In this document: positions 1 through 64,000 of the stretch, in pieces | How positions within the stretch are numbered: position 1 is the stretch's first letter | Layout of the letters: every line of letters starts with the position of its first letter | Assembly: GCF_000293805.1 (NCBI RefSeq) | Contig: NZ_AMBZ01000006.1 | Coordinates: 248,001-312,000 of the forward strand | Reading direction: 5' to 3' | DNA: 64,000 nt | Origin: Paenibacillus alvei DSM 29 | GTDB taxonomy: Bacteria; Bacillota; Bacilli; Paenibacillales; Paenibacillaceae | The notes under the pieces: generated by a model | The model's input: only the letters and a program-made list of their open reading frames with translations | The model's database searches: none | Told to the model about the DNA's origin: nothing | Made by a program: the position numbers and the translations under genes

Positions 1-930
1 ATTATCAAAGTCCTGTTCATTACTGCATTAGCTAGCTCATCGGTAGGATCGTTGCTGATCTATCACATTACACGCCGGAATCTCTCTCCCTTATTCAGCA
101 TAATGAATTCGATCGTCCAAATGAAGAACGCACCGAATTTAAGGCAAAGGGTATATGTCCCTGAGACACCTATGGAGCTGACTAAGTTAGCGGAGCGTCT
201 CAATCAGCTGTTGGATGAGCATGAGGAACTGATTGAACGGGAAATGAACTTTGTAACGAACGCTTCCCACGAGCTCCGTACTCCGCTGACCGCATTTCGT
301 GGGCATGTGAAACTGCTAAAACGTTGGGGCAACCAAAACGCAGAAGTGCTGCAAAAATCACTTCATTCATTGGATCAAGAAAGCCAGCGTATGCAGCGCC
401 TTATCGTTCAATTGCTGGCATTAGCTCGTTCGGGCAATAACGCCCCGCCAAAGGAAAAAGTAAATCTCACCGACGTTGTACGAGATGCAATCAAACAATT
501 ATGGAAACCTGATTCTCATATCACCTTAAAGCTTCATCTGAACAAGGATACTTATGTATCTGGTGATAAGGAACAATTGCGCCAAGTTGCCGTTATCCTT
601 ATCGAAAATGCCGTGAGGTATACAAATGATCCTGGCTGGATTGAAGTTTCCGTCTTTCAAGAAAAGGAACTTGCATGTCTTCGTGTGTCAGATTCTGGAA
701 TTGGCATTCCCGAAGAAGAACTGGACAAAATATTTGATCGGTTTTATCGTGTTGACAAGGCACGCTCAAGGGTAACAGGAGGGACAGGCATTGGCTTGTC
801 AATTGCTAAAGAACTTGTCGAGCAGCATCAAGGCCGGATTCGAGTGGAGAGCACCGTTGGCCAGGGAAGTACATTTCTTGTAAGCATCCCGTACTTGCAT
901 GAGTCCTCAGAACATACAACAAGCCTATAG
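1..930 (+). CDS. sensor histidine kinase, C-terminal part (5' end outside window)
   Basis: Two-component membrane sensor kinase. The frame is open from base 1, so the gene begins upstream; the TTG at 52 is probably internal. A hydrophobic segment at the window start is the end of a membrane helix, followed by a HAMP-like linker. The dimerisation/phosphoacceptor motif ASHELRTPLT has its His codon at 268-270. The HATPase_c domain shows the N box (LIENAVRYTN), G1 (DSGIGIPEE) and G2 (GGTGIGLSI), so the catalytic core is complete. The partner response regulator would be expected upstream, outside the window. The signal sensed cannot be inferred. Confidence 0.93.
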   Translation: MIKVLFITALASSSVGSLLIYHITRRNLSPLFSIMNSIVQMKNAPNLRQRVYVPETPMELTKLAERLNQLLDEHEELIEREMNFVTNASHELRTPLTAFRGHVKLLKRWGNQNAEVLQKSLHSLDQESQRMQRLIVQLLALARSGNNAPPKEKVNLTDVVRDAIKQLWKPDSHITLKLHLNKDTYVSGDKEQLRQVAVILIENAVRYTNDPGWIEVSVFQEKELACLRVSDSGIGIPEEELDKIFDRFYRVDKARSRVTGGTGIGLSIAKELVEQHQGRIRVESTVGQGSTFLVSIPYLHESSEHTTSL

Positions 931-960
931 CCGCATATTCCCATGCACGCTATAGGCTTG
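920..960 (+). terminator. hairpin terminator of the sensor kinase gene
   Basis: Perfect 11-bp inverted repeat (CAAGCCTATAG / CTATAGGCTTG, 920-930 and 950-960). Its left arm includes the kinase stop codon. The downstream tract is only moderately T-rich. Confidence 0.6.
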
Positions 961-978
961 TCTCATTCATTTATCCAA

Positions 979-1465
979 TTAAATCACGCGGCGAACTTTC
1001 GTGAGGCGTGATTTCCAACTGCTCAAGTTGTCGATTCTTACCCCGCCTTTGCCGTATGTGTGCAGGATTTTTCCGTTACCCATGTAGATGCCGACATGAT
1101 GTACCGGTGAGTAGAAAAAGAGAAGATCGCCTTTTTTCATATTGTTCTTGCTTACTGCAACGCCAACTGTGGACTGCTTCTTGGACGTACGTGGAAGTTT
1201 AATGCCATATTTGCCGTATACATATTGAGTAAACGAGGAGCAATCAAAAGCAGATGTGCTTCCTGCTTTCGCACCGAATTTATATTTAACACCTAAGTAT
1301 TTTTTCCTGTTGCTATAATCTTGTCTGCTTTTGAGCTTTGTGATGTAGAAGCAGCGCTAACTGTATGGACTGGCATTACTGCACCAGCTGACAATGCGAA
1401 GGACAAGCTTAATGTGACACATACAAATATTTTTCCAAACTTTTTTTATTAAACAATATTCTCAT
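979..1465 (-). pseudogene. NlpC/P60 family cell-wall hydrolase, broken by two -1 frameshifts
   Basis: Secreted peptidoglycan endopeptidase of the NlpC/P60 family. Read with two one-base corrections it gives about 162 residues: signal peptide (Lys-rich start, hydrophobic core, Ala-rich cleavage region), then the NlpC/P60 domain with the catalytic Cys in AFDCSSFTQYVYG and the His in HHVGIYMG. The ATG (1463-1465) follows AGGAG. The first slip is in the T-run 1441-1447 (7 bases; 8 needed), the second in the T-run 1300-1305 (6; 7 needed). Apart from these the catalytic domain reads cleanly to the stop at 979-981. Sequencing error is as likely as real inactivation. Confidence 0.85.
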
Positions 1466-1758
1466 CTCCTAGAATAATGGATAGTGTGCTGCGGTCACCA
1501 GCGACGTAACAACCATAACACATGATTTTTATCCACCATTTACTAGGAAGAAGGCGGATCACCGCCGTTTCTTACTTTTTGTAATCTATTAGAACAGCAT
1601 TATAAAATTCTCATCTTTCTCTTCTTGACAAATAGGTAGATGTGAACTGGTCTCCTCCCGAAATGATAAATATCAATAAGATTCAATACTAGAAACATCA
1701 GGATTTTGCGGTGCATCTACTACTATTATCTCGCGTGATGCGTATAAACAATGCAATC
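1466..1758. other. intergenic region with leader of the NlpC/P60 gene
   Basis: No gene is seen. On the minus strand there is a TATAAT-like -10 element (1599-1604) and a short GGCGG-TGAT-CCGCC hairpin (1553-1566) in the presumed 5' leader of the NlpC/P60 gene, which may act on expression. I compared the leader with the ydaO/c-di-AMP riboswitch often found before such genes and saw no match. Confidence 0.4.
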
Positions 1759-1804
1759 AAAAAACAGCGCCATCTCATCGCTTACGAGCGTTGAAATGGC
1801 GCTG
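1759..1804 (-). terminator. rho-independent terminator of the AI-2E permease operon
   Basis: On the minus strand a 9-bp stem (CAGCGCCAT / ATGGCGCTG, arms 1765-1773 and 1796-1804) is followed by six T (1759-1764). Confidence 0.85.
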
Positions 1805-1841
1805 CATTATTATTATTAAATACCTAATCTGCAGAGTCGAC

Positions 1842-2987
1842 TTACATCGTAAGATGATCGTCATAGAGATTAGAGCGACGCTTGAACCAATCAAATAAAT
1901 GCGTCACAACAACCTTAAGCACTGCATATCCAGGCACGGCCAGAATAATACCCACTACACCGAACAGGTTGCCGGCTGTCAATATGACAAAAATGATCGT
2001 AATCGGATGTATGTGAAGTGTCTTCCCCATAATTTGCGGCGAAATGAGCTTCCCTTCCACCAATTGGACAATCGTCCAGACGATGATCATTTTCAGCAAC
2101 ATCATTGGTGAAGTGACAAGCGCGACGATTAGGGCGGGTGTGATTGCTATCGCAGGACCCAAGTACGGCACAATACTCGTACAAGCTGCGATTACTGCTA
2201 GAATTAATGAATATTCAAGCCCGATGATTAAGTAGCCCGCATACAATAATATGCCGATGCAGAAGCTTACAATAATTTGACCCCGTATGTAGGAACTGAT
2301 TTGATTATTCATCTCGGACATCACTTGATGTGATTGCTTGCGCAGCGAAGTTGGCAAGAATGTAAGGATATACTCAGGCAGCCTCCGGCCATCCTTCAGT
2401 AAATAAAATAGAACGAATGGAACGATGACAAGGCCGAGAATCGTTTCTGTGACTGCACCTAGAAATCCGCCGATTCCATTGAATGTGTTGTTTAAGAGTG
2501 AAGTTGCCCGTTCGGATAAGGAGCTTACGAAGTTGCTGGAATTAATATCGATGCTCTGCTGGATACGGTTGAAGAACTCGCTGCCAATCATGTCGCGGAA
2601 CAACGTTTCAATCTGGGTACTAAACCCTGGGACGTTGGCTATCAAGTCAATCACTTGCTTCCGAATGACAGGAATAACAGCAAGAACGACGACCGTAATA
2701 ATGCCGATAATAAGAATATAAAGGATGAGAATGGATATGAATCGTTTGATTCTCCATTGCTCCAGAAAATCAACGATCGGATTCAGCAAGTAATAGAGCA
2801 CACCTGCTAATAGCACTGGAAACAGAACTGTCTTAATGAAAATAATGAATGGAGAGAAGATAAATGAGATTTTTGTGAAAATAAACACGTTCAAACTAAC
2901 TAACAGCACAATCAACAAAAACGAGATAAGTTTATGATTCAAGATGAACGTTAACATTCTGACTGGCCTTGTTGCTCGTTTCTCCAT
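1842..2987 (-). CDS. AI-2E family transporter (PerM/YhhT-type permease)
   Basis: Polytopic inner membrane protein of 381 residues, typical for the AI-2E exporter family (formerly UPF0118). The N-terminal third holds three to four hydrophobic helices (about 14-110). A soluble amphipathic stretch follows (about 110-190), then the C-terminal helices with a [17 protein letters not shown] stretch that is typical of the family. The substrate is unknown; members have been linked to autoinducer-2 export or Na+/H+ exchange. The start ATG lies three bases after the stop of the upstream gene, so the two form an operon ending at the hairpin 1759-1804. Confidence 0.9.
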
Positions 2988-2990
2988 GCA

Positions 2991-3569
2991 TTAGCTCCCT
3001 TCTGTGTTTGATGTAATCTTAATCAAGAATTGCTCCTCTCCATCCGGAATGATTGCTAACTTCCAATCAAATGCTTTCGCTATCCAACGTACTTGTACAT
3101 ACAATTGACCGTCTCGGATCATAGGACCGCGGTATGTCTCCTTCAATACTTCACAGACATCCGACTCTGGAGCACACTTCTGATCCGGTTGATAAACATG
3201 GGTGTAATCTTCGTAATCCTGCTTGCCATTCGGATGTGTGCTGACCCAATATCCACGATAGTCATTCCCCCAAACTTCGACTGTCTTGGTCTTCTGCGGC
3301 ATAGCGTATACATGGTAATCATATAATCCCGGTTGAAACGCATAGGACATGTCTAGCCCCATCGAACCCTTTATTGCGGACAATGGAACCAGGATCATGC
3401 CATGCTCATTGAACACCTCATTCTGTGCTACAGTTACATTTCCCAGCTGAACTGCATATTTTGTTTTCGCAACGGCGGCGGCATCATCAAGACCAACATT
3501 CCACCCCAGCAAAGCAATCCCAAGCAGCACGCCAGCGATTAACGTTCTTTTTATATGATGTACAGTCAA
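2991..3569 (-). CDS. exported protein with copper-amine-oxidase-N-like stalk domain
   Basis: About 192 residues, starting at a TTG that follows GGAGG with a seven-base gap; a longer frame to 3629 exists but lacks a good ribosome binding site. The N-terminus is a signal peptide or membrane anchor (basic, then a hydrophobic run). The rest resembles the copper amine oxidase N-terminal domain common as a wall stalk in Paenibacillus: VTVAQNEV near the start of the mature part and YVQVRWIAKAFDWKLAI near the end. No catalytic signature is visible. It is first in a two-gene operon with the AI-2E permease. The exact role is unknown. Confidence 0.7.
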   Translation of the reverse strand: MTVHHIKRTLIAGVLLGIALLGWNVGLDDAAAVAKTKYAVQLGNVTVAQNEVFNEHGMILVPLSAIKGSMGLDMSYAFQPGLYDYHVYAMPQKTKTVEVWGNDYRGYWVSTHPNGKQDYEDYTHVYQPDQKCAPESDVCEVLKETYRGPMIRDGQLYVQVRWIAKAFDWKLAIIPDGEEQFLIKITSNTEGS

Positions 3570-3668
3570 CTCCAGTCCTCCTTTTTCGTTTTTAAGATTA
3601 AATTTCACATCCATATAATACCATAACAATTAACAAGTTGAGAAAGAACATTTTGAAGCATTTTCTGC

Positions 3669-3719
3669 AAAAAAAAAGCAATGACATGAGACGACAACAC
3701 CGCCGTTCCATGTCATTGC
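3669..3719 (-). terminator. rho-independent terminator of the P450 fusion gene
   Basis: Minus-strand stem of 11 bp (GCAATGACATG / CATGTCATTGC, arms 3678-3688 and 3709-3719) followed by nine T (3669-3677). Confidence 0.9.
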
Positions 3720-3811
3720 AAGTTGTTTCTTTCCACTGTGCATATTCCTATCCATCCGATAAAATGCCGTGTTTCTTATGAACGTCGCCAGAGCCACTGC
3801 AGCTAAAGACG

Positions 3812-6800
3812 TTACAACCCCGACCACACATCCTTCGCGAATTTACCTTCTGCTTGTAGGCGTTCCAGCCACTGCTTCGCCTCCTGCTCATGGACGCGGT
3901 GCACGGTCTGGTAAGCTTGCCGCAAAGTTGCCTCTACATCCGGCGCCATTTTGCTTCCATCTCCACAGATGTACAAATGGGCTCCTTGATCCAGTAATTC
4001 AATGATTTGTTCCGCATGCTGCGCGATAAGATGCTGGACATATGTTTTGACCTCACCTTCCTTACGCGAGAAGGCAGTATGTACGATCACGATTCCATCT
4101 TGTACATATCGCTCCAGTTCCTCGCGGTACAAATAATCCGCCTCATTGCGGCAGCCGTAATAGAGAATGGCTTGTCCAAGCGATTTGCCTTCTTGCTGCA
4201 GCGCCTGTCTAGCTTGCAAAAAACCGCGGAAAGGTGCAACTCCGGTTCCAGGACCGACCATAATGATTGGCGTGACAGGATCGGCTGGGGGCTGGAATCT
4301 CGATTCAGGTGTTCGGACGAACATCAGAATCGAGTCCCCTGCTTCCCGAGCAGCCAAGTAGTTGGATGCAACTCCGCGATATTCACCATTGCCGCTCCAC
4401 GCCGGGCCGCGCACAACCCCAACCGTGATGCTCGCCCGTTTCTCCTGAATGCGGGGTGAACTGGATATCGAATAATATCGAGCCTTAAGCGGAGGCAGCA
4501 GTTCTAAAAACCGCTCGAACGGCATCTCGCAAGCTTCGTATTTCTCTAACAGATCAAGCATGGATACCCGTTTGCGCAACACCTCAGCTACATACTTATC
4601 TTCGGTTAGAAGTGATTCCAATTCACGCCTATGAGGCGGACACGCCGTATAAGACGCCAATTCGCGCAGTTGAGCTCGAGTCGCCGCTTCTTGCAATTCT
4701 ACACTATGGCTTAATAAATCGGACAGGCTGACAGGTTGGCCTGTAGGCAGGTGAGCCGCGCTGCGTCCGCTTGCATTGACGATGAGATGATCACTGCCGT
4801 TTAGCCCGAATCTGCGCAGCACGCGCCCAACCTGAGCAGCGTGATTACGCGGCAGCACGCCCAAATGATCGCCTTCCTCATAGGTGACTCCATTAGGCAG
4901 TGCGATCTCGATATGGCGGGTACTGCGTCCGCTCCCCTCCTGCTGCAGTTCGCAATTGCTAACTACTTCAGCATGAACCGCTTCATACGATTGGGCCAGG
5001 CGACTGCCTGCGTAATCCTTCACGAATTCGACAGTAAGTGTACTGCGAGCACCTTCGGATTGCTTGGTCGGCTGCAACCCTAACACATTCATCATGTCCG
5101 GCCACAGCTTCGTACGCCAGCTTTCGACGTTGAGCTCGAAGTCTCCGCTCGCATCTCCTTCCCCACGCATCATAAGCCGTTCAGCGCCCTTTTTCTGCAT
5201 CTGCTCGTCTACGAATCGCGGTACATCTTGATAGGTGCTAGCCCAATTGCGATCTCCACATCCGAATACAGAGTAGCGAACCCCTTCCAGCTCACCATCA
5301 TCTAATCGCTCCAGCCACTCCACGAATGTCTGTGCATTGCTTGGCGGCTTGCCATTGTAAGATGAGGTCACAATGAGAACGGCCCCGGTTCTTGGGAGCT
5401 TGCCCACATAATCACTCAGTGGGGCGACCTGGCTGAAGAATCCCTGATACCGTCCTTCATCCGCCAGCTCGCGGGCAATGCCTTCGGCCGTTCCGAGATT
5501 GGATCCGTATAGGACGAGAAGCGGAGTGTCGTGCGCTTCGGCTAATGGAGCTTGCTGAACATGTTCCTGCTCTCTTGATTCACCAGCCGCCGCTCCCTTT
5601 TCAGACCAAGCGACAGCCCCTAGTTTCTTCCGCTGCCGAATGCGAATCCGAAAATCGTCAGGCTTCAGCGTCAAGGCTTCCTTCACCTTTAGTTGATAGT
5701 TGGTATGATCGATAATTTCGAAATGCTTGAGCACCATGCCCAAAACGAGCGCAGCCTCCTGCAGCGCGAACTGCTGGCCGATACAAGCGCGCTGGCCATT
5801 GCCGAAAGGCTTGTAGGCATGATGAGGAATTTGGCTCGGATCCTCGAAGCGCTCGGGACGGAACTGTTCTGCATCTTCTCCCCATACAGCACTGTCTCGA
5901 TGCAGCCTCGGCACAAGCACATTCACACTCTCCCCCTTCGCAAGCGGGTACTTGCCAGCCAGCAGCGTATCCTCTTTCGCAAATAGCGAGAATGCCGGGG
6001 CGGTCGGCCATAAGCGAAGAGATTCATTAAGTATCATCCGTATGTATGGCAATTGTCTCACCTGTGCATACGTCGGAACAGGATCCGTCAACACTCGATC
6101 TACTTCCTCGTAAGCCTTCTGCAAGCAGGCGGGATGCTTCAGCAAGTAATAGATGGCGAACGACAACAGGCCGCTTGTCGTTTCGTGACCCGCGATAAGA
6201 AACGTAATAATCTGATAGCGGATGTTCTCGTCATCCAATGACTCTCCAGTTGCAGGATCCTTTCCGCTTAACATATGACTCAGCAAATCCTGTCCGGCCT
6301 CTTCCGGCTGTTGCTTCCGCTCTGCAATGATTTTGTCTACGAGCGAATACATGAACTGAATGTCATGGTGAAACTGCCGCTTCGTGACTACCATGAGCTT
6401 ATCTTGGATATTGAGGCGCTGAAGCTGATGCATCGCTTCGCTTAGAGCGCGAACCATGCTTGTAATAAACGGATGGGGCTGATCGCGATAGAAGCTGTTG
6501 AATCGATAATTGAAACCGCAGAGTCCGATTGTATCAAGTGTCAAGCGTGTCATATCTTCGGGTACATCGATACTTTCATCCGGATTGAGCCTCGACCATT
6601 TTTGGATAAGCTGCACTGCAATATCGACCATCATCTCATGGTAACCGCGCATAGCCGACTGACTGAAGCTCGGCAGCAATATATGATGAGCCTTTTGCCA
6701 GTTCGGCTCTGCTGTTTCGCTTGTGAACAACCCGTCGCCGGTAAATGCCCGCACACTGCGCAAGGGTGCCCATACGTTCTTATCGAAGCGTGACTCGTCG

Positions 6801-6997
6801 CACGCATCCTTCACCAATTCATGGCCAGAGATAAAAATTTCACTTCTCCCCGGCAAATCAATGCGAAATATAGGGCCATACTCCTCAGCCAACTGCACCA
6901 TAGATTGAACAGGCGCCTCCAAATTCAACTGCGGTAAATTCCCCAGCAGACCAAACGTTTTCGGCTGAGGAATATGGGGTGAATTTGATTCTGACAT
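3812..6997 (-). CDS. bifunctional cytochrome P450/NADPH-P450 reductase, CYP102A type
   Basis: Self-sufficient fatty-acid hydroxylase of the P450-BM3 / Bacillus CypB-CypD type, 1061 residues, the usual length. N-terminal haem domain (about 1-460): I-helix motif AGHETTS, ExxR (NESLRLW) and the haem loop [12 protein letters not shown], whose Cys405 should be the thiolate ligand. An FMN-binding flavodoxin domain follows (about 490-640; [12 protein letters not shown], then SSYNGKPP). The C-terminal FAD/NADPH reductase region (about 660-1061) has RYYSISSSP for FAD and [12 protein letters not shown] for NADPH. The ATG has AAGGAG upstream. It is monocistronic, with its own terminator. No FatR-type regulator gene lies beside it, unlike several Bacillus homologues. 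Confidence 0.96.
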
Positions 6998-7088
6998 TGC
7001 GGCATCTACTCCTTACAAATAGACATATTAAAGCATATAAACTTTCGGTCTATTATTCGCAATATCGCACTCCTTCATCCCACATAGC

Positions 7089-7119
7089 AAAAGAGCCGCT
7101 GCAAAAACAATAACGGCTC
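7089..7119 (-). terminator. terminator of the YdjO-like gene
   Basis: Minus-strand GAGCCG / CGGCTC stem (arms 7093-7098 and 7114-7119) with a 15-base loop and four T. The same GAGGCTCTTTTT word recurs at 7139-7150, so an alternative longer fold is possible. Confidence 0.6.
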
Positions 7120-7185
7120 CACCGAAATTATCTTTACAGAGGCTCTTTTTACATAGAGGCTATATGTAAGTGCAGGTTCGCTTGC

Positions 7186-7416
7186 TTACCACAGCTCTTC
7201 TTTCTTTTTCTTAGGTTGACGCTTTATTTTATTCTGAACGGCAGGCAAATGCTTAATGCTGCGAATCATTGGACCTTTACATAACGGACAACTTTGTTCA
7301 TCGGAGGAGAACTCGTCTCTTACCCATGCTTTACACTCTGGATTTCTGCATTTCAGAATTTTTGTAGGAATCAATTTCGGCTTCTCGTCTTGACTAATTG
7401 TCACTTTCCAGTACAT
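7186..7416 (-). CDS. YdjO-like cold-inducible zinc-ribbon protein
   Basis: Small basic protein of 76 residues with two CxxC-type pairs: CRNPEC (about 23-28) and CPLCKG (about 42-47). These form a probable zinc ribbon, followed by the conserved-looking MIRSIKHLP and a Lys-rich tail (KRQPKKKKEELW). The layout CxxxxC...WVRDEFS...CPLCxGxM resembles the cold-inducible YdjO family of Bacillus, whose function is unknown. The purine-rich stretch AAAGGG sits directly before the ATG, so the start is uncertain. It stands alone between terminators. Confidence 0.75.
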   Translation of the reverse strand: MYWKVTISQDEKPKLIPTKILKCRNPECKAWVRDEFSSDEQSCPLCKGPMIRSIKHLPAVQNKIKRQPKKKKEELW

Positions 7417-7511
7417 CCCTTTCCAATCAACATTCTATAAATATTTAAGCCGATAAAATATATCATCAGATAGCTGCTTATGTCAAAGTAAAATGTATGC
7501 ATCGAAACATG

Positions 7512-7543
7512 AAAAAAGAGGCATCCCGCTAGAGATGCCCCTC
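7512..7543 (-). terminator. rho-independent terminator of aspA
   Basis: Minus-strand stem GGGGCATC / GATGCCTC-type (arms 7518-7525 and 7534-7543) followed by six T (7512-7517). Confidence 0.88.
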
Positions 7544-7563
7544 ATTCACCCTGAATCTATATG

Positions 7564-8988
7564 CTATTCCCGATCAAATAAGGCTGCACCTGCAATTCCT
7601 GGCTTCGTCATTTCATACGCATCCAGAATGGTGTCGAGCTCTTCCTCTGTCAGAACGTTATACAGCAAGCACAGCTCGCGTACGGATTTGCCGTTCTCTG
7701 TAGCTTCCCGTGCAATGCGGGCAGATACCTCGTAACCAAGATGCGGGCTTAATGCCGTAATAATGCCTACACTATTCTCCACGTACGCACGACAACGCTC
7801 CTCGTTGGCTTCAATTCCTTCCAAGCAATGTGTGCGGAACACTGTGAATACATTGTGCATCATGCTCAGAGATTGCAGCAAATTGAATACAAGTACAGGC
7901 TCCATTACATTCAACTCAAGCTGCCCCGCTTCCGATGCCAAGCATATCGTATGGTCGTTGCCGATAACTTGGAAGGCAACCTGGTTAACAATTTCACACA
8001 TAACCGGGTTCACCTTGCCTGGCATGATAGACGAACCTGGCTGACGGGCTGGCAAGCGAATCTCGCCAAATCCGGCGCGTGGACCTGATGCAAGCAGACG
8101 TAGGTCATTGGCCATTTTCGACATGTTCATCATACACACTTTGAGCGCAGCAGATACTTCTGTATAAGCGTCCGTATTCTGTGTCGCATCCACAAGATGC
8201 TCTGCATGGACGAGCGGCAGCTGACTGATCTCCGCCAGGAGTTCGACCACTCGCTCAATGTATCGCGGATCCGCATTCAAGCCTGTGCCTACAGCAGTTG
8301 CCCCCATATTAACCTCAAACAAATGCTGCTTCGATTGCTCAATGCGATGCATGTCTCTTGCCAATACGCGGCTATATGCTTCGAACGACTGGCCCAATCG
8401 AATCGGAACTGCATCTTGAAGGTGTGTGCGTCCCATCTTAATGACATGGTCAAATTGCTTCGCCTTGCTGCAGAATGCGCTGTGCAAATCTTTCATCACG
8501 ACAAGGAGCTTATCTACGAGCGTTAATACGGCAATATGAATGGCACTTGGGAACGCATCATTCGTCGATTGAGAACGATTGACATGATTGTTCGGGCTAA
8601 GGCTGGCGTAATCGCCCTTTTCCTTGCCCAGCAACTCAAGTGCTCGATTCGCAATGACTTCATTTGCATTCATATTCATCGAAGTTCCTGCTCCACCTTG
8701 AATCGGATCGACGATGAATTGTTCATGCCATTGACCATTAATGATCTCATCCGCGGCTTGTACGATGGCATTGCACGTGTCTGCTTGAAGTTGCTTCACC
8801 TCCATGTTGGCAATGGCGGCAGCTTTCTTTACAATGGCCAAGCCACGAATTAATTCCTTGTTCATCCGCGTGCCCGAAATTGGAAAATTCTCTACGGCGC
8901 GAAGCGTTTGAATGCCGTAGTAAGCTTCGGCTGGTACTTCTTTCTCCCCTAAAAAGTCTTTTTCGATACGAGTCGGGTTCATAATCAT
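7564..8988 (-). CDS. aspA: aspartate ammonia-lyase (aspartase)
   Basis: Cytoplasmic homotetrameric enzyme that converts L-aspartate to fumarate and ammonia. It has 474 residues, the normal length. The fumarase/aspartase superfamily signature GSSIMPGKVNP is at about 318-328, holding the mobile loop with the catalytic Ser. The GRTHLQDAVP and TNDAFPSA stretches that build the active site are also present; the latter together with the aspartase-like N-terminus (RIEKDFLGEKEVP) favours aspartase over class II fumarase. ATG ATT ATG: either Met could start, preceded by GAAAGGGA. Monocistronic, with its own terminator. Confidence 0.94.
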   Translation of the reverse strand: MIMNPTRIEKDFLGEKEVPAEAYYGIQTLRAVENFPISGTRMNKELIRGLAIVKKAAAIANMEVKQLQADTCNAIVQAADEIINGQWHEQFIVDPIQGGAGTSMNMNANEVIANRALELLGKEKGDYASLSPNNHVNRSQSTNDAFPSAIHIAVLTLVDKLLVVMKDLHSAFCSKAKQFDHVIKMGRTHLQDAVPIRLGQSFEAYSRVLARDMHRIEQSKQHLFEVNMGATAVGTGLNADPRYIERVVELLAEISQLPLVHAEHLVDATQNTDAYTEVSAALKVCMMNMSKMANDLRLLASGPRAGFGEIRLPARQPGSSIMPGKVNPVMCEIVNQVAFQVIGNDHTICLASEAGQLELNVMEPVLVFNLLQSLSMMHNVFTVFRTHCLEGIEANEERCRAYVENSVGIITALSPHLGYEVSARIAREATENGKSVRELCLLYNVLTEEELDTILDAYEMTKPGIAGAALFDRE

Positions 8989-9144
8989 TGGATTCCCTTT
9001 CCTTCTCTCATGAGTAGTAGGTTCATGTATAAGGCAGAAAAAGCAACGCTCGCTTTGATTGTAATACTGTTTCCATAAATGTTCAATTTCTCATTTGAAA
9101 AAACATACATTTAATTTTTTATTATTAACGATATAATAGATTTG

Positions 9145-9158
9145 CAAACATACGTTTG
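9145..9158 (+). promoter_or_regulatory. LexA-like (SOS) operator before the YdjM-type gene
   Basis: The element CAAACATACGTTTG is a near-perfect dyad that differs from the Gram-positive LexA consensus CGAACRNRYGTTYC at two positions. It lies just downstream of a TATAAT (9132-9137), where a bound repressor would block transcription of the following gene. Confidence 0.5.
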
Positions 9159-9197
9159 TATAAACAAGTCGATTGTGTACATTAGAAAGGAGTATGT

Positions 9198-9842
9198 ATG
9201 AAAGGATCAACACACCTTAGTATCGGTGTGGCCATTGGTGCCGCTGCTGCGGCGCATTACCCATTCTCCATCCAGAATGCGTCCATTTACCTTGCTGTCG
9301 CTGCATTGTCTGCGCTCAGCGCGGATTTGGATGGACCGAGTATACTGAGCAGACGAATTGGCAAAGCAGCCAAACGGGTACATAATTTATGCATGTGGCT
9401 TGGCGTCTGCTGTGTGGCAGGAGCTATTTATCTATATGCGACGAGCGGATCGCTGAGTCAGGAGGCAATCGTTCTAACCATTGTTATGCTTTTGCTCGGT
9501 TTTGTAGCGAAGGAAGGATTAATTCGCAACATTATCATCAGCTGTGTCGGAGGAGCTATGCTCATAGGCGGTGTGCTTCTGGGCTGGGGCTGGCTTATCG
9601 GACTGGGAATTTTCGTGGGCTGGGTTCCGTGGCTGAATCATCGCGGCCTCTCCCATACAATCTGGGCTGCGCTGCTATGGGGAGCGATTGGCTGGGGATT
9701 AGAACAGCATTTGGAGCTCGAAGGAGTTGCTCTCGTATCGCTGCTCGGATATGGTTCCCATCTCCTTGCGGACACCTTAACCCCTCGCGGCGTAAAGTGG
9801 CTCTATCCGCTATATAAGCGGTCGATCAAGCTTCGACTATAA
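9198..9842 (+). CDS. YdjM/DUF457-type membrane-bound predicted metal-dependent hydrolase
   Basis: Integral membrane protein of 214 residues with about five hydrophobic helices. Family marks are the N-terminal GSTHLSIG, an acidic SADLDGP at the end of helix 2, NHRGLSHTIW around residue 150, and the C-terminal DTLTPRGVKWLYPL. These His/Asp residues are the reason the family (DUF457, YdjM) is called a predicted metal-dependent hydrolase; no reaction has been established as far as I know. AAAGGAG precedes the ATG. E. coli ydjM is SOS-induced, and the LexA-like box upstream here fits the same control. Confidence 0.85.
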   Translation: MKGSTHLSIGVAIGAAAAAHYPFSIQNASIYLAVAALSALSADLDGPSILSRRIGKAAKRVHNLCMWLGVCCVAGAIYLYATSGSLSQEAIVLTIVMLLLGFVAKEGLIRNIIISCVGGAMLIGGVLLGWGWLIGLGIFVGWVPWLNHRGLSHTIWAALLWGAIGWGLEQHLELEGVALVSLLGYGSHLLADTLTPRGVKWLYPLYKRSIKLRL

Positions 9843-9958
9843 GAGCCGTTTGTTTCTTTCAGAAATGGCCATACTGTTGCTGAATCCGAATGCTGTATTC
9901 GAATCATATAGCGACTAGAGCTGCATTTGTCTATCATAAAGGTTGTAAACCAGCACCG

Positions 9959-10020
9959 ACAGGAGCTTCTTCAATGACCGTACATTTCGTACGAATTCAA
10001 AGAAGCTCCTGTTTATTTTT
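9959..10020 (+). terminator. terminator downstream of the YdjM-type gene
   Basis: A 13-bp perfect stem (ACAGGAGCTTCTT / AAGAAGCTCCTGT, 9959-9971 and 10000-10012) has an inner CGTAC/GTACG hairpin and is followed by TTTATTTTT on the plus strand. Confidence 0.8.
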
Positions 10021-10897
10021 AGGAAGACAATAGTGCAATATGATTTTTCCTGCGATATGTCGTTGGGCTCATCTCCATTCGGTTCTGGAATACCCGAATA
10101 AAGGTAGGATAAGATCGGAAGCCTGCTTCATACGCTACATCTGTTATTTTCATATCCGTACTGATCAACAGATTGCACGCGTGTGCAATTCGAATCCGCT
10201 CCAAGAAGGAATAATAGTTCTCGCCGACCAACTGCTTGAAGGCAGTGCTAATATAAGAGGAGCTATAATTATATGTCTTGGAAAGAAACTCCAGCGTAAT
10301 CTCCTCTTTGAAATTTTGATACACATAATAGACAACCTCCCACATTCCCCGCCGCAAATGATCGTCCTCAATATGGGAACCCTCATTCAAGTGGGCAATC
10401 CGGTATCGGTCGAACCATACAAATAACTCGGTAAGCTTTGCAAGGTATATCATCCGGCTCCAAGGCTTGTGTTCTTGCATTTCCTCATACATGTCTTGCA
10501 GCAGCAAGTGAATTCGGTTCGACGTGCTCGAATCCAAATGATAGGTTGTATTCTTGTCTCCCTCTGCTCCCTTCAGCAAACTGTGCAGGGCCAAGAGAGA
10601 TTCCCCCGCACCAAAAAACGCCTTCAATCCGATTGCCCCGACATAGAGCCGCAGCTCATCCCCTTCTTGTATAGCTAGCTCATGAACTTGATGAGGGAAT
10701 ACGAGAGTAAATGTGCCTGGTGTCAACTGCTTCTCCACTCCGTTGATCATCTCTATGCCAGTTCCCTCTATGACATAAGTAAACTCAATGAATTGATGTA
10801 CATGGGCAGGAACCGAGGCTTGAAGATGATGAATCTTCAGCGTGAACGGAAAATCACTATAGATTTCCTTATCACCTTGCAAATTGTACGGGAACAT
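10019..10897 (-). CDS. AraC family transcriptional regulator
   Basis: About 292 residues. N-terminal cupin-like sensing domain (HHLQASVPAHVHQFIEFTYV, LTPGTFTLVFPHQVHEL). C-terminal double helix-turn-helix with FLSKTYNYSSSYISTAFKQ (first HTH) and ITDVAYEAGFRSYPTFIRVF (second HTH). I chose the ATG at 10897 because AGGAGG precedes it with good spacing. It is divergent from the GH92 mannosidase gene and probably controls it in response to a sugar; this is inferred from position only. Confidence 0.9.
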   Translation of the reverse strand: MFPYNLQGDKEIYSDFPFTLKIHHLQASVPAHVHQFIEFTYVIEGTGIEMINGVEKQLTPGTFTLVFPHQVHELAIQEGDELRLYVGAIGLKAFFGAGESLLALHSLLKGAEGDKNTTYHLDSSTSNRIHLLLQDMYEEMQEHKPWSRMIYLAKLTELFVWFDRYRIAHLNEGSHIEDDHLRRGMWEVVYYVYQNFKEEITLEFLSKTYNYSSSYISTAFKQLVGENYYSFLERIRIAHACNLLISTDMKITDVAYEAGFRSYPTFIRVFQNRMEMSPTTYRRKNHIALLSS

Positions 10898-11115
10898 GCA
10901 CACACCTCCTGCTGTTAGCATCCTTTTGATAACCACATTCTAACACAAAAATTGAGAGGTTTTTTAAAATAATGATAGGATAGATAGAGATTTATATCAT
11001 ATAATACATTATGTAAGTCATATTCAATATAACATTTTAAAAAATAAGAACATGTGTCTGTCACGATTGTAATTTGCAAAAACAGCGCACAACAAGTACA
11101 AAGGAGCGAAAATAA
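10898..11115. promoter_or_regulatory. divergent promoter region between araC-type regulator and GH92 gene
   Basis: AT-rich interval containing a TATAAT (11000-11005) on the plus strand and AGGAG (11101-11105) before the mannosidase ATG. No clear direct-repeat AraC operator could be defined by eye. Confidence 0.4.
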
Positions 11116-13326
11116 ATGAGCTTGCTATCTCACGTAAACCCATTGCAAGGTACGGATTCGATATATCCTTATTCTAACGGCAACACATTGCCGCTCATCT
11201 CCCTGCCTTTCGCTATGAATGCATGGAGTCCGCAAACGACGGAAGCTGGCGGCGGATGGTTCTTCAATCCAAACCATAATCGTTTCGAAGGAATCCGACT
11301 TACGCACCAACCGAGTCCTTGGATCGGAGATTACGGGCATATGACATTCATGCCGCAATCCGGACCATTGAAGGCTTGGGCGCCTGAGCGTTCCTCCTCC
11401 TTCCGCAGACAGGACATGGTTGTACGCCCTGATTATTTCAAAGTTCGGATGCTGCGCTATCAAGCTACATTGGAATTGGCTCCAACGACGCGCTGTGCAA
11501 GCATGCGCCTGACGTTCGATCGCCTGGAGCAATCCCGGTTGATTCTGTCACCATTCCCTGGTGAATCCGCGATGAAGATTGATCCGAAGAATGGCACACT
11601 TACGGGCTATACGACAGCTAAGGCTGGAGGAACTCCCGATAACTACCGCATGTACTTCGTTGTGAAATTCGACTGCCCAATCGATGCTGAGGCAAGCGGA
11701 TTGACAAATCATGAGTCGAAGCCTGTTGCAGGGTTGTCAGGTACAGATGAGCGCCTTGGCGCATATGTAGGACTGCAAGTGCCAGCCAATCGTGTTGTTC
11801 ACGTACAGGTAAGTACATCCTTCATCAGTGAAGAACAAGCCTTCATTAACCTGAATCGAGAAATTGGCGAGCGCAGCTTCGATGAAGTACAGAAGCTGGC
11901 AGCAGATGTATGGGAAAAGCAGTTAAGCGTCATTCAAGTCGAAAGCGATGACAAGGACAAGCTGGACACGTTCTATACTTGTCTGTATCGGACTTCCCTG
12001 TTCCCACATCAAATCCATGAATTTGATGCGAATGATAAGCAAATCCACTTCAGTCCTTACAATGGCAAAATTGAAGAAGGCCCGCTCTTCGCTGACATCG
12101 GATTCTGGGATACGTATCGTACATCGTTCCCGCTGTACAACCTGCTCTACCCGTCCTTCATGAACGAAATGATGCAGGGCTGGGTCAATGCATACAGAGA
12201 AGGCGGTTGGATGCCAAAATGGGCTTCCCCGGGTGAACGCAGCATGATGCCAGGCACGCTCATTGATGTCAGCTTCGCAGACTCTGTTGCCAAGGGTGTT
12301 ACCGGATTCGATGTGGCTACTGCGTTCGAAGGTTTGCTGAAGCATGCGATGACCGTTGCTGATGATCATCGTGTAGGACGTAAAGGAATGCAGGAGTATT
12401 TGAAGCACGGCTTCCTCCCTGCTGATATTCATACACATGAGAGTGTGTGCAACACACTTGACTATGTATATGGCGACTTCTGCATCGCACAAATTGCCAA
12501 GCATTTGGGACGCGATGCAGAGTATAAGCAGCTGATGGAGCGCGCTCGCAACTACAAGCACTTGTACGATCCAACGATTGGCTTCATGCGCGGCAAGCTG
12601 GAAGACGGAAGCTGGCTTGAGCCGTTCGATGCTACAGAATGGGGCGGCCCGTATACGGAAGGCGGGGCATGGCAGAGCAGTTGGGCCGTACAGCACGACC
12701 TTCTTGGGTTAGCAGACTTGATCGGCGGACGCAAGCAATTGAAAGAACGACTGGATGCATTGTTCGCTGCGGATCCAGAGTTCAAGGTTGGCTCTTATGG
12801 CTTCGAAATTCATGAGATGTCAGAGATGGCTGCAATCGACTTCGGTCAATTTGCGATTAGTAATCAACCAAGCTTCCATATCCCATACGTATATACCGCT
12901 CTAGGTTACCCTTCCTTGACGCAGCATTGGGTGCGCAAGACAATGGATGAACTGTTCAGCGCTCGTCCTGACGGCTTGCCGGGCGATGAGGATAACGGCA
13001 GTTTAGCTGCTTGGTATGTATTTGGCGCAATGGGCATCTTCCCTCTTACGCCTGGTGTTCCACAGTACGTGTTCGGAACGCCATTGTTCAAGAAGATGAC
13101 TGTCAACCTGGACAACGGAAAACAAATTGTCATTGAGGCACCTAACAACTCTGCCGAAGCTAAATATGTAGCTGGTGTGCGTGTAAATGGTGAGCAAGTG
13201 TCCCATTTGTATATTGACCACGAACAATTAAAGGATGGAGCTGCCTTGTCCTTCACAATGGCAGAGGAGCCGCATGAGCAGCAATATGATGAATCCGCAT
13301 TACCTTATGCAATGTCAAGAGCGTAA
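11116..13326 (+). CDS. GH92 family alpha-mannosidase
   Basis: Exo-acting alpha-mannosidase of glycoside hydrolase family 92, 736 residues. The N-terminal beta-sandwich opens with VNPLQGTDS and ISLPFAMNAWSPQT. The catalytic (alpha/alpha)6 barrel has DIGFWDTYRTSFPL from residue 327 and the conserved GDEDNGSLAAW (D624, D626), where the family's catalytic base and Ca2+-site residues reside. YVFGAMGIFPLTPG follows, as in typical members. There is no signal peptide, so it probably acts in the cytoplasm on imported oligosaccharides. AAGGAG precedes the ATG. Linkage specificity (most characterised members are alpha-1,2) cannot be read from sequence. Confidence 0.93.
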   Translation: MSLLSHVNPLQGTDSIYPYSNGNTLPLISLPFAMNAWSPQTTEAGGGWFFNPNHNRFEGIRLTHQPSPWIGDYGHMTFMPQSGPLKAWAPERSSSFRRQDMVVRPDYFKVRMLRYQATLELAPTTRCASMRLTFDRLEQSRLILSPFPGESAMKIDPKNGTLTGYTTAKAGGTPDNYRMYFVVKFDCPIDAEASGLTNHESKPVAGLSGTDERLGAYVGLQVPANRVVHVQVSTSFISEEQAFINLNREIGERSFDEVQKLAADVWEKQLSVIQVESDDKDKLDTFYTCLYRTSLFPHQIHEFDANDKQIHFSPYNGKIEEGPLFADIGFWDTYRTSFPLYNLLYPSFMNEMMQGWVNAYREGGWMPKWASPGERSMMPGTLIDVSFADSVAKGVTGFDVATAFEGLLKHAMTVADDHRVGRKGMQEYLKHGFLPADIHTHESVCNTLDYVYGDFCIAQIAKHLGRDAEYKQLMERARNYKHLYDPTIGFMRGKLEDGSWLEPFDATEWGGPYTEGGAWQSSWAVQHDLLGLADLIGGRKQLKERLDALFAADPEFKVGSYGFEIHEMSEMAAIDFGQFAISNQPSFHIPYVYTALGYPSLTQHWVRKTMDELFSARPDGLPGDEDNGSLAAWYVFGAMGIFPLTPGVPQYVFGTPLFKKMTVNLDNGKQIVIEAPNNSAEAKYVAGVRVNGEQVSHLYIDHEQLKDGAALSFTMAEEPHEQQYDESALPYAMSRA

Positions 13327-13398
13327 GGCAAATTCGATTGTTTCGTTCTTCATTAGGCTTGCTTCTTAGTCAATCGACCAAATAGAATGCAACAAGGC

Positions 13399-13445
13399 TA
13401 GGGGTGCTCCGGTCAAATTGCGACCTGGAACACCCCTATTTTTCT
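13399..13445 (+). terminator. terminator of the GH92 gene
   Basis: Stem TAGGGGTG / CACCCCTA (arms 13399-13406 and 13431-13438), lengthened by flanking pairs and followed by TTTTT. It overlaps the stop codon of the convergent XRE gene. Confidence 0.88.
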
Positions 13446-14113
13446 GCTAAACGCTGAGAAGCCTGAAGGTCAGATAATCTCTCCATTGCCAGCTGCACAG
13501 CCATCGCGTCATCAATATATCCGATTGGGAACAGATAATCTGGAATGATATCCGCTGATAAAATAAAATACAGCAGCGCACTCCCTAAAATAGCCCGCTC
13601 TTCTCTCGTTGCTTGATCGCTGCAATATTGCTCGTAAGCATCATGCAATTGATCAATGAAGGGGCCCCACCCGCTCACTTCTTTAACCTTAGCATGAAAA
13701 TTGTCGCGAATCATCCGGTCACCTTCATCGGTTTGTGCATATTGCTCATATTTATCCAGCTCCTGCCTGACATGCTCCTTCGTAAATGGATAATCGAGCA
13801 GTTGTATCGACTTGACTATAAATTGAATGGTATCTTCCTTTAGTTCATCGCCAGTTGGCTCCACAGGAACCGATTCGAGCTTGCCGAATTCAACGCCGAC
13901 GGCCTCCATCAATTGCTCAACGGGAATGGATAAATGCTTGGCGAATGAAGTGAGATGATGAATTTTGGCAGGCTGCTTACCGTTAATAATTCGAGAAATT
14001 GTTGCTGTATCCATTCCAGTTTGTTCACTCAGCTTGCGCATCGAGAGTGATTGCTCTTTCATGCACTTTTTCAGTATATCACCCAGTGGATTGCTCTGTA
14101 CGATGGCCTTCAC
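13436..14113 (-). CDS. XRE-type DNA-binding protein with C-terminal DUF1232 (YkvA) domain
   Basis: 225 residues. N-terminal Cro/C1 helix-turn-helix (about 10-65; MRKLSEQTGMDTATISRII). The C-terminal part (about 165-215) is a DUF1232/YkvA segment with ILSADIIPDYLFPIGYIDD, a short membrane-associated module of unknown function. GTG at 14113 overlaps the TGA of the preceding small frame. The near-perfect ribosome binding site AGGAGGTGA itself contains this GTG, which leaves no spacing; five bases downstream the in-frame codon is ATC, so the start is unusual or misread. Target genes unknown. Confidence 0.82.
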   Translation of the reverse strand: MKAIVQSNPLGDILKKCMKEQSLSMRKLSEQTGMDTATISRIINGKQPAKIHHLTSFAKHLSIPVEQLMEAVGVEFGKLESVPVEPTGDELKEDTIQFIVKSIQLLDYPFTKEHVRQELDKYEQYAQTDEGDRMIRDNFHAKVKEVSGWGPFIDQLHDAYEQYCSDQATREERAILGSALLYFILSADIIPDYLFPIGYIDDAMAVQLAMERLSDLQASQRLAEK

Positions 14114-14307
14114 CTCCTGTCTTGATCACTTGCAATCCTTGCTCTCATTATGACCAGTATATGCACGGGTTCGCCTTGCCTACCCCATAATTTTATCTTC
14201 CATTGTGTCAAAGCGAACAAAACGAACGGGACGATGGCCGCAGACCAAATCCAATACCTGATCATTCCGTACACCAAGCAGTATTTCATCAACATGCCAT
14301 TGATCAT
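14110..14307 (-). CDS. possible small membrane protein upstream of the XRE/DUF1232 gene
   Basis: A 65-codon frame encoding one or two hydrophobic stretches (YGMIRYWIWSAAIVPFVLFAL), then a basic tail. Its TGA overlaps the GTG of the XRE/DUF1232 gene, an arrangement expected for translational coupling. No convincing ribosome binding site precedes it and I recognise no family, so it may simply be a chance frame. Confidence 0.3.
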   Translation of the reverse strand: MINGMLMKYCLVYGMIRYWIWSAAIVPFVLFALTQWKIKLWGRQGEPVHILVIMRARIASDQDRR

Positions 14308-14451
14308 ATGCGTAAGCCAACCGCATTCTGTTGAATTTTTTTCAACATTTCGATCGATACCTTATCACAACTCTCAACATCGTGACATATGATACCTCAA
14401 CAGTGCTGCAAGCAGCACCGAACCATACCCACAATAAGGAGTTGAACAGCT

Positions 14452-14664
14452 ATGTATTACTGCCTGAAATGTTCTCAAGTTCATTACGATGATGGCGCAT
14501 CAGTAGTGTTTCGGAATGTGTTCTATGTGGATGAGATCACCAAACGCAAATTCCAGCTAGGAGAATGCCATTTGAAATCTCCGTTTCCCTACCCGGCAGG
14601 AAGTAAGTATCAGCAAGTATTCGTTCCTACCAGAGAAACCGTGCTGCAGATGCTGCACGAATAA
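14452..14664 (+). CDS. small hypothetical protein (70 residues)
   Basis: Starts MYYCLKCSQVHYDDG, with a single CxxC-like pair (C4, C7) suggestive of a rubredoxin-type knuckle or half zinc ribbon; no second pair is present. The rest is polar with FVPTRETVLQML near the end. A clear AAGGAG lies 10 bases before the ATG, so it is probably translated. It precedes ytaF on the same strand with a 64-base gap. I do not recognise the family. Confidence 0.6.
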   Translation: MYYCLKCSQVHYDDGASVVFRNVFYVDEITKRKFQLGECHLKSPFPYPAGSKYQQVFVPTRETVLQMLHE

Positions 14665-14728
14665 GAGGAACGTCAATCCATTACTCATCGTTTGAATAAG
14701 TACGAAAGTAACAAGGGAGAGGTTCAGC

Positions 14729-15376
14729 ATGCAGTGGATTATGATCCTAGGATTAGCAGTCGCATCGAGTATAGATAACTTAGGAGTAGGAATTTCCTAC
14801 GGCATTCGGAAAATAAAGATTGGAGCTTTATCTAATGCTTTTATTTCAATCATTTGCTTTATCTTTAGCATGGCAGGCCTTATGTTCGGCCAGTGGATAT
14901 CTAAGGTACTGCCAGGTATATTACCAACTCTATTAGCGGCATTTATTTTGCTCGTGGTTGGCATGCGCATCGTCTTACTCACTTCTCATCATGGGAATAC
15001 GAAGGAAGAAGCTACAGTAGTCCTGAAAGCAAGTGGTGAAGAAAATTCTGGTTATGCGTTGGAGCGCATGCTGCAGAAGCCCGAAGAAGCAGATAAGGAT
15101 AAATCAGGAACGATTAATTTGTGGGAAGCAACTATTCTTGGTGTCGCGCTGTCTGCCAATGCGCTGACAAATGGTCTTAGTGCCGGACTAATAGGATTGT
15201 CTCCGCTTGCCATATCATTGACCGCAGCAATTGGGAGCTTCGTTACATTATGGGCTGGCGCATTGCTTGGTCATAAACTGGCCAATATTCGAATTGGACG
15301 GTACACAGTAGGACAGTTCAGCACTGTGCTTAGCGGCGTTATCATCATCCTGATCGCGATCAATTCTTTCTTCTGA
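14729..15376 (+). CDS. ytaF: sporulation membrane protein YtaF (MntP-like)
   Basis: Polytopic membrane protein of 215 residues, six hydrophobic helices in two repeats: DNLGVGISYGIRK in the first half and a matching SANALTNGLSAGL in the second. It belongs to the YtaF/MntP-related family; ytaF is associated with sporulation in Bacillus, with unclear mechanism. The loop between the halves contains DKDKSGTINLWE (122-133), which matches a canonical 12-residue EF-hand loop (D1, D3, S5, G6, I8, E12), suggesting divalent-cation sensing or binding. GGGAGAGG precedes the ATG. Confidence 0.85.
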   Translation: MQWIMILGLAVASSIDNLGVGISYGIRKIKIGALSNAFISIICFIFSMAGLMFGQWISKVLPGILPTLLAAFILLVVGMRIVLLTSHHGNTKEEATVVLKASGEENSGYALERMLQKPEEADKDKSGTINLWEATILGVALSANALTNGLSAGLIGLSPLAISLTAAIGSFVTLWAGALLGHKLANIRIGRYTVGQFSTVLSGVIIILIAINSFF

Positions 15377-15383
15377 AAACACA

Positions 15384-15431
15384 ATAGAACCCTTCTACAA
15401 TGCGTTCAGGGGCATTGCAGATGGGTTCTAT
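15384..15431 (+). terminator. hairpin after ytaF
   Basis: Stem ATAGAACCC / GGGTTCTAT (15384-15392 and 15423-15431) with inner AATGC/GCATT pairing. No strong T-run follows, so termination efficiency is uncertain. Confidence 0.6.
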
Positions 15432-15503
15432 GTGATTACGTTTATGTTCAGAAGACAAATTCGCAGCGACAGCCGATCACATGCTGTGCCCCCTTATTGT
15501 CTG

Positions 15504-16424
15504 TCAATTTTGTCTTGATACGATATACAACGCGATCCAGATGAGAACGAAACCAGTAATTTGTGCACCCGTGACTACTTGATGGAACACAATCCAGTTC
15601 ATTAGCATCCCTACCAATGGAAATGACAACTCCGCAAGTGTTGCGTAAGAAGCCTTTGTACTGGATAGACCGCGATAATAGAGCAAGAGACTTACTAGTC
15701 CTGGAAGCAGCGCCTGCAAGAAAATATATAACGAAAGTGTTCCCCATTCTGAGGCTGCAAAATTCCAGCTTGGCGACTCGATTGAAGTTAACACAATAAG
15801 CAGCGGGAGCGCAATTACAAATCGAAGAGATGTAACGGTCTCATATTCCATCTTGTCGAGAAGCATTCGACCCATTACGGTAGAGCCGCCCCACAAGAAT
15901 GCTGCCCCTAGTGCCAAAATACTGCTATAGCCAATCACTTCATTATAGTGCCCAATTGGCAAAGACCATCCAAAAGTCAATAAATAAGTACCGATAATGG
16001 CAAGCAGAAGCAAAAGAGAGAACCGACGCGGCAGCGTCTCCTTCAATAACAATCTTGCCAAAATGATCGCAAAGACCGGTTGAAGCTTTTGCAGCAGCAG
16101 TACGCCATTCGCATCACCGTGTGCAAATGCCTCTGTGAACATGATTGTGGCAATGACAGAGCCACCCCATGACAGGAACAACAGTGCGAGTACATGCTTC
16201 CATGTACAGTTGCGCAGTTCCTTCCGGTGAATCCATAATACCGGGATCGCATACAGTGCGAGCATAAGATGCTCAATCAATACGATCTGAGTAGAAGTCA
16301 TCGACTCCATTACCCATACCCGGAACAGTGGGCCAATACCCCACAATGCCGCTCCCATCGCGACGAACCATACTCCTTTGCGGGAGCTGTTCATTCGTGT
16401 GTCGGCCTCGATACGATGTTCCAT
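15504..16424 (-). CDS. EamA/DMT family permease, predicted flavin transporter
   Basis: 306-residue integral membrane protein with ten hydrophobic helices in two EamA repeats, drug/metabolite transporter superfamily. The ATG at 16424 is chosen because GGAGG precedes it; an upstream extension of the frame runs through the leader hairpin and is not credible. The leader carries an FMN riboswitch, followed by a hairpin that buries the GGAGG. EamA proteins such as RibN move riboflavin in other bacteria, and RFN elements control flavin synthesis or uptake, so riboflavin import is the likely job. Substrate is inferred from the riboswitch alone. Confidence 0.85.
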   Translation of the reverse strand: MEHRIEADTRMNSSRKGVWFVAMGAALWGIGPLFRVWVMESMTSTQIVLIEHLMLALYAIPVLWIHRKELRNCTWKHVLALLFLSWGGSVIATIMFTEAFAHGDANGVLLLQKLQPVFAIILARLLLKETLPRRFSLLLLLAIIGTYLLTFGWSLPIGHYNEVIGYSSILALGAAFLWGGSTVMGRMLLDKMEYETVTSLRFVIALPLLIVLTSIESPSWNFAASEWGTLSLYIFLQALLPGLVSLLLYYRGLSSTKASYATLAELSFPLVGMLMNWIVFHQVVTGAQITGFVLIWIALYIVSRQN

Positions 16425-16453
16425 ATTCAATAACCTCCGAGGTTGTTGAATAT
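16423..16453 (-). promoter_or_regulatory. Shine-Dalgarno-sequestering hairpin of the FMN riboswitch
   Basis: Nearly perfect 15-bp inverted repeat centred on 16438 (plus-strand arms ATATTCAATAACCTC and GAGGTTGTTGAATAT). On the minus-strand mRNA the right arm contains GGAGG and touches the ATG at 16424. Folding it would hide the ribosome binding site, so control is predicted to be translational. Confidence 0.75.
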
Positions 16454-16527
16454 CGGATCTAGACATGCAGAAGAGACAAATTCGCATTAGACCTGTTGTA
16501 TGCAGTTGTTCCAAACAACGTGTGCGA

Positions 16528-16700
16528 GATCTTCTTCCATCCGGACTATACCGTCGGCCTTGGCTTCTCACCAAGTCAGTCGCTGTTCTTCCGTTCTCCG
16601 CTTAACCGTTACAAACAACCAAATAAGCGAACAGCGAGTCGCGGGCTCGGGCAGCTACGCCCATACCGCCGGTCAGGAATTTCACCCTGCCCTGAAGATC
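16528..16700 (-). ncRNA. FMN riboswitch (RFN element)
   Basis: Read on the minus strand from 16700: GATCTTCAGGGCAGGGTGAA, then the CCGGCGGTA element, AGCCCGCGA, a variable arm, GACTTGGTGAGA, CCAAGGCCGACGGTATAG and the closing CCGGATGGAAGAAGAT. These are the conserved blocks of the RFN element in the right order, with the P1 stem (ATCTTC/GAAGAT) closed. It lies about 100 bases upstream of the EamA permease and should shut off expression when FMN is abundant. Confidence 0.95.
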
Positions 16701-16931
16701 CATATTCAAACTACATAGTAGCATGTTGTTTAATTATTCACATGCCCTGTCTACATTATATCGAGATTTTAAATTTGAGCAATACGATATATCTCATTTT
16801 CATGAAACTTTTCATTGTTTGCATATATATACCAAATTCAAATATATTTCTTTTCTCCATTGCATCCCTTTCCATTTCATTTACAATAGATCGTATACCG
16901 CAACCTAATCATCTTTCCAGGAGGGGGCATC

Positions 16932-18113
16932 ATGTCAATCGTTCGTTTGAATAAGGAACAATTATGGGAAACCTTTTCATTGTCCGAATATGCTTTTCAA
17001 TACAAAATAAAACAAGAAGAGCACAATGAACGTCTTCAAAACCTGGAGCAGCATGACGTATATGGCATATTCGATCAAGGTCGCCTCGCTGCAAAGCTCC
17101 ATATCATTCCTTTTGAAATCTATCTAGGACAAATGAAGCTGAAAATGGGCGGCATTGCCGGAGTGGCGACCTATCCCGAATATCGGCGCAAAGGCTACGC
17201 AAAGGAACTGCTGCTTTATTCTTTACAAGTGATGAGAGATGCAGGAACGTCCCTATCCATGCTCAATCCCTTTTCCTTCCCTTTCTATCGCAAATTAGGT
17301 TGGGAGGCTTGCAGCGATCGGATGACATGCCAATTTACACACCATGAATTGATTCCATTCCAGCATGAGCCGAGTGGTGTGGTTCGCCGCTTTTACAAGG
17401 AGACACATTCTCCGGATATCGAAGACGTATATGAAGCATGGTCTTTCCGGCATGCTGGCATGCTCGTGCGAGATAGAAAATGGTGGCTTGACTTGTATGA
17501 TAATCATACTGCGGCAGTATATTATGACGAACATTCGCAACCTCAAGGATATATGTTGTACACGATGAACAACTCTGTGATGCAAGTAAGGGAATTCATG
17601 TGCATTACACCAGAATCCAGAATCGGATTGTGGAATTATATTTGCCAGCACGATTCCATGGCAAAACAAGTAGAGATGCGCCTTAACCAGGATGAACGGC
17701 TTCTGTTTGCCCTTGACAATCCACGAATTCCACGTACGCTGCATCCGAACTTCATGGCAAGAATAGTTGATGTTGCTTCGTTTCTAGAACATTATCAGTT
17801 TGCTCCCGTTTCCTTACACCAACCCATTATTTTGAGCATTCGCGATGTTCATGCACCTTGGAATAATATTTCAATTCTTTTACAGGAGGGGCACGCAACA
17901 TTACTCTCTCCAAATGACTCACAAAATAACCCATTACTCAGCACAATTAACAATATCTATGTAGACATTCGATCATTGACAGCTTTACTGCTTGGTTATC
18001 AGCAGCCACTCGAATTGTATGAGTGCGGGATCCTTACTGGTGATTTCAGCAGCATCAAGGTTCTTGAGCAGTTAATCCCTAGGCTCCGTCCCTACATATC
18101 AGACTCTTTCTAG
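16932..18113 (+). CDS. Eis-type GNAT family N-acetyltransferase
   Basis: 393 residues, the length of Eis-family proteins: N-terminal GNAT fold (about 1-135), a second degenerate GNAT fold, and a C-terminal sterol-carrier-like domain (about 285-393). The acetyl-CoA loop is seen in GIAGVATYPEYRRKGYAKELL (about 76-95), and SMLNPFSFPFYRKLGWE follows, a stretch typical of this family. The C-terminus is acidic/aromatic without a helix-turn-helix. Members acetylate aminoglycosides or other amines; the natural substrate here is unknown. GGAGGGGG precedes the ATG. Confidence 0.9.
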   Translation: MSIVRLNKEQLWETFSLSEYAFQYKIKQEEHNERLQNLEQHDVYGIFDQGRLAAKLHIIPFEIYLGQMKLKMGGIAGVATYPEYRRKGYAKELLLYSLQVMRDAGTSLSMLNPFSFPFYRKLGWEACSDRMTCQFTHHELIPFQHEPSGVVRRFYKETHSPDIEDVYEAWSFRHAGMLVRDRKWWLDLYDNHTAAVYYDEHSQPQGYMLYTMNNSVMQVREFMCITPESRIGLWNYICQHDSMAKQVEMRLNQDERLLFALDNPRIPRTLHPNFMARIVDVASFLEHYQFAPVSLHQPIILSIRDVHAPWNNISILLQEGHATLLSPNDSQNNPLLSTINNIYVDIRSLTALLLGYQQPLELYECGILTGDFSSIKVLEQLIPRLRPYISDSF

Positions 18114-18197
18114 CCCCTTGTTGCGCTAGAGCATTGAGAATCGCAATTCATCTTCGTTATAATAAGCTGTATGAATCTATGTAAGGGAGATTTCTCA

Positions 18198-18509
18198 ATG
18201 ACTCGTAATCAAGTAGAACAGCAAATTATCGACAATTATGAACGTGATGAACAAATGATGATTCTTATTTTTGCCCAGTGGTGTGTAAACCATAATCTTG
18301 ATCCTGCCGAACTCTATCATCGCGCATACCCGAAGCAAGGCGACAACTATCCATTGCAGCAGGCCATTGAACTTACCGTACCGAAGGAAGAGGCGGGGCC
18401 GATCCCAGATGAGACTTTGTTCGCCGTATTGTCGATGTATAATAACGAAGATCTTGCATTCGTCGTATCGGAAGAGATAGCAAAGCTGAAGCAAGGCCGC
18501 TCCAAATAA
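18198..18509 (+). CDS. small hypothetical protein (103 residues)
   Basis: Starts at the ATG that follows AAGGGAGA, rather than 27 bases upstream. Acidic, mostly helical protein with MMILIFAQWCVNHNLDP in the first third and TLFAVLSMYNNEDLAFVVS near the end. No known motif, signal peptide or membrane helix. It sits alone between the acetyltransferase and pdaA. I do not recognise the family. Confidence 0.65.
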   Translation: MTRNQVEQQIIDNYERDEQMMILIFAQWCVNHNLDPAELYHRAYPKQGDNYPLQQAIELTVPKEEAGPIPDETLFAVLSMYNNEDLAFVVSEEIAKLKQGRSK

Positions 18510-18633
18510 TTTGCAAAAAATTAAAAAGTAAAATAGCGAAAGAATTGCAATTCTGTTCACGTATAAGATCATTGCAAATATGGAATAGTAGTCCATGATT
18601 GATACCAACTAACATCAAGGAGTATATTTGCAT

Positions 18634-19418
18634 ATGAAACGCATACGAATTGCCGCTCTTCTTCTCTGTTTGCTCGCAGCAAGCATCCATACGACCGCAT
18701 TCGCTGGGCAGAGCCCCGCCTATCACTTTGGATTCAAGAAGAGTGTGAACGGCAAGCTTCCTTCAATTGACGAGGAAGGCTTCAAACCGACTATCGAGAA
18801 GCATGGAGCCATTTTTTTGGGCGATACAAACAAAAAATGATTTATTTAACCTTCGATAACGGTTATGAAAATGGATACACGGCACAAATCCTTGATACCT
18901 TAAAGGCCAAGAAAGTTCCCGCCATCTTCTTCGTTACAGGACATTATGTAAAAACACAACCTGAATTGCTGAAACGAATGATTCAAGAGGGGCATCTCAT
19001 CGGAAATCATTCATGGAGCCATCCAGATATGACAACGAAATCTGATGAGCAAATACGTACAGAGCTGGATAAGGTCAAACAAGCTGTCACTGAGATTACT
19101 GGTGTAAAGGAAATGCCTTATTTACGACCGCCACGCGGTATATTTAATGACCGAACACTAGCTATAACGAAAAATATGGGGTATACCAATGTATTCTGGT
19201 CAGTGGCCTATCTGGATTGGGATGTCAATGCCCAACGTGGAACGAGCTACGCGTATGATAAGGTCATCAAGCAGCTTCATCCGGGTGCGGTCATTCTGCT
19301 CCACTCTATATCGAAGGATAATGCCGGGGCACTGGGTGCGATTATTGATGGCGCTCGCCAACAGGGATATGAATTTGCAAGTCTTGATCAATTGCAAGTG
19401 CAGCAGCCAGCTAAATAA
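18634..19418 (+). pseudogene. pdaA: polysaccharide deacetylase PdaA-type, split by a -1 frameshift
   Basis: N-acetylmuramic acid deacetylase of the spore cortex muramic-lactam pathway (B. subtilis PdaA type). The 5' part encodes a signal peptide and the family-typical WGFK-like HFGFKKSVNG; the 3' part encodes the NodB domain with TFDNGYENGYT, HSWSHPDMT, RPPRG and WSVAYLDWDV. The two frames meet at the A-run 18832-18837 (six A; seven would join them), where the first ends TGA inside ATGA. Restored length is about 262 residues, the normal size. The start is ATG 18634 or TTG 18628, both downstream of AAGGAG. Confidence 0.88.
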
Positions 19419-19460
19419 TACAGCTTCATCACATTTCACGATAAACGAATATCGTACCGA

Positions 19461-19503
19461 TAAGGGCTGAAGAACATCATTATGTTCCTCAGCCCTTATT
19501 TGC
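19461..19503 (+). terminator. terminator after pdaA
   Basis: Long stem TAAGGGCTGA / TCAGCCCTTA (19461-19470 and 19489-19498) with an inner ACAT/ATGT pairing, followed by TTTGC. Confidence 0.75.
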
Positions 19504-19601
19504 AATTAACTATAGACTTTATATTTCAAGTTGACTGCAATTCGTGTATACTTGCTCATTGTGATTGCCAATTCATTCATATTCCGGGGTGTCTTTAGCT
19601 T

Positions 19602-20531
19602 ATGTCATCAAGAAAAACATCGCAAGTGTATGCTTTGCTCATTGTAGGTATGATCGCAATTTCTTTCTCTGCCATTTTTGTAAAGTGGTCAAATGCACCA
19701 GCTTCTATTATCGGCATGTATCGTCTCCTAATTACCAACATTGTATTGCTTCCTTGGGTGTGGGCATACCGTTCCGAGTGGCGTTCTGTCCAGCGTAATG
19801 ATTGGGTGCTCCTATTCCTGTCAGGCTTTTTCCTGGGACTTCATTTTCTGCTCTGGATGGAATCACTGCGCTATACAACCGTAGCCAGTTCGACGGTGCT
19901 GCTTGCCTTAGAACCGATACTCGTTATGGCAGGATCGTTCTGGTTTTTTAAACAGAAAACAACAGCTCCTGCATTAGTAGGCGTAGGGATCGCTCTATGC
20001 GGCATGATGCTGATTGGATGGGGAGACATGGCTGTATCCGGTCAAGCGTTGTACGGTGACATCCTATCCATGCTTGGCACGATAGCCGTAGTCATCCATA
20101 TGCTGCTAGGACAGGATTTGCGCCAGCGCGTCTCTTCATATGTTTATAATTTCACGGTATTTCTTGTTGCTGGTCTAGCATTGGCTGCATATAACCTTTC
20201 TGCGGGATATTCCTTCACTGCTTATGAACCAAAAGAGTGGATTTTATTTGCATGCATGGCCATCATCCCAACTGTACTCGGACATATGCTGTTTAACTGG
20301 CTCCTGAAGTACATCAGCGCTACGTCCATTTCAATGAGTGTGCTTGGCGAACCCGTTGGTTCTATCATTTTGGCGTGGCTGCTCTTAGGGGAAACGTTAG
20401 TAATGACCCAACTCATCGCCTGTCTCCTGCTTATCATTGGTGTATGGGCGTTCCTTATGAGTGATCGGCGTGCTCACCACCCCTCTCCGCCCGCAATAAC
20501 GGAAGCCGCACCATCCCGCTCCGTATTGTAA
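19602..20531 (+). CDS. EamA/DMT family permease
   Basis: 309-residue ten-helix transporter with two EamA repeats (about 12-145 and 155-295). Typical marks are FSAIFVKWSNAPASIIGMYR near the N-terminus and the second-repeat SATSISMSVLGEPVGSIILAW. The tail is basic and cytoplasmic. The ribosome binding site is weak (GGGGTG before the ATG). Substrate unknown. No riboswitch or regulator is attached, unlike the EamA gene at 15504-16424. It converges on the lactonase gene over a shared bidirectional terminator. Confidence 0.88.
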   Translation: MSSRKTSQVYALLIVGMIAISFSAIFVKWSNAPASIIGMYRLLITNIVLLPWVWAYRSEWRSVQRNDWVLLFLSGFFLGLHFLLWMESLRYTTVASSTVLLALEPILVMAGSFWFFKQKTTAPALVGVGIALCGMMLIGWGDMAVSGQALYGDILSMLGTIAVVIHMLLGQDLRQRVSSYVYNFTVFLVAGLALAAYNLSAGYSFTAYEPKEWILFACMAIIPTVLGHMLFNWLLKYISATSISMSVLGEPVGSIILAWLLLGETLVMTQLIACLLLIIGVWAFLMSDRRAHHPSPPAITEAAPSRSVL

Positions 20532-20544
20532 TTCTGCCGAATGT

Positions 20545-20584
20545 AAAAAGCCGGTACTCGCAGCTAAGCGAATGCCGGCTTTAT
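20545..20584. terminator. bidirectional terminator between the EamA and lactonase genes
   Basis: Stem AAAGCCGG / CCGGCTTT (about 20547-20554 and 20575-20582), five T on the minus strand and TTTATT on the plus strand. Confidence 0.85.
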
Positions 20585-20612
20585 TGACTTCAACCATGCT
20601 GTATATTGAAAA

Positions 20613-21689
20613 TTAGCTGTTCACGTACACAGGCTTCACACATACAGGCTTGGAAACTTGTACGGAATGCCCTGTATAGGCTATTTTCCCAGTGGCTCTA
20701 TCTACATGGAACACTGCAATATTATTTGAATCTCGATTCGCAGCAAGCAAATAGGAACCTCCTGGTGTCAAAGCGAAGTGACGCGGATGCCCTCCTTCTG
20801 TAGACACATATTCTATAGTCGTCAGCTTTCCTGTATCCGGGTGAACGGCGTATACAACGATGCTATCGTGCCCACGATTTGAGCCGTACAGGTATTTTCC
20901 ATCTTCAGAAATGGCTATCTCGGCACATCCGTTTTCGCCATCATAATTCGCAGGCAGTGTAGAAACAGTCTCAATTGGTCGAAGCTCTCCATTTTCCGAA
21001 TGATAAGAAAATACGCTTACCGTCGAGTTCAGTTCATTAATCACATAAACGAATCGCCCATTGGGATGGAAGGTCAAGTGACGCGGCCCGGAGCCTGCTG
21101 GAACTTCATATTCTCCTTGCGGAACCAATACATTGCGTTGCTTGTCAATCGAATAACACTTCACGCGGTCACTTCCCAAGTCGGACACATATACATATTG
21201 CTCGTCTGGACTGAAAAAGGCAGAGTGTGCACGTGCCTGATTTTGATTCGGATGAGGCCCTTGACCAACATGCTGCTGAACATCGAGCTGTCGACCTACC
21301 TGTCCATTTTCCTCCAGCGCCAACAATCCAATACGACCACCATGATAGCTGGATACGATTAGATAACGGCTGTTCGAGTCGCGCTGGATGTGGCATGTAG
21401 GAGCATCAAGTGAAAAAACGCGATTCAACTGTGTCAGCTTTCCTGAATCTGTATCGATTGCAAAGCTAACCGCTTCCGCTGTCTTCGTACCATCTTCAGC
21501 AGCGCATTCCCCAATTGAATAAAGCTTCTTATGATCGATATCGACATTTATGAATGTCGGGTTCTTCAGTCCCGACACGTCATCCAGCTTCGTGAGCTGT
21601 CCAGACTTCTCGTCAAATGAATATACATATAGTCCAGAAGAATCTGCTTCTGCATACGAACCAACAAAAACTAGTGTACGTTGTTCCAT
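20613..21689 (-). CDS. lactonase family beta-propeller protein (6-phosphogluconolactonase-like)
   Basis: 358-residue cytoplasmic seven-bladed beta-propeller of the YkgB/Pgl lactonase family. Repeated blade motifs are visible (HSAFFSPDEQYVYVSDLG, RHLTFHPNGRFVYVINE, RHFALTPGGSYLLAANRDSN), and N-terminal VGSYAEADSSGLYVY is typical. Family members hydrolyse 6-phosphogluconolactone or related lactones. The Arg and His pairs commonly assigned to the active site are present in the RH motifs. Gene stands alone; no other pentose-phosphate gene is adjacent. Confidence 0.88.
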   Translation of the reverse strand: MEQRTLVFVGSYAEADSSGLYVYSFDEKSGQLTKLDDVSGLKNPTFINVDIDHKKLYSIGECAAEDGTKTAEAVSFAIDTDSGKLTQLNRVFSLDAPTCHIQRDSNSRYLIVSSYHGGRIGLLALEENGQVGRQLDVQQHVGQGPHPNQNQARAHSAFFSPDEQYVYVSDLGSDRVKCYSIDKQRNVLVPQGEYEVPAGSGPRHLTFHPNGRFVYVINELNSTVSVFSYHSENGELRPIETVSTLPANYDGENGCAEIAISEDGKYLYGSNRGHDSIVVYAVHPDTGKLTTIEYVSTEGGHPRHFALTPGGSYLLAANRDSNNIAVFHVDRATGKIAYTGHSVQVSKPVCVKPVYVNS

Positions 21690-21811
21690 GTATGTAACTC
21701 CCTTCGGTAATTGTCCTTAAGTAGACAGGAAAATAATATTGTTTCTCTACTTTACACTTGGTGCATCGGAATATCAACATGAGTGTCTTACATACAAAAA
21801 TTAAGCAAATA

Positions 21812-21836
21812 GAGAGCTGCTTCTATCGCAGCTCTC
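21812..21836 (-). terminator. terminator of gpmA
   Basis: Nine-bp perfect stem GAGAGCTGC / GCAGCTCTC (arms 21812-21820 and 21828-21836). A T-rich stretch follows on the minus strand. Confidence 0.78.
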
Positions 21837-21852
21837 CCTGATCTTCCGTATT

Positions 21853-22584
21853 CTAAATGTGTTCAGGAATGATTCCTGTAGGGATTTCACCATCCAGCCC
21901 CAAATAGTAGCGCCGGATTGGCGCTAACTTCTCGTCAAGCTCATATACAAGCGGTGTTCCCGTTGGAATGTTCAGATTCGCAATGCCGTCAGCAGGTATG
22001 TTGTCCAAATACTTTACAAGCGCCCGCAGCGTATTGCCGTGAGCGGCGATGATGATGCGTTCCCCTACACGAATAGCCGGGGCAATGGACTCATGCCAAT
22101 AAGCGAGCACACGCTTCTCAGTATCTTCTAAATTCTCTGTCAGTGGAAACTGTCCCGGTTGTAATGCTGCATATTTTCGGTCATCGGCTTCATAGCGGGG
22201 ATCATTCAATTCCAAAGCAGGCGGCCGGACATCAACGGATCTGCGCCAGAGATGAACCTGCTCTTCCCCATATTTTTCTGCCGTTTCTGCCTTATTTAGA
22301 CCCTGTAATGCGCCGTAATGCCGCTCATTCAGCTTCCATGTATGATGAATCGGAATCCACATTTGATCCATTTCGTGGAGTGCAATCCACAGTGTGCGGA
22401 TCGCCCGCTTCAAGACCGAAGTATGGGCCGTGTCAAACTCAAATCCATGTTTGCGCAAAATTTCTCCTGCTTGTCTCGCTTCAATTAGACCCTGCTCAGA
22501 CAAGTCAACATCCGTCCAACCTGTAAATCTATTCTCCAAATTCCAAATGCTTTGACCATGTCGGATAAGTACAAGTTTCATCAT
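21853..22584 (-). CDS. gpmA: 2,3-bisphosphoglycerate-dependent phosphoglycerate mutase
   Basis: Glycolytic enzyme interconverting 3- and 2-phosphoglycerate, 243 residues. The RHG motif ([18 protein letters not shown]) carries the phosphorylated His9; [19 protein letters not shown] and the second catalytic His in [14 protein letters not shown] are all in place and of the dPGM subtype. AAAGGAG lies six bases before the first of two ATGs. Monocistronic. Confidence 0.95.
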
Positions 22585-22726
22585 ACGCGGCTCCTTTCCG
22601 TGAGCGTACCACGTTCACTACAACCTAGTTGATCATGAATGATTTCGTCCTTCTACTCTCTTTTTATCCAAAAAACATGTAAATGAAACAAACAATGAAA
22701 TGTAATGTAACTTGATGTAAATCCTT

Positions 22727-23662
22727 TCAAAGTTTCTTGTTCCTCGCACATAATGTCTCGACAAGCTCGTGCGAGGCCAGCACTTGATCTGCGCGTATAG
22801 TGCATTGCTCCGGCATATCAATGGAATCGAGAAAATGATTAATAATGCCGTGGAAGCCGCGACGATAGCTAATAGACTCCCAGCTTCCGAACTGTTTTAC
22901 CTGCTGGCCGTTTGTTCGATCATGCCATACTGCTTGCTCCAGATTCGTAATTTCAACAGTCCGTCCACCCCCATGCAGCTCAACCTTTTCTAGGTCTACC
23001 CCAGCACGGCGATTCATACTGAATATTGCAGTGGCTTGATCGAACAATAAGCTTCCCGTTGCATGCAGTAATTTCCCTGATTCGTCTTGCGACTCGACAT
23101 AGGAAGCGAGCTGATGCGGTTTCATGCCGAGCCATAACATGAGATCCAACATATGGATCATATCATCATACAATGTATGCTTTGCACTCATCTGCTGCTG
23201 TCTTGTCCGATGCTTTTGAGAAATGCACAGGTCGAACCCTCCTGCCTCATCGATCCATCTCTTCGCTTCTGTATACATCGGAGCGAACCGTCGATTAAAA
23301 CCGACAGCTAGCAGACGTCCCTGTTCCTGAGCGACTTTAGCCATCCGCGTCGATGCCTCTATGTCATAGGACAATGGTTTGTCCACATACACATGAATCC
23401 CCTGCTGTAAACAAGTGATTACGATTTCTTCATGCGTTGGGGTAGGCGTATGAACGAATACGGCATCAGGCTTTTGATCCAGTAATGGTTCCAGCTCCGT
23501 ATATCTGCCTTCCATTCGATATCGCTGGCCAACCGCATCTACCGTGGATTTTGTTCGGCTCATCATTCCTACAATGTCAATACGATCAGATTGACCCAGC
23601 ACAGGAAGATACGCTTTCTGCGCGATGTCCCCCAGCCCAATGATCCCAATTCTTTTTCTCAT
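22727..23662 (-). CDS. Gfo/Idh/MocA family oxidoreductase
   Basis: NAD(P)-dependent oxidoreductase, about 311 residues. N-terminal Rossmann fold with GIIGLGDIAQKAYLPVL; the sugar-dehydrogenase motif is DKPLSYD (about 93-99) in place of EKP, with its conserved Lys-Pro; the C-terminal alpha/beta domain binds substrate. ATG 23662 has GGAGG upstream; an earlier ATG overlapping the SCO stop would add ten residues and might give translational coupling. Substrate unknown. It is transcribed just behind the SCO gene. Confidence 0.88.
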   Translation of the reverse strand: MRKRIGIIGLGDIAQKAYLPVLGQSDRIDIVGMMSRTKSTVDAVGQRYRMEGRYTELEPLLDQKPDAVFVHTPTPTHEEIVITCLQQGIHVYVDKPLSYDIEASTRMAKVAQEQGRLLAVGFNRRFAPMYTEAKRWIDEAGGFDLCISQKHRTRQQQMSAKHTLYDDMIHMLDLMLWLGMKPHQLASYVESQDESGKLLHATGSLLFDQATAIFSMNRRAGVDLEKVELHGGGRTVEITNLEQAVWHDRTNGQQVKQFGSWESISYRRGFHGIINHFLDSIDMPEQCTIRADQVLASHELVETLCARNKKL

Positions 23663-23688
23663 CACTTTTCTACCTCCATAACCACCCA

Positions 23689-24267
23689 TCAATCCAACAA
23701 AGATTTCACGTCTTCGATGATTTTATCCTCCTGCGGCTCTAATCCATTGTAGCGCGTGAGCACCGTTCCTTCTTGATCAACGAGGAAAATAGAAGTTGGA
23801 TGATTCACTTGATCATCTCCATCTACCTTTTGCACATGTGATTTGAACGTCTCACGGCTGTAGGATTCAATGGCTGCCTGATCATAGCCTGTAACAAAAC
23901 GCCAATGCGTTGTATCGGCTTTATATTTGCCAAGAAACTTCTTAATCTTCTCTGGCGAATCAATCGAAGGATCAACACTAAATGACAAAATATGTATATC
24001 CTGGATTCCGTTTTCTTTTAATTTGTCTTGAATTTGCGTTAAGTTGAAGGTCATTGGCGGACACACCGTATTGCAGCTTGTAAATGCGAAGTTGACCAGC
24101 CATACCTTGCCCTTCATTTGTTCGGTGTTAAAAGGCTGCCCATCTTGATCCGTTGCCTCAAAAGAAGCAACCTTCCAGTCATAATCATTTGGCTTGGGCT
24201 TGCCTCCGCAGGCGACTAGAACGACCATCAGGATAGCAATTGCACTGCTAACGAGTATTCTCTTCAT
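23689..24267 (-). CDS. SCO1/SenC family copper-binding lipoprotein
   Basis: Membrane-anchored thioredoxin-fold protein, 192 residues, comparable to B. subtilis YpmQ (BsSco), which helps assemble the CuA site of cytochrome c oxidase. The lipobox LVAC places the lipidated Cys at 20. The copper site is complete: C65 and C69 in SCNTVCP and H156 in NHPTSIF. GGAGG precedes the ATG at 24267; a GTG 12 bases upstream overlaps that site and is unlikely. It forms a probable operon with the downstream Gfo/Idh gene. Confidence 0.92.
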   Translation of the reverse strand: MKRILVSSAIAILMVVLVACGGKPKPNDYDWKVASFEATDQDGQPFNTEQMKGKVWLVNFAFTSCNTVCPPMTFNLTQIQDKLKENGIQDIHILSFSVDPSIDSPEKIKKFLGKYKADTTHWRFVTGYDQAAIESYSRETFKSHVQKVDGDDQVNHPTSIFLVDQEGTVLTRYNGLEPQEDKIIEDVKSLLD

Positions 24268-24417
24268 ACTGGCCTCCACAATACGATACCAACATCGTTT
24301 TTTCCTTATTGTACCGTAATTACAAGCCTATTTTTACCACGTATGACCCTATTAAGCTACGATATTGTGACAATTCTGTACATTCATGCTAATACATGCA
24401 AGTGTTTCGTGATCATA

Positions 24418-24439
24418 AAGGAGTAGACCGGCACTCCTT
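24418..24439 (-). terminator. possible terminator of the MFS gene
   Basis: Seven-bp stem AAGGAGT / ACTCCTT (24418-24424 and 24433-24439) overlaps the MFS stop codon and is followed by TTTAT on the minus strand. Confidence 0.5.
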
Positions 24440-25718
24440 AGCACTTTATAGGCACATCTTTTTCCAATGATAATTCATGAAATGATTTCACACGTAGTTG
24501 TAAAAATGGGGTGAACAGTAATGTACAAGCCGAAGCTAACAATCCAATGCCACCCGCAAATAAAGCGAACCGTAACCCCATTGCCCCCCCTATCATCCCT
24601 CCAATTAACGAACCAAGCGGTAAAGAACCCCACGAGATAAATCGAAATGTAGCATTCACGCGCCCTTGCAGGGCATCGGGTACAATTACTTGACGTAAAC
24701 TGAGGGTACTAATGCTAAACATTGAGACTCCCATTCCGAAAAGAAGCTGTCCAAGCATCATAATCAACGCAATACTTAATTCTGATCCTACTGCTAATGG
24801 AGCAAGCAAACCGCCACTTGCTGCGATCGTAGCGGAACCCACAATAGTTGGACCTACTCCAAAACGACGTACAACCCTTTGGGCAAGCAGAGAGCCAAAT
24901 AGGTACCCTACTCCTAGCGTTCCATAAATGATGCCGAGAATGCTCGCACTGATTTTGAGTTCTTGCGATGCATATAGAACATAAATACTAAAAATAACAT
25001 TCCAGGAAAGGTTAAAGACTGTTGAGCAGCGCACCACTCCCCACAGCAACGGTTTTGTGTAAACCGTATGCAGACCTTCTTTCATTTCCAGCCATATGTT
25101 TTTTTGTTTTTTCGCATCTGTCACGACTGTCTCCGACTTGCGAATCCGGGCTATGTACACAGCGGATACAAAAAAGGATGCCGACGTGAACAATATTGCA
25201 AAAGGAGCGGTGATTAACTGTTCCAATCCACCTGATAAACCTGGCCCAGCAATTTTTTCGGTAGATTTACTTGTCTCTAGTTTGCTATTCCCATCAATAA
25301 GCTGCTCCTTCCTCACAATGGAAGGCAAAAAGGATGTATAGGCAACATCAAAAAAGACAGTACAGATACCCACTATGAAGGCTACCAAATATAGAACTGT
25401 CATATTCAGGAATCCAGCTAAGGCTGTCAGCGGCACAATGAGCAGTATTGCACCCCTGAAAAAGTTAGCGGCGACAAGAATTGGTCGCCGGGGAAATCTG
25501 TCTATCCATACACCAGCGATCAAACCGAAAATAATAAATGGCGCATACTCGGCAAAACCAAGCAACCCCATTTGCATGGGACTGGCCCCTAAATAGAGAG
25601 CTGCCACTAATGGCATTCCTAATAATGCAACCTGAGTCCCAAACTGTGATGCAGTTTGCCCAATCCAGAGCCTGCGAAAATCTGTGTTCGTTAACAATCC
25701 TTCCACCTTGTTATTCAT
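24438..25718 (-). CDS. MFS transporter (MFS_3, EntS/macrolide-efflux-like)
   Basis: 426-residue, twelve-helix major facilitator. The N-terminus NTDFRRLWIGQTASQFGTQVALLG is characteristic of MFS_3 exporters (enterobactin or macrolide efflux relatives). The motif-A-like loop GVWIDRFPRRPIL lies between helices 2 and 3, and a central loop (about 195-215) separates the halves. GGGGG precedes the second ATG (25718), chosen over the first, six bases upstream. Probably a drug or siderophore exporter; the substrate cannot be read. Confidence 0.88.
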   Translation of the reverse strand: MNNKVEGLLTNTDFRRLWIGQTASQFGTQVALLGMPLVAALYLGASPMQMGLLGFAEYAPFIIFGLIAGVWIDRFPRRPILVAANFFRGAILLIVPLTALAGFLNMTVLYLVAFIVGICTVFFDVAYTSFLPSIVRKEQLIDGNSKLETSKSTEKIAGPGLSGGLEQLITAPFAILFTSASFFVSAVYIARIRKSETVVTDAKKQKNIWLEMKEGLHTVYTKPLLWGVVRCSTVFNLSWNVIFSIYVLYASQELKISASILGIIYGTLGVGYLFGSLLAQRVVRRFGVGPTIVGSATIAASGGLLAPLAVGSELSIALIMMLGQLLFGMGVSMFSISTLSLRQVIVPDALQGRVNATFRFISWGSLPLGSLIGGMIGGAMGLRFALFAGGIGLLASACTLLFTPFLQLRVKSFHELSLEKDVPIKC

Positions 25719-25891
25719 GCTCATTCCCCCATTTTTTCGTCACAACGAATTGCCAGTCAAATTTGCATTTTTAGTATAGGGGAAATTGCGTTTCAAGATC
25801 TTGCGCTTTCATTATCGCAAATGTTGGATGATTCATTTTGCCCGTAAATTCATTCATTTTCCTGTCCGCTAGCGTAATGGCGCATCGTCAG

Positions 25892-25975
25892 TCTAATACT
25901 ATACTTTCTGAGTCTATAACATTATTTACACGATCTAACACTTTGTCTTCCGAGTCTACAACATTATTTTCTTCG
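25892..25975. repeat. two imperfect 42-bp tandem repeats
   Basis: Units 25892-25933 and 25934-25975 share the blocks TCTAA-ACT, GAGTCTA-AACATTATTT and a similar spacing. They lie between the MFS gene and tetR. The frame is open through both on the plus strand as 14-residue repeats, but no ribosome binding site is visible. Function unknown. Confidence 0.6.
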
Positions 25976-25986
25976 AACAGCAAGAA

Positions 25987-26013
25987 GCACTCTCGCGAAT
26001 TAGCGAAGAGTGC
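25987..26013 (-). terminator. hairpin at the tetR stop codon
   Basis: Stem GCACTCTCGC / GCG-AAGAGTGC (25987-25996 and 26003-26013) with the TetR stop codon in the loop and a pyrimidine-rich stretch following on the minus strand. Confidence 0.5.
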
Positions 26014-26926
26014 CCTGGGTATAACCGAATGTACTATGAATCGATTGACGCAAGTGATCGTATAACGGAGTTCTTGTCGCGATTACTTTCAAATTGGACA
26101 ACATTCCAAGCAAGATTACCTTGCGTGGACGTACCTGAAGCAATTCTTCTTCGAGAACGAGAATCGAATCGAGGATATCCTGCTTATTCAATCCTTCCTT
26201 CGAACCATCTGCCGCGTTGTCTACAACCTCCCGCAATTGCTTTACAAGTACAAGCGGATGCAGGTTCTTCATCTTCATTTGATCTTCGTTCCATAAGTCG
26301 AACATGCTGCCATTCAGCAGCGGTTCAGGCCGATATTTCAACAGCCCCTCAGCCAAATAATCCATGCTGCTTACGAGATATCTGCTTAACCGCTCTATCT
26401 CAATCGGAACATGATCAAATAACCTCATGTACATATAGGTGAAAATTAAACTGCTCAGCAAGGTGGCAGCATCCAGCGCATAAGGAGTAAATGGTTCCCC
26501 GTAAATTTCGTGCAAGGACTCCGTAAGCGTATCAAGATTGTACTTGCTTATCTTCTGCATAAATTCGCGTAGCTCTTGGCTTGCTGCATGCTCTGTATTG
26601 TCCCGCATCTGCATCTTAACAAGCTCTGGATGCTCGTTCCAGATATGCAGATAGATCTCAATCTTGCTGACTAACCGATCACGCGGATTAAGCTGATTCT
26701 CCCGTTCCATCAATTGCATGCGATCTTGCAGCAGCTTCGCTTGATATTCAAAAATAGTCAGCAGCAGTTCATCCTTAGAGCTATAGTACTGATACACGCT
26801 CCCTTTCGACATTTTGCAAAAAGAGGCGACTTCCTGCATCGTTGTTTGCATAAAGCCCTTGGACGCAAACAATTTCATGGCAGATAATAGGATTTGCTTC
26901 TTCTTTTCTGGCATAAGTTCTTCCAT
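26000..26926 (-). CDS. TetR/AcrR family transcriptional regulator
   Basis: About 308 residues, longer than the usual 190-220. The N-terminal HTH (about 20-50) reads ASFCKMSKGSVYQYYSSKDEL. The ligand-binding half is followed by an extra C-terminal segment of about 100 residues (from about 200), with ILDSILVLEEELLQVRPRK. The ATG at 26926 follows GGAGG with eight bases. It is transcribed behind the MFS exporter gene 27082-28308 and is the natural candidate for repressing it through the GACC-N4-GGTC element at that promoter. Confidence 0.88.
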   Translation of the reverse strand: MEELMPEKKKQILLSAMKLFASKGFMQTTMQEVASFCKMSKGSVYQYYSSKDELLLTIFEYQAKLLQDRMQLMERENQLNPRDRLVSKIEIYLHIWNEHPELVKMQMRDNTEHAASQELREFMQKISKYNLDTLTESLHEIYGEPFTPYALDAATLLSSLIFTYMYMRLFDHVPIEIERLSRYLVSSMDYLAEGLLKYRPEPLLNGSMFDLWNEDQMKMKNLHPLVLVKQLREVVDNAADGSKEGLNKQDILDSILVLEEELLQVRPRKVILLGMLSNLKVIATRTPLYDHLRQSIHSTFGYTQGTLR

Positions 26927-27081
26927 GTAAATGTCCTCCATGACATCATTCCATTGAGTTCCCAGTATGACTAATAAGTTCCCACCATCATAACAAAAGT
27001 GGCTGTTACCTGCAACCACGGGAGCAATAACCTATAAACATGGAGATCTTTTCAGATGTCGCTGTATGATGACCAGGGCTA

Positions 27082-28308
27082 TTATAGTGCCTTCGCATCT
27101 TTACTATGCTTTGACGCTGTCGAATATGCGGCATCCTGCTTCCAGCTTACCAGCATGCCTGCGCTCGCGAATAACACGATTGCTCCGAAAGCATATGGGA
27201 TTTGGACATGAATGTCAAACAGTATCCCTGCGATTGCCGGCCCAATAATGTTGCCAAGACTCATGTAAGCATTGTTCATTCCTGCGACAAACCCCTGTTC
27301 ATCCCCTGCCATTTTCGATAGCAATGTATTGATAGCCGGACGAACGATTGAAGTCGCCACAAAGAACAGCATTGTAACAAATAATATGAGGAAATAATTC
27401 GATACGAACAAAAGCAAAATCATACTTATCCCCGAAAGACCGAACATGGCGAGCAGAACCTTCTTTTCTCCGAACTTTCGAAGCAAGCGTTCGATTAGCA
27501 CGGCTTGGCATATCACTCCGATAATAGCTCCTAGCGTAATCATGAGTGAGATATCCTTTGGTGTAAATCCATATTTCACATCCACATACAAGCCAAATAT
27601 CGCTTCAAAATTTTGCAGTCCAAACGTTAAGGAGAGCACGAGCACCAAAAGCATAAAGTATGGCGCTTTCATTGAAGCTGCCATCTGCCGAAGAAGGTTA
27701 TCTTGCTTCTTATGACTGCTTCTGGCTCGCATGCGCTCTTCCATCGACAGCGATTCAGGCAAGAATAACAAAGTGACTGCTGTTGAAACTCCAGCAAGTG
27801 CAGCTGCCGTGTAGAATGGGATACGTATTCCGTAATCCGCCAACATACCGCCTATTCCTGGTCCTATGACTACACCGAGCGTCATAGATGCCATAAGCAG
27901 TCCAAGTCCCTTCCCACGTTTCTCTTCTGTCGTGATATCCGCCACATAAGCCATCATAGGAGGTGTCATCAATGCTGCTGAAATCCCTCCAAGCAGACGA
28001 GAGGCATATAACATCCACATTTCCTCTGCAATCCCGAACATGATCTGCGAAATCGTGAACAACCCGATTCCTGCCACAATAGGCAGCTTCCTCCCATATT
28101 TGTCCGACATCTCTCCTGCGATTGGCGAGAACAGGAACTGTGTTAGCCCGAAAGCTGCAACGAGATATCCCATCGCTTGCCCAGTAGCTCCGAACTCAGT
28201 TACATATTTGGGCAATATGGGGATAATGAGTCCCATCCCTACCATCGCAATGAACATGTTAATCATCAGAATGACAAGTGAACCTGATCTTTGTGTTGAT
28301 TCAGACAA
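27082..28308 (-). CDS. MFS multidrug efflux transporter (Bmr/NorA-like)
   Basis: Twelve-helix drug:H+ antiporter, about 408 residues. The motif-A GEMSDKYGRKLPIV lies between helices 2 and 3, and motif C GVVIGPGIGGMLADYG in helix 5 is typical of exporters. The frame extends upstream to 28389, but the TTG at 28308 has AAAGAGGAG nine bases before it, while the extension overlaps a good promoter and operator. The start is therefore probably the TTG. Followed on the same strand by tetR, likely its regulator. Confidence 0.88.
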   Translation of the reverse strand: MSESTQRSGSLVILMINMFIAMVGMGLIIPILPKYVTEFGATGQAMGYLVAAFGLTQFLFSPIAGEMSDKYGRKLPIVAGIGLFTISQIMFGIAEEMWMLYASRLLGGISAALMTPPMMAYVADITTEEKRGKGLGLLMASMTLGVVIGPGIGGMLADYGIRIPFYTAAALAGVSTAVTLLFLPESLSMEERMRARSSHKKQDNLLRQMAASMKAPYFMLLVLVLSLTFGLQNFEAIFGLYVDVKYGFTPKDISLMITLGAIIGVICQAVLIERLLRKFGEKKVLLAMFGLSGISMILLLFVSNYFLILFVTMLFFVATSIVRPAINTLLSKMAGDEQGFVAGMNNAYMSLGNIIGPAIAGILFDIHVQIPYAFGAIVLFASAGMLVSWKQDAAYSTASKHSKDAKAL

Positions 28309-28348
28309 TCCCTTCAACTCCTCTTTAGAACCCATAAGTTTTATTACT

Positions 28349-28397
28349 GACCTATTGGTCGAATTCAATACTACTTCACCCTGATCCACCTTGTCAA
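28349..28397 (-). promoter_or_regulatory. promoter with TetR-type operator for the MFS exporter gene
   Basis: On the minus strand TTGACA (28392-28397), an 18-base spacer and TAGTAT (28368-28373) form a sigma-A promoter. Immediately downstream lies GACCTATTGGTC (28349-28360), a dyad with GACC/GGTC arms, placed where a repressor would block initiation. Confidence 0.6.
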
Positions 28398-28455
28398 ATC
28401 CTTTTTTTCATTGCCTTTGAAGCATAATTGCATCTGCTTGGAATTTCTGCATACT

Positions 28456-28502
28456 AAAAAAAGCAGCTATCATGACGAGAAATCTCGCCGATAACTGCTT
28501 TA
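28456..28502 (-). terminator. terminator of the ABC transporter operon
   Basis: Minus-strand stem AAGCAGTTAT / ATAGCTGCTT (arms 28461-28470 and 28491-28500) with inner GCGAGA/TCTCGTC pairing and a run of T (28456-28460). Confidence 0.85.
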
Positions 28503-28558
28503 ATTCATTATTATGGTCAACATAAAATATACAGCAAAAAATGATGTGCATTTCTTTC

Positions 28559-29270
28559 TTATGGTGAATCTAGTTTACGTTTATTAAGTACAAATAAGAA
28601 TAAAGCACCTATCATGATCCCGTAAAGTAGTGATGCTCCAATCGCCGATATTTTTACAAAAAATTCCGTATCGTCATAATCAGATAGAACATTTAGCGTT
28701 TTGTTTACGGGCGGGAATAGTAAAATTGCATATTTCAGCCTCTCTGGTAATAGATTTTCGAGCGGTGTTGCACTAAACGTAATAACGACTAAAAGACTTA
28801 GCATTAGGAAAGACGTTACACGCGAACGAATGAATTTCGAACTAAACCAGCAGGTTAACGAAACTGCTAGCCAGGATATAGATAAATGATAGAGTAAAGA
28901 CATGAATAATTCTTCAAAGCTAGGATTCCTATCAAATTTGTGAAAGATCGCCGGAAACAGTACTGCGTATAGGGCAAGTGGAATAGTAAAGATCCAGCTA
29001 TATAATAATTTTGATAAATAAAGACGATATAAGCTGCCGGAGTGTATCATCGTCACTGCTTCTTGGCTAGGTGTCTCGAGATCAATGATTGTATAGCATA
29101 ATACGCATGCAACAACAAATAGAAATGATGTAGAAAACGCATAGCTTTCCATTACTGGATTAGGTACTACACTATAAACAAAAAGATTCCAAGGATAAAA
29201 CAAAAGTAGGCGGTCCATATCGATAGGAGCGCATAAAACAGGTATGTAAAAACGAAAACATAGAAATCAT
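28559..29270 (-). pseudogene. ABC-2 type transporter permease, broken by frameshifts near the 5' end
   Basis: Integral membrane permease that would pair with the upstream ATPase. The natural start is the ATG at 29270, overlapping the ATPase stop as ATGA, and encodes MISMFSFLHTCFMRSYRYGP. The remaining about 210 residues with six helices lie in another frame (from VYSVVPNPV). Adding one T to each of two short runs (plus strand 29180-29184 and 29202-29205) joins them as PPTFCFILGIFFVYSVVPNP, giving about 237 residues. Taken as read, the gene lacks the proper start. Substrate unknown. Confidence 0.75.
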
Positions 29271-30124
29271 GAGTGGGCCATCTCCTTTCGTTGTAAGGTG
29301 ATGATCTCTACGCCTCTATGTACGAATTCTATCATAAAACCATGATAATCCTTTTGCATAATGATAAATGTAATCCGCCCATTTTCATCTTTCCAAGTAA
29401 CCTGTGGAAAAAGACTCGTTAGGTGGCCAAGTGCTCCCTTAGTTAAAACACATTCAAGCTCGAAAAATGTAGTGCACGGACGTTGAGAAGCTTCGATACG
29501 TTCCTCCCTTAACCTGCCTTGTTGAATCCAATAGATACGACTTTCTAATTGAGTTGCAAGTAAAGGATCATGAACAGCAGCTAAAATAGATGTTCCGTTT
29601 GCTTTTATTGTTGTCAGGGAAGCAAGCAAATGCTCGATCGATTCTTTGTCCAGACCAGAGAAAGGTTCATCCAACACAAGCAGATCCGGACTATTGATCG
29701 TAGCCTGCATTAAGTTAACTTTTTGCAGCATCCCTTTCGAGAAATGAGTCATCTTTACGCTTTGGCTTTGTTCGAGATTAAAAAACGTGTGCAGCTCCTT
29801 AATGCGCTCTTGAAGATCATTTCTTGGTACATTTGATATTTTGCCCATGTGGGTCAGGTATTCCGTTGATGTCATCCTTAATTTTGACAACCGATCGGGC
29901 GTATACCCGATCACTACTTTTGAATGCTTCAGTACTCGTTGGCCCGACGTGAATGGAATTAATCCGGTCACAATTCGAAGCAGCGTGCTTTTGCCTGATC
30001 CATTGCTTCCTCTTAATATGATACATTCTCCTTGCTTAATATTTAGCGAAATATCCGACAAAACAACTCGATCACCATATTTCTTCGTAACTTCCTTTAA
30101 TGTCAATAGTGCATCCGATGCCAT
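29267..30124 (-). CDS. ABC transporter ATP-binding protein
   Basis: 285-residue ABC ATPase. Walker A GSNGSGKSTLLRI (about 39-47), a signature-like THFSKGMLQKVNLMQA in which SKGM stands for the usual LSGGQ, Walker B LLVLDEPFSGLD, and the H-loop AAVHDP. The C-terminal about 80 residues after the nucleotide-binding domain hold a small extra domain. GGTGGGG lies before the ATG. It overlaps the permease start by four bases, so the two were a translationally coupled operon. Confidence 0.88.
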   Translation of the reverse strand: MASDALLTLKEVTKKYGDRVVLSDISLNIKQGECIILRGSNGSGKSTLLRIVTGLIPFTSGQRVLKHSKVVIGYTPDRLSKLRMTSTEYLTHMGKISNVPRNDLQERIKELHTFFNLEQSQSVKMTHFSKGMLQKVNLMQATINSPDLLVLDEPFSGLDKESIEHLLASLTTIKANGTSILAAVHDPLLATQLESRIYWIQQGRLREERIEASQRPCTTFFELECVLTKGALGHLTSLFPQVTWKDENGRITFIIMQKDYHGFMIEFVHRGVEIITLQRKEMAHS

Positions 30125-30672
30125 TTCCCCACCACCTTAAAAATACATATATTTATCATGTTAACATAGTTACCCCTCTCAAGGGATATAATGCCTTCCA
30201 ATGCGATGAGCATCCAACTTAAGCAGGAGGGAGCCATGAACAATATTGATGTACCGTTCGGTAAGATCCGCTCTAGTTGCCTGTACCTTGTCACTCCGCA
30301 CCTTGATTAATGTTGACGGAATAAAGGCCCAAGCCCATAACGGTTGTAAATTCCATCGAGCAATATTCGTTGTTCTTATCAATCAGCCTACAGCAAGCGG
30401 GCAGTATCTTTCAAAGACGGTTAGACGCAAAGAACCCGAGAGAGGGCACTTGTATTAACGTGTCCCTCTCTCGGGTCATATGATTCTCAAAAGCTCAACT
30501 TTCGTAGCAAGAAATGTCGCTAAGAGCATCTGATTTAGTTCCGCATTCGGAGTAAAAAACTATTGTTCTCCAGCAACTTCGTGCGCAATACGGAATCGGC
30601 ATCATTCTCATCAACAAAGATTGGCCATTGGCAGTCCACTTGTCACCAGACACCTATCTAAGCGCCTTCTAT
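30125..30672. other. 548-bp region without a recognisable gene
   Basis: Contains a long stem-loop (30434-30476) and short frames on both strands. A 67-codon minus-strand frame (30179-30382) encodes RWNLQPLWAWAFIPSTLIK and may be a gene fragment, but it lacks a ribosome binding site. The segment 30560-30660 also looks like eroded coding sequence (LRAQYGIGIILINKDW on the plus strand). No family could be assigned. Confidence 0.4.
30434..30476. terminator. strong stem-loop, probable terminator
   Basis: Sixteen-base arms ACCCGAGAGAGGG-CAC and GTG-TCCCTCTCTCGGGT with a ten-base loop. On the minus strand TTCTTT follows. It would end leftward transcripts from the SMR gene region. Confidence 0.6.
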
Positions 30673-31134
30673 CTAGCCTTGAACACGATGCTGCTCACCT
30701 TGTTCGGGGCCGCTTATCTCGTCCTCCATGGCAATAGGCGCTCCCTCTGTCCGGTTCAGTTTTGCATCCGCTTCGAGTGCTGGCCTCACTGCATCAGATT
30801 GACTGCTTTCATGACCTCCACCCTGCAAATTCAACCCAATTACGCCGAGAATAATGAGCAGGATAGAGATAACCTTAATCCAAGACATTGACTCAGAGAA
30901 GAAATAATATCCGATAACTGCGATCGCAGCAGTTCCCATACCAGACCATATAGCATATGCAACACTAACATTAATCTGCTTTAGTGAAAAATTCAAGCTC
31001 GTAAATGCGAGCAGATAGCAGACAATCATCAGAACGGACGGTATTGGCCTTGTAAAGCCATTCGACATCTTCATTGAAATCGTTCCGATAATCTCCAGTG
31101 TAATCGCACCAATTAAGTAAAGCCAACTCATCAT
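30673..31134 (-). CDS. small multidrug resistance (SMR) family transporter
   Basis: Four-helix proton-coupled efflux protein (EmrE/QacC/YkkC type). The catalytic Glu14 lies in IGAITLEIIGT, and AYAIWSGMGTAAIAVIGYYFF marks helix 3. At 153 residues it is longer than the usual 105-120 because of a polar C-terminal tail of about 45 residues after helix 4 (rich in Glu, Gly and Ala), which is unusual. SMR proteins work as dimers; no partner SMR gene is adjacent. CAAGG is the only ribosome binding site seen. Confidence 0.88.
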   Translation of the reverse strand: MMSWLYLIGAITLEIIGTISMKMSNGFTRPIPSVLMIVCYLLAFTSLNFSLKQINVSVAYAIWSGMGTAAIAVIGYYFFSESMSWIKVISILLIILGVIGLNLQGGGHESSQSDAVRPALEADAKLNRTEGAPIAMEDEISGPEQGEQHRVQG

Positions 31135-31355
31135 CCTTGAATCACAACTCTTCCCCCATGTCTATCGGCATTCATCATTATGTCTATGGATAATAGGACA
31201 ATAGAGCTATTATGTTCCATGCTCCACGACTTGTCAAATGACTAGAATGCATATAAATTAGGCGTTTCCTTCCCCTTATTCGTCTAGTCAGCGTGCTCCT
31301 AACCTACATACACATATAACGTAAGATAAATGCATGATGAAAGGAGCCAATGAAC

Positions 31356-31481
31356 ATGTCTGAAGTATGTGGTCCAGTTGGAGGCTTTTGTGGAGGTTTC
31401 ACTAGCATTGGCGTAATTCTTGTTCTCTTCATTTTGCTCGTCATCATTAGCCGTTCTTGGGGTTGCGGTTTCGGTTTCTAA
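31356..31481 (+). CDS. YjcZ family sporulation-type peptide
   Basis: 41-residue protein: MSEVCGPVGGFCGGFTSIG, then a single hydrophobic helix (VILVLFILLVIIS) and the Gly/aromatic tail RSWGCGFGF. This composition is typical of the YjcZ/SscA-like small proteins of spore formers, some of which are spore-assembly factors. GAAAGGAG lies upstream with good spacing. A GC-rich hairpin follows immediately. Confidence 0.82.
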   Translation: MSEVCGPVGGFCGGFTSIGVILVLFILLVIISRSWGCGFGF

Positions 31482-31488
31482 CCACACC

Positions 31489-31519
31489 AACAACCCCGGC
31501 TGTTGCTGCCGGGGTTGTT
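31489..31519 (+). terminator. hairpin after the YjcZ-type gene
   Basis: Twelve-bp perfect stem AACAACCCCGGC / GCCGGGGTTGTT (31489-31500 and 31508-31519); only a weak T-rich tail follows. Confidence 0.7.
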
Positions 31520-31544
31520 CCTCTACCGTCTGCTTTTTGATTAA

Positions 31545-32792
<1,248 letters not shown>

Positions 32793-32803
32793 TCATTCCC
32801 CTC

Positions 32804-33982
32804 TTACAACACATTCGCAATTTGAGACATCGTCTGCGACAACGAAGTGAGCTTCTGGCTCATATCGCGAATTTGTTTCTCCTCAAGCTTATCATAGGCG
32901 ATAAAAGAATCGCCTTGGCGATATTGGTTCAATGCTATTTCGAACTCTTCGAATTGCTTATCTAGTTTTTCCGTTACATCTGAATGTGAGCTTACGAGCG
33001 CGCTCTTCACTGTCAAATAGACTGCCTTGGAGCCCTCTACATTGGCTGCTAAGTCAACCAAATCCATACGAGAATAGCGCTCTTCCTCACCAGTAATTTT
33101 CGAGATGCCGGCCTCATTCAACAATTCCATAGAGCCAGCAACCATTTGTTCCGGTGTAAGCTGCACATTTTGGATCATGCCATCAAGCTGGGCTACATCC
33201 TTCATAAGCTGCTTCGCCACATTGGTTTGACCTTCCAACTTCTTTTCGATCCAGAGAGCCTTCTCAATTCGGTGGAAGCCTCCCCATTTCGCAATATCCT
33301 CTACATCGTTCTCACGTGCATCAATGCTTGGATCAAGGTCACCGAAGCTTTCCGCAATCGGCTCGATTCGTTCATAGAAGACACGTGCCTTCGGATACAA
33401 TTCCTTTGCAGCATTCATATCTCCTTTAATAACTGCATCCGTGAATGCCTTAGTCGCCGAGACAAGCTCTTTGCTTTGCTCCCGTACATATGCTTTATAT
33501 TCGCCTGCAGCCTTTTGGAGCTGCTCACTTGCTTTGTTATTGCCCTTCTTCGCAGAAGCCAACTCAGACAGCGCCGTCTTCAGCAATGGTATCTCTTTCT
33601 TCATCGTTTCTGTATTCGGTTCATCCTTAACTGCTTCAATATAGATAGGTTGAAGATGCTTCTCAATTTCCGTATACTCGAACGGGAATTCCGTGCGAAC
33701 CCCATTTTCGAACGAAAGCCAAAAGCTGTTCATTTCTTTGCCCTGCTTTTTGACATCGTCCATTTTATTGGCGTTAACAGCCTGTTCCAGTTTGTCGATG
33801 AATCCATTGAGCTTATCAACCGAGTCCTTCATTTCACTGGTAATGCCAGAATCCTGTGCACTTTCTTGAACGGCCTGCTTCCCAGTATTCGCTCCATCAG
33901 TACCCGTGCTTGAACTGCTGGAGCAGCCTGCAGCCATCCAGAATGTACATGCAATTGTTGTTAATAATAGAATTCGCTTCAT
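32804..33982 (-). CDS. efeO: iron uptake system lipoprotein EfeO (EfeM/EfeO family)
   Basis: 392-residue extracellular lipoprotein (lipobox MAAGC, Cys20). An N-terminal cupredoxin-less helical region is followed by the C-terminal M75 peptidase-like (imelysin) domain, with FHRIEKALWIEKK carrying the HxxE motif assigned to metal binding in this family. It delivers iron to EfeU (B. subtilis YwbM). Its ATG overlaps the efeU stop by four bases, so translation is coupled. Confidence 0.93.
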   Translation of the reverse strand: MKRILLLTTIACTFWMAAGCSSSSSTGTDGANTGKQAVQESAQDSGITSEMKDSVDKLNGFIDKLEQAVNANKMDDVKKQGKEMNSFWLSFENGVRTEFPFEYTEIEKHLQPIYIEAVKDEPNTETMKKEIPLLKTALSELASAKKGNNKASEQLQKAAGEYKAYVREQSKELVSATKAFTDAVIKGDMNAAKELYPKARVFYERIEPIAESFGDLDPSIDARENDVEDIAKWGGFHRIEKALWIEKKLEGQTNVAKQLMKDVAQLDGMIQNVQLTPEQMVAGSMELLNEAGISKITGEEERYSRMDLVDLAANVEGSKAVYLTVKSALVSSHSDVTEKLDKQFEEFEIALNQYRQGDSFIAYDKLEEKQIRDMSQKLTSLSQTMSQIANVL

Positions 33983-35445
33983 AGACTTCGTTCCTCTCTA
34001 CTCGATAATGAATGATTGCGCTTAGGTATGAACAGCATGCCAAGAATGAACAAGATAATGACAAGCTGTGGAATTGTACTGTACAGCGACGGGAATACGC
34101 CCAAAGCCGAAATCGTCGGCATATGGTCTGAAATGCTGGAAGGAATCAGGCCTGCCAGCTGTAAGCTATGTACGCCGCTTCCCATAAATTTAAGGCACAT
34201 ATATAGAACAATAACTGTGGAAATTAAGAAGAATGGCTTCAACGGTATTCGAACACCCAGCTTCAGGATCAGCACACCGACAATCAAGAGAATCACGAAG
34301 CCTGTTAACAGCCCGCTAACCAGTTCAAATGTACTCAACTTTCCAGTCAATCCGATCAAGAAAATGACCGTTTCCAATCCCTCACGCAGAACGGCAAAAA
34401 AAGCAATGAGCGCAAAGGAGACTATTTTGCCGCTTACCGCTTCCCTCTTCTTTTCCTGAAGCATGCTGTTCCACTTCTCTATATTGGATTTGCTATGCAG
34501 CCAGTACCCGACATAGAGCAGCATCAGTGAAGAAAATACCCCAGACACACCTGCCAGCACAAAATTGTTCTGTCCAAACATCGACGCAGATAGCACGTAA
34601 GATACGATCAGCCCAATAATAAGACTGGCAGCTAAGCCAAGCACGGTTCCCCCCCATACCCATCGGGAGGATTTCTGTTCATTCGTTTTCTTCGCAATCG
34701 TCAGCAAGGAGCCAATGACCAGAAGAGCCTCCAAGCCTTCACGAATGGGGATCAAGGCCGCATCCCACATATTGTAAGCATTATTCTCCAATGGAGTTAG
34801 GCTGTCGATCATTTGCTGCAGTGTGCGGATTGCCTTCTCTGGCTTTGAGTCCACATAGGACAGCAGCAGACCTAAGTTTTGCTCGGACTCGTTATACACC
34901 TGCTGCGATTGGGTCACTACATCCGCCTCTACCGTAAGCCAAGATTGAACCAGCATTTCAATGCTCGATTTTGCTTCCGCAATTTTTCCATCTTGAATCT
35001 GCTGCTTCGTCGTTTCGAGTGATGTTACATACTCACTTAGCGTCATGGCGCCTTTGCTTTTATTTGCTCTTGCTACGAGAATGCTCTTCTCATAGGTCTC
35101 TACAGTCGACAAGAGCTGTTCAAGTCCCTCTTTCATCTCGTTGCTATCATGATTCAGCAAGCGATTCGCAACAAGCGCCATACTCGATTCAATTTTGCTG
35201 GCTGCCTTCCAATTCTCTTTCTTTACAGCTCGTTTACTGTCATTCCATACTTCCTTAAATTTTTGGAAAGCTAGATTCCCCTCTGTAATGTGAGAACTGC
35301 TTGCCGCGTCAACCGCTGTCTTGGCAGCTGATACAAGTTGCTTTGCGAGTTCATAGCTGTCAGATTGTTGTGCTAACACCACATTCGTGCAGCTTGACCA
35401 TAACACGGCACAGATAATGACCGTCGCGACAACTAACTTCTTCAT
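33979..35445 (-). CDS. efeU: FTR1 family iron permease EfeU
   Basis: 488-residue iron permease (B. subtilis YwbL). Signal peptide, an extracellular helical N-terminal domain (about 30-225), then the FTR1 membrane domain with both iron-binding REGLE motifs (235-239 and 354-358). The soluble N-terminal extension is typical of Gram-positive EfeU. First gene of efeUOB, preceded by a sigma-A promoter with a perfect Fur box. Confidence 0.94.
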   Translation of the reverse strand: MKKLVVATVIICAVLWSSCTNVVLAQQSDSYELAKQLVSAAKTAVDAASSSHITEGNLAFQKFKEVWNDSKRAVKKENWKAASKIESSMALVANRLLNHDSNEMKEGLEQLLSTVETYEKSILVARANKSKGAMTLSEYVTSLETTKQQIQDGKIAEAKSSIEMLVQSWLTVEADVVTQSQQVYNESEQNLGLLLSYVDSKPEKAIRTLQQMIDSLTPLENNAYNMWDAALIPIREGLEALLVIGSLLTIAKKTNEQKSSRWVWGGTVLGLAASLIIGLIVSYVLSASMFGQNNFVLAGVSGVFSSLMLLYVGYWLHSKSNIEKWNSMLQEKKREAVSGKIVSFALIAFFAVLREGLETVIFLIGLTGKLSTFELVSGLLTGFVILLIVGVLILKLGVRIPLKPFFLISTVIVLYMCLKFMGSGVHSLQLAGLIPSSISDHMPTISALGVFPSLYSTIPQLVIILFILGMLFIPKRNHSLSSREERSL

Positions 35446-35477
35446 GCTTCACCTTCTTATTGCCCGAGTCTTATAAT

Positions 35478-35492
35478 TGATAATGATTATCA
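35478..35492 (-). promoter_or_regulatory. Fur box controlling efeUOB
   Basis: TGATAATGATTATCA is a perfect 7-1-7 Fur inverted repeat. It lies directly downstream of the expected transcription start of the promoter at 35501-35529, so iron-loaded Fur should block the operon. Confidence 0.9.
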
Positions 35493-35500
35493 GTATTGTT

Positions 35501-35529
35501 AGATTAGTACGCTCAACAGGGATTGTCAA
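35501..35529 (-). promoter_or_regulatory. sigma-A promoter of efeUOB
   Basis: Minus-strand TTGACA (35524-35529), a 17-base spacer and TAATCT (35501-35506). Confidence 0.75.
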
Positions 35530-35699
35530 TCTTTTTTTAGAGGAATAAGCAGCCAACTGGTTGATCCTGATTGTCATGCGGCATGTAGAGAGAAGCAGTG
35601 GTCAATACTGAAAGAATACGATTCGCCTCAAGCTTGACCGCTCGACGCGCTTGGACGATTTCCATATGATAGGGCACATACACATTTTAATGACGGGAA

Positions 35700-36436
35700 A
35701 TGGTGATTAAGTTGATTAGAAGAGGGAGGTTCGCTCAACTCCATCGGGATCAATGCACCTTGGCAATGCAATGACAGCATTATTGGCATGGCTGCAAATG
35801 CGAAGTGTAAATGGAGAGCTAGTACTGCGTAACAATGGCGGCCCATATGAACCATACACACAGAGCTTGCGCCAATCTTACTATGAAGAGGCCTTGCAAA
35901 AGCTGCATGAGAATGATTGGCTCTATCCCTGTTATTGTAGTCGGGCTGAACTGCAGTCTATCGCGCACGCCCCTCATGGTCTGGCTGCTGAAGGCTCCGC
36001 TTATCCAGGTACATGCAGAGGCGTATCAATAGAAGCGCAAGCGATTCGCGCTGCACATAAGCAGCCTTCGCACCGCTTTAAAGTCGCGAATAAAGTTATG
36101 TCCTTTCATGATGGTGTACTCGGAGAAATGACATCAAGTTATAACAATCGCTTATCCAAAAGGAATTGTTCACTTTCCATCGCTGCTGCTCGACAGGCAA
36201 GCACGCGCCCAGAGCATCTTCTTGGATGGCTTGCTTACTGGAGCGGCATCATTGATCGCCCAGAGTCCGTGCAGCCTAACGAACTCGTGGAACATTTCAG
36301 CATATCACGGATTGGACGTCATTCTGTTGTTGTCGAACAAGAGGCTATAAAGCAATTAGTCGGGAAGCTCACTTCATTACAAGGCGCATCCAGCATTTCA
36401 ACAATTTTTCCATATAGACGGGCTCCCTTCGACTGA
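35700..36436 (+). pseudogene. gluQ: decayed glutamyl-Q tRNA(Asp) synthetase gene
   Basis: Remnant of a GluQ-RS, the GluRS paralogue that loads glutamate onto queuosine of tRNA(Asp). The family start GRFAxTPSGSMHLGNAMTA is present but needs one extra C at about 35738 to stay in frame (GCTCAACT for GCTCCAACT). After GELVLR the conserved ED-I-D segment is replaced by NNGGPYEP. About 60 residues of the central catalytic fold, from GEM to RLSKR, are missing. Both zinc-type Cys in YPCYCSR remain. Several independent lesions show real decay. The start (ATG 35700) is tentative. Confidence 0.75.
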
Positions 36437-36497
36437 TTGCTCCCCAAATCATTGCTACGACCCTATGATAAGCCGATTTCAAATTACGTAACTTCGC

Positions 36498-37388
36498 TCA
36501 ATCACAAGTAAGCTTCGCTTGTTCTTTGGGCTTTATCATGGCGCAAGCCATTCCCGCGAAGATGAGCAAAATCCCTCCGATCTGCAGCGTCGTTGGCCGA
36601 AAACCTGTAATGAGCGTGTCCAACAATATAGCGACGGCAGGATCAAGAAAGACCAGTACCGATATCATACGTGTCGGCAGTTCCCGCAAACTGTCAAAGA
36701 ATAATAAATAAACAAATCCCGTATGTATGAAGCCTGTTGCTACAATCGCAAACCAATTGCCAGCTGTTAATGTAGAGTAAGAAGACATATCAACGAATGG
36801 CAGCAGCAGCACGATTCCTAGGCTCGTTTGTATAATCGTAATCGCATACCCGCTTAATTCGACAACTCCCTTGCCCAGCAAGGTTGTCATTGCATAAAAG
36901 ACGGCTGCCATCAAAGCCCATACTACTCCGGATGATAATAATTCGCCAGCACTTGCCCCTCCCTCGATACCGATAACAAAAACAGTACCTACGAAACAAA
37001 TACCAACAGACAATACAGACCATACCGTTAGCTTTTCTTTGAATAATATACTGCCCATCAGCACCACAATGACCGGGGCAAGATGATAAATCGAGATGGC
37101 TATCGTAATGGACATCCATTCAAAAGATTTGAACAAGAACACCCAGTTTCCAACGAGAAACACGCCACACGCTAACGTTTGCAGCAATTCTCGCTTGCTC
37201 CACTTTTCCCTCCGATATTGTCCAGTTGCGATCCAGCAGAGACCCAAAAATAAAGATGCACAGATGCACCGGACGAAGACAAGCTCCATCGAAGGCAGAC
37301 CGGTATGCTCTGAGAAAAATCCGATAGAGCCAAAAATACACATCGATACGATCATTTTGATCATAGGCAGATAACTCTTGCTCTTCAT
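36498..37388 (-). CDS. EamA/DMT family permease
   Basis: 296-residue transporter with ten helices and two EamA domains (about 8-140 and 150-288). The frame reaches back to 37475, but AAGGAGG lies 11 bases before the ATG at 37388. SIGFFSEHTGLPSMELVFVR at the N-terminus and ISIYHLAPVIVVLMGSILF in helix 4 are typical. Substrate unknown. The upstream DAACS gene ends with its own terminator, so it is transcribed separately. Confidence 0.87.
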   Translation of the reverse strand: MKSKSYLPMIKMIVSMCIFGSIGFFSEHTGLPSMELVFVRCICASLFLGLCWIATGQYRREKWSKRELLQTLACGVFLVGNWVFLFKSFEWMSITIAISIYHLAPVIVVLMGSILFKEKLTVWSVLSVGICFVGTVFVIGIEGGASAGELLSSGVVWALMAAVFYAMTTLLGKGVVELSGYAITIIQTSLGIVLLLPFVDMSSYSTLTAGNWFAIVATGFIHTGFVYLLFFDSLRELPTRMISVLVFLDPAVAILLDTLITGFRPTTLQIGGILLIFAGMACAMIKPKEQAKLTCD

Positions 37389-37492
37389 AGTAGTGAAATC
37401 CTCCTTCTCTGTATTTCTCATGGTAGATTTGTTTTCAATAGGATGCGACATTACTGCCTTACTATATATTACCACATGATGGAAACAGAAAG

Positions 37493-37522
37493 AGAAGGGA
37501 CAAGCTGTTGCCTGTCCCTTCT
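37493..37522 (-). terminator. terminator of the DAACS gene
   Basis: Ten-bp perfect stem AGAAGGGACA / TGTCCCTTCT (37493-37502 and 37513-37522), with CTCTTTCTG following on the minus strand. Confidence 0.75.
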
Positions 37523-37544
37523 CACTATTCGTGTTCTTATACCG

Positions 37545-38741
37545 TTACTCCATTGTCTGTTCTTTGGTATTTTCATTCAATCTTAATCTCTGCTTGAAGG
37601 AGTGAATGATCTGTGCAATCGCTCCGTCTCCTGTCACATTAGCAGCTGTTCCGAAGCTGTCTTGTGCAATATAGAGCGCGATAGCCAGACTGATCATTGC
37701 TTCGTTGAAGCCAAGCATCGATTGAAACAATCCGACAGCCGCCATCACGCCCCCACCTGGCACACTTGGTGCCGCAATCATGGATATGCCTAACATGAAA
37801 ATGAATGGCAGCATCGTGCTTACTGACAATGATGCCCCGTTAATATACATGATCGCACTGGCTACTGAAGTAATTGTTACGGTAGAGCCGGTAATATGAA
37901 TTGTAGCGCACAGCGGCACTACAAAGTTCGATACCTCTTCATCAGTGCCTAGCTTTTTCACTTGAGACATTGTCACAGGAATCGTCGCTGCTGATGATTG
38001 CGTACCTAGTGCGGTAAAATACGCTGGAAGCATCGTACGCAGCATCGAGATTGGGTTGCGCTTGTTTAAAATTCCCGCAATTGTGTACTGTCCGATTATG
38101 ACAACAAAATGAAGAATTAAGATCATAATAAATACTTTCAAGAATACTTGCAAGATGAAGGCAACCTCTCCAGCCTGCGTCATGTTCATAAAAATACCCG
38201 CAATATGAAACGGAAGCATCGGAATCAAAATCGTATGAATTACCTTGCCTATAATCTCTTTAAACTCCAGCGAAGCCGTAAGCAGCACATTGGTTTTTAA
38301 AATTGTAATACCGACGCCAATGACGAACGATAACAGCAGCGCAGTCATAATATCGAATGCAGGCGGCATATCCAGTTTGAAAAAGCTCTTTAGCAGCATC
38401 TCTTCTGGATTGTTGGCTCTAAGTCCGGATGCTCCTGAGAGCAGCCACGGAAATGATGTTTTCGATACTACGTAAGCGAGTATGCCTGACAAAACCGTCG
38501 ATACATAAACGATTAACGCCGTAATACCGAGCAGCTTGCCCGCCCCGCGTCCCAACTCACCTATGCCAGGGATAATAAAGCCAAGAATGATTAACGGTAT
38601 GAGAAAGCTCAGAAATTGCCCGAATATATGATTAAACGTAGCAAATATGCGTATAAACCAATCTGGCATAATAAACCCCGCGCCAATTCCGAGCAGGATC
38701 GCAATAACAATGCGCGGAAATAATCCTAATTTTTTCATCAT
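37545..38741 (-). CDS. dicarboxylate/amino acid:cation symporter (DAACS family)
   Basis: 398-residue Na+- or H+-coupled symporter of the glutamate/aspartate/serine carrier family. The serine-rich re-entrant loop reads GTQSSAATIPVTM; the conserved helix-7-like stretch has NxTG-type residues (PLCATIHITGSTVTITS); the substrate site motif is NVTGDGA near the C-terminus. Eight membrane helices and two hairpins can be traced. Substrate within the family (dicarboxylate, Glu, Ser/Thr) is open. AAGGAG precedes ATGATG; either ATG may start. Confidence 0.9.
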   Translation of the reverse strand: MMKKLGLFPRIVIAILLGIGAGFIMPDWFIRIFATFNHIFGQFLSFLIPLIILGFIIPGIGELGRGAGKLLGITALIVYVSTVLSGILAYVVSKTSFPWLLSGASGLRANNPEEMLLKSFFKLDMPPAFDIMTALLLSFVIGVGITILKTNVLLTASLEFKEIIGKVIHTILIPMLPFHIAGIFMNMTQAGEVAFILQVFLKVFIMILILHFVVIIGQYTIAGILNKRNPISMLRTMLPAYFTALGTQSSAATIPVTMSQVKKLGTDEEVSNFVVPLCATIHITGSTVTITSVASAIMYINGASLSVSTMLPFIFMLGISMIAAPSVPGGGVMAAVGLFQSMLGFNEAMISLAIALYIAQDSFGTAANVTGDGAIAQIIHSFKQRLRLNENTKEQTME

Positions 38742-39099
38742 CTACGCTCCTTCCTGTCCACGCAAACAAAACAAATTGATTGTCCATATACAGTAGACAT
38801 ATGTATTCTTCTTGAACACATTTTCCAATATAGCATACAACAGACTGGAACAACACTGACAATTTACGGAATTTTTAATATCGCTTTCGCCACACATTAT
38901 GTACTGATGTGCATGAAGTCTATTAATCCAGCTATGAAGCATCACCATTTCATTGGTTTCTTAAAGGTAGTAACCACGATGATTTTTGCCCTATTGATTG
39001 TCTCCGTAGTTGTTTAGGATTATGCTTCGCTGCTCATATGTGGTAATGTGTTAATGAGACTATGGCAAAAGGGCCTGGACAATCAAGGAGGTTATGTAG
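38742..39099. other. 358-bp intergenic region
   Basis: Divergent spacer between the DAACS and cyclophilin genes. A 36-codon frame (38907-39017, plus) encodes a hydrophobic tail (MIFALLIVSVVV) but has no ribosome binding site, so I do not call it. Nothing else recognisable apart from AAGGAGG before the cyclophilin TTG. Confidence 0.4.
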
Positions 39100-39744
39100 T
39101 TGAAGCGTACACGCTATATTCAAATCTTCACCCTCATGCTTGCCGTACTGCTTATTGTCGCTGGCTGCGGCAACAAGCCGGCTTCTGAACAAAATGGAGC
39201 GGCAGACACCACAAACACGGCTCAAGACAGCAATAAGCAAGCATCGAAAAACGAAAAGGAAGACACCAAAAAACCATCCAATTCCAAAAATCCAATCGTC
39301 ACAATCGAGATGGAGAGCGGAGACAGCATGGAAATTGAGTTGTATCCGGATAAGGCTCCTAACACCGTGAACAATTTTATCTCGCTTGTAAACAAAGGAT
39401 TCTATGATGGAACCATCTTCCATCGTGTCATTCCTGGATTTATGATTCAAGGCGGCGACCCGCAAGGCATTGGCATAGGTGGGCCTGGCTATTCCATTAA
39501 GGGTGAATTTTCAAATAATGGTGTGGAAAATGATCTGAAGCATACGGAAGGCGTCCTATCTATGGCGCGCTCTCAAGATCCGAATTCAGCAGGCTCCCAG
39601 TTCTTCATTATGGTAGCAGACGCACCTCACTTAGATGGGGACTATGCAGCGTTCGGTAAAGTAATCAAGGGTATGGAGACCGCTCAGGCGATCGTGAATG
39701 TGCCAAAAGGGGCTGACGACAAGCCTGAAAAGGAACAAAAATGA
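39100..39744 (+). CDS. lipoprotein peptidylprolyl isomerase (cyclophilin), C-terminal tail frameshifted
   Basis: Extracytoplasmic cyclophilin. Lipoprotein signal with lipobox IVAGC (Cys23), a Ser/Lys/Asn-rich linker (about 25-65) and the cyclophilin domain with GTIFHRVIPGFMIQGGD and SAGSQFFIMVADAPHLDG. TTG start after AAGGAGG. The frame ends at TGA in CAAAAATGA (A-run 39737-39741). With one more A it would continue MKKVTVNTFGITYPEPEK to the TAA at 39804-39806, the usual tail of this family, so the stop is probably an artefact of a -1 slip. Catalytic domain unaffected. Confidence 0.9.
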   Translation: MKRTRYIQIFTLMLAVLLIVAGCGNKPASEQNGAADTTNTAQDSNKQASKNEKEDTKKPSNSKNPIVTIEMESGDSMEIELYPDKAPNTVNNFISLVNKGFYDGTIFHRVIPGFMIQGGDPQGIGIGGPGYSIKGEFSNNGVENDLKHTEGVLSMARSQDPNSAGSQFFIMVADAPHLDGDYAAFGKVIKGMETAQAIVNVPKGADDKPEKEQK

Positions 39745-39825
39745 AAAAGGTTACGGTTAATACATTCGGAATTACGTATCCGGAACCAGAGAAAACGCAG
39801 AACTAACGTATAGCATATATTTGAT

Positions 39826-39868
39826 AACAGGGACAAAAGAAGGCTGGCTCCTTCTCATTGTCCCTGTT
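39826..39868 (+). terminator. terminator of the cyclophilin gene
   Basis: Long stem AACAGGGACAA / TTGTCCCTGTT, with inner AGAAGG/CCTTCT pairing (39826-39868), followed by a T/A-rich tail. Confidence 0.8.
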
Positions 39869-39999
39869 CTATATCTATATATTACCCATCAATGGGAATC
39901 TCGAAATCATGCTGATGTGCTGGTGTGCACTCTATTTATCGGCTCAAGGTGATATCGCAGCCTGAATTGAGTCGCAAGGAGAAGGAGACAGGGGCTGCA

Positions 40000-40482
40000 C
40001 TACTTGCGTGCGGCCCGTTGTCCTGTGCTTGCAGCGCTGCGAGATGAATGCGATTGAATCGACGGGTTCAATTTGCGCGCTCGCTTTCCAGAATGACGCC
40101 GGCTGACCGCTTTTGCACGAGTCCCTTTCGTGAGCGCGATAGGGCCCATTAACGATTGAAATGTGTTATACATGGATCGCGCTTGCTGGAACATGCCGAA
40201 CATCTTCTGAATTTTGCCGAACGTGTTCATCAGATCGTCGATTCCGTACTGTCTATTGAACGATGCATAAGGACCGCCTGTTGCATCGCCTGCCGCTTCC
40301 TGATTCACAGCAACCGATGATGCAGCGGGGTCAGTTGGGGCTGTTAGTCCAAATACATTTTGATTCATGTAAGGCGCAGAAGCTTTCGTTCTGCCCGGCT
40401 TGCTGATAGTTCTTGAGGTAACTTTAGGCGAGGCGGACAACTTTTGCTTCGGCGTCGTACCTTTGCGTCGAGACGTTCTCAT
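40000..40482 (-). CDS. YqfQ/VrrA-like protein
   Basis: About 160 residues, very basic (RTSRRKGTTPKQK... and a C-terminal Arg/Ser-rich tail). The middle carries GIDDLMNTFGKIQKMFGMFQQARSMYNTF, which resembles the core motif of YqfQ/VrrA proteins of Bacillus, a family of unknown function. The ATG at 40482 follows AGGTGG. No signal peptide or membrane helix. Confident as a gene, moderately as to family. Confidence 0.68.
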   Translation of the reverse strand: MRTSRRKGTTPKQKLSASPKVTSRTISKPGRTKASAPYMNQNVFGLTAPTDPAASSVAVNQEAAGDATGGPYASFNRQYGIDDLMNTFGKIQKMFGMFQQARSMYNTFQSLMGPIALTKGTRAKAVSRRHSGKRARKLNPSIQSHSSRSAASTGQRAARK

Positions 40483-40611
40483 GATGACGACCACCTTTAC
40501 CTCTGCTAGTGTGAGTGGATTCCACTAAAGAGTGGAAGCCTTACAAGATAATCTATGCGCATCCTCAACAACTCGTATGGGTTCATGTCTCTTCCCCTTG
40601 CTTTTGTGCTA

Positions 40612-41472
40612 TTACCTAACAAGCGGAAGAATCTTAGGAAACACCCGTAAGGCGTTGTGATAAAATACATTTTCTTGATATTTCTCGGGAATGATCGACT
40701 TCACAAATTCAATATACGTCCCAATCGGCGCAAGCGGCCAATCTGTACCGAAAAGCAGCTTATCATAATGGTCACAATACACGATGGCATGGCGCAAATG
40801 CTGGAAAAACAACGGTGACTCCTCATCCAAACGGGCAAACCTTCTTGAGTCTCCTACAAGCAGTCCCGACAAATCCGCATACACATTACGGTTCTTGTAC
40901 ACAACCTCGGCCCCATCCAGCACCCATGGATCACCGAAATGCGCCATCATCATCGTCACTTCCCGATGCTTAACCGCAACCTCATCTATCGTTAATGGGT
41001 GTGAATACTTCAACAGCCCTCTTTCTGAGTAGGTATCACCGCTATGAAATACAACCGGCACCTCATATTTCGCCGCTAATTCGTATACGCGATCATAGAC
41101 TTGGTCGTAGGCATAGAAGGGATAGTAGCCAAGATATAATTTCAATCCAACGGCGTTAGGCTTCTGAAGCTCCTGCTCAACCCGCTTCCACGAATCTTCA
41201 TCACATTGATACGGATTAATGCCAATACAGTAAGCAATCGAAGCCGGCATATCATCTGCCATATCGAGTATCATCGGATTTATTGCGTCTGCGTCCGGGA
41301 ACCCATCCGCCTTAGTTTCTGCCAACCCCATTCCAATTCCGAGCACAACATTATGGTCTGCGTATTCTTGCAGCAATCCATTTGCACTATAATCTACACC
41401 CGATAATTGCCTAGCTGTTCGATGGAATTCTTCGATATGAGATAGGTGCATATGGGCATCAATGATTTTCAT
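40612..41472 (-). CDS. amidohydrolase family metal-dependent hydrolase
   Basis: 286-residue TIM-barrel hydrolase of the amidohydrolase_2 type. Metal site motifs: DAHMHLS (H7, H9), VVFHSGD, MMMAHFGDPW and the C-terminal Asp in LFGTDWPLAP. GLKLYLGYYPFYA has a Lys in the position often carboxylated or near the metal. Cytoplasmic. It follows the large GNAT-fusion gene by 14 bases on the same strand, so the two are co-transcribed and likely share a pathway. Substrate unknown. Confidence 0.87.
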   Translation of the reverse strand: MKIIDAHMHLSHIEEFHRTARQLSGVDYSANGLLQEYADHNVVLGIGMGLAETKADGFPDADAINPMILDMADDMPASIAYCIGINPYQCDEDSWKRVEQELQKPNAVGLKLYLGYYPFYAYDQVYDRVYELAAKYEVPVVFHSGDTYSERGLLKYSHPLTIDEVAVKHREVTMMMAHFGDPWVLDGAEVVYKNRNVYADLSGLLVGDSRRFARLDEESPLFFQHLRHAIVYCDHYDKLLFGTDWPLAPIGTYIEFVKSIIPEKYQENVFYHNALRVFPKILPLVR

Positions 41473-41486
41473 GCCTTGTCCACCTC

Positions 41487-44400
41487 CTAGTCAGATTGGG
41501 AAAAGCGGATTGCGCGAAGATCAGTTAATGCCTCCGGCTCAATTCGCTCCATAGAGAACTGCAACATGACAGGCGAAGTTCGCAGTGTCTGACCGTTCGG
41601 GATGTTCAGATCATGGGTAATACTTGCAAGTGACACCTCTTTATTTACATATACATTTGAACGGGCAGCAGTATGATCGGAGATGATATGAAGCAGCGCT
41701 GTCCTGTCATTAGAGCCGAATCGACAATCTGAATTTTCATAAATATCAATGACACCCTTGCCTTGAGGGAAAGCAATTGTCCGTCCGCAATGGGCATATG
41801 ATTCCACCCAGCTGTCCTGCATCGCTTCACCCTGATGAACAAAAAATTGTTGTTCTAACCGATCACTCAAAAATGCCCGGGAATTCTGCAGCACATCCGT
41901 GAAATAACACAAAATCGGTACTCCTGGCAATAACAGATAGTAATTGCTCAGGCATATCCCTTTATACTTCTCATGCTCTTGAATGTTTAAATCAACACGA
42001 ATTCCTTGCCATTCATTATGATGCTGATCGGACAGCTTCACAAATTGAGCTGACCGCTCTTGCTTCAGCACCGACATCGATCTAAGTTGATTCAGATCGG
42101 AGTAGATACCTCCCACAAACGGATTCCACCATGACTTCACGTCTCGTGACGGGTAGTTGTTCATAAGCCATTCTTCTCCTTCTACTTCGAGCGAGAACAG
42201 AGAAGTATAATAATCAGGCGCCGCCTTTATTCGGATAACCCCATTGTCAGCAGCGAAAACTTTATAGTTTGATTCTAACGTCTCTACACATTCGATCGGT
42301 TCCGTCAATTGGCGGAAAATCGCTGCTTGGTACTGGCCAAGCTCCGTATCCAAGCTCGTGCTTACATCTACGACATCTATGGATTGAAGCAAGGGCCGCA
42401 ATGTTATGCTCACCTGGGTTGCCTCTTCCTCTGGCGTGATGGTAGACTGTGCTTCAATATCAGCCGAATAGCGATAGGACATTTCCACATTCCCATTCCA
42501 AGTGCTTTGCTTTCGATCCTGCAAGATCAATGTCGGCTCCCCCTTCACGAACGGATTCCGATCACCGATCATTAGTTGGGTCTGCGGGACAAGATGGACA
42601 GGCTCATCCCAGCCAGTCTGCATTGCAAGTGCACGAAATGACCGCCAATCCGTAAAACTTCCCAGAGATACGATAATCGTATCACTCTTGACAGTTGCAC
42701 GAGCATCAATCGCTCCAAAGCTGGTGTTCAAATCAAAATGCCAGCTCTGAAAATTCAACTGGTAGGCCTCGCTCCAACAGATCCCGATCGGCAAGCCGTG
42801 ACCACGGTTGAACAACCAGCGCTCCGTAATACGATTGCTGTCCCAATACTCATAAGCGCTCCCAATCGAATCACTCATTTCAACATACTGACCTTCATAA
42901 GGAATAATTGCTCGGAAGAGATCTTTTCGAATGGATTGGGATACCCATAGCTCGTGCGACATAGGCTTGTCCCCTTCATTCGTTGCTTCAAACCAACGTT
43001 CAACGATGCCATCCCCATGTAACCGGGTCATCACCTTCAAGAGAACATGCGGGAAGGCCGAGGAGCGAAAGTGTACAACCTTTAACATTGCTCCATTCGC
43101 TTCTTGAATAAATTCCACTTCAGCAGGTGCTTTCTTAGAGAACTCGTCCGAAAATGGCGTCCCAAGCTTCGGATATGACATAAATAATTGCTCTTCCATT
43201 CCTATGCATCTAAGCTCCGAGTCATGATGCTCCTTGTTCATAGTTACAGCATATTTCCCATTTCCGATATGCCAACCTAGATTACTCTTGCCTTGATAGG
43301 CAGCACCTACTCCTGGGAATGCCGCACCAATCCGTTGCACAAATGTCAGCGAATCGCCAGACTCTGACTCAGCATAGATTTGAATATCGGCTTGATAGTA
43401 ACCAAATTCAAGAACATTATAATGGATGGCAATAGATTGTCGAGCAAGCGGCTCTAAGCTAATCTCGAGCTCGCTCTGTTCCCATACGATAAGCTCTTGG
43501 GATGGAAGGAAGAAGCGGAATGTGGCCCGGTCTGATAGATGGCTCTCAAAGTCAATATAAGCAATGCCTTGCCTTCGATGGTACACGCCGTCATTTGGCA
43601 GCTTCATTTCCACTTTGGCTGGGAGCTTGGGAAGAACACCAACACGAAATTGCGCAGCTTTTCCGTTAATGAGCAGCTCTGTGCATACAGCAGGGCTTGT
43701 TTTCCATTTACTCAGCTCTTCCTGCAGTTCCTGGACATCGAACTCAGCTGTTAAGCAGACATCTCCTATCACATCAACAGCAGAATGCCAATCAAAATGA
43801 ATATTGCGATCACTTACGCCCCGAAGTTCAATGTGAAGAGGCTTCTGCGTCTTATTGACAAGACGATAACGGATCGAGTACGTTCTTCCGCAAATAAGAG
43901 CAGAAGAGTCAACCTCCGCTGCCAACAAATAATCGTCTGTCTCAATCAGCCTCATCCCTCGCCCTCTGCGTTCAAACTCAACTCGGAGTCTCTTGCCGGA
44001 CTTTCCCCATTCATAAGCATAGTAATCGAAGCCATTTTGTTTGATTCCGTCGGGGGTTACATTAATTTCGCGAATGGAATCTTCGTACCAATCTAGCTGC
44101 TCAAAATAGGGAGCAAGTGCTTCGGTGCGAACGACGGTCGGGATAAAGTTCATGAGATGTGTAGTATCGTCACGATCTTCCCAGAAGAATCCGCACTTTT
44201 TATACAATGGGACTGCCTTGGTATTACTCTGCCATGTGTAGAGATCCAACCTCGGCCAGCCTAGCTCAATCGTATCCTCAACGGCTTTTGTAACGAGCAG
44301 CTTGCCGATCTTTTGACCGTGATAATCAGGATGTACGTTCAATAGCTGCACATAGAGTGCTCCTGTATCTTCCCGATACTCGCATATTTTGCAATACCCT

Positions 44401-44588
44401 ACTACCCGTTCTCCATCAAGTGCCAGGTATAAGGCAAGAGTATCCGTGTTCTCCTCCTGCTGCCTCACCTGCTGTGCAGTCATTCTCGAGTTTCCGCCGC
44501 CGAATGATTCATTACTATCATTCCACATCTCGGCGATCGCTTCTGCTAATTCAGGTCGATATTGCTCTAATCGAATAGTACGAATCAT
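41487..44588 (-). CDS. GNAT acetyltransferase fused to a large beta-rich domain (1033 residues)
   Basis: ATG 44588 follows GGGAGG. Residues about 1-155 form a complete GNAT fold: LLNVHPDYHGQKIGKLLV holds the acetyl-CoA loop (QKIGK in place of RxxGxG), and the C-terminal YKKCGFF is typical. Residues about 160-1033 contain several beta-sandwich-like stretches (YSIRYRLVNKTQKPLHIEL as an Ig-like strand set; RLHGDGIVERWFEATNEGDK and WHFDLNTSFGAIDARATV as mutarotase-like sandwich strands). No signal peptide. The function of the large part is not recognised. In an operon with the amidohydrolase. Confidence 0.85.
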   Translation of the reverse strand: MIRTIRLEQYRPELAEAIAEMWNDSNESFGGGNSRMTAQQVRQQEENTDTLALYLALDGERVVGYCKICEYREDTGALYVQLLNVHPDYHGQKIGKLLVTKAVEDTIELGWPRLDLYTWQSNTKAVPLYKKCGFFWEDRDDTTHLMNFIPTVVRTEALAPYFEQLDWYEDSIREINVTPDGIKQNGFDYYAYEWGKSGKRLRVEFERRGRGMRLIETDDYLLAAEVDSSALICGRTYSIRYRLVNKTQKPLHIELRGVSDRNIHFDWHSAVDVIGDVCLTAEFDVQELQEELSKWKTSPAVCTELLINGKAAQFRVGVLPKLPAKVEMKLPNDGVYHRRQGIAYIDFESHLSDRATFRFFLPSQELIVWEQSELEISLEPLARQSIAIHYNVLEFGYYQADIQIYAESESGDSLTFVQRIGAAFPGVGAAYQGKSNLGWHIGNGKYAVTMNKEHHDSELRCIGMEEQLFMSYPKLGTPFSDEFSKKAPAEVEFIQEANGAMLKVVHFRSSAFPHVLLKVMTRLHGDGIVERWFEATNEGDKPMSHELWVSQSIRKDLFRAIIPYEGQYVEMSDSIGSAYEYWDSNRITERWLFNRGHGLPIGICWSEAYQLNFQSWHFDLNTSFGAIDARATVKSDTIIVSLGSFTDWRSFRALAMQTGWDEPVHLVPQTQLMIGDRNPFVKGEPTLILQDRKQSTWNGNVEMSYRYSADIEAQSTITPEEEATQVSITLRPLLQSIDVVDVSTSLDTELGQYQAAIFRQLTEPIECVETLESNYKVFAADNGVIRIKAAPDYYTSLFSLEVEGEEWLMNNYPSRDVKSWWNPFVGGIYSDLNQLRSMSVLKQERSAQFVKLSDQHHNEWQGIRVDLNIQEHEKYKGICLSNYYLLLPGVPILCYFTDVLQNSRAFLSDRLEQQFFVHQGEAMQDSWVESYAHCGRTIAFPQGKGVIDIYENSDCRFGSNDRTALLHIISDHTAARSNVYVNKEVSLASITHDLNIPNGQTLRTSPVMLQFSMERIEPEALTDLRAIRFSQSD

Positions 44589-44973
44589 GCCGCATCCTCC
44601 CAAGCAATACAAAATTAGTTTCTTGCGCGAATCATGATGCCATAATATGTCATCACCAATTATGATTATATCATCATCATCGTGGATAAATGTTACATTT
44701 GGAGGATTGCACCCTTAATGAATCCATGGGACAACCTTGGAGGCAGCGAGTATTGATTTAGTCTTCATAAGCGGGATCACTTGGGGGAACAAGGGCAGGA
44801 TTCGGACAGCATAACCAGAAGTTAACGCGAGTTTCAGAGACACCCTGATTTTACCTTTTCGATAAGCTGCGGCGGCTCATCACTTATTGTATGTCTGACA
44901 GTTAGGGAAGCTGCACATATACCGCTACTCTACGAGAATCAGCGAGCGGGAAGCGAAGACTTGATTACATGCT
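44589..44973. other. intergenic region without recognised gene
   Basis: The minus strand has a TATAAT-like element near 44665-44670, a probable promoter for the GNAT-fusion operon. The stretch 44716-44756 encodes MNPWDNLGGSEY in one short frame and may be a coding relic. Nothing else identified. Confidence 0.35.
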
Positions 44974-44996
44974 AAAAAACCCGCGGCTTCGCGGGT
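44974..44996 (-). terminator. terminator of the DivIVA-domain gene
   Basis: Compact 7-bp GC stem ACCCGCG / CGCGGGT (44979-44985, 44990-44996) with a GCTT loop and six T on the minus strand. Confidence 0.92.
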
Positions 44997-45048
44997 GTCT
45001 TTATGTATTGGGCCAGCGGCACACCTTACAATTGTGCCCCTGGTCTCA

Positions 45049-45447
45049 TTACATGTCTTTTTCTGTTTCTCGTTCGATGGTCATACGATATTTCAATTCC
45101 GTAATATTCTGCTCCATTTTACGAACGATATCCTCGATGAACTTCACATCAACAGAAGGACCCTTGTTGAGGGATTCATCACGTTCACGGTGCATCATCG
45201 AAATCTTGTTCGCTCGTTCTTGCAGCTTTAATTCCTTGTACTTCTCCAACAAATCTGAAATTACCGCATAGAATTGGCTATAGTCCTTAATGATATCATC
45301 AAGAAATGCATCTACTTCATCTGGATCGTATCCACGGAATTTGATTTGAAAATCCTTCTGATGAATCGTGAACGCGTCCAGCGTAATGCCCAGTTGTTCA
45401 AACAATTCTTTTTGATGGTCATATTGCTCGTTCTTATTCTCTTCCAT
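45049..45447 (-). CDS. DivIVA/GpsB-type domain protein
   Basis: 132-residue cytoplasmic protein. The lipid-binding/dimerisation motif of the family is clear: IHQKDFQIKFRGYDPDEVDAFLDDIIKDY (about 25-53, given here in part), including the FRGYD turn. A coiled coil follows (about 55-75, ISDLLEKYKELK) and a second helical segment at the C-terminus (VKFIEDIVRKMEQNI). Likely a peripheral cell-division or cell-wall organiser. ATG 45447 follows GGAGG. Monocistronic. Confidence 0.86.
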   Translation of the reverse strand: MEENKNEQYDHQKELFEQLGITLDAFTIHQKDFQIKFRGYDPDEVDAFLDDIIKDYSQFYAVISDLLEKYKELKLQERANKISMMHRERDESLNKGPSVDVKFIEDIVRKMEQNITELKYRMTIERETEKDM

Positions 45448-45610
45448 CTCTGTTCCTCCGTTCCATGCCAATCAGATCAAACTTCAATGTTTGATCGATT
45501 CTATCTAAAGAACACAGTATCAGCACTAACCGAACATTTCAAGTGTTTCCTTGTAATCTGTAAGGAAATGGCATAATGCCGCATTATCAATCTTCCCCAT
45601 ATAGGAAAAT

Positions 45611-45639
45611 GCCTCAGTCTCTCTCGCAGAAACTGAGGC
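45611..45639 (-). terminator. terminator of the small 56-residue gene
   Basis: Stem GCCTCAGT / ACTGAGGC (45611-45618 and 45632-45639) followed by TTTT on the minus strand. Confidence 0.75.
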
Positions 45640-45654
45640 AAAATGCTGATTCAG

Positions 45655-45825
45655 TTAAGATACAGTATCGTTCTTTCTCGTTGCAGAACGATTGGCCTCT
45701 GCTTGCTCGAATGCTTCCCCACTGAACTCTGTATCCGTGTTATTCTCAGGAACAGGAAGCTTATTCAGCTTCGTCGTTTGAACCTCAGCTTTTGTTGCAT
45801 GATCATGAGACGGCTTGTTGTTCAT
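45655..45825 (-). CDS. small hydrophilic protein (56 residues)
   Basis: Begins MNNKPSHDHATKAEV and is rich in Asn, Glu, Thr and Lys, with no Cys and few hydrophobic residues; EFSGEAFEQAEANRSATRK is the most structured part. AAAGGAGGGG lies upstream at good spacing and a terminator follows, so it is a genuine gene despite its size. Composition resembles small acid-soluble or YfhD-like spore proteins, but I cannot assign a family. Confidence 0.65.
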   Translation of the reverse strand: MNNKPSHDHATKAEVQTTKLNKLPVPENNTDTEFSGEAFEQAEANRSATRKNDTVS

Positions 45826-45922
45826 TGCTGCCCCTCCTTTCCTAACCTAGGATCGAAGGTTATTATGTGCATGTACAAGCTTTCCCATTCATTTAGAAGG
45901 TATGGCTGACGGCTTGCATCTT

Positions 45923-46855
45923 TTATTTCACAAGCTCACCATGAATGGGCTGACGCGTATGTTCTTGAAGGGAAATTTCAATAATTTGAGTAAGCAGTTC
46001 ACTGTAGGATATACCCGCCGCTTGAGCACTCTTTGGCAGCAAACTATTTTTCGTCAATCCAGGAAGAGTATTCACTTCGATCACATACGGAACTCCTTGG
46101 TGAAGAATCATATCAATACGTGCATATACGCTGCATTGTACTGCCTTATACACACCAAGAGCCGTCCGACGCACCTGCTGCAAAATTGATTCAGGTAGCT
46201 CAATTACGACTTCATCCGCACCGCCATCCTCATATTTAGAGGAATAATCGAAAAATTCCCCCTTAGGCTTAATAGATAAAACCGGAAGCATTTGCCCATT
46301 CAAAATGGAACATGTTATCTCGTCGCCTTGAATATATTGTTCTATCAGTATCTCTGTGTCGTAACTGAACGCTTCCTGCAGGGCTGTCTCTAGCGATTCA
46401 GCATGATGCACCAGCTGCACGCCAATGCTTGAACCACCTGCATTAGGCTTGATGACTAGCGGGAATCCGAGTGCTGCGCCAATTTGGTCAACATCGTATG
46501 CTGAACCAGCTTGCATCAAGAGCCAATCAGCAGTTGCGAAACCTTCACACTTTACAATCTTCTTTGTTAACAGCTTATTCATGCACAGACTGCTTGATAA
46601 AATGCCGCTGCCTGTATAGGGAATACCAAGCGTATCAAGCGTTCCTTGGATCGTTCCATCTTCTCCGAACGCACCATGAAGAGCAAGCAGCGCAACATCA
46701 ATACCTTTCACTTTATCAATCAGCTCTGCCTTGCTGTTCAATACGATAGGCACAGCTTGATATTTTCTATCTAAGTTCTTGATCATTTCCTGACCTGTCA
46801 TAAGTGAGACGTCTCGCTCCGAAGATACGCCCCCCATAATGATACCAACCTTCAT
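45923..46855 (-). CDS. ddl: D-alanine--D-alanine ligase
   Basis: ATP-grasp enzyme that makes the D-Ala-D-Ala dipeptide for peptidoglycan. 310 residues. GGVSSERDVSLMTG at the N-terminus, ALHGAFGEDGTIQG, the ATP-grasp PLVIKPNAGGSSIGV and the C-terminal metal-binding EVNTLPGLTKNSLLPKSA are all in place. The ATG is three bases after the stop of the MocR-type gene, so expression is from that operon. Confidence 0.95.
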   Translation of the reverse strand: MKVGIIMGGVSSERDVSLMTGQEMIKNLDRKYQAVPIVLNSKAELIDKVKGIDVALLALHGAFGEDGTIQGTLDTLGIPYTGSGILSSSLCMNKLLTKKIVKCEGFATADWLLMQAGSAYDVDQIGAALGFPLVIKPNAGGSSIGVQLVHHAESLETALQEAFSYDTEILIEQYIQGDEITCSILNGQMLPVLSIKPKGEFFDYSSKYEDGGADEVVIELPESILQQVRRTALGVYKAVQCSVYARIDMILHQGVPYVIEVNTLPGLTKNSLLPKSAQAAGISYSELLTQIIEISLQEHTRQPIHGELVK

Positions 46856-46858
46856 CTG

Positions 46859-48310
46859 TTACCCCTCCTGGATGATTTGCTTTATAACATTCCCGATTAT
46901 TTGGGTACCCCGCTCGATATCCGCTTCTGAAACGCGTGAAAACCCAATACGGAAGGTGTTTTCCCCTCCCCCATCCGTAAAGAAGCGGCTTCCTGGCGTA
47001 AATAAAACACCCTTCTTCTGACATCTGCTTAGAACTTCTAACACATCAACAGACGCATCTAGTTCAATAAACAAATGAAGACCGCCGTCACCCCATAATT
47101 TACGGAATGGAATATGCCGCTCGCAACTATGCACAGCCCATTCGTACTTGCGTTTATATACGGATTTTGCCTTTTTTAAGTAAGACTCGAAATGTCCATT
47201 GTGCAAATATTGATAGAGAACAGCTTGATCCAACGTTGAGGTATGAATCGTTCGTGCGCGTTTCATACTCACGAGATAGGAAATCAGCTGCTCATCTGCG
47301 ATTATCCAGCCAATTCGCATTCCGGGAAATAATATTTTAGAAAAGCTCCCAATATAGATAACATGATTAGCTCCTCCAGCGCAGGCAATAATCGGTGCAA
47401 CATGTGCGCCGGAATAACGCAGTTCCTCACTAAAACCGTCTTCGATTACAGGAATGCCGTGCTTTGCGAATAGACGAATTGCATTCATCCGCTTGCTAGG
47501 AGACATTACGACGCCCGTTGGGTTCTGGTAGGAAGGGATCAGATAAGCCAAATCATAGGGTCTCTCCTCTACTGCAGCGGCCAATTTCTCCATGTTCACA
47601 CCATCATGCTCCATTTCAATGCCATCGATATCTAGACCGTGCATCTTGAATAGCTTAATCGCACTATGATGGGTTGGATTCTCGCAAATGACACGCCCAT
47701 GGCGCTTCTCAATTGCAGAGAGGACAATGTCCAGCCCTTCGGTGAATCCATTCGTAATGAGCATATCTTTGCCTTTCATGTCGATGCCCTTGGACTCCAT
47801 ATATTGCTTCAACTCTTCAATAAGCGGCTGATAGCCCTGTGCATATCCGTAATTGAGCATGATTTCGCCTTCTGCCGCAATTCGGTCTACTAAGGCCTGC
47901 TTTACATATTGAAGTGGAAATAACGATTCGTCAGGCGCAATGCTCATGAATGAAATCATGCCGCGCTCTCCGCGTACACCATGTTTCATCGCATCCATGC
48001 GCTCAGCGATTTGCGCCTTTTCACTCATTCTCTCGTTCCAGTTCATATTTGCATCGATTGTGTTGGATCGCTCTGCAGGTGAAGCATAACTGCCTTGGCC
48101 GGGAATCGAATAAATAAGTCCTTCATCAGCCAGCTCTTGATAAGCTGCGATTACTGTATTGCGGCTTACCCCCCATACATTGCCAAGCTCCCTTGTCGAG
48201 GGTAGCTTCTGATCAGCCGTCAGCCATCCGCGATTAATAAGCAACCGCAAATAGTCTCGAACCTGCAAATATGCCGGTTTCCCCGGGATAAGCTTAAAGT
48301 CTTGGAACAT
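46859..48310 (-). CDS. MocR/GntR family PLP-dependent regulator (DdlR-like)
   Basis: 483 residues: N-terminal GntR winged helix (about 10-75; STRELGNVWGVSRNTVIAAY) joined to a fold-type-I aminotransferase domain. The PLP lysine is K325 in GSFSKILFPGMRIGW, with YLIPSYQNPTGVVM before it. MocR proteins are transcription factors that sense amino compounds through PLP. It is directly upstream of ddl in one operon. In Brevibacillus brevis a MocR protein, DdlR, is reported to control ddl, which makes the same role plausible here. Confidence 0.9.
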   Translation of the reverse strand: MFQDFKLIPGKPAYLQVRDYLRLLINRGWLTADQKLPSTRELGNVWGVSRNTVIAAYQELADEGLIYSIPGQGSYASPAERSNTIDANMNWNERMSEKAQIAERMDAMKHGVRGERGMISFMSIAPDESLFPLQYVKQALVDRIAAEGEIMLNYGYAQGYQPLIEELKQYMESKGIDMKGKDMLITNGFTEGLDIVLSAIEKRHGRVICENPTHHSAIKLFKMHGLDIDGIEMEHDGVNMEKLAAAVEERPYDLAYLIPSYQNPTGVVMSPSKRMNAIRLFAKHGIPVIEDGFSEELRYSGAHVAPIIACAGGANHVIYIGSFSKILFPGMRIGWIIADEQLISYLVSMKRARTIHTSTLDQAVLYQYLHNGHFESYLKKAKSVYKRKYEWAVHSCERHIPFRKLWGDGGLHLFIELDASVDVLEVLSRCQKKGVLFTPGSRFFTDGGGENTFRIGFSRVSEADIERGTQIIGNVIKQIIQEG

Positions 48311-48526
48311 GTGCTCAACTCCCCCTTCTTATCTTGGCACATTCTAATCCGATTGAGAAGAACCACATTCAGGTTATTTTCCAGCAGATGCGGTTCTTAG
48401 GCGAAGAAGTGGAATCTCGTACACTACTGTAGTACACTAGTACTGTTAATCCAGAGCGATTTGGACGAACACTATAAAGCAACACGCATACGATTATCAT
48501 TGACTACAACATTGGAGTGATTGCTT

Positions 48527-49498
48527 GTGACAACGTTACCATTGAATGAACGCGGAATTCCAGCTAGCCGTATTGTGCTTGGGTGCATGGGGATGGGTGG
48601 AAGCTGGGATGCTGAGCCGTATACGAAGGAGCATGTCAAACATGCGGAAGCCGCGGTGGAAGCTGCGCTTGAAATTGGCATTAACATGTTCGACCACGCG
48701 AATATATACGCTCGAGGAAAAGCCGAGCAAGTATTTGGCGAGGTACTGAAAGCGCAACCAGGCTTGCGCGAGAAGATCATTATTCAGTCGAAATGCGGAA
48801 TTCGTTTCGCTGAAGGTGATATTCCAGGTCGCTACGATTTTTCGAAATCTCACATATTAGAAAGTGTCGACGGCATTCTTGCCCGCCTAGGCGCCGAGTA
48901 TTTGGACATTTTGCTATTACACCGCCCAGACCCGCTAATGGAACCGGAGGAAGTCGGTGAAGCGTTTAATCAATTGAAAAAATCCGGCAAAGTACGGAAT
49001 TTCGGCGTATCTAATATGAGTGCCGGTCAAATTCGACTCCTGCAATCATGCTGCGATGAGCCATTCGTAGCGAATCAGTTGGAAATGAGCCTTGCCCGCT
49101 TCGGCTGGCTGGATGCAGGCGTTCACGTGAATCAGGCTGCTTCTGCTGACGATACCTTCCCAGATGGAACGTTAGAGTATTGCCGAATGAATGGCATCCA
49201 AGTTCAATCCTGGGGTCCGCTTGCGCAGGGCTTGTATTCTGGACGCAAAATCGACAATGAACCCGAGTCGGTCAAAGTTACCGCCAACCTTGTTCAGAAG
49301 CTTGCTTCCCAATACAACACAACTTGCGAAGCGATTGTGTTGGCATGGTTAATGAGACACCCTGCTCAGATTCAACCTGTAATCGGCACGGTAAATCCAG
49401 ACCGCATTCGCGCATGTAAAGATGCTCTTCACATCACATTGACACGTGAAGAATGGTACTCTCTCTATGTAAGCACGAGAGGCCGCATGCTGCCATAA
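48527..49498 (+). CDS. aldo/keto reductase
   Basis: 323-residue (beta/alpha)8 NADPH-dependent oxidoreductase of the YdhF-like group. Visible catalytic parts: Asp and Tyr in MFDHANIYARGKAE, Lys in IIQSKCGIRF and His in LLLHRPDPLM. The C-terminal cofactor loop is IQPVIGTVNPDRI. GTG 48527 is chosen since GGAG lies nine bases upstream; a TTG six bases earlier is too close. Substrate unknown. Divergent from mocR-ddl. Confidence 0.9.
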   Translation: MTTLPLNERGIPASRIVLGCMGMGGSWDAEPYTKEHVKHAEAAVEAALEIGINMFDHANIYARGKAEQVFGEVLKAQPGLREKIIIQSKCGIRFAEGDIPGRYDFSKSHILESVDGILARLGAEYLDILLLHRPDPLMEPEEVGEAFNQLKKSGKVRNFGVSNMSAGQIRLLQSCCDEPFVANQLEMSLARFGWLDAGVHVNQAASADDTFPDGTLEYCRMNGIQVQSWGPLAQGLYSGRKIDNEPESVKVTANLVQKLASQYNTTCEAIVLAWLMRHPAQIQPVIGTVNPDRIRACKDALHITLTREEWYSLYVSTRGRMLP

Positions 49499-49535
49499 TC
49501 CTAAATTATCTTGCAATGTAGCTGCTTACTGAAGA

Positions 49536-49566
49536 AGCGGCATCCTTCTGGATGTCGCTTTTTTTA
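49536..49566 (+). terminator. terminator of the aldo/keto reductase gene
   Basis: Ten-bp stem AGCGGCATCC / GGATGTCGCT (49536-49545, 49550-49559, one G-U pair) with a TTCT loop and a T-run of seven. Confidence 0.95.
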
Positions 49567-49621
49567 TGCCTTGATTTTTTATAGACAATATGAAGAGTTA
49601 GTGTTTGATGCAATTTCACCC

Positions 49622-49648
49622 TTGACAAATATTTTTTTGTGTTATAAT
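49622..49648 (+). promoter_or_regulatory. promoter of the MBL hydrolase gene
   Basis: TTGACA (49622-49627) and TATAAT (49643-49648), both perfect, but with only a 15-base spacer that includes a run of seven T. Confidence 0.55.
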
Positions 49649-49745
49649 TGAATATTTTACAATTGATAAAAATCTCCATTCATGATAAAACAAACTATGC
49701 TTAGACATAGTGCCAAGTCTCAATCACAATGGAGGGCTATAGACA

Positions 49746-50480
49746 ATGATCATTGCACCAGGAGTCATGATGTTAGAATTGGAATCTGAAGGTATCGGAG
49801 GAGCATTAGCGATTCACCCTACCCTTGTGTGGGATGAGCATTGTGCTGTACTAATCGATACAGGCATGCCAGGCGATTGGATTCGCATCCAGCATGCCAT
49901 GCGAGAATCCGGTGTGCCGCTGGATCGTCTGCAAGCGGTTCTGCTTACCCACCAAGATCTCGATCATATCGGCAGTCTGCCTGATATTATCGCCTCCAAA
50001 AACGGATGTATCGAAGTGTTAGCTCACCAGGAGGACGCTCCCTATATAGAAGGCAAATATCCGCGCCGAGAAGCGCTGGCGAGCGTACTACCGCTGCTGC
50101 CCGAAGAACAGCGAGCTGAAGTATTGGCCATGTGCAATTTGCAGCCTTCTGCTAACGTAACACGCTTGATTGCGGATCATGATCTTCTTCCTTACTGTGG
50201 TGGAATTCGAATTATCCATACTCCTGGTCATACAGCAGGCCATGTCAGCATCTATTTGGAGCGCAGTCGCATCTTGATAGCCGCTGACGCCATGACAAGT
50301 AATAAAGGGATTTTGCACGGCCCCGTCCCGCATACGACGCTGGACATGGGAAGCGCAATCCGCTCACTAGGCAAGCTAACAAAATATCCGATTGACGCGG
50401 TTATCTGTTACCATGGCGGGCTGTCCAAACAGAACATACATCATCAGATCCTGCAATTGTCACAATCTTCGATCACGTAA
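49746..50480 (+). CDS. MBL-fold metallo-hydrolase
   Basis: 244-residue metallo-beta-lactamase fold enzyme. The metal motif is THQDLDHIG: H69, D71, D73, H74, i.e. the second His of HxHxDH is replaced by Asp, a variant that also occurs in other family members. The third His lies in HTPGHTAGHVSIYL, the bridging Asp in IAADAM, and the last His in CYHGG. Cytoplasmic. GGAGGG lies before the ATG. Substrate unknown. Confidence 0.9.
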   Translation: MIIAPGVMMLELESEGIGGALAIHPTLVWDEHCAVLIDTGMPGDWIRIQHAMRESGVPLDRLQAVLLTHQDLDHIGSLPDIIASKNGCIEVLAHQEDAPYIEGKYPRREALASVLPLLPEEQRAEVLAMCNLQPSANVTRLIADHDLLPYCGGIRIIHTPGHTAGHVSIYLERSRILIAADAMTSNKGILHGPVPHTTLDMGSAIRSLGKLTKYPIDAVICYHGGLSKQNIHHQILQLSQSSIT

Positions 50481-50490
50481 CCATAATAAA

Positions 50491-50531
50491 AGGGACATCT
50501 AACCTGCGAACTTCGCCGTTAGATGCCCTCC
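50491..50531 (+). terminator. terminator of the MBL hydrolase gene
   Basis: Stem AGGGACATCTAAC / GTTAGATGCCCT (50491-50503, 50518-50529) followed by CCTATTT. Confidence 0.75.
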
Positions 50532-50722
50532 TATTTACTTTGAAAATCAACACATCATACACTTTTCATATTTGATAGTGTAAAAACCATTTTCTTCAAC
50601 CTCACTGGTTCCTATTCTGACTATAGATGGTTCTATCTCCTCAATAAACCTCCTAGTCCGTTATCTGCAATTCGATCGTAGTTTTACGATTGAACATTAT
50701 GCTCAATTATTTTGATCTAACT

Positions 50723-50750
50723 TTCACATGAATCAATTGTCATGTATAAT
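50723..50750 (+). promoter_or_regulatory. promoter of the small membrane protein gene
   Basis: TTCACA (50723-50728), a 16-base spacer and a perfect TATAAT (50745-50750). The rest of the 300-bp spacer 50481-50781 shows nothing else. Confidence 0.55.
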
Positions 50751-50781
50751 TGGGTAATAATGGGGTAAATGGAGGTGTATC

Positions 50782-51084
50782 ATGATCGCACGGCGACTCG
50801 CAATTGGTCTCATTTTCGTTATTCTCACTGTATTGTATACATCTATTTGGCAAGGCGGAGATGCCCATATCCTATTCAACATTAACTGCTATTTCGGTTT
50901 GGGGCTTTGGGCAGTTGGTTCACTCTTTACTGGCGCATTCAATGATAACACGAAGCTTCGATTTAATATGGGCCATATCCCTGACGAAGACCATCGAAGA
51001 AATTTTAAATTTAGCGGCACAATGTTTGTAACGGGGCTGCCGAGTATCGTAACATGTATTTTCATCTATGTTGTTGTTCTATAA
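50782..51084 (+). CDS. small membrane protein of unknown function (100 residues)
   Basis: Three hydrophobic helices (about 4-22, 34-52 and 78-98) with a polar loop NDNTKLRFNMGHIPDEDHRR between the second and third. GGAGG precedes the ATG. No catalytic motif. Layout resembles the short DUF5316-type membrane proteins, but I am not certain of that family. It stands alone. Confidence 0.65.
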   Translation: MIARRLAIGLIFVILTVLYTSIWQGGDAHILFNINCYFGLGLWAVGSLFTGAFNDNTKLRFNMGHIPDEDHRRNFKFSGTMFVTGLPSIVTCIFIYVVVL

Positions 51085-51114
51085 TACGATACGCTCTAAC
51101 CAGCATTAAATAAG

Positions 51115-51154
51115 AAAAGAGGATGATTGCCAATTCAATGCGGGCACATCCTCT
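51115..51154 (-). terminator. terminator of the GNAT gene
   Basis: Stem AGAGGATG / CATCCTCT (51118-51125 and 51147-51154) with an inner ATTG/CAAT pairing and a T-rich tail on the minus strand. Confidence 0.75.
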
Positions 51155-51210
51155 CCATGTACTATGGATATTCCATTTGCTTCGATCAATACAATTAATA
51201 GTGTTATAAC

Positions 51211-51804
51211 TTATACATATACCTGATTCAAAAATTGCTCGAGCCTTTCTTTCACCTGGGGCCATTCCTCATCAACAATGCTGTACACATTAGAATCACG
51301 AATATACCCGTCCTCCATCACCCGATGACGCCGCAATCTCCCTTCAAGCACGGCTCCTAACCGTTGGATTGCCCGATTTGAGCGTTCATTGCGTACATCC
51401 GCCGTCAGCTGAACACGAATCGTATGTATCTGTTCGAAGCAATATTGCAGAAGCAAATATTTGCACTCGGTATTGATGCGGGTACGCCATACTGATGGAT
51501 GATACCATGTACCGCCAATTTCAGCGTAGCGATGCAAGACGGACATATTCATAATTCTCGTTGCACCAATTATTCGCCCAGTAAGCTGATCAATGACAAC
51601 GAATGGATACTCGATCCCCTTCTCACGGTTCAGAACAGCATCATGAATCGTCCGTTCTGCATCTGCAAGACTGCGGATCGTGCGCGGCAAGTAATGCCAT
51701 ATATCTGGATGAGACGCTGCTTCATATAAATCTTCCGTATGTTCAGGAAGCATAGGGATCAGCTTAGTACTGCTCCCCGTCAGCTCGAACAATTGACTGT
51801 TCAT
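51211..51804 (-). CDS. GNAT family N-acetyltransferase (RimJ/RimL-like)
   Basis: About 197 residues. GNAT_3 layout: N-terminal LTGSSTKLIPMLPEHTEDLY, then FVVIDQLTGRIIGATRIMN, YAEIGGTWYHPSVWRTRINTE with the acetyl-CoA region, and IHTIRVQLTADVRNERSNRAIQRLGA with the conserved Asn. Start uncertain: ATG 51804 has GGGGGA upstream but overlaps the murI 3' end by 41 bases. Substrate unknown. Co-transcribed with murI. Confidence 0.85.
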   Translation of the reverse strand: MNSQLFELTGSSTKLIPMLPEHTEDLYEAASHPDIWHYLPRTIRSLADAERTIHDAVLNREKGIEYPFVVIDQLTGRIIGATRIMNMSVLHRYAEIGGTWYHPSVWRTRINTECKYLLLQYCFEQIHTIRVQLTADVRNERSNRAIQRLGAVLEGRLRRHRVMEDGYIRDSNVYSIVDEEWPQVKERLEQFLNQVYV

Positions 51805-52596
51805 TCGTATCCATTCCCCCGAAGGTCTGATAGGTATGAAGTGCAATCTGCAACTTATTTATGTACTGTTGATCATGACTCGAACACATAAATTGAATTG
51901 TTGGGCTTGTTGTCTGATCTGATTGCTGATTCAACTGCTTCTCTTGCAACACTTGGGCTAACCGCTGCACTGTGCCTTGACTCCCGTCAATGAGCTGGAT
52001 ATGATCAGGGACTATTTCTCTCAAAATGTGCTTATAATAGGGGTAGTGCGTACACCCTAACACAATTGTACCGTACTGACTCAAGTCAATCCCAGCAAGC
52101 TTCTGTGCAAAGAAGTCTCCTATCACTCCCTTATCAAAGTTTAATTGCTCGCAATATTCTACCAATTCCGGCAAAGGAATCGAATCAACAATATGTTCCT
52201 CATCAAGACGAGTGACCAGTGTATGGTATTTGTCTTGGCTTAACGTTAAGGCTGTTGCAAATACAAGTACACGCTTGCCGTTATTGCGATTCATTTCTAC
52301 TGCCGGCTTGACTGCGGGCTCCATGCCGATAATCGGAATATTGTAATTCCGCCGCAATTCAGATGCTGCGATACTCGTTGCCGTATTGCACGCGATTACA
52401 AGCGCCTTCACATGATGCTGCATGATTTCCTCAACAGCAGATTGCACATGACGCATCACTTCCTGCTGCGACTTTGTCCCATATGGAACATGAAGCGTGT
52501 CTGCATAAAACAAATATTGCTCTTGTGGCAGCTGCTTCATAGCCTCAGCCAATACCGTAATACCACCCATTCCCGAATCAAAAAAGCGATTGTCAT
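51764..52596 (-). CDS. murI: glutamate racemase, with a -1 frameshift at the very N-terminus
   Basis: Makes D-glutamate for peptidoglycan; normally essential when no other D-Glu source exists. Both catalytic cysteines are present (IACNTATS and VLGCTHYPYY), and YADTLHVPYGTKS is typical. The natural start is the ATG at 52596, reading MTIAF-F-DSGMGGITVL. It reaches the main frame only if the T-run at 52580-52585 (six) had seven T. As read, the open frame begins upstream and replaces the normal IAFFDSG start by NDNRFFDSG. Everything else is intact, about 278 residues when restored. Confidence 0.9.
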
Positions 52597-52703
52597 TCCA
52601 CTCACCTAGCATTCTATTTAGCATTGTAACGTCTGGTTGTCGATGCTTCTATTGTACTCTTTTTCGGCGGCGAATCCTATCGAAACTTCTCACTTTGTGG
52701 ATG

Positions 52704-52745
52704 AAAAAAACCTGCTGCACCAGCATTATACCGATACAGCAGGTT
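52704..52745 (-). terminator. terminator of gcvH
   Basis: Nine-bp perfect stem AACCTGCTG / CAGCAGGTT (52709-52717 and 52737-52745) followed on the minus strand by about seven T. Confidence 0.92.
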
Positions 52746-52776
52746 CTACGTACACAACCCATTGATCCTTCTATTA

Positions 52777-53166
52777 TTAGTCAATCAGCTTCGCATATTG
52801 CTCAGCATTCAGCAGATGCTTCACTGCTTCCGCAGCGCTGCCTTCCACTTCAACTTCCGCAATCCAGCCGTCTCCGTATGGACTGCTGTTCACAAGCTCT
52901 GGCGACGCTTCCAATTCATCATTTACCTTCGTAATCGTTCCAGATACCGGACAGTACAACTCAGATACGGTCTTCACAGACTCAATGGAGCCCATGCTGT
53001 CCCCCGCGGACAAGCTGGTTCCTACTGAAGGAAACTCGATGAATACAATGTCTCCCAGTTGAGCCTGCGCATGATCTGTAATGCCAACTCGTACTGTATT
53101 GCCTTCTATGGCGATTACCCATTCATGCTCTTCACTGTACAGCAATCCATCCTTCACTTCACTCAT
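52777..53166 (-). CDS. gcvH: glycine cleavage system H protein
   Basis: Lipoyl-carrying shuttle protein of the glycine cleavage complex, 129 residues from the ATG at 53166 (GGGG upstream). The lipoylated Lys65 lies in GSIESVKTVSELYCPVSG. YSEEHEWV near the N-terminus and NSSPYGDGWIAEVE near the C-terminus are typical. It is separated from gcvT-gcvPA-gcvPB on the opposite strand but controlled by its own tandem glycine riboswitch. Confidence 0.96.
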   Translation of the reverse strand: MSEVKDGLLYSEEHEWVIAIEGNTVRVGITDHAQAQLGDIVFIEFPSVGTSLSAGDSMGSIESVKTVSELYCPVSGTITKVNDELEASPELVNSSPYGDGWIAEVEVEGSAAEAVKHLLNAEQYAKLID

Positions 53167-53246
53167 GTCAACGCCCCATTTCATTCATAATGTCATTCAT
53201 TAGGCCGTCTATCCATTAGAGATCATTAAAATGGGCAGAGAGCGGC

Positions 53247-53456
53247 CTAGCGCCTTGTTCTCTGTCCTCGGTACCTGAGAGATCCCGTTCCAGCACAATA
53301 GTGGCAGAACTTACCCCTTTGGTGGCAACTAAATATGCACTCTCCAGAGCTGCGTCAGAATGGCGGTTATTGTACCTGAGAGATTCATTGCCAATCGGCA
53401 GCTGGCAACTTGCTCCTTCGGTGTTGACAATCATCATTGTCAAACTCTCCCGACCT
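53247..53456 (-). ncRNA. tandem glycine riboswitch upstream of gcvH
   Basis: On the minus strand: first aptamer GGGAGAG...CACCGAAGGAGCAA...AATCTCTCAGGTA, linker, second aptamer CTCTGGAGAG...GCCACCAAAGGGGTAA...GATCTCTCAGGTA and the closing GAGGACAGAG. These are the conserved blocks of the gcvT-type two-aptamer element in order. Expected to turn gcvH on when glycine is high. Confidence 0.95.
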
Positions 53457-53571
53457 TCCTCGTTCGCAATTACGATTTCATTTGGGTAATTATAACAACC
53501 TTAGATTATTGCAAGATACGTACGATTGTCAATATGACAAGCAGTGAAATCGAATGTGAAGAAAATATCAA

Positions 53572-53601
53572 TTGACAAAGTGTGGAAGGCTCAACTAATG
53601 T
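53572..53601 (+). promoter_or_regulatory. sigma-A promoter of the gcvT operon
   Basis: TTGACA (53572-53577), an 18-base spacer and TAATGT (53596-53601), about 35 bases before the riboswitch. Confidence 0.65.
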
Positions 53602-53634
53602 AGAGATGACAGTTGAAAATGGCGAATGATGGTA

Positions 53635-53850
53635 AAGGGAGAGACTGCTGAGACATAGCAGCGCCGAAGGAGTAAGCCGTAAGACGTGAATCTCTCAGGC
53701 AAAAGGACTTTTACCGGACGCATCTCTGGAGAGCACTGTAATTCACCAGATCGAATACAGTCACCCAAGGGGAAAGCCGATGATACATGCGGAAGCAGAC
53801 GAATCGTTTGCAGCATTCGGCGACACTCTCAGGTACAAAGGACAGAGCGA
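53635..53850 (+). ncRNA. tandem glycine riboswitch upstream of gcvT-gcvPA-gcvPB
   Basis: First aptamer AGGGAGAGAC...CGCCGAAGGAGTAAG...GAATCTCTCAGGCA, with AAAAGGAC; second aptamer ATCTCTGGAGAGCAC...CACCCAAGGGGAAAG...ACACTCTCAGGTACA and GGACAGAG. Both glycine-binding cores and the linker are complete. It lies about 95 bases before the gcvT ATG. Confidence 0.96.
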
Positions 53851-53945
53851 GAGACGAAGAGGATAACACATCCACTTTTCTTTCGGCTGTCCTTTTTTGT
53901 TCGCATACCAATGGTTTGTCCAAATAAGCGTATCGAGGTGATTTC

Positions 53946-55073
53946 ATGAGTCAATTGAAGAGAACGCCAATATTCGATCAATATTCAACATTTCCCGGTG
54001 CACGCTGCATTGACTTCGGCGGCTGGGAGCTTCCTGTTCAATTTATCGGTATTCAGCGGGAGCATGAAGCTGTGCGCACACAGGCAGGCTTGTTCGATGT
54101 TTCCCATATGGGTGAGTTTATCGTTAGCGGCCCGGCTTCCCTAACGTTTCTTCAACAGATGACAACGAATGATGTATCGCGGCTTGAGGACGGGAAAGCA
54201 CAATATACGCTGATGTGCTACCCTGACGGAGGAGTCGTCGATGATATTCTCATCTATCGGATGAAGAGTGACCGATATATGCTTGTTGTCAATGCCTCCA
54301 ACATCGACAAAGACTATGCATGGCTGCAGAAGCATTTGATTCATGGCGTGACCTTGACAAATGTATCGAACCGCACGGCACTGATCGCCCTTCAAGGGCC
54401 GAATGCCCAAGCTATTCTCTCTACCGTATCAGAAGTGCCTGTTGATTCGCTTGCACCTTTTCATTTCCTAACGGATGCACAAGTATGCGGCGTGTCAACT
54501 CTTCTATCCCGCTCTGGCTATACGGGCGAGGATGGATTCGAGCTCTATTTGTCCGCAGAAGATGCTCCGGGGGTATGGGCTGAACTGCTTCGTGCCGGTG
54601 AATCATTCGGCTTGCTGCCAGCAGGGCTGGGGGCAAGAGACACGCTGCGCTTCGAGGCACGTCTGCCGCTCTATGGACAAGAAATTACCGCTGATATCTC
54701 ACCGCTTGAAGCTGGACTCGGACGATTCGTCAAGCTGGATAAAGGCGACTTCATTGGCCGTGTTGCACTTACGAAGCAAAAAGCTGATGGCCCAGCAAGG
54801 AAGCTGGTAGGAATTGAAATGATTGATAAAGGCATTCCCCGCTCTCATTATCCGGTGCTTGCCAACGGGCGCGTAATTGGTGAGGTCACAACTGGCACGC
54901 AGTCGCCAACATTGAAGCGCAATTTAGGACTTGCCTTAATTGAAACCGCTTTTTCAGAACTCGATACCGAGGTTATGGTAGAAATTCGCGGCAAACAGTT
55001 GAAAGCCCGCGTTGTCCCTACCCCATTTTATAAACGAAATCCGATCCCTGCCAAAGGAGCGAATCCATCATGA
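53946..55073 (+). CDS. gcvT: glycine cleavage system aminomethyltransferase (T protein)
   Basis: Transfers the aminomethyl carbon from the H protein to tetrahydrofolate, releasing ammonia. 375 residues. RTPIFDQY near the start, [10 protein letters not shown] (folate site), [11 protein letters not shown], the GEDGFELYL turn and [16 protein letters not shown] with the conserved acidic and aromatic residues are in place. Its stop overlaps the gcvPA start (ATGA). AGGTGA before the ATG serves as ribosome binding site. Confidence 0.96.
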
Positions 55074-56425
55074 AGCATCGTTACATTCCAATGACGGAGC
55101 AAGATCAAGCCGACATGCTGCAGCAGATTGGCATCTCTTCCATGGAAGATCTGTTCCGCGATATACCAGCATCCATTCGTTACAATGGTGTGCTTCCTAT
55201 GTCCGATCCACTAGATGAAGCAGCCATGATGAAGCATATGAAGCAGTTGGCTTCTCGCAACGCAGACAATGAGAGCCACACCAGCTTCCTTGGCGCAGGA
55301 ATATACGACCATCATATACCGGTTGTCATTCAGCATCTGGTCTCCAGATCTGAATTTTATACCGCATACACGCCTTATCAGCCTGAAATCAGTCAGGGTG
55401 AGCTGCAAGCAATCTTTGAATTTCAGTCCTATATTTGCGAATTGACAGGCATGGCTGTTGCCAATGCAAGCATGTATGATGGCGCAACAGCAATGGCCGA
55501 AGCAGGAGCACTTGCTGTAGGCGCAACGAAGCGCAAGCAGATCGTCATATCGAGCACCGTACACCCAGAGGCAAGACAAATTGTTCGCACGATGGCACGA
55601 GGACTGAATGTTGAAGTGGTCGAGATCGGTTATAAAGACGGCGTAACTGACCTTGCACAACTTGAGCATGCAGTCACGAACGAGACTGCTGCCGTACTTA
55701 TTCAGTCACCGAATTTCTTTGGCTGCATCGAAGATATCCGTGCAATCGAACCAATTGCACATGCGCACAAAGGTTTGCTCGTAATGAGTACGAACCCGCT
55801 AAGCCTTGCTCTTTTAGAGAGCCCTGGCAAGCTCGGTGTCGATGTATGCGTCGGAGATGCGCAGCCTCTTGGTATTGCACCTTCATTCGGCGGGCCAACA
55901 TGCGGTTTCTTTGCGGTAGCAGAACCGTATATGCGGCGAATTCCTGGAAGGATTGTTGGTCTGACCAAAGACTTGGATGGCAAGCGCGGCTTTGTCCTCA
56001 CGCTTCAAGCAAGAGAGCAGCATATTCGTCGCGAGAAGGCGACATCCAACATTTGCTCGAACCAAGCGCTGCTTGCACTTGCCGCTTCGATATACATGTC
56101 CGTTATGGGCAAAAAGGGAATGCAAGAGGTAGCGAAGCTGAATATACAGAAGTCTCATTATGCTTCTGCCCAAATCAACAGCAAACAGCAGCTTTCATTA
56201 GCTTTCCAAGCACCTTACTTCAATGAATTCGTAGTCCGTCTTCCAGAAGGAACCGATATGGATCGCCTGCACGGGCTGCTCCTTGACAAAGGATTTATCG
56301 GCGGCTTGGATCTGGGCCGCTTCTATCCTGAGCTTGCGGGACATATGCTCATTGCCGTTACAGAGAAAAAGTCCAAATCGGACATCGAACAATTTATCGA
56401 CCTGCTGGAGGTGAGCTGCGTATGA
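55070..56425 (+). CDS. gcvPA: glycine dehydrogenase (decarboxylating) subunit 1
   Basis: N-terminal half of the split P protein; with GcvPB it decarboxylates glycine and loads the aminomethyl group onto GcvH. 451 residues, normal length for the two-subunit form of Bacillota. [46 protein letters not shown] and [10 protein letters not shown] are typical. This subunit has no PLP lysine; that is in GcvPB. Overlaps both neighbours by four bases (ATGA), so translation is coupled. Confidence 0.96.
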
Positions 56426-57879
56426 AACCGGATCAAGCGCTAATTTTTGAACTAAGTCATCCTGGCCGCACTGCCTATTCCTTACCGGAATGTGACGTTC
56501 CGGAAATCAAGCTTCAAGAACTCATTCCTGCTTCAATGCTGCGCAGTCAGGAGCCTGAGCTGCCTGAAGTATATGAAGTTGATGTGATCAGACATTACAC
56601 AGCCTTATCACGCCGCAACTTTGGCGTAGATAATGGTTTCTATCCGCTCGGCTCTTGCACAATGAAATATAACCCAAAAATTAACGAGGATGCGGCAAGA
56701 CTGACTGGACTCGCAGCCATTCATCCTTATCAGCCTATCAACACGGTACAAGGCGCATTGGAGCTCATGTATACGCTGCAGGAGGATCTTGCTGCGCTGA
56801 CAGGCATGGATAAGGTTACGCTGCAGCCTGCGGCAGGCGCTCATGGCGAATGGACGGGATTAATGATGATTCGCGCCTACCATGAAAGCCGTGGCGAGCA
56901 GCGGACGAAGGTAATCGTACCTGATTCTTCGCATGGGACGAACCCAGCAAGCGCAACCGTGGCCGGCTTAGATACAATTACAATACCATCCAATGAACAA
57001 GGATTGGTTGATCTGGATGCGCTCAGAGCAGCTGTCGGGCCTGATACGGCAGCGCTAATGCTAACGAACCCGAGTACACTTGGATTGTTCGAGGAGCATA
57101 TTGTCGAGATCGCAAGCATCGTGCATGAAGCAGGAGGGTTGCTGTATTACGATGGCGCCAACTCGAATGCGATTATGGGAATTACGCGGCCTGGAGACAT
57201 GGGCTTCGATGTCGTCCATTTGAATTTGCATAAGACGATGAGCACCCCGCATGGAGGCGGCGGCCCTGGCGCTGGCCCTGTAGGCGTGAAGAGCAAGCTG
57301 ATTCCATTCCTCCCATCCCCAACGGTGATGAAACTTGAGGATGGCTCATACGACTTCGATCATGGTTCACCATTGTCGATTGGACGGGTTAAGGCCTATA
57401 ATGGGAACTTCGGTATCCTCTTGCGTGCTTATGTCTATATTCGCACTTATGGCCCAGAAGGTCTGCGCCGTGTATCCGAATGCGCCGTGCTGAATGCCAA
57501 CTACATGATGCACCGTCTATCTCCTTATTACGATATTCCATATCCAGGCGTGTGCAAGCACGAATTTGTCATGTCCGGCAAAGGATTGAAGCAATATGGC
57601 ATTCGTACGCTCGATGTTGCCAAGCGCCTTCTCGACTTCGGTTTCCATCCGCCAACCATCTACTTCCCGCTTAATGTAGAGGAATGCATGATGATTGAGC
57701 CTACGGAGACAGAAAGCAAGCAGACACTGGATCGCTTCATTGATGTTATGATTCAAATTGCACAGGAAGCGAAGGAGCAGCCTGAGCTGCTGTTGAATGC
57801 TCCTCATTATACGGATGTAAAACGATTGGATGAAACACAAGCAGCACGAAAGCCAGTATTGAACTGCGCGTGTAATTAA
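56422..57879 (+). CDS. gcvPB: glycine dehydrogenase (decarboxylating) subunit 2
   Basis: C-terminal PLP-binding half of the P protein, 485 residues. The Schiff-base lysine is K271 in [48 protein letters not shown] and [14 protein letters not shown] are the expected cofactor and substrate segments. Last gene of the gcvT-gcvPA-gcvPB operon, followed by a strong hairpin. Confidence 0.96.
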
Positions 57880-57900
57880 CTAGCAGCGTGACCAATATAC

Positions 57901-57950
57901 AAATGCCCCGAGCGCCTGCCGACAATTCGGTACGGCCACTCGGGGCATTT
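57901..57950. terminator. terminator of the gcv operon (shared with the convergent gene)
   Basis: Twelve-bp perfect stem AAATGCCCCGAG / CTCGGGGCATTT (57901-57912 and 57939-57950), with CTTCATT following on the plus strand. Confidence 0.85.
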
Positions 57951-57986
57951 CTTCATTAGATGAAATCTATCTCATGATCTTTCCGG

Positions 57987-59564
57987 TTATTTCTTCGCTC
58001 GGCTAACATAGAATTTAATCTTGTCACCCTTCTTCGCAGCACCACCAGCAGGAACATCTTGCTTAAATACTTTACCTGCTTCCTGCTCATCAGTGTTCTC
58101 GAGGACGTACTCATATTTCAAGCCGCTTGCGAGAATTTGCTTCTCTGCATCTTCTTTCGACAGCCCTACTAGATTAGGAACAGCAACCTCACCGGACTTC
58201 GGTGGTTCGGTTGTCTGATTCGTGTTCGGATCTGGCTGTTGGCCCTCAGGATGCTGCCCATCCACAGGAGGCGTCGTCGGATCCGTCGTTGTTCCTGTCT
58301 GACCATCCTGGGTACCGTTATTCGTAGTTCCCGAATCCGTTGAATGATCATCAGGTTTATTCTCTTGTGTTGTATTTGGCGGAGTTACACTCGAATTATT
58401 TGAGTTGGAATCCCGATCACGGTCTTGATTCCTCCGATCCGAGTCATCCGACTCTGTCTCGCGTTCCTGATCCGAATTGTCATTGGATGAGCTGTTGTCA
58501 GTTGCGGGCGGTTCTGTAACGTTCGTCGAAGTTCCCGAATCATTTTGGCTCGCATCTGAACCTGATCCCGGCTCCGTTGCGGGATTCCCCGTTACGGCCT
58601 GGTTGTTGGATTCCGCAACTGAATCAGTCACTGCCACATCATTCGCTTTTGAGAGCGAGTTCGCCCACATGACCGCACCGCCCAATACACAAATAAACAC
58701 GGCTGCACAGGCGATGATCAGCATCATCTTCTTGCGGCCCACATTTTCCGAGCCGTCTGCCTCATAAGGTGCCGCTTCCTCTTCTTCCGTCTCCTCTTCC
58801 GCCATACTGAGCAGTTCCGGATCCACTTTAGGGACAGGCGGTGTATAAATGCCTCCAATTGTCTTCACCGGTATATTCGGAGAGTCCATAATCTCGCGAA
58901 GCGTAAGCATGAAGGAGAACGATGAGCTCTCTCCCAAATATACACTCTGTACAAGGGACAACAATGCTTCCTTCTGACCAGGCGACAACTCCTTCAATGC
59001 GCCGGCCAAACGCGCCTCGTACATTTCATAATACTGTGGCACATTCAGATGGAGGGTACTTAATTGATACAGCAAATAACATAATCCCAATGTACCGTAT
59101 CGTTCTGTAGCCGCAGTCGACCAATAATTCATCACTAGCACTTGATGATCTTCCGTAATCCACAAGTTATCGACGGATACCGAGAAGTTCGTAATATTTG
59201 ATTCCAGCGCATCTTGAACCGCCTTGCCAACTTCATAAACCAACGACAGCGTCTTCGTCGCACTCAATGCGTGATGCTGTATGTACTTTGCAAGCGGCAT
59301 TCCATTGTAAGATGTGAATACAACAAAGAAATCACTGCCGGATGTGCCGGCATTCAACATATGGAAAAATCGATTATTTGAAAAATGCGAGATTTGGCCA
59401 AACGCCTTCTTGCATTGTTCAGCCTTATCCAGCCCTTTATTTTCTACTAAATATATAAATACGTCTCTCTTTAGTGATAAATCTATTGCTTCATATAATA
59501 TTCCATCAGCCAGATGCAAAATGACTTTGCATAATTGATAACGTTCTCCAATGTAAGCACTCAT
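57987..59564 (-). CDS. membrane pseudokinase with C-terminal PASTA domain (PknB-like architecture)
   Basis: 525 residues from the ATG at 59564, which follows GGAGGA. Residues about 1-260 keep a kinase-like outline (IGERYQLCKVI, YEAIDLSLKRDVFIYLVENK) but lack the catalytic motifs: no HRD (FSVSVDNLWI in that place) and no DFG (VMNYW instead). One membrane helix follows (about 285-305; KKMMLIIACAAVFICVLG), then a long outer linker rich in Ser, Asn, Thr and Asp (about 310-455), and one PASTA domain at the C-terminus (VPNLVGLSKEDAEKQIL). PASTA domains bind peptidoglycan or muropeptides. Likely a wall-sensing scaffold rather than an active kinase. Confidence 0.85.
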   Translation of the reverse strand: MSAYIGERYQLCKVILHLADGILYEAIDLSLKRDVFIYLVENKGLDKAEQCKKAFGQISHFSNNRFFHMLNAGTSGSDFFVVFTSYNGMPLAKYIQHHALSATKTLSLVYEVGKAVQDALESNITNFSVSVDNLWITEDHQVLVMNYWSTAATERYGTLGLCYLLYQLSTLHLNVPQYYEMYEARLAGALKELSPGQKEALLSLVQSVYLGESSSFSFMLTLREIMDSPNIPVKTIGGIYTPPVPKVDPELLSMAEEETEEEEAAPYEADGSENVGRKKMMLIIACAAVFICVLGGAVMWANSLSKANDVAVTDSVAESNNQAVTGNPATEPGSGSDASQNDSGTSTNVTEPPATDNSSSNDNSDQERETESDDSDRRNQDRDRDSNSNNSSVTPPNTTQENKPDDHSTDSGTTNNGTQDGQTGTTTDPTTPPVDGQHPEGQQPDPNTNQTTEPPKSGEVAVPNLVGLSKEDAEKQILASGLKYEYVLENTDEQEAGKVFKQDVPAGGAAKKGDKIKFYVSRAKK

Positions 59565-59792
59565 ATGTCTTGCTCCTCCGCGATTCATGCTCGTAGCCCA
59601 ACGCTGAACGTTGAGCTCTCCTAAGCCATTATGAAGGAATTTTTGATTTTTTGCAAAACTTGCATTAACGAAACTTTGTATGGCTATTTGCCGATTCCTT
59701 ACACTTATGCCGATATTGCTTAATCTCCCGCATTTTCGCAAATTTTTCAGCATATTTTCGTCCATTATTTTCATATTACATGCGTACAATTT

Positions 59793-60425
59793 TTATTCCA
59801 TTTTCATCGCGTTCACAACCAATCTCCATTGCTTTACCAACTGCTCCATCTTATCACCTGCACCTGTAATTTCCCCCATTCGGGCAGCTTGCCCTGCCCA
59901 TAACGACATATATTGAGGATCACTGTTACGTGCGGCTGCCTGTCTAACACTCCTCGTCAACTCATTCATAATTGGATATGCTGGAATGGAAGCTAAACAC
60001 GACTCCAATCTATGAATTAGTTCATTGCGTATACCTCTGGCAGGTTTGCCTGAAATGGTTTTCGTAATAACTGTACTGCGTTCGTCAGAAGAACAAATCG
60101 CTTCTTGATAGGCAGGATGTACGCCGCTTTCCTTGCACAGTAGGAATGCACTACCTAATTGGGCTGCTTGTGCTCCGAGAGCCATAACAGCAGCAATCCC
60201 CCGCCCGTCCATGATCCCACCTGCAGCAATAACAGGTGTTGCTACATGATCGACGATTAGCGGCACTAACGCTAATGTCCCAACTAAGGAAGAATGGGGA
60301 TCCCCCGCAAATGTCCCACGATGGCCCCCTGCCTCACTGCCCTGTGCCACAATCATATCAACTCCTGCAGCTTCAAGACTAACCGCTTCTTCAACATGGG
60401 TTGCCGTCCCTATTAAAACAATGTG
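59793..60425 (-). pseudogene. nitronate monooxygenase, 3' remnant disrupted by the prophage
   Basis: C-terminal about 210 residues of a nitronate monooxygenase/2-nitropropane dioxygenase (FMN TIM barrel): VLIGTATHVEEAVSLEAAGVD, AQGSEAGGHRGTF (phosphate/FMN site with the catalytic His-type segment) and PVIAAGGIMDGRGIAAVMALGA. The N-terminal about 140 residues are absent: upstream of codon 60425 or so the frame runs into unrelated prophage sequence (FSRFFFVPYIFVIYS). The missing part may lie beyond the prophage's right end, outside the window. As it stands it cannot make a functional enzyme. Confidence 0.85.
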
Positions 60426-60454
60426 TACTCTCTCAGAATAAATGACAAAGATAT

Positions 60455-60469
60455 AAGGGACAAAAAAGA
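60455..60469 (+). repeat. GGGACA-type end repeat, copy 1
   Basis: AAGGGACAAAAAAGA, identical to 60944-60958 and shared in part with GCAAAGGGACA at 60846-60856. It is near the presumed left end and may be a transposase-binding site. Confidence 0.6.
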
Positions 60470-60585
60470 ACCGAGAAAACGTGGGAAACACCGATATGAC
60501 TAGGGATTAGGTGGGATTGAATCAAAATAAGTGTGACAGAGATGATGAGTATAGAAAAAATCGGTCAGATAGTGTGAAAAAAATC

Positions 60586-60633
60586 AAAAAAAGCGCGGAA
60601 GCCTTGCTCCACAAAGGTTGTCGGCGTTTTTTT
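60586..60633 (-). terminator. probable terminator of the prophage repressor transcript
   Basis: Imperfect long stem pairing the blocks GCGCGGAAGCCTT and AAGGTTGTCGGCGT, flanked by A7 and T7. It can end leftward transcription from the repressor; a rightward role is also possible. Confidence 0.55.
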
Positions 60634-60845
60634 GTGTTGTATCGCAATTAATACCACAGACAGGATGCTATAACCGGGTATGTAACGTTATAACGAGCGT
60701 TACTTATTCGTTATTCAGTGTTACGTCAGGTGTGATAAAATCGCGAAAACCTATTGCGGCAAGGCTTCGGAGATTAACGATGGGATTGTTCTCGCGTTAT
60801 TGGAAATCAAAATGACGACCAAAAATAACAAAAATAGCTTGTGGA

Positions 60846-60856
60846 GCAAAGGGACA
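60846..60856 (+). repeat. GGGACA-type end repeat, copy 2 (partial)
   Basis: GCAAAGGGACA, identical to 60941-60951. An inverted GTGTCCC follows at about 60889-60895. Confidence 0.5.
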
Positions 60857-60943
60857 TTCTGGACAAAATTAATAAAACGTGTCCCATTGAAGTCGTGGCG
60901 CGGATTAGAGTGATTTTTGTACTACGAAAATTATTAATAAGCA

Positions 60944-60958
60944 AAGGGACAAAAAAGA
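60944..60958 (+). repeat. GGGACA-type end repeat, copy 3
   Basis: AAGGGACAAAAAAGA, identical over 15 bases to 60455-60469. It sits just downstream of the repressor gene's stop codon. The 500 bases 60492-60991 hold no gene. Confidence 0.6.
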
Positions 60959-60991
60959 TAGAAAAATCTATCTATCATTTAGGGCGAAAAA

Positions 60992-61450
60992 TTAAGCCAG
61001 CTTAGCTGCTGCCTCTTCTCTTCCGTCTCCATTCGTCAAGGTTTGTGATTTCAGTTGTTTACTGGAGCTGACAGATTTCTTTCCTGTCAGTTCTAGTAAA
61101 ACCTCGATGCGTTCTTCCAGTTTCCACTTTTCTTTTTGCCCCAGTTGATGAAACTTAGCCAACAGATCAATATCTTCAGATGAAATACTACAAGCACTCT
61201 GCTGAGAACTTAGGTTTTCATTTGTGGTAATCCCTTCACCCGTAAGAAGCCATTCCATAGGTACAGATAAGAATTTTGCGAGTTGATATAACTCTGTTGT
61301 ATTCGGGAGCCTTTTTCCATTGACGTAATTGCTCATTGTGGTCTTTGAAAAGCCTGTTGCGCTGTATACATCTTTTTGAGTGAGCTTCAATTCTTTCATC
61401 CTTAGAGTGATTCTTTCTCCAACTCCTGTAAAAGTAAGGTTTTCTTTCAA
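60992..61450 (-). CDS. XRE family phage repressor (CI-like)
   Basis: 152 residues. N-terminal Cro/C1 helix-turn-helix (about 11-66; LTQKDVYSATGFSKTTMSN, then VNGKRLP). The remaining half is acidic to basic and helical (EKWKLEERIEVLLELTGK), a probable dimerisation region, without a LexA/CI-type peptidase motif. GGAGGTG lies before the start. Transcribed leftward, divergent from the early genes across a region rich in dyads; expected to keep the prophage silent. Confidence 0.85.
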   Translation of the reverse strand: MKENLTFTGVGERITLRMKELKLTQKDVYSATGFSKTTMSNYVNGKRLPNTTELYQLAKFLSVPMEWLLTGEGITTNENLSSQQSACSISSEDIDLLAKFHQLGQKEKWKLEERIEVLLELTGKKSVSSSKQLKSQTLTNGDGREEAAAKLA

Positions 61451-61478
61451 GGTAACGCACCTCCTATTAGTTAAACAA

Positions 61479-61589
61479 ATGAGAATATCTCAGGCATTAA
61501 TTACCTCGAATGAGGAAATAATCATTGACATAGTTCACAATTGTGGTAATATGATAGATAGATAGAAAATCCTATCAAAAGATTACCAC
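61479..61589. promoter_or_regulatory. prophage early promoter and operator region
   Basis: Rightward promoter TTGACA (61525-61530), 16-base spacer, TAATAT (61547-61552). Dyads in and around it: TGAGA-ATA-TCTCA (61479-61491), CCTC-GAAT-GAGG (61504-61515), CACAATTGTG in the spacer, and GTGGTAAT (61543-61550) paired with ATTACCAC (61582-61589). These are the likely operators for the divergent repressor. Confidence 0.6.
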
Positions 61590-61628
61590 ACATTACGAGT
61601 CGAAAACAGACGAAAACTCTGGAAGTTA

Positions 61629-62008
61629 AAACTAAATATGCAAGACCATATCTCCCAGTCTACGATTGAGGGAATCAGCACAATAGTGCCTTTGGATGAA
61701 GTCGAAACTGAATATGCAATGCCATACCCCTCAGTTCACGATTGAGGGAATCGGCACAATAGTGCCTTTGGATGAAGTCGAAACTGAATATGCAATGCCA
61801 TACCCCTCAGTTCACGATTGAGGGAATCGGCACAATAGTGCCTTTGGATGAAGTCAAAACTGAATATGCAATGCCATATCCCTCGGTTCACGATTGAGGG
61901 AATCGGCACAATAGTGCCTTTGAATGAAGTCACAACTAAATATGCAAGACCATATCTCTCAGTTCACGATTGAGGGAATTAGCACAATAGTGCCTTTAGA
62001 TGAAGTCA
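61629..62008. repeat. five tandem copies of a 76-bp repeat
   Basis: Copies start at 61629, 61705, 61781, 61857 and 61933; a sixth is cut after about 12 bases (from 62009). Copies 2 and 3 are nearly identical; 1 and 5 resemble each other. Each holds the dyad GCAC-AATA-GTGC (61678, 61754, 61830, 61906, 61982), and most hold a CCCTCA-N9-TGAGGG-type inverted repeat. 76 is not a multiple of three, so this is not a protein repeat. It lies between the early promoter and the first early gene. Confidence 0.95.
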
Positions 62009-62065
62009 AAACTGAATATACAAAGATATGTGGATTTACATTTTACGAGGAAAGGAGGAAAAAAC

Positions 62066-62383
62066 TTGAGTACAAGATTAAGCAATACGTTAAAGGAGCA
62101 GATGGAATCCACAAATTTGATTGCACGTGAACTACTAGGAAATGTGAATTTTGATGCCACTGGAAATGAAGTCATTGTAACCGCGGCACAAGAGAGCGCC
62201 CTCGACACTTATGGAGACATGTTGGAAGCTCATGAACATGAACTTATTGAACAATTGCATCGTGTCGTGGTGGAGTACAGTGCAAAAATTGCTGCTAATC
62301 GTAATCTGCAACGCTTAATCGGTCGAGAAGTTGGTAGACGTGAAGTTCTCAGAGAACGAATTGAAGCAGGTGAAGACATATGA
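62066..62383 (+). CDS. small prophage protein of unknown function (105 residues)
   Basis: TTG start preceded by AAAGGAGG with seven bases of spacing. The frame reaches back into the repeats, but no better start exists there. Acidic, strongly helical (MLEAHEHELIEQLHRVVVEYSAKIAANRNLQRLIG); no recognised domain. Its stop overlaps the next gene's ATG (ATGA), so both are translated together as the first early genes. Confidence 0.7.
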   Translation: MSTRLSNTLKEQMESTNLIARELLGNVNFDATGNEVIVTAAQESALDTYGDMLEAHEHELIEQLHRVVVEYSAKIAANRNLQRLIGREVGRREVLRERIEAGEDI

Positions 62384-62592
62384 AGAAACGACAACTATCG
62401 CCACTCGGCGTCATCATCAAAACTAGACTCATGGAAATGGGGAAAACGCAGTATCAGCTTGCTTGCGAAATTGGAACAAGCAGTAATTATATCTACCTGA
62501 TCTTGGTTGGGGAGCGTTCAGGGAAAACGTACATACCGAAAATTGCCGAAGCTCTCGGAATGGATTCCCATGAGCTCAGTCGAACAGCCTAG
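62380..62592 (+). CDS. small XRE/Cro-like DNA-binding protein
   Basis: 70 residues made almost wholly of a Cro/C1-type helix-turn-helix: IIKTRLMEMGKTQYQLACEIG, SSNYIYLILVGERSG, IPKIAEALGMDSHEL. ATG overlaps the stop of the preceding gene by four bases. In its position, directly behind the early promoter and opposite the repressor, it is a good candidate for a Cro-type antagonist or early regulator. Confidence 0.82.
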   Translation: MKKRQLSPLGVIIKTRLMEMGKTQYQLACEIGTSSNYIYLILVGERSGKTYIPKIAEALGMDSHELSRTA

Positions 62593-62637
62593 AGTTATTT
62601 ATGGAGAAACGCAGACATACAAGGAGGATATTACTCG

Positions 62638-62709
62638 ATGGGGTTGATAAAACAACAAGAGAGCGTCCCACCCTTCCACGGTAGACGCCCTCATTTAATC
62701 CCATTATGA
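62638..62709 (+). other. 23-codon frame with internal hairpin before the transposase gene
   Basis: AAGGAGG precedes an ATG that opens MGLIKQQESVPPFHGRRPHL and stops at 62709. Inside lies a GAGAGCGTC / GACGCCCTC stem (62659-62667 and 62683-62691). It may be a leader peptide with an attenuator-like hairpin, or only a terminator with a chance frame. Confidence 0.35.
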
Positions 62710-62764
62710 ACATTAACTCCTTCATTGTAGCATGAACGCGTTCGCTTGGGAAGGAGGAACAAAC

Positions 62765-64000
62765 TTGTCGGAAATATACATCACCCTACAAGAAGCTGCC
62801 GGATTTGAAGGCATGAGCTACGAAGCAATCAAGAAAAAAGCACAGCGATCTCCAGAAGCATTCAATGCTAAGAAGGAAGCCACGGAGAATGGTGGTAAAG
62901 AACGTGTACTTGTTGCCCTGTCTACGCTTAGCAAGAAGGCCCAACAAGCATATAAGCATGTCATAGGTATTGACGGAGCAGATATGGTCATCAATGAACA
63001 TGTTAATGAAAAAGAAATTCCGTGGTACGTCGATGTCGATCCTGCCCAGTACATTGATAAATATAGCAATTCATATTATGAGGCGGTTGAGTTAACGAAG
63101 GTTATTCGTGAGTTTTTAAATTACAGCGACCGTGATCGTACTGAATTCGCTGCTAATATTGCTGAAGCAAACGGCATGAGTCAACGAACTCTTTACCGGC
63201 ATTCCCAAAGCTATTTAGAAGCGAGTGCTTGGGCGCTAAAGATGAGCAAACAAGATGGAAAGGACTATGACTTTTTTAAGGTGCTGGCGCTCTGTCGAAA
63301 GCCCAAACAGAAGCATACTTTTCCTTCGCTTACACCCGAGGTAAGAGCATTCATAGAAAACCTGTGGTTTGAACCAGTATTCGCAAGTAACAACGGAACG
63401 ATTGAAATGTTATACGGAAAACTCATGAAGATAGGATCAATGAACTGTTGGGACATCCCATCATACCCAACAGTTGCTCGATATATTGGATATTTGATGG
63501 ATGTGAAGCGCGGCAAAAATGCCCGGTTACTAGCTGGAAAAGGGATGCGTGAATTCAAAAATCAGCGAATGGTAAAAGCGTCACGCAACATTAAGGCATT
63601 GCCGGTTATGGGGCTTGTACAAGGTGACGAGCATACATTCGATGTTTGGGTGAAGTATACCTACCCGAACGGAAAATCCAAGGCGATTCGTCCTCAACTC
63701 GTTGCCTGGCTCGATACCCGCAGCCGCTGCATCGTTGGTGACGTCATTTGTGTCAAAGCGAACTCGCAAGTCTTGAAGCAATCATTACTGAACATGATTT
63801 ATGGAGAAATTGGCGGCGTTCCTGAATGGTTGTTAATTGATAATGGGAAAGATTACACGGCTGAAGCAATGACCGGACGCAAACGTAATGAGCGCGTCAG
63901 CTTTGACAGTGAAACGAAAGGCTTCTACCGTAGCATCGGCATCAAGGATGACATGCGAAGCCTCCCATATCAGCCTTGGTCGAAGGCACAAATTGAACGT
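62765..64000 (+). CDS. MuA-type DDE transposase, 3' end outside the window
   Basis: TTG start after GGAAGGAGG. At least 412 residues are visible. N-terminal helix-turn-helix-like part (ITLQEAAGFEGMSYEAIKKKAQ), as in MuA-type DNA-binding domains; a middle region with IAEANGMSQRTLYRHSQSYLE; then the integrase core. D293 in HTFDVWVKY and D359 in LLIDNGKDYTAE are 66 residues apart, very close to MuA (D269, D336). The catalytic Glu would be in or just after the last residues seen (LPYQPWSKAQIER). Performs the cut-and-join steps of phage transposition. A MuB-type ATPase gene is expected next. Confidence 0.9.
   Translation, partial: MSEIYITLQEAAGFEGMSYEAIKKKAQRSPEAFNAKKEATENGGKERVLVALSTLSKKAQQAYKHVIGIDGADMVINEHVNEKEIPWYVDVDPAQYIDKYSNSYYEAVELTKVIREFLNYSDRDRTEFAANIAEANGMSQRTLYRHSQSYLEASAWALKMSKQDGKDYDFFKVLALCRKPKQKHTFPSLTPEVRAFIENLWFEPVFASNNGTIEMLYGKLMKIGSMNCWDIPSYPTVARYIGYLMDVKRGKNARLLAGKGMREFKNQRMVKASRNIKALPVMGLVQGDEHTFDVWVKYTYPNGKSKAIRPQLVAWLDTRSRCIVGDVICVKANSQVLKQSLLNMIYGEIGGVPEWLLIDNGKDYTAEAMTGRKRNERVSFDSETKGFYRSIGIKDDMRSLPYQPWSKAQIER

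Follow-up and report, generated by a model that had tools for sequence, protein, structure and literature searches.

A tandem array of 76-bp units with operator-like sequences in the early leader of a Mu-like prophage of Paenibacillus alvei

A repeat array between the early promoter and the first early gene

The early leader of a Mu-like prophage in Paenibacillus alvei DSM 29 contains a tandem array of five 76-bp units. Each unit carries a sequence resembling O3, a putative operator located in the predicted early promoter of the same prophage, and the array is absent from related prophages with similar flanking sequences. We tentatively propose that the array consists of amplified variant sites for the phage repressor or Cro protein that would reinforce repression, perhaps as a roadblock. 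This reading is drawn from sequence comparison and we hold it with limited confidence; a neutral expansion of the repeat ranks close behind it.

Coordinates refer to the window, the 64,000-nucleotide stretch of DNA that was analysed, which lies within contig C10 of a 6.83 Mb genome assembled in 25 contigs (related loci are given L-numbers and genomes G-numbers). On an extended version of the contig, the prophage spans about 60420 to 91606, with both ends placed by eye, and a nitronate monooxygenase gene seems to be interrupted by it: the minus-strand sequence at 59793–60491 matches the Pfam NMO profile from position 130 on, corresponding to the C-terminal part, and the minus-strand sequence at 91584–92150 was named by eye as the N-terminal part. 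Scripted candidates for a 5-bp target duplication at these by-eye ends were unconvincing.

From left to right, this ∼31-kb prophage presents a repressor gene (60992–61450, minus strand; matching HTH_19/HTH_3 and phage repressor PHROGs), a control region, the early promoter, the array, a first early gene (62066–62383, plus strand), a Cro/Ner-like gene (62380–62592, plus strand; phrog_1468, transcriptional repressor) and a Mu-type transposase gene (62765–64000, plus strand, continuing past the end of the window; DDE_2). The transposase is of the MuA-type DDE class expected of a Mu-type prophage (PF02914, E 8.7e-9; phrog_310, E 2.8e-55). The first early gene, which matches no Pfam or PHROG entry and has similar DNA in L008–L011, starts at a TTG codon at 62066 behind AAAGGAGG, as read from the sequence. 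Among transposase relatives with a named host, the closest come from Paenibacillus sp. 2.1 (G008), a member of the same genus as the window genome. That genome contains seven matches to the window transposase, one of them with stop codons (loci L008–L013 and L016), and carries a further similar early leader, L066.

The initial annotation of this DNA had described five 76-bp tandem repeats with conserved dyads, situated inside the presumed early transcript and 5' of its first gene, and this description was borne out. Tandem Repeats Finder reported an array at 61622–62023 with a period of 76, 5.3 copies, 91% matches, no indels and a score of 636. The whole array was delimited as 61622–62028 (plus strand), comprising five full units (61622–61697, 61698–61773, 61774–61849, 61850–61925 and 61926–62001) and a partial sixth copy from 62002 to about 62028, the end of which was set by eye. 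The array lies between the predicted promoter (61525–61552) and the gene at 62066. Units 2 and 3 are identical in sequence, 4 to 11 differences separate the remaining pairs, and 16 of the 76 alignment columns are variable. The copy number comes from a single assembly of 25 contigs, in which identical units may have been collapsed.

Each unit contains a dyad that we refer to as the second, GCACAATAGTGC (61678–61689 in unit 1; 61754–61765, 61830–61841, 61906–61917 and 61982–61993 in units 2 to 5), which is invariant in all five and is followed by CTTT. The GCAC-AATA-GTGC motif, previously noted as conserved, is present in every unit. The inverted repeat CCCTCA-N9-TGAGGG had been described as kept or weakened by single changes: units 2 and 3 carry it without change, an A-to-G substitution in unit 4 and a C-to-T substitution in unit 5 preserve pairing as G-U, and unit 1 has a single C-A mismatch. 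The alternative CGATT/AATCG pairing attributed to some copies is limited to units 2–4, with unit 1 reading AATCA and unit 5 AATTA. Two other interpretations of the repeats were considered. A coding array was rejected, since the 76-bp period is not divisible by 3 and, judged by eye, substitutions show no bias in the open frame. The other was a putative CsrA-type GGA sponge; units 4 and 5 lack the GGA that follows the second dyad.

Operator candidates at the early promoter

The predicted early promoter (61525–61552, plus strand) matches the consensus as TTGACA-16-TAATAT with a TG before the second hexamer. A promoter scan returned three promoter-like sites versus 4.1 in shuffled sequence, so the support for this promoter is its conserved place in relatives, ten of which have a comparable one. 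Three plus-strand operator candidates were placed around it at centre spacings of 31 and 31 bp: O1 (61469–61488, centre 61478), a weak candidate proposed from core geometry and the 31-bp spacing only; O2 (61500–61519, centre 61509), from a dyad and the 31-bp spacing; and O3 (61531–61550, centre 61540; TAGTTCACAATTGTGGTAAT), in the promoter spacer. O1 and O2 each match O3 at fewer than 11 of 16 positions. The dyad of O3 pairs at five of eight positions and is not above chance; its putative status as an operator comes from a position that it has in common with relatives, most of which show clear dyads.

For that comparison, early promoters were located in 11 prophages, that of the window and ten relatives. 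No promoter match was obtained in L018 or L066, and L010, nearly a duplicate of L009, was excluded. In ten of the 11, the centre of the best dyad falls 14–16 bases into the promoter (at 7 in L013), and the window O3 lies at that same offset. When each dyad was compared with 2000 random places, six of the 11 proved rare (12–31 places as good), four were intermediate (115–241) and that of the window was ordinary (814). A further copy matching at least 11/16 sits 29–32 bp upstream in seven of the 11 prophages, the window not being among them, and no other 4-bp bin between −120 and −20 comes near this number (mean 0.69). Copies of at least 11/16 also occur 62–63 bp upstream in three of the 11, with L009 and L063 showing both spacings. 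The comparison thus supports a predicted operator arrangement overlapping the early promoter in this prophage family. Single operator-like matches also appear downstream of the promoter in L011, L012, L061 and L065 (11–12/16), indicating that isolated matches mean little. A search for closer repressor relatives to define the operator motif returned none in viral contigs and a best match elsewhere of 47% identity (295 genomes). Within Paenibacillus sp. 2.1, the motifs of L008, L009, L011, L012 and L013 differ from one another, as if these prophages were of different immunity.

O3-like sites within the repeat units

Sequence likeness to O3 was found on the plus strand of every unit, at 61656–61675 (14/20), 61732–61751 (16/20), 61808–61827 (16/20), 61884–61903 (15/20) and 61960–61979 (16/20). 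The site reads CAGTTCACGATTGAGGGAAT in units 2, 3 and 5, and its orientation is the same in all five. Outside the array, a match of 16/20 to O3 was reached by one 20-mer among 128,000 positions, at 38090. When the 110-bp control region was compared with the unit, equal likeness was seen in one of 407 other stretches of the window and in eight of 1000 shuffles. Under a half-site model built from O1–O3, the units rank 17th to 99th of 63,980 positions. Operators of ten other phages score 9–11/16 in the array, and the window's own scores 13.

A broader search over 112 kb found seven places, besides O3 and the array, that match some phase of the unit at 16–17/20. At up to four mismatches, the same 112 kb contained eight matches within the prophage (O3, the five units, one in the repressor gene and one at 84658) and three outside it. 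The match within the repressor gene, at 61214–61231, is an O3-like sequence with three mismatches to the combined pattern.

The columns covering the O3-like site and the second dyad are less variable than the rest of the unit (3 of 34 versus 13 of 42, p 0.024, for columns chosen after the sites had been seen). Low variation in a freely chosen block was not significant (506 of 5000).

These data bear on two readings. The suggestion in the initial annotation that the array could be a multi-site operator gains moderate support from the O3-like sequence in each unit, and is weakened by O3 itself being a poor dyad. That weakness slightly lowered our confidence in an operator array and slightly raised it for a neutral tandem expansion, in which slippage or unequal recombination acted on an untranslated leader tolerant of length changes; the likeness to O3 would then be chance or an inert relic. 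The scarcity of equal likeness among the window stretches and shuffles speaks against such an expansion, as does the reduced variation over the operator-like columns, with the qualification given above.

Distribution among genomes and related prophages

The neutral alternative is favoured by the distribution of the array. At an E threshold of 0.01, a 447-bp query matched eight of 394 genomes of the family: the own genome (3.6e-234) and seven others through stretches of only 21–28 bases (E 0.003–0.005), leaving one strong array match, to the own genome. Among 147 relatives the array again matched the own genome only. The exact core pattern had no match among IMG/VR contigs, nor did 60600–64000 among GenBank phages (own-genome records were possibly excluded in both searches). 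A literature search, with subscription papers mostly outside its scope, found no report of such an array.

Tandem repeat scans of 22 related loci (L008–L023 and L061–L066) found no 76-bp array; five of the 22 could not be judged (L016 is truncated within the leader, the sequences of L017 and L023 begin past it, and little upstream sequence is available for L021 and L022). The viral contig L017 is identical to the window over the compared stretch and begins at the equivalent of 62066, directly past the array. Related prophages share the flanks of the window without the array: in L009–L011 the leader match stops at 61644 and resumes at 62049 after only 26 bases, and L008 has 213 bases between the equivalents of 61614 and 62049, versus 434 in the window.

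Occurrence in one genome, the identity of units 2 and 3 (a sign of recent duplication), the differing lengths of relatives' leaders, some with a duplicated element (see below), and the weak dyad of O3 all fit a neutral expansion, and we regard it as similarly tentative to, and just behind, the operator array. Two further points count against the operator array: no relative that we read carries such an array, and a 76-bp period does not correspond to an integral number of helical turns.

A boxA-like element at the position of the array in relatives

At the position of the array, relatives carry TGCTCTTTGAAAACTAAATAAGCAAG or a close form of it (L008–L011 and L061–L066, of which L066 is a biased case, having been found through the boxA-like pattern itself). 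L018 has a boxA-like copy after its Cro-like gene; none was seen by eye in L012 and L013, and L016 is cut in the leader. The element lies at 9072 and 9228 in L008, 9228 in L009 and L011, 4113 in L018, 2644 in L061, 2533 in L062 and 2618 in L063, and is in reverse complement in L064, L065 and L066. Two copies are present in L008, L061 and L066, spaced 156, 77 and 152 bp apart, respectively (the first L061 copy is degenerate). The relatives' element resembles the boxA of host 16S-23S spacers (TGTACCTTGAAAACTGAATCGCG in G001, TGATCCTTGAAAACTGGATAACG in G188). A similar sequence, CTTTGACAACTGAATA, occurs about 90 bases before the tmRNA gene (1608–1972) in L039 and L042, at 1497–1516, from two genomes of the genus.

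The 5' part of unit 1, GAAGTTAAAACTAAATATGCAA (61622–61643, plus strand), aligns with the 3' half of this element, and a version of the segment stands at the start of every unit. With a model of the boxA 3' half, the six window copies rank 1, 1, 6, 7, 26 and 26 of 127,976 places. A functional boxA in the array was an attractive idea once the relatives' leaders had been aligned, and was rejected with the full model: the intact core (TGCTCTTTGAAAAC in relatives) is missing, and the window leader scores −8 bits at best, whereas members left out in turn reach 25–33 bits, host rrn sequences 17 and 22, and tmRNA leaders 12 and 23. The array thus occupies the boxA position, keeping the 3' half only, and is not itself a boxA array. 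A relationship between the entire unit and the leaders of relatives was likewise rejected as weak or absent, with 15–223 of 300 shuffles as good (L008 16, L011 15, L063 15, L062 48, L066 109, L065 160, L064 163 and L061 223).

RNA structure and transcription signals

The units could instead derive from a boxA-plus-hairpin module of the family and act as RNA, for example through nut- or put-like antitermination or protection of a long untranslated leader. The aligned position of the relatives' element, its resemblance to the host spacer and pre-tmRNA boxA sequences, and the high ranks of the 3' half at unit starts are in keeping with this idea. So is the folding of the whole leader RNA, which is better than that of all 100 shuffles (z −3.2), and the behaviour of the first stem, in which three pairs vary one-sidedly yet still pair on the sense strand (one unit has a mismatch). 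The second stem has its outer pair open in two of four units. On the other side stand the failure of the full boxA model, the weak whole-unit likeness to the eight relatives' leaders, the lack of any compensatory change in the unit stems, and the z scores of the four distinct units on the sense strand (−0.3, −2.4, −2.6 and −1.9), one of which folds no better than its shuffles. Two units folded as the minus strand gave −1.8 and −0.3. Folding and variation decide for neither an RNA nor a DNA role, and on the whole evidence we consider an RNA element rather unlikely.

The repeated hairpins and the CTTT after the second dyad could also suggest a series of weak terminators or a tandem source of small RNAs, as raised in the initial annotation. 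We found little to sustain either. Consensus scans placed no terminator-like or promoter-like site inside the array, the sole terminator-like site lying outside it at 62674–62660 on the minus strand, and 60500–63000 had no Rfam match up to E 5. These readings appear extremely improbable.

A separate observation concerns a candidate antisense RNA upstream of the transposase gene (62632–62752, minus strand), found at the same place in L008, L009, L011–L013, L018, L019 and L061–L065. An extended −10 sequence on the minus strand, TGNTANAAT, is present in 12 of 13 phages (L012 has TGCTATAGT), and is followed by a hairpin and, in most, a T-run. In 11 aligned sequences, four of the nine stem pairs change on both sides with pairing kept, and the covariation score of 0.43 compares with 0.25 in shuffles, none of 500 being as high. 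The consensus scan alone did not place this candidate above chance, and no Rfam match was found in the region 60500–63000.

Comparison with known systems and a possible role for the array

The early control region of phage Mu contains the operators O1–O3. The window phage resembles it in its Mu-type transposase, divergent repressor gene, Cro/Ner-like gene and operator-like sites around the early promoter, and differs in having five more operator-like sites downstream, in a regular 76-bp array, for which an enhancer role is only putative. One report on Mu presents the operator region as an operator/enhancer (O/E) (PMC3820752). By analogy with this double function and with the internal activation sequence of Mu, the array, situated some 1.2 kb inside the estimated left end, might be an enhancer of transposition bound by the N-terminal domain of the transposase. 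Relatives with 82–89% identical transposases lack the array, however, and the best 20-base match of a unit to the prophage end regions is 13/20, a level that most random stretches reach. We consider such an enhancer very unlikely.

The L5-type stoperators of cluster A mycobacteriophages are described in another report as 13-base asymmetric monomer sites throughout the genome (PMC9283540). The window sites are similar as proposed repressor sites of one orientation, downstream of a promoter, that could stop elongation. They differ in being imperfect dyads clustered in one array; besides these and O3, the only prophage matches at up to four mismatches are those in the repressor gene (61214) and at 84658, and dispersed, genome-wide stoperators were rejected from that 112-kb scan. 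Compared with nut sites and rrn boxA leaders, the likeness lies in the boxA-like element of relatives at this place and in the 3' half and hairpins kept by the window units, and the difference in the missing boxA core.

We return to the operator array as the reading that we tentatively prefer. The array would represent variant operator sites, amplified in tandem within the early leader at 125 to 429 bp downstream of O3, for one of the phage's own DNA-binding regulators, with the repressor (60992–61450) and the Cro/Ner-like protein (62380–62592) as candidates. Binding of the regulator to the units might block RNA polymerase or raise the local repressor concentration, and tighter repression in the lysogen would be the result. 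The array may have grown by unequal recombination or slippage after an ancestral boxA-like segment was disrupted. A more specific version, that the leader was turned into a five-fold variant-operator array serving as a clustered transcription roadblock or stoperator array, possibly also as a transposition enhancer, in place of the boxA-type leader control of relatives, seems unlikely to us as a whole.

Two elements of this phage family came to light through the comparison, a boxA-like sequence in early leaders and, ahead of the transposase gene, a conserved candidate antisense RNA. If the units bind repressor, a Gram-positive Mu-like phage would possess a compact natural array of operators on the downstream side of a promoter, and one phage would have exchanged control by leader RNA (boxA) for control by protein-DNA contacts at a single location. 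The stopping of elongation by repressor arrays would then become testable beyond the mycobacteriophages.
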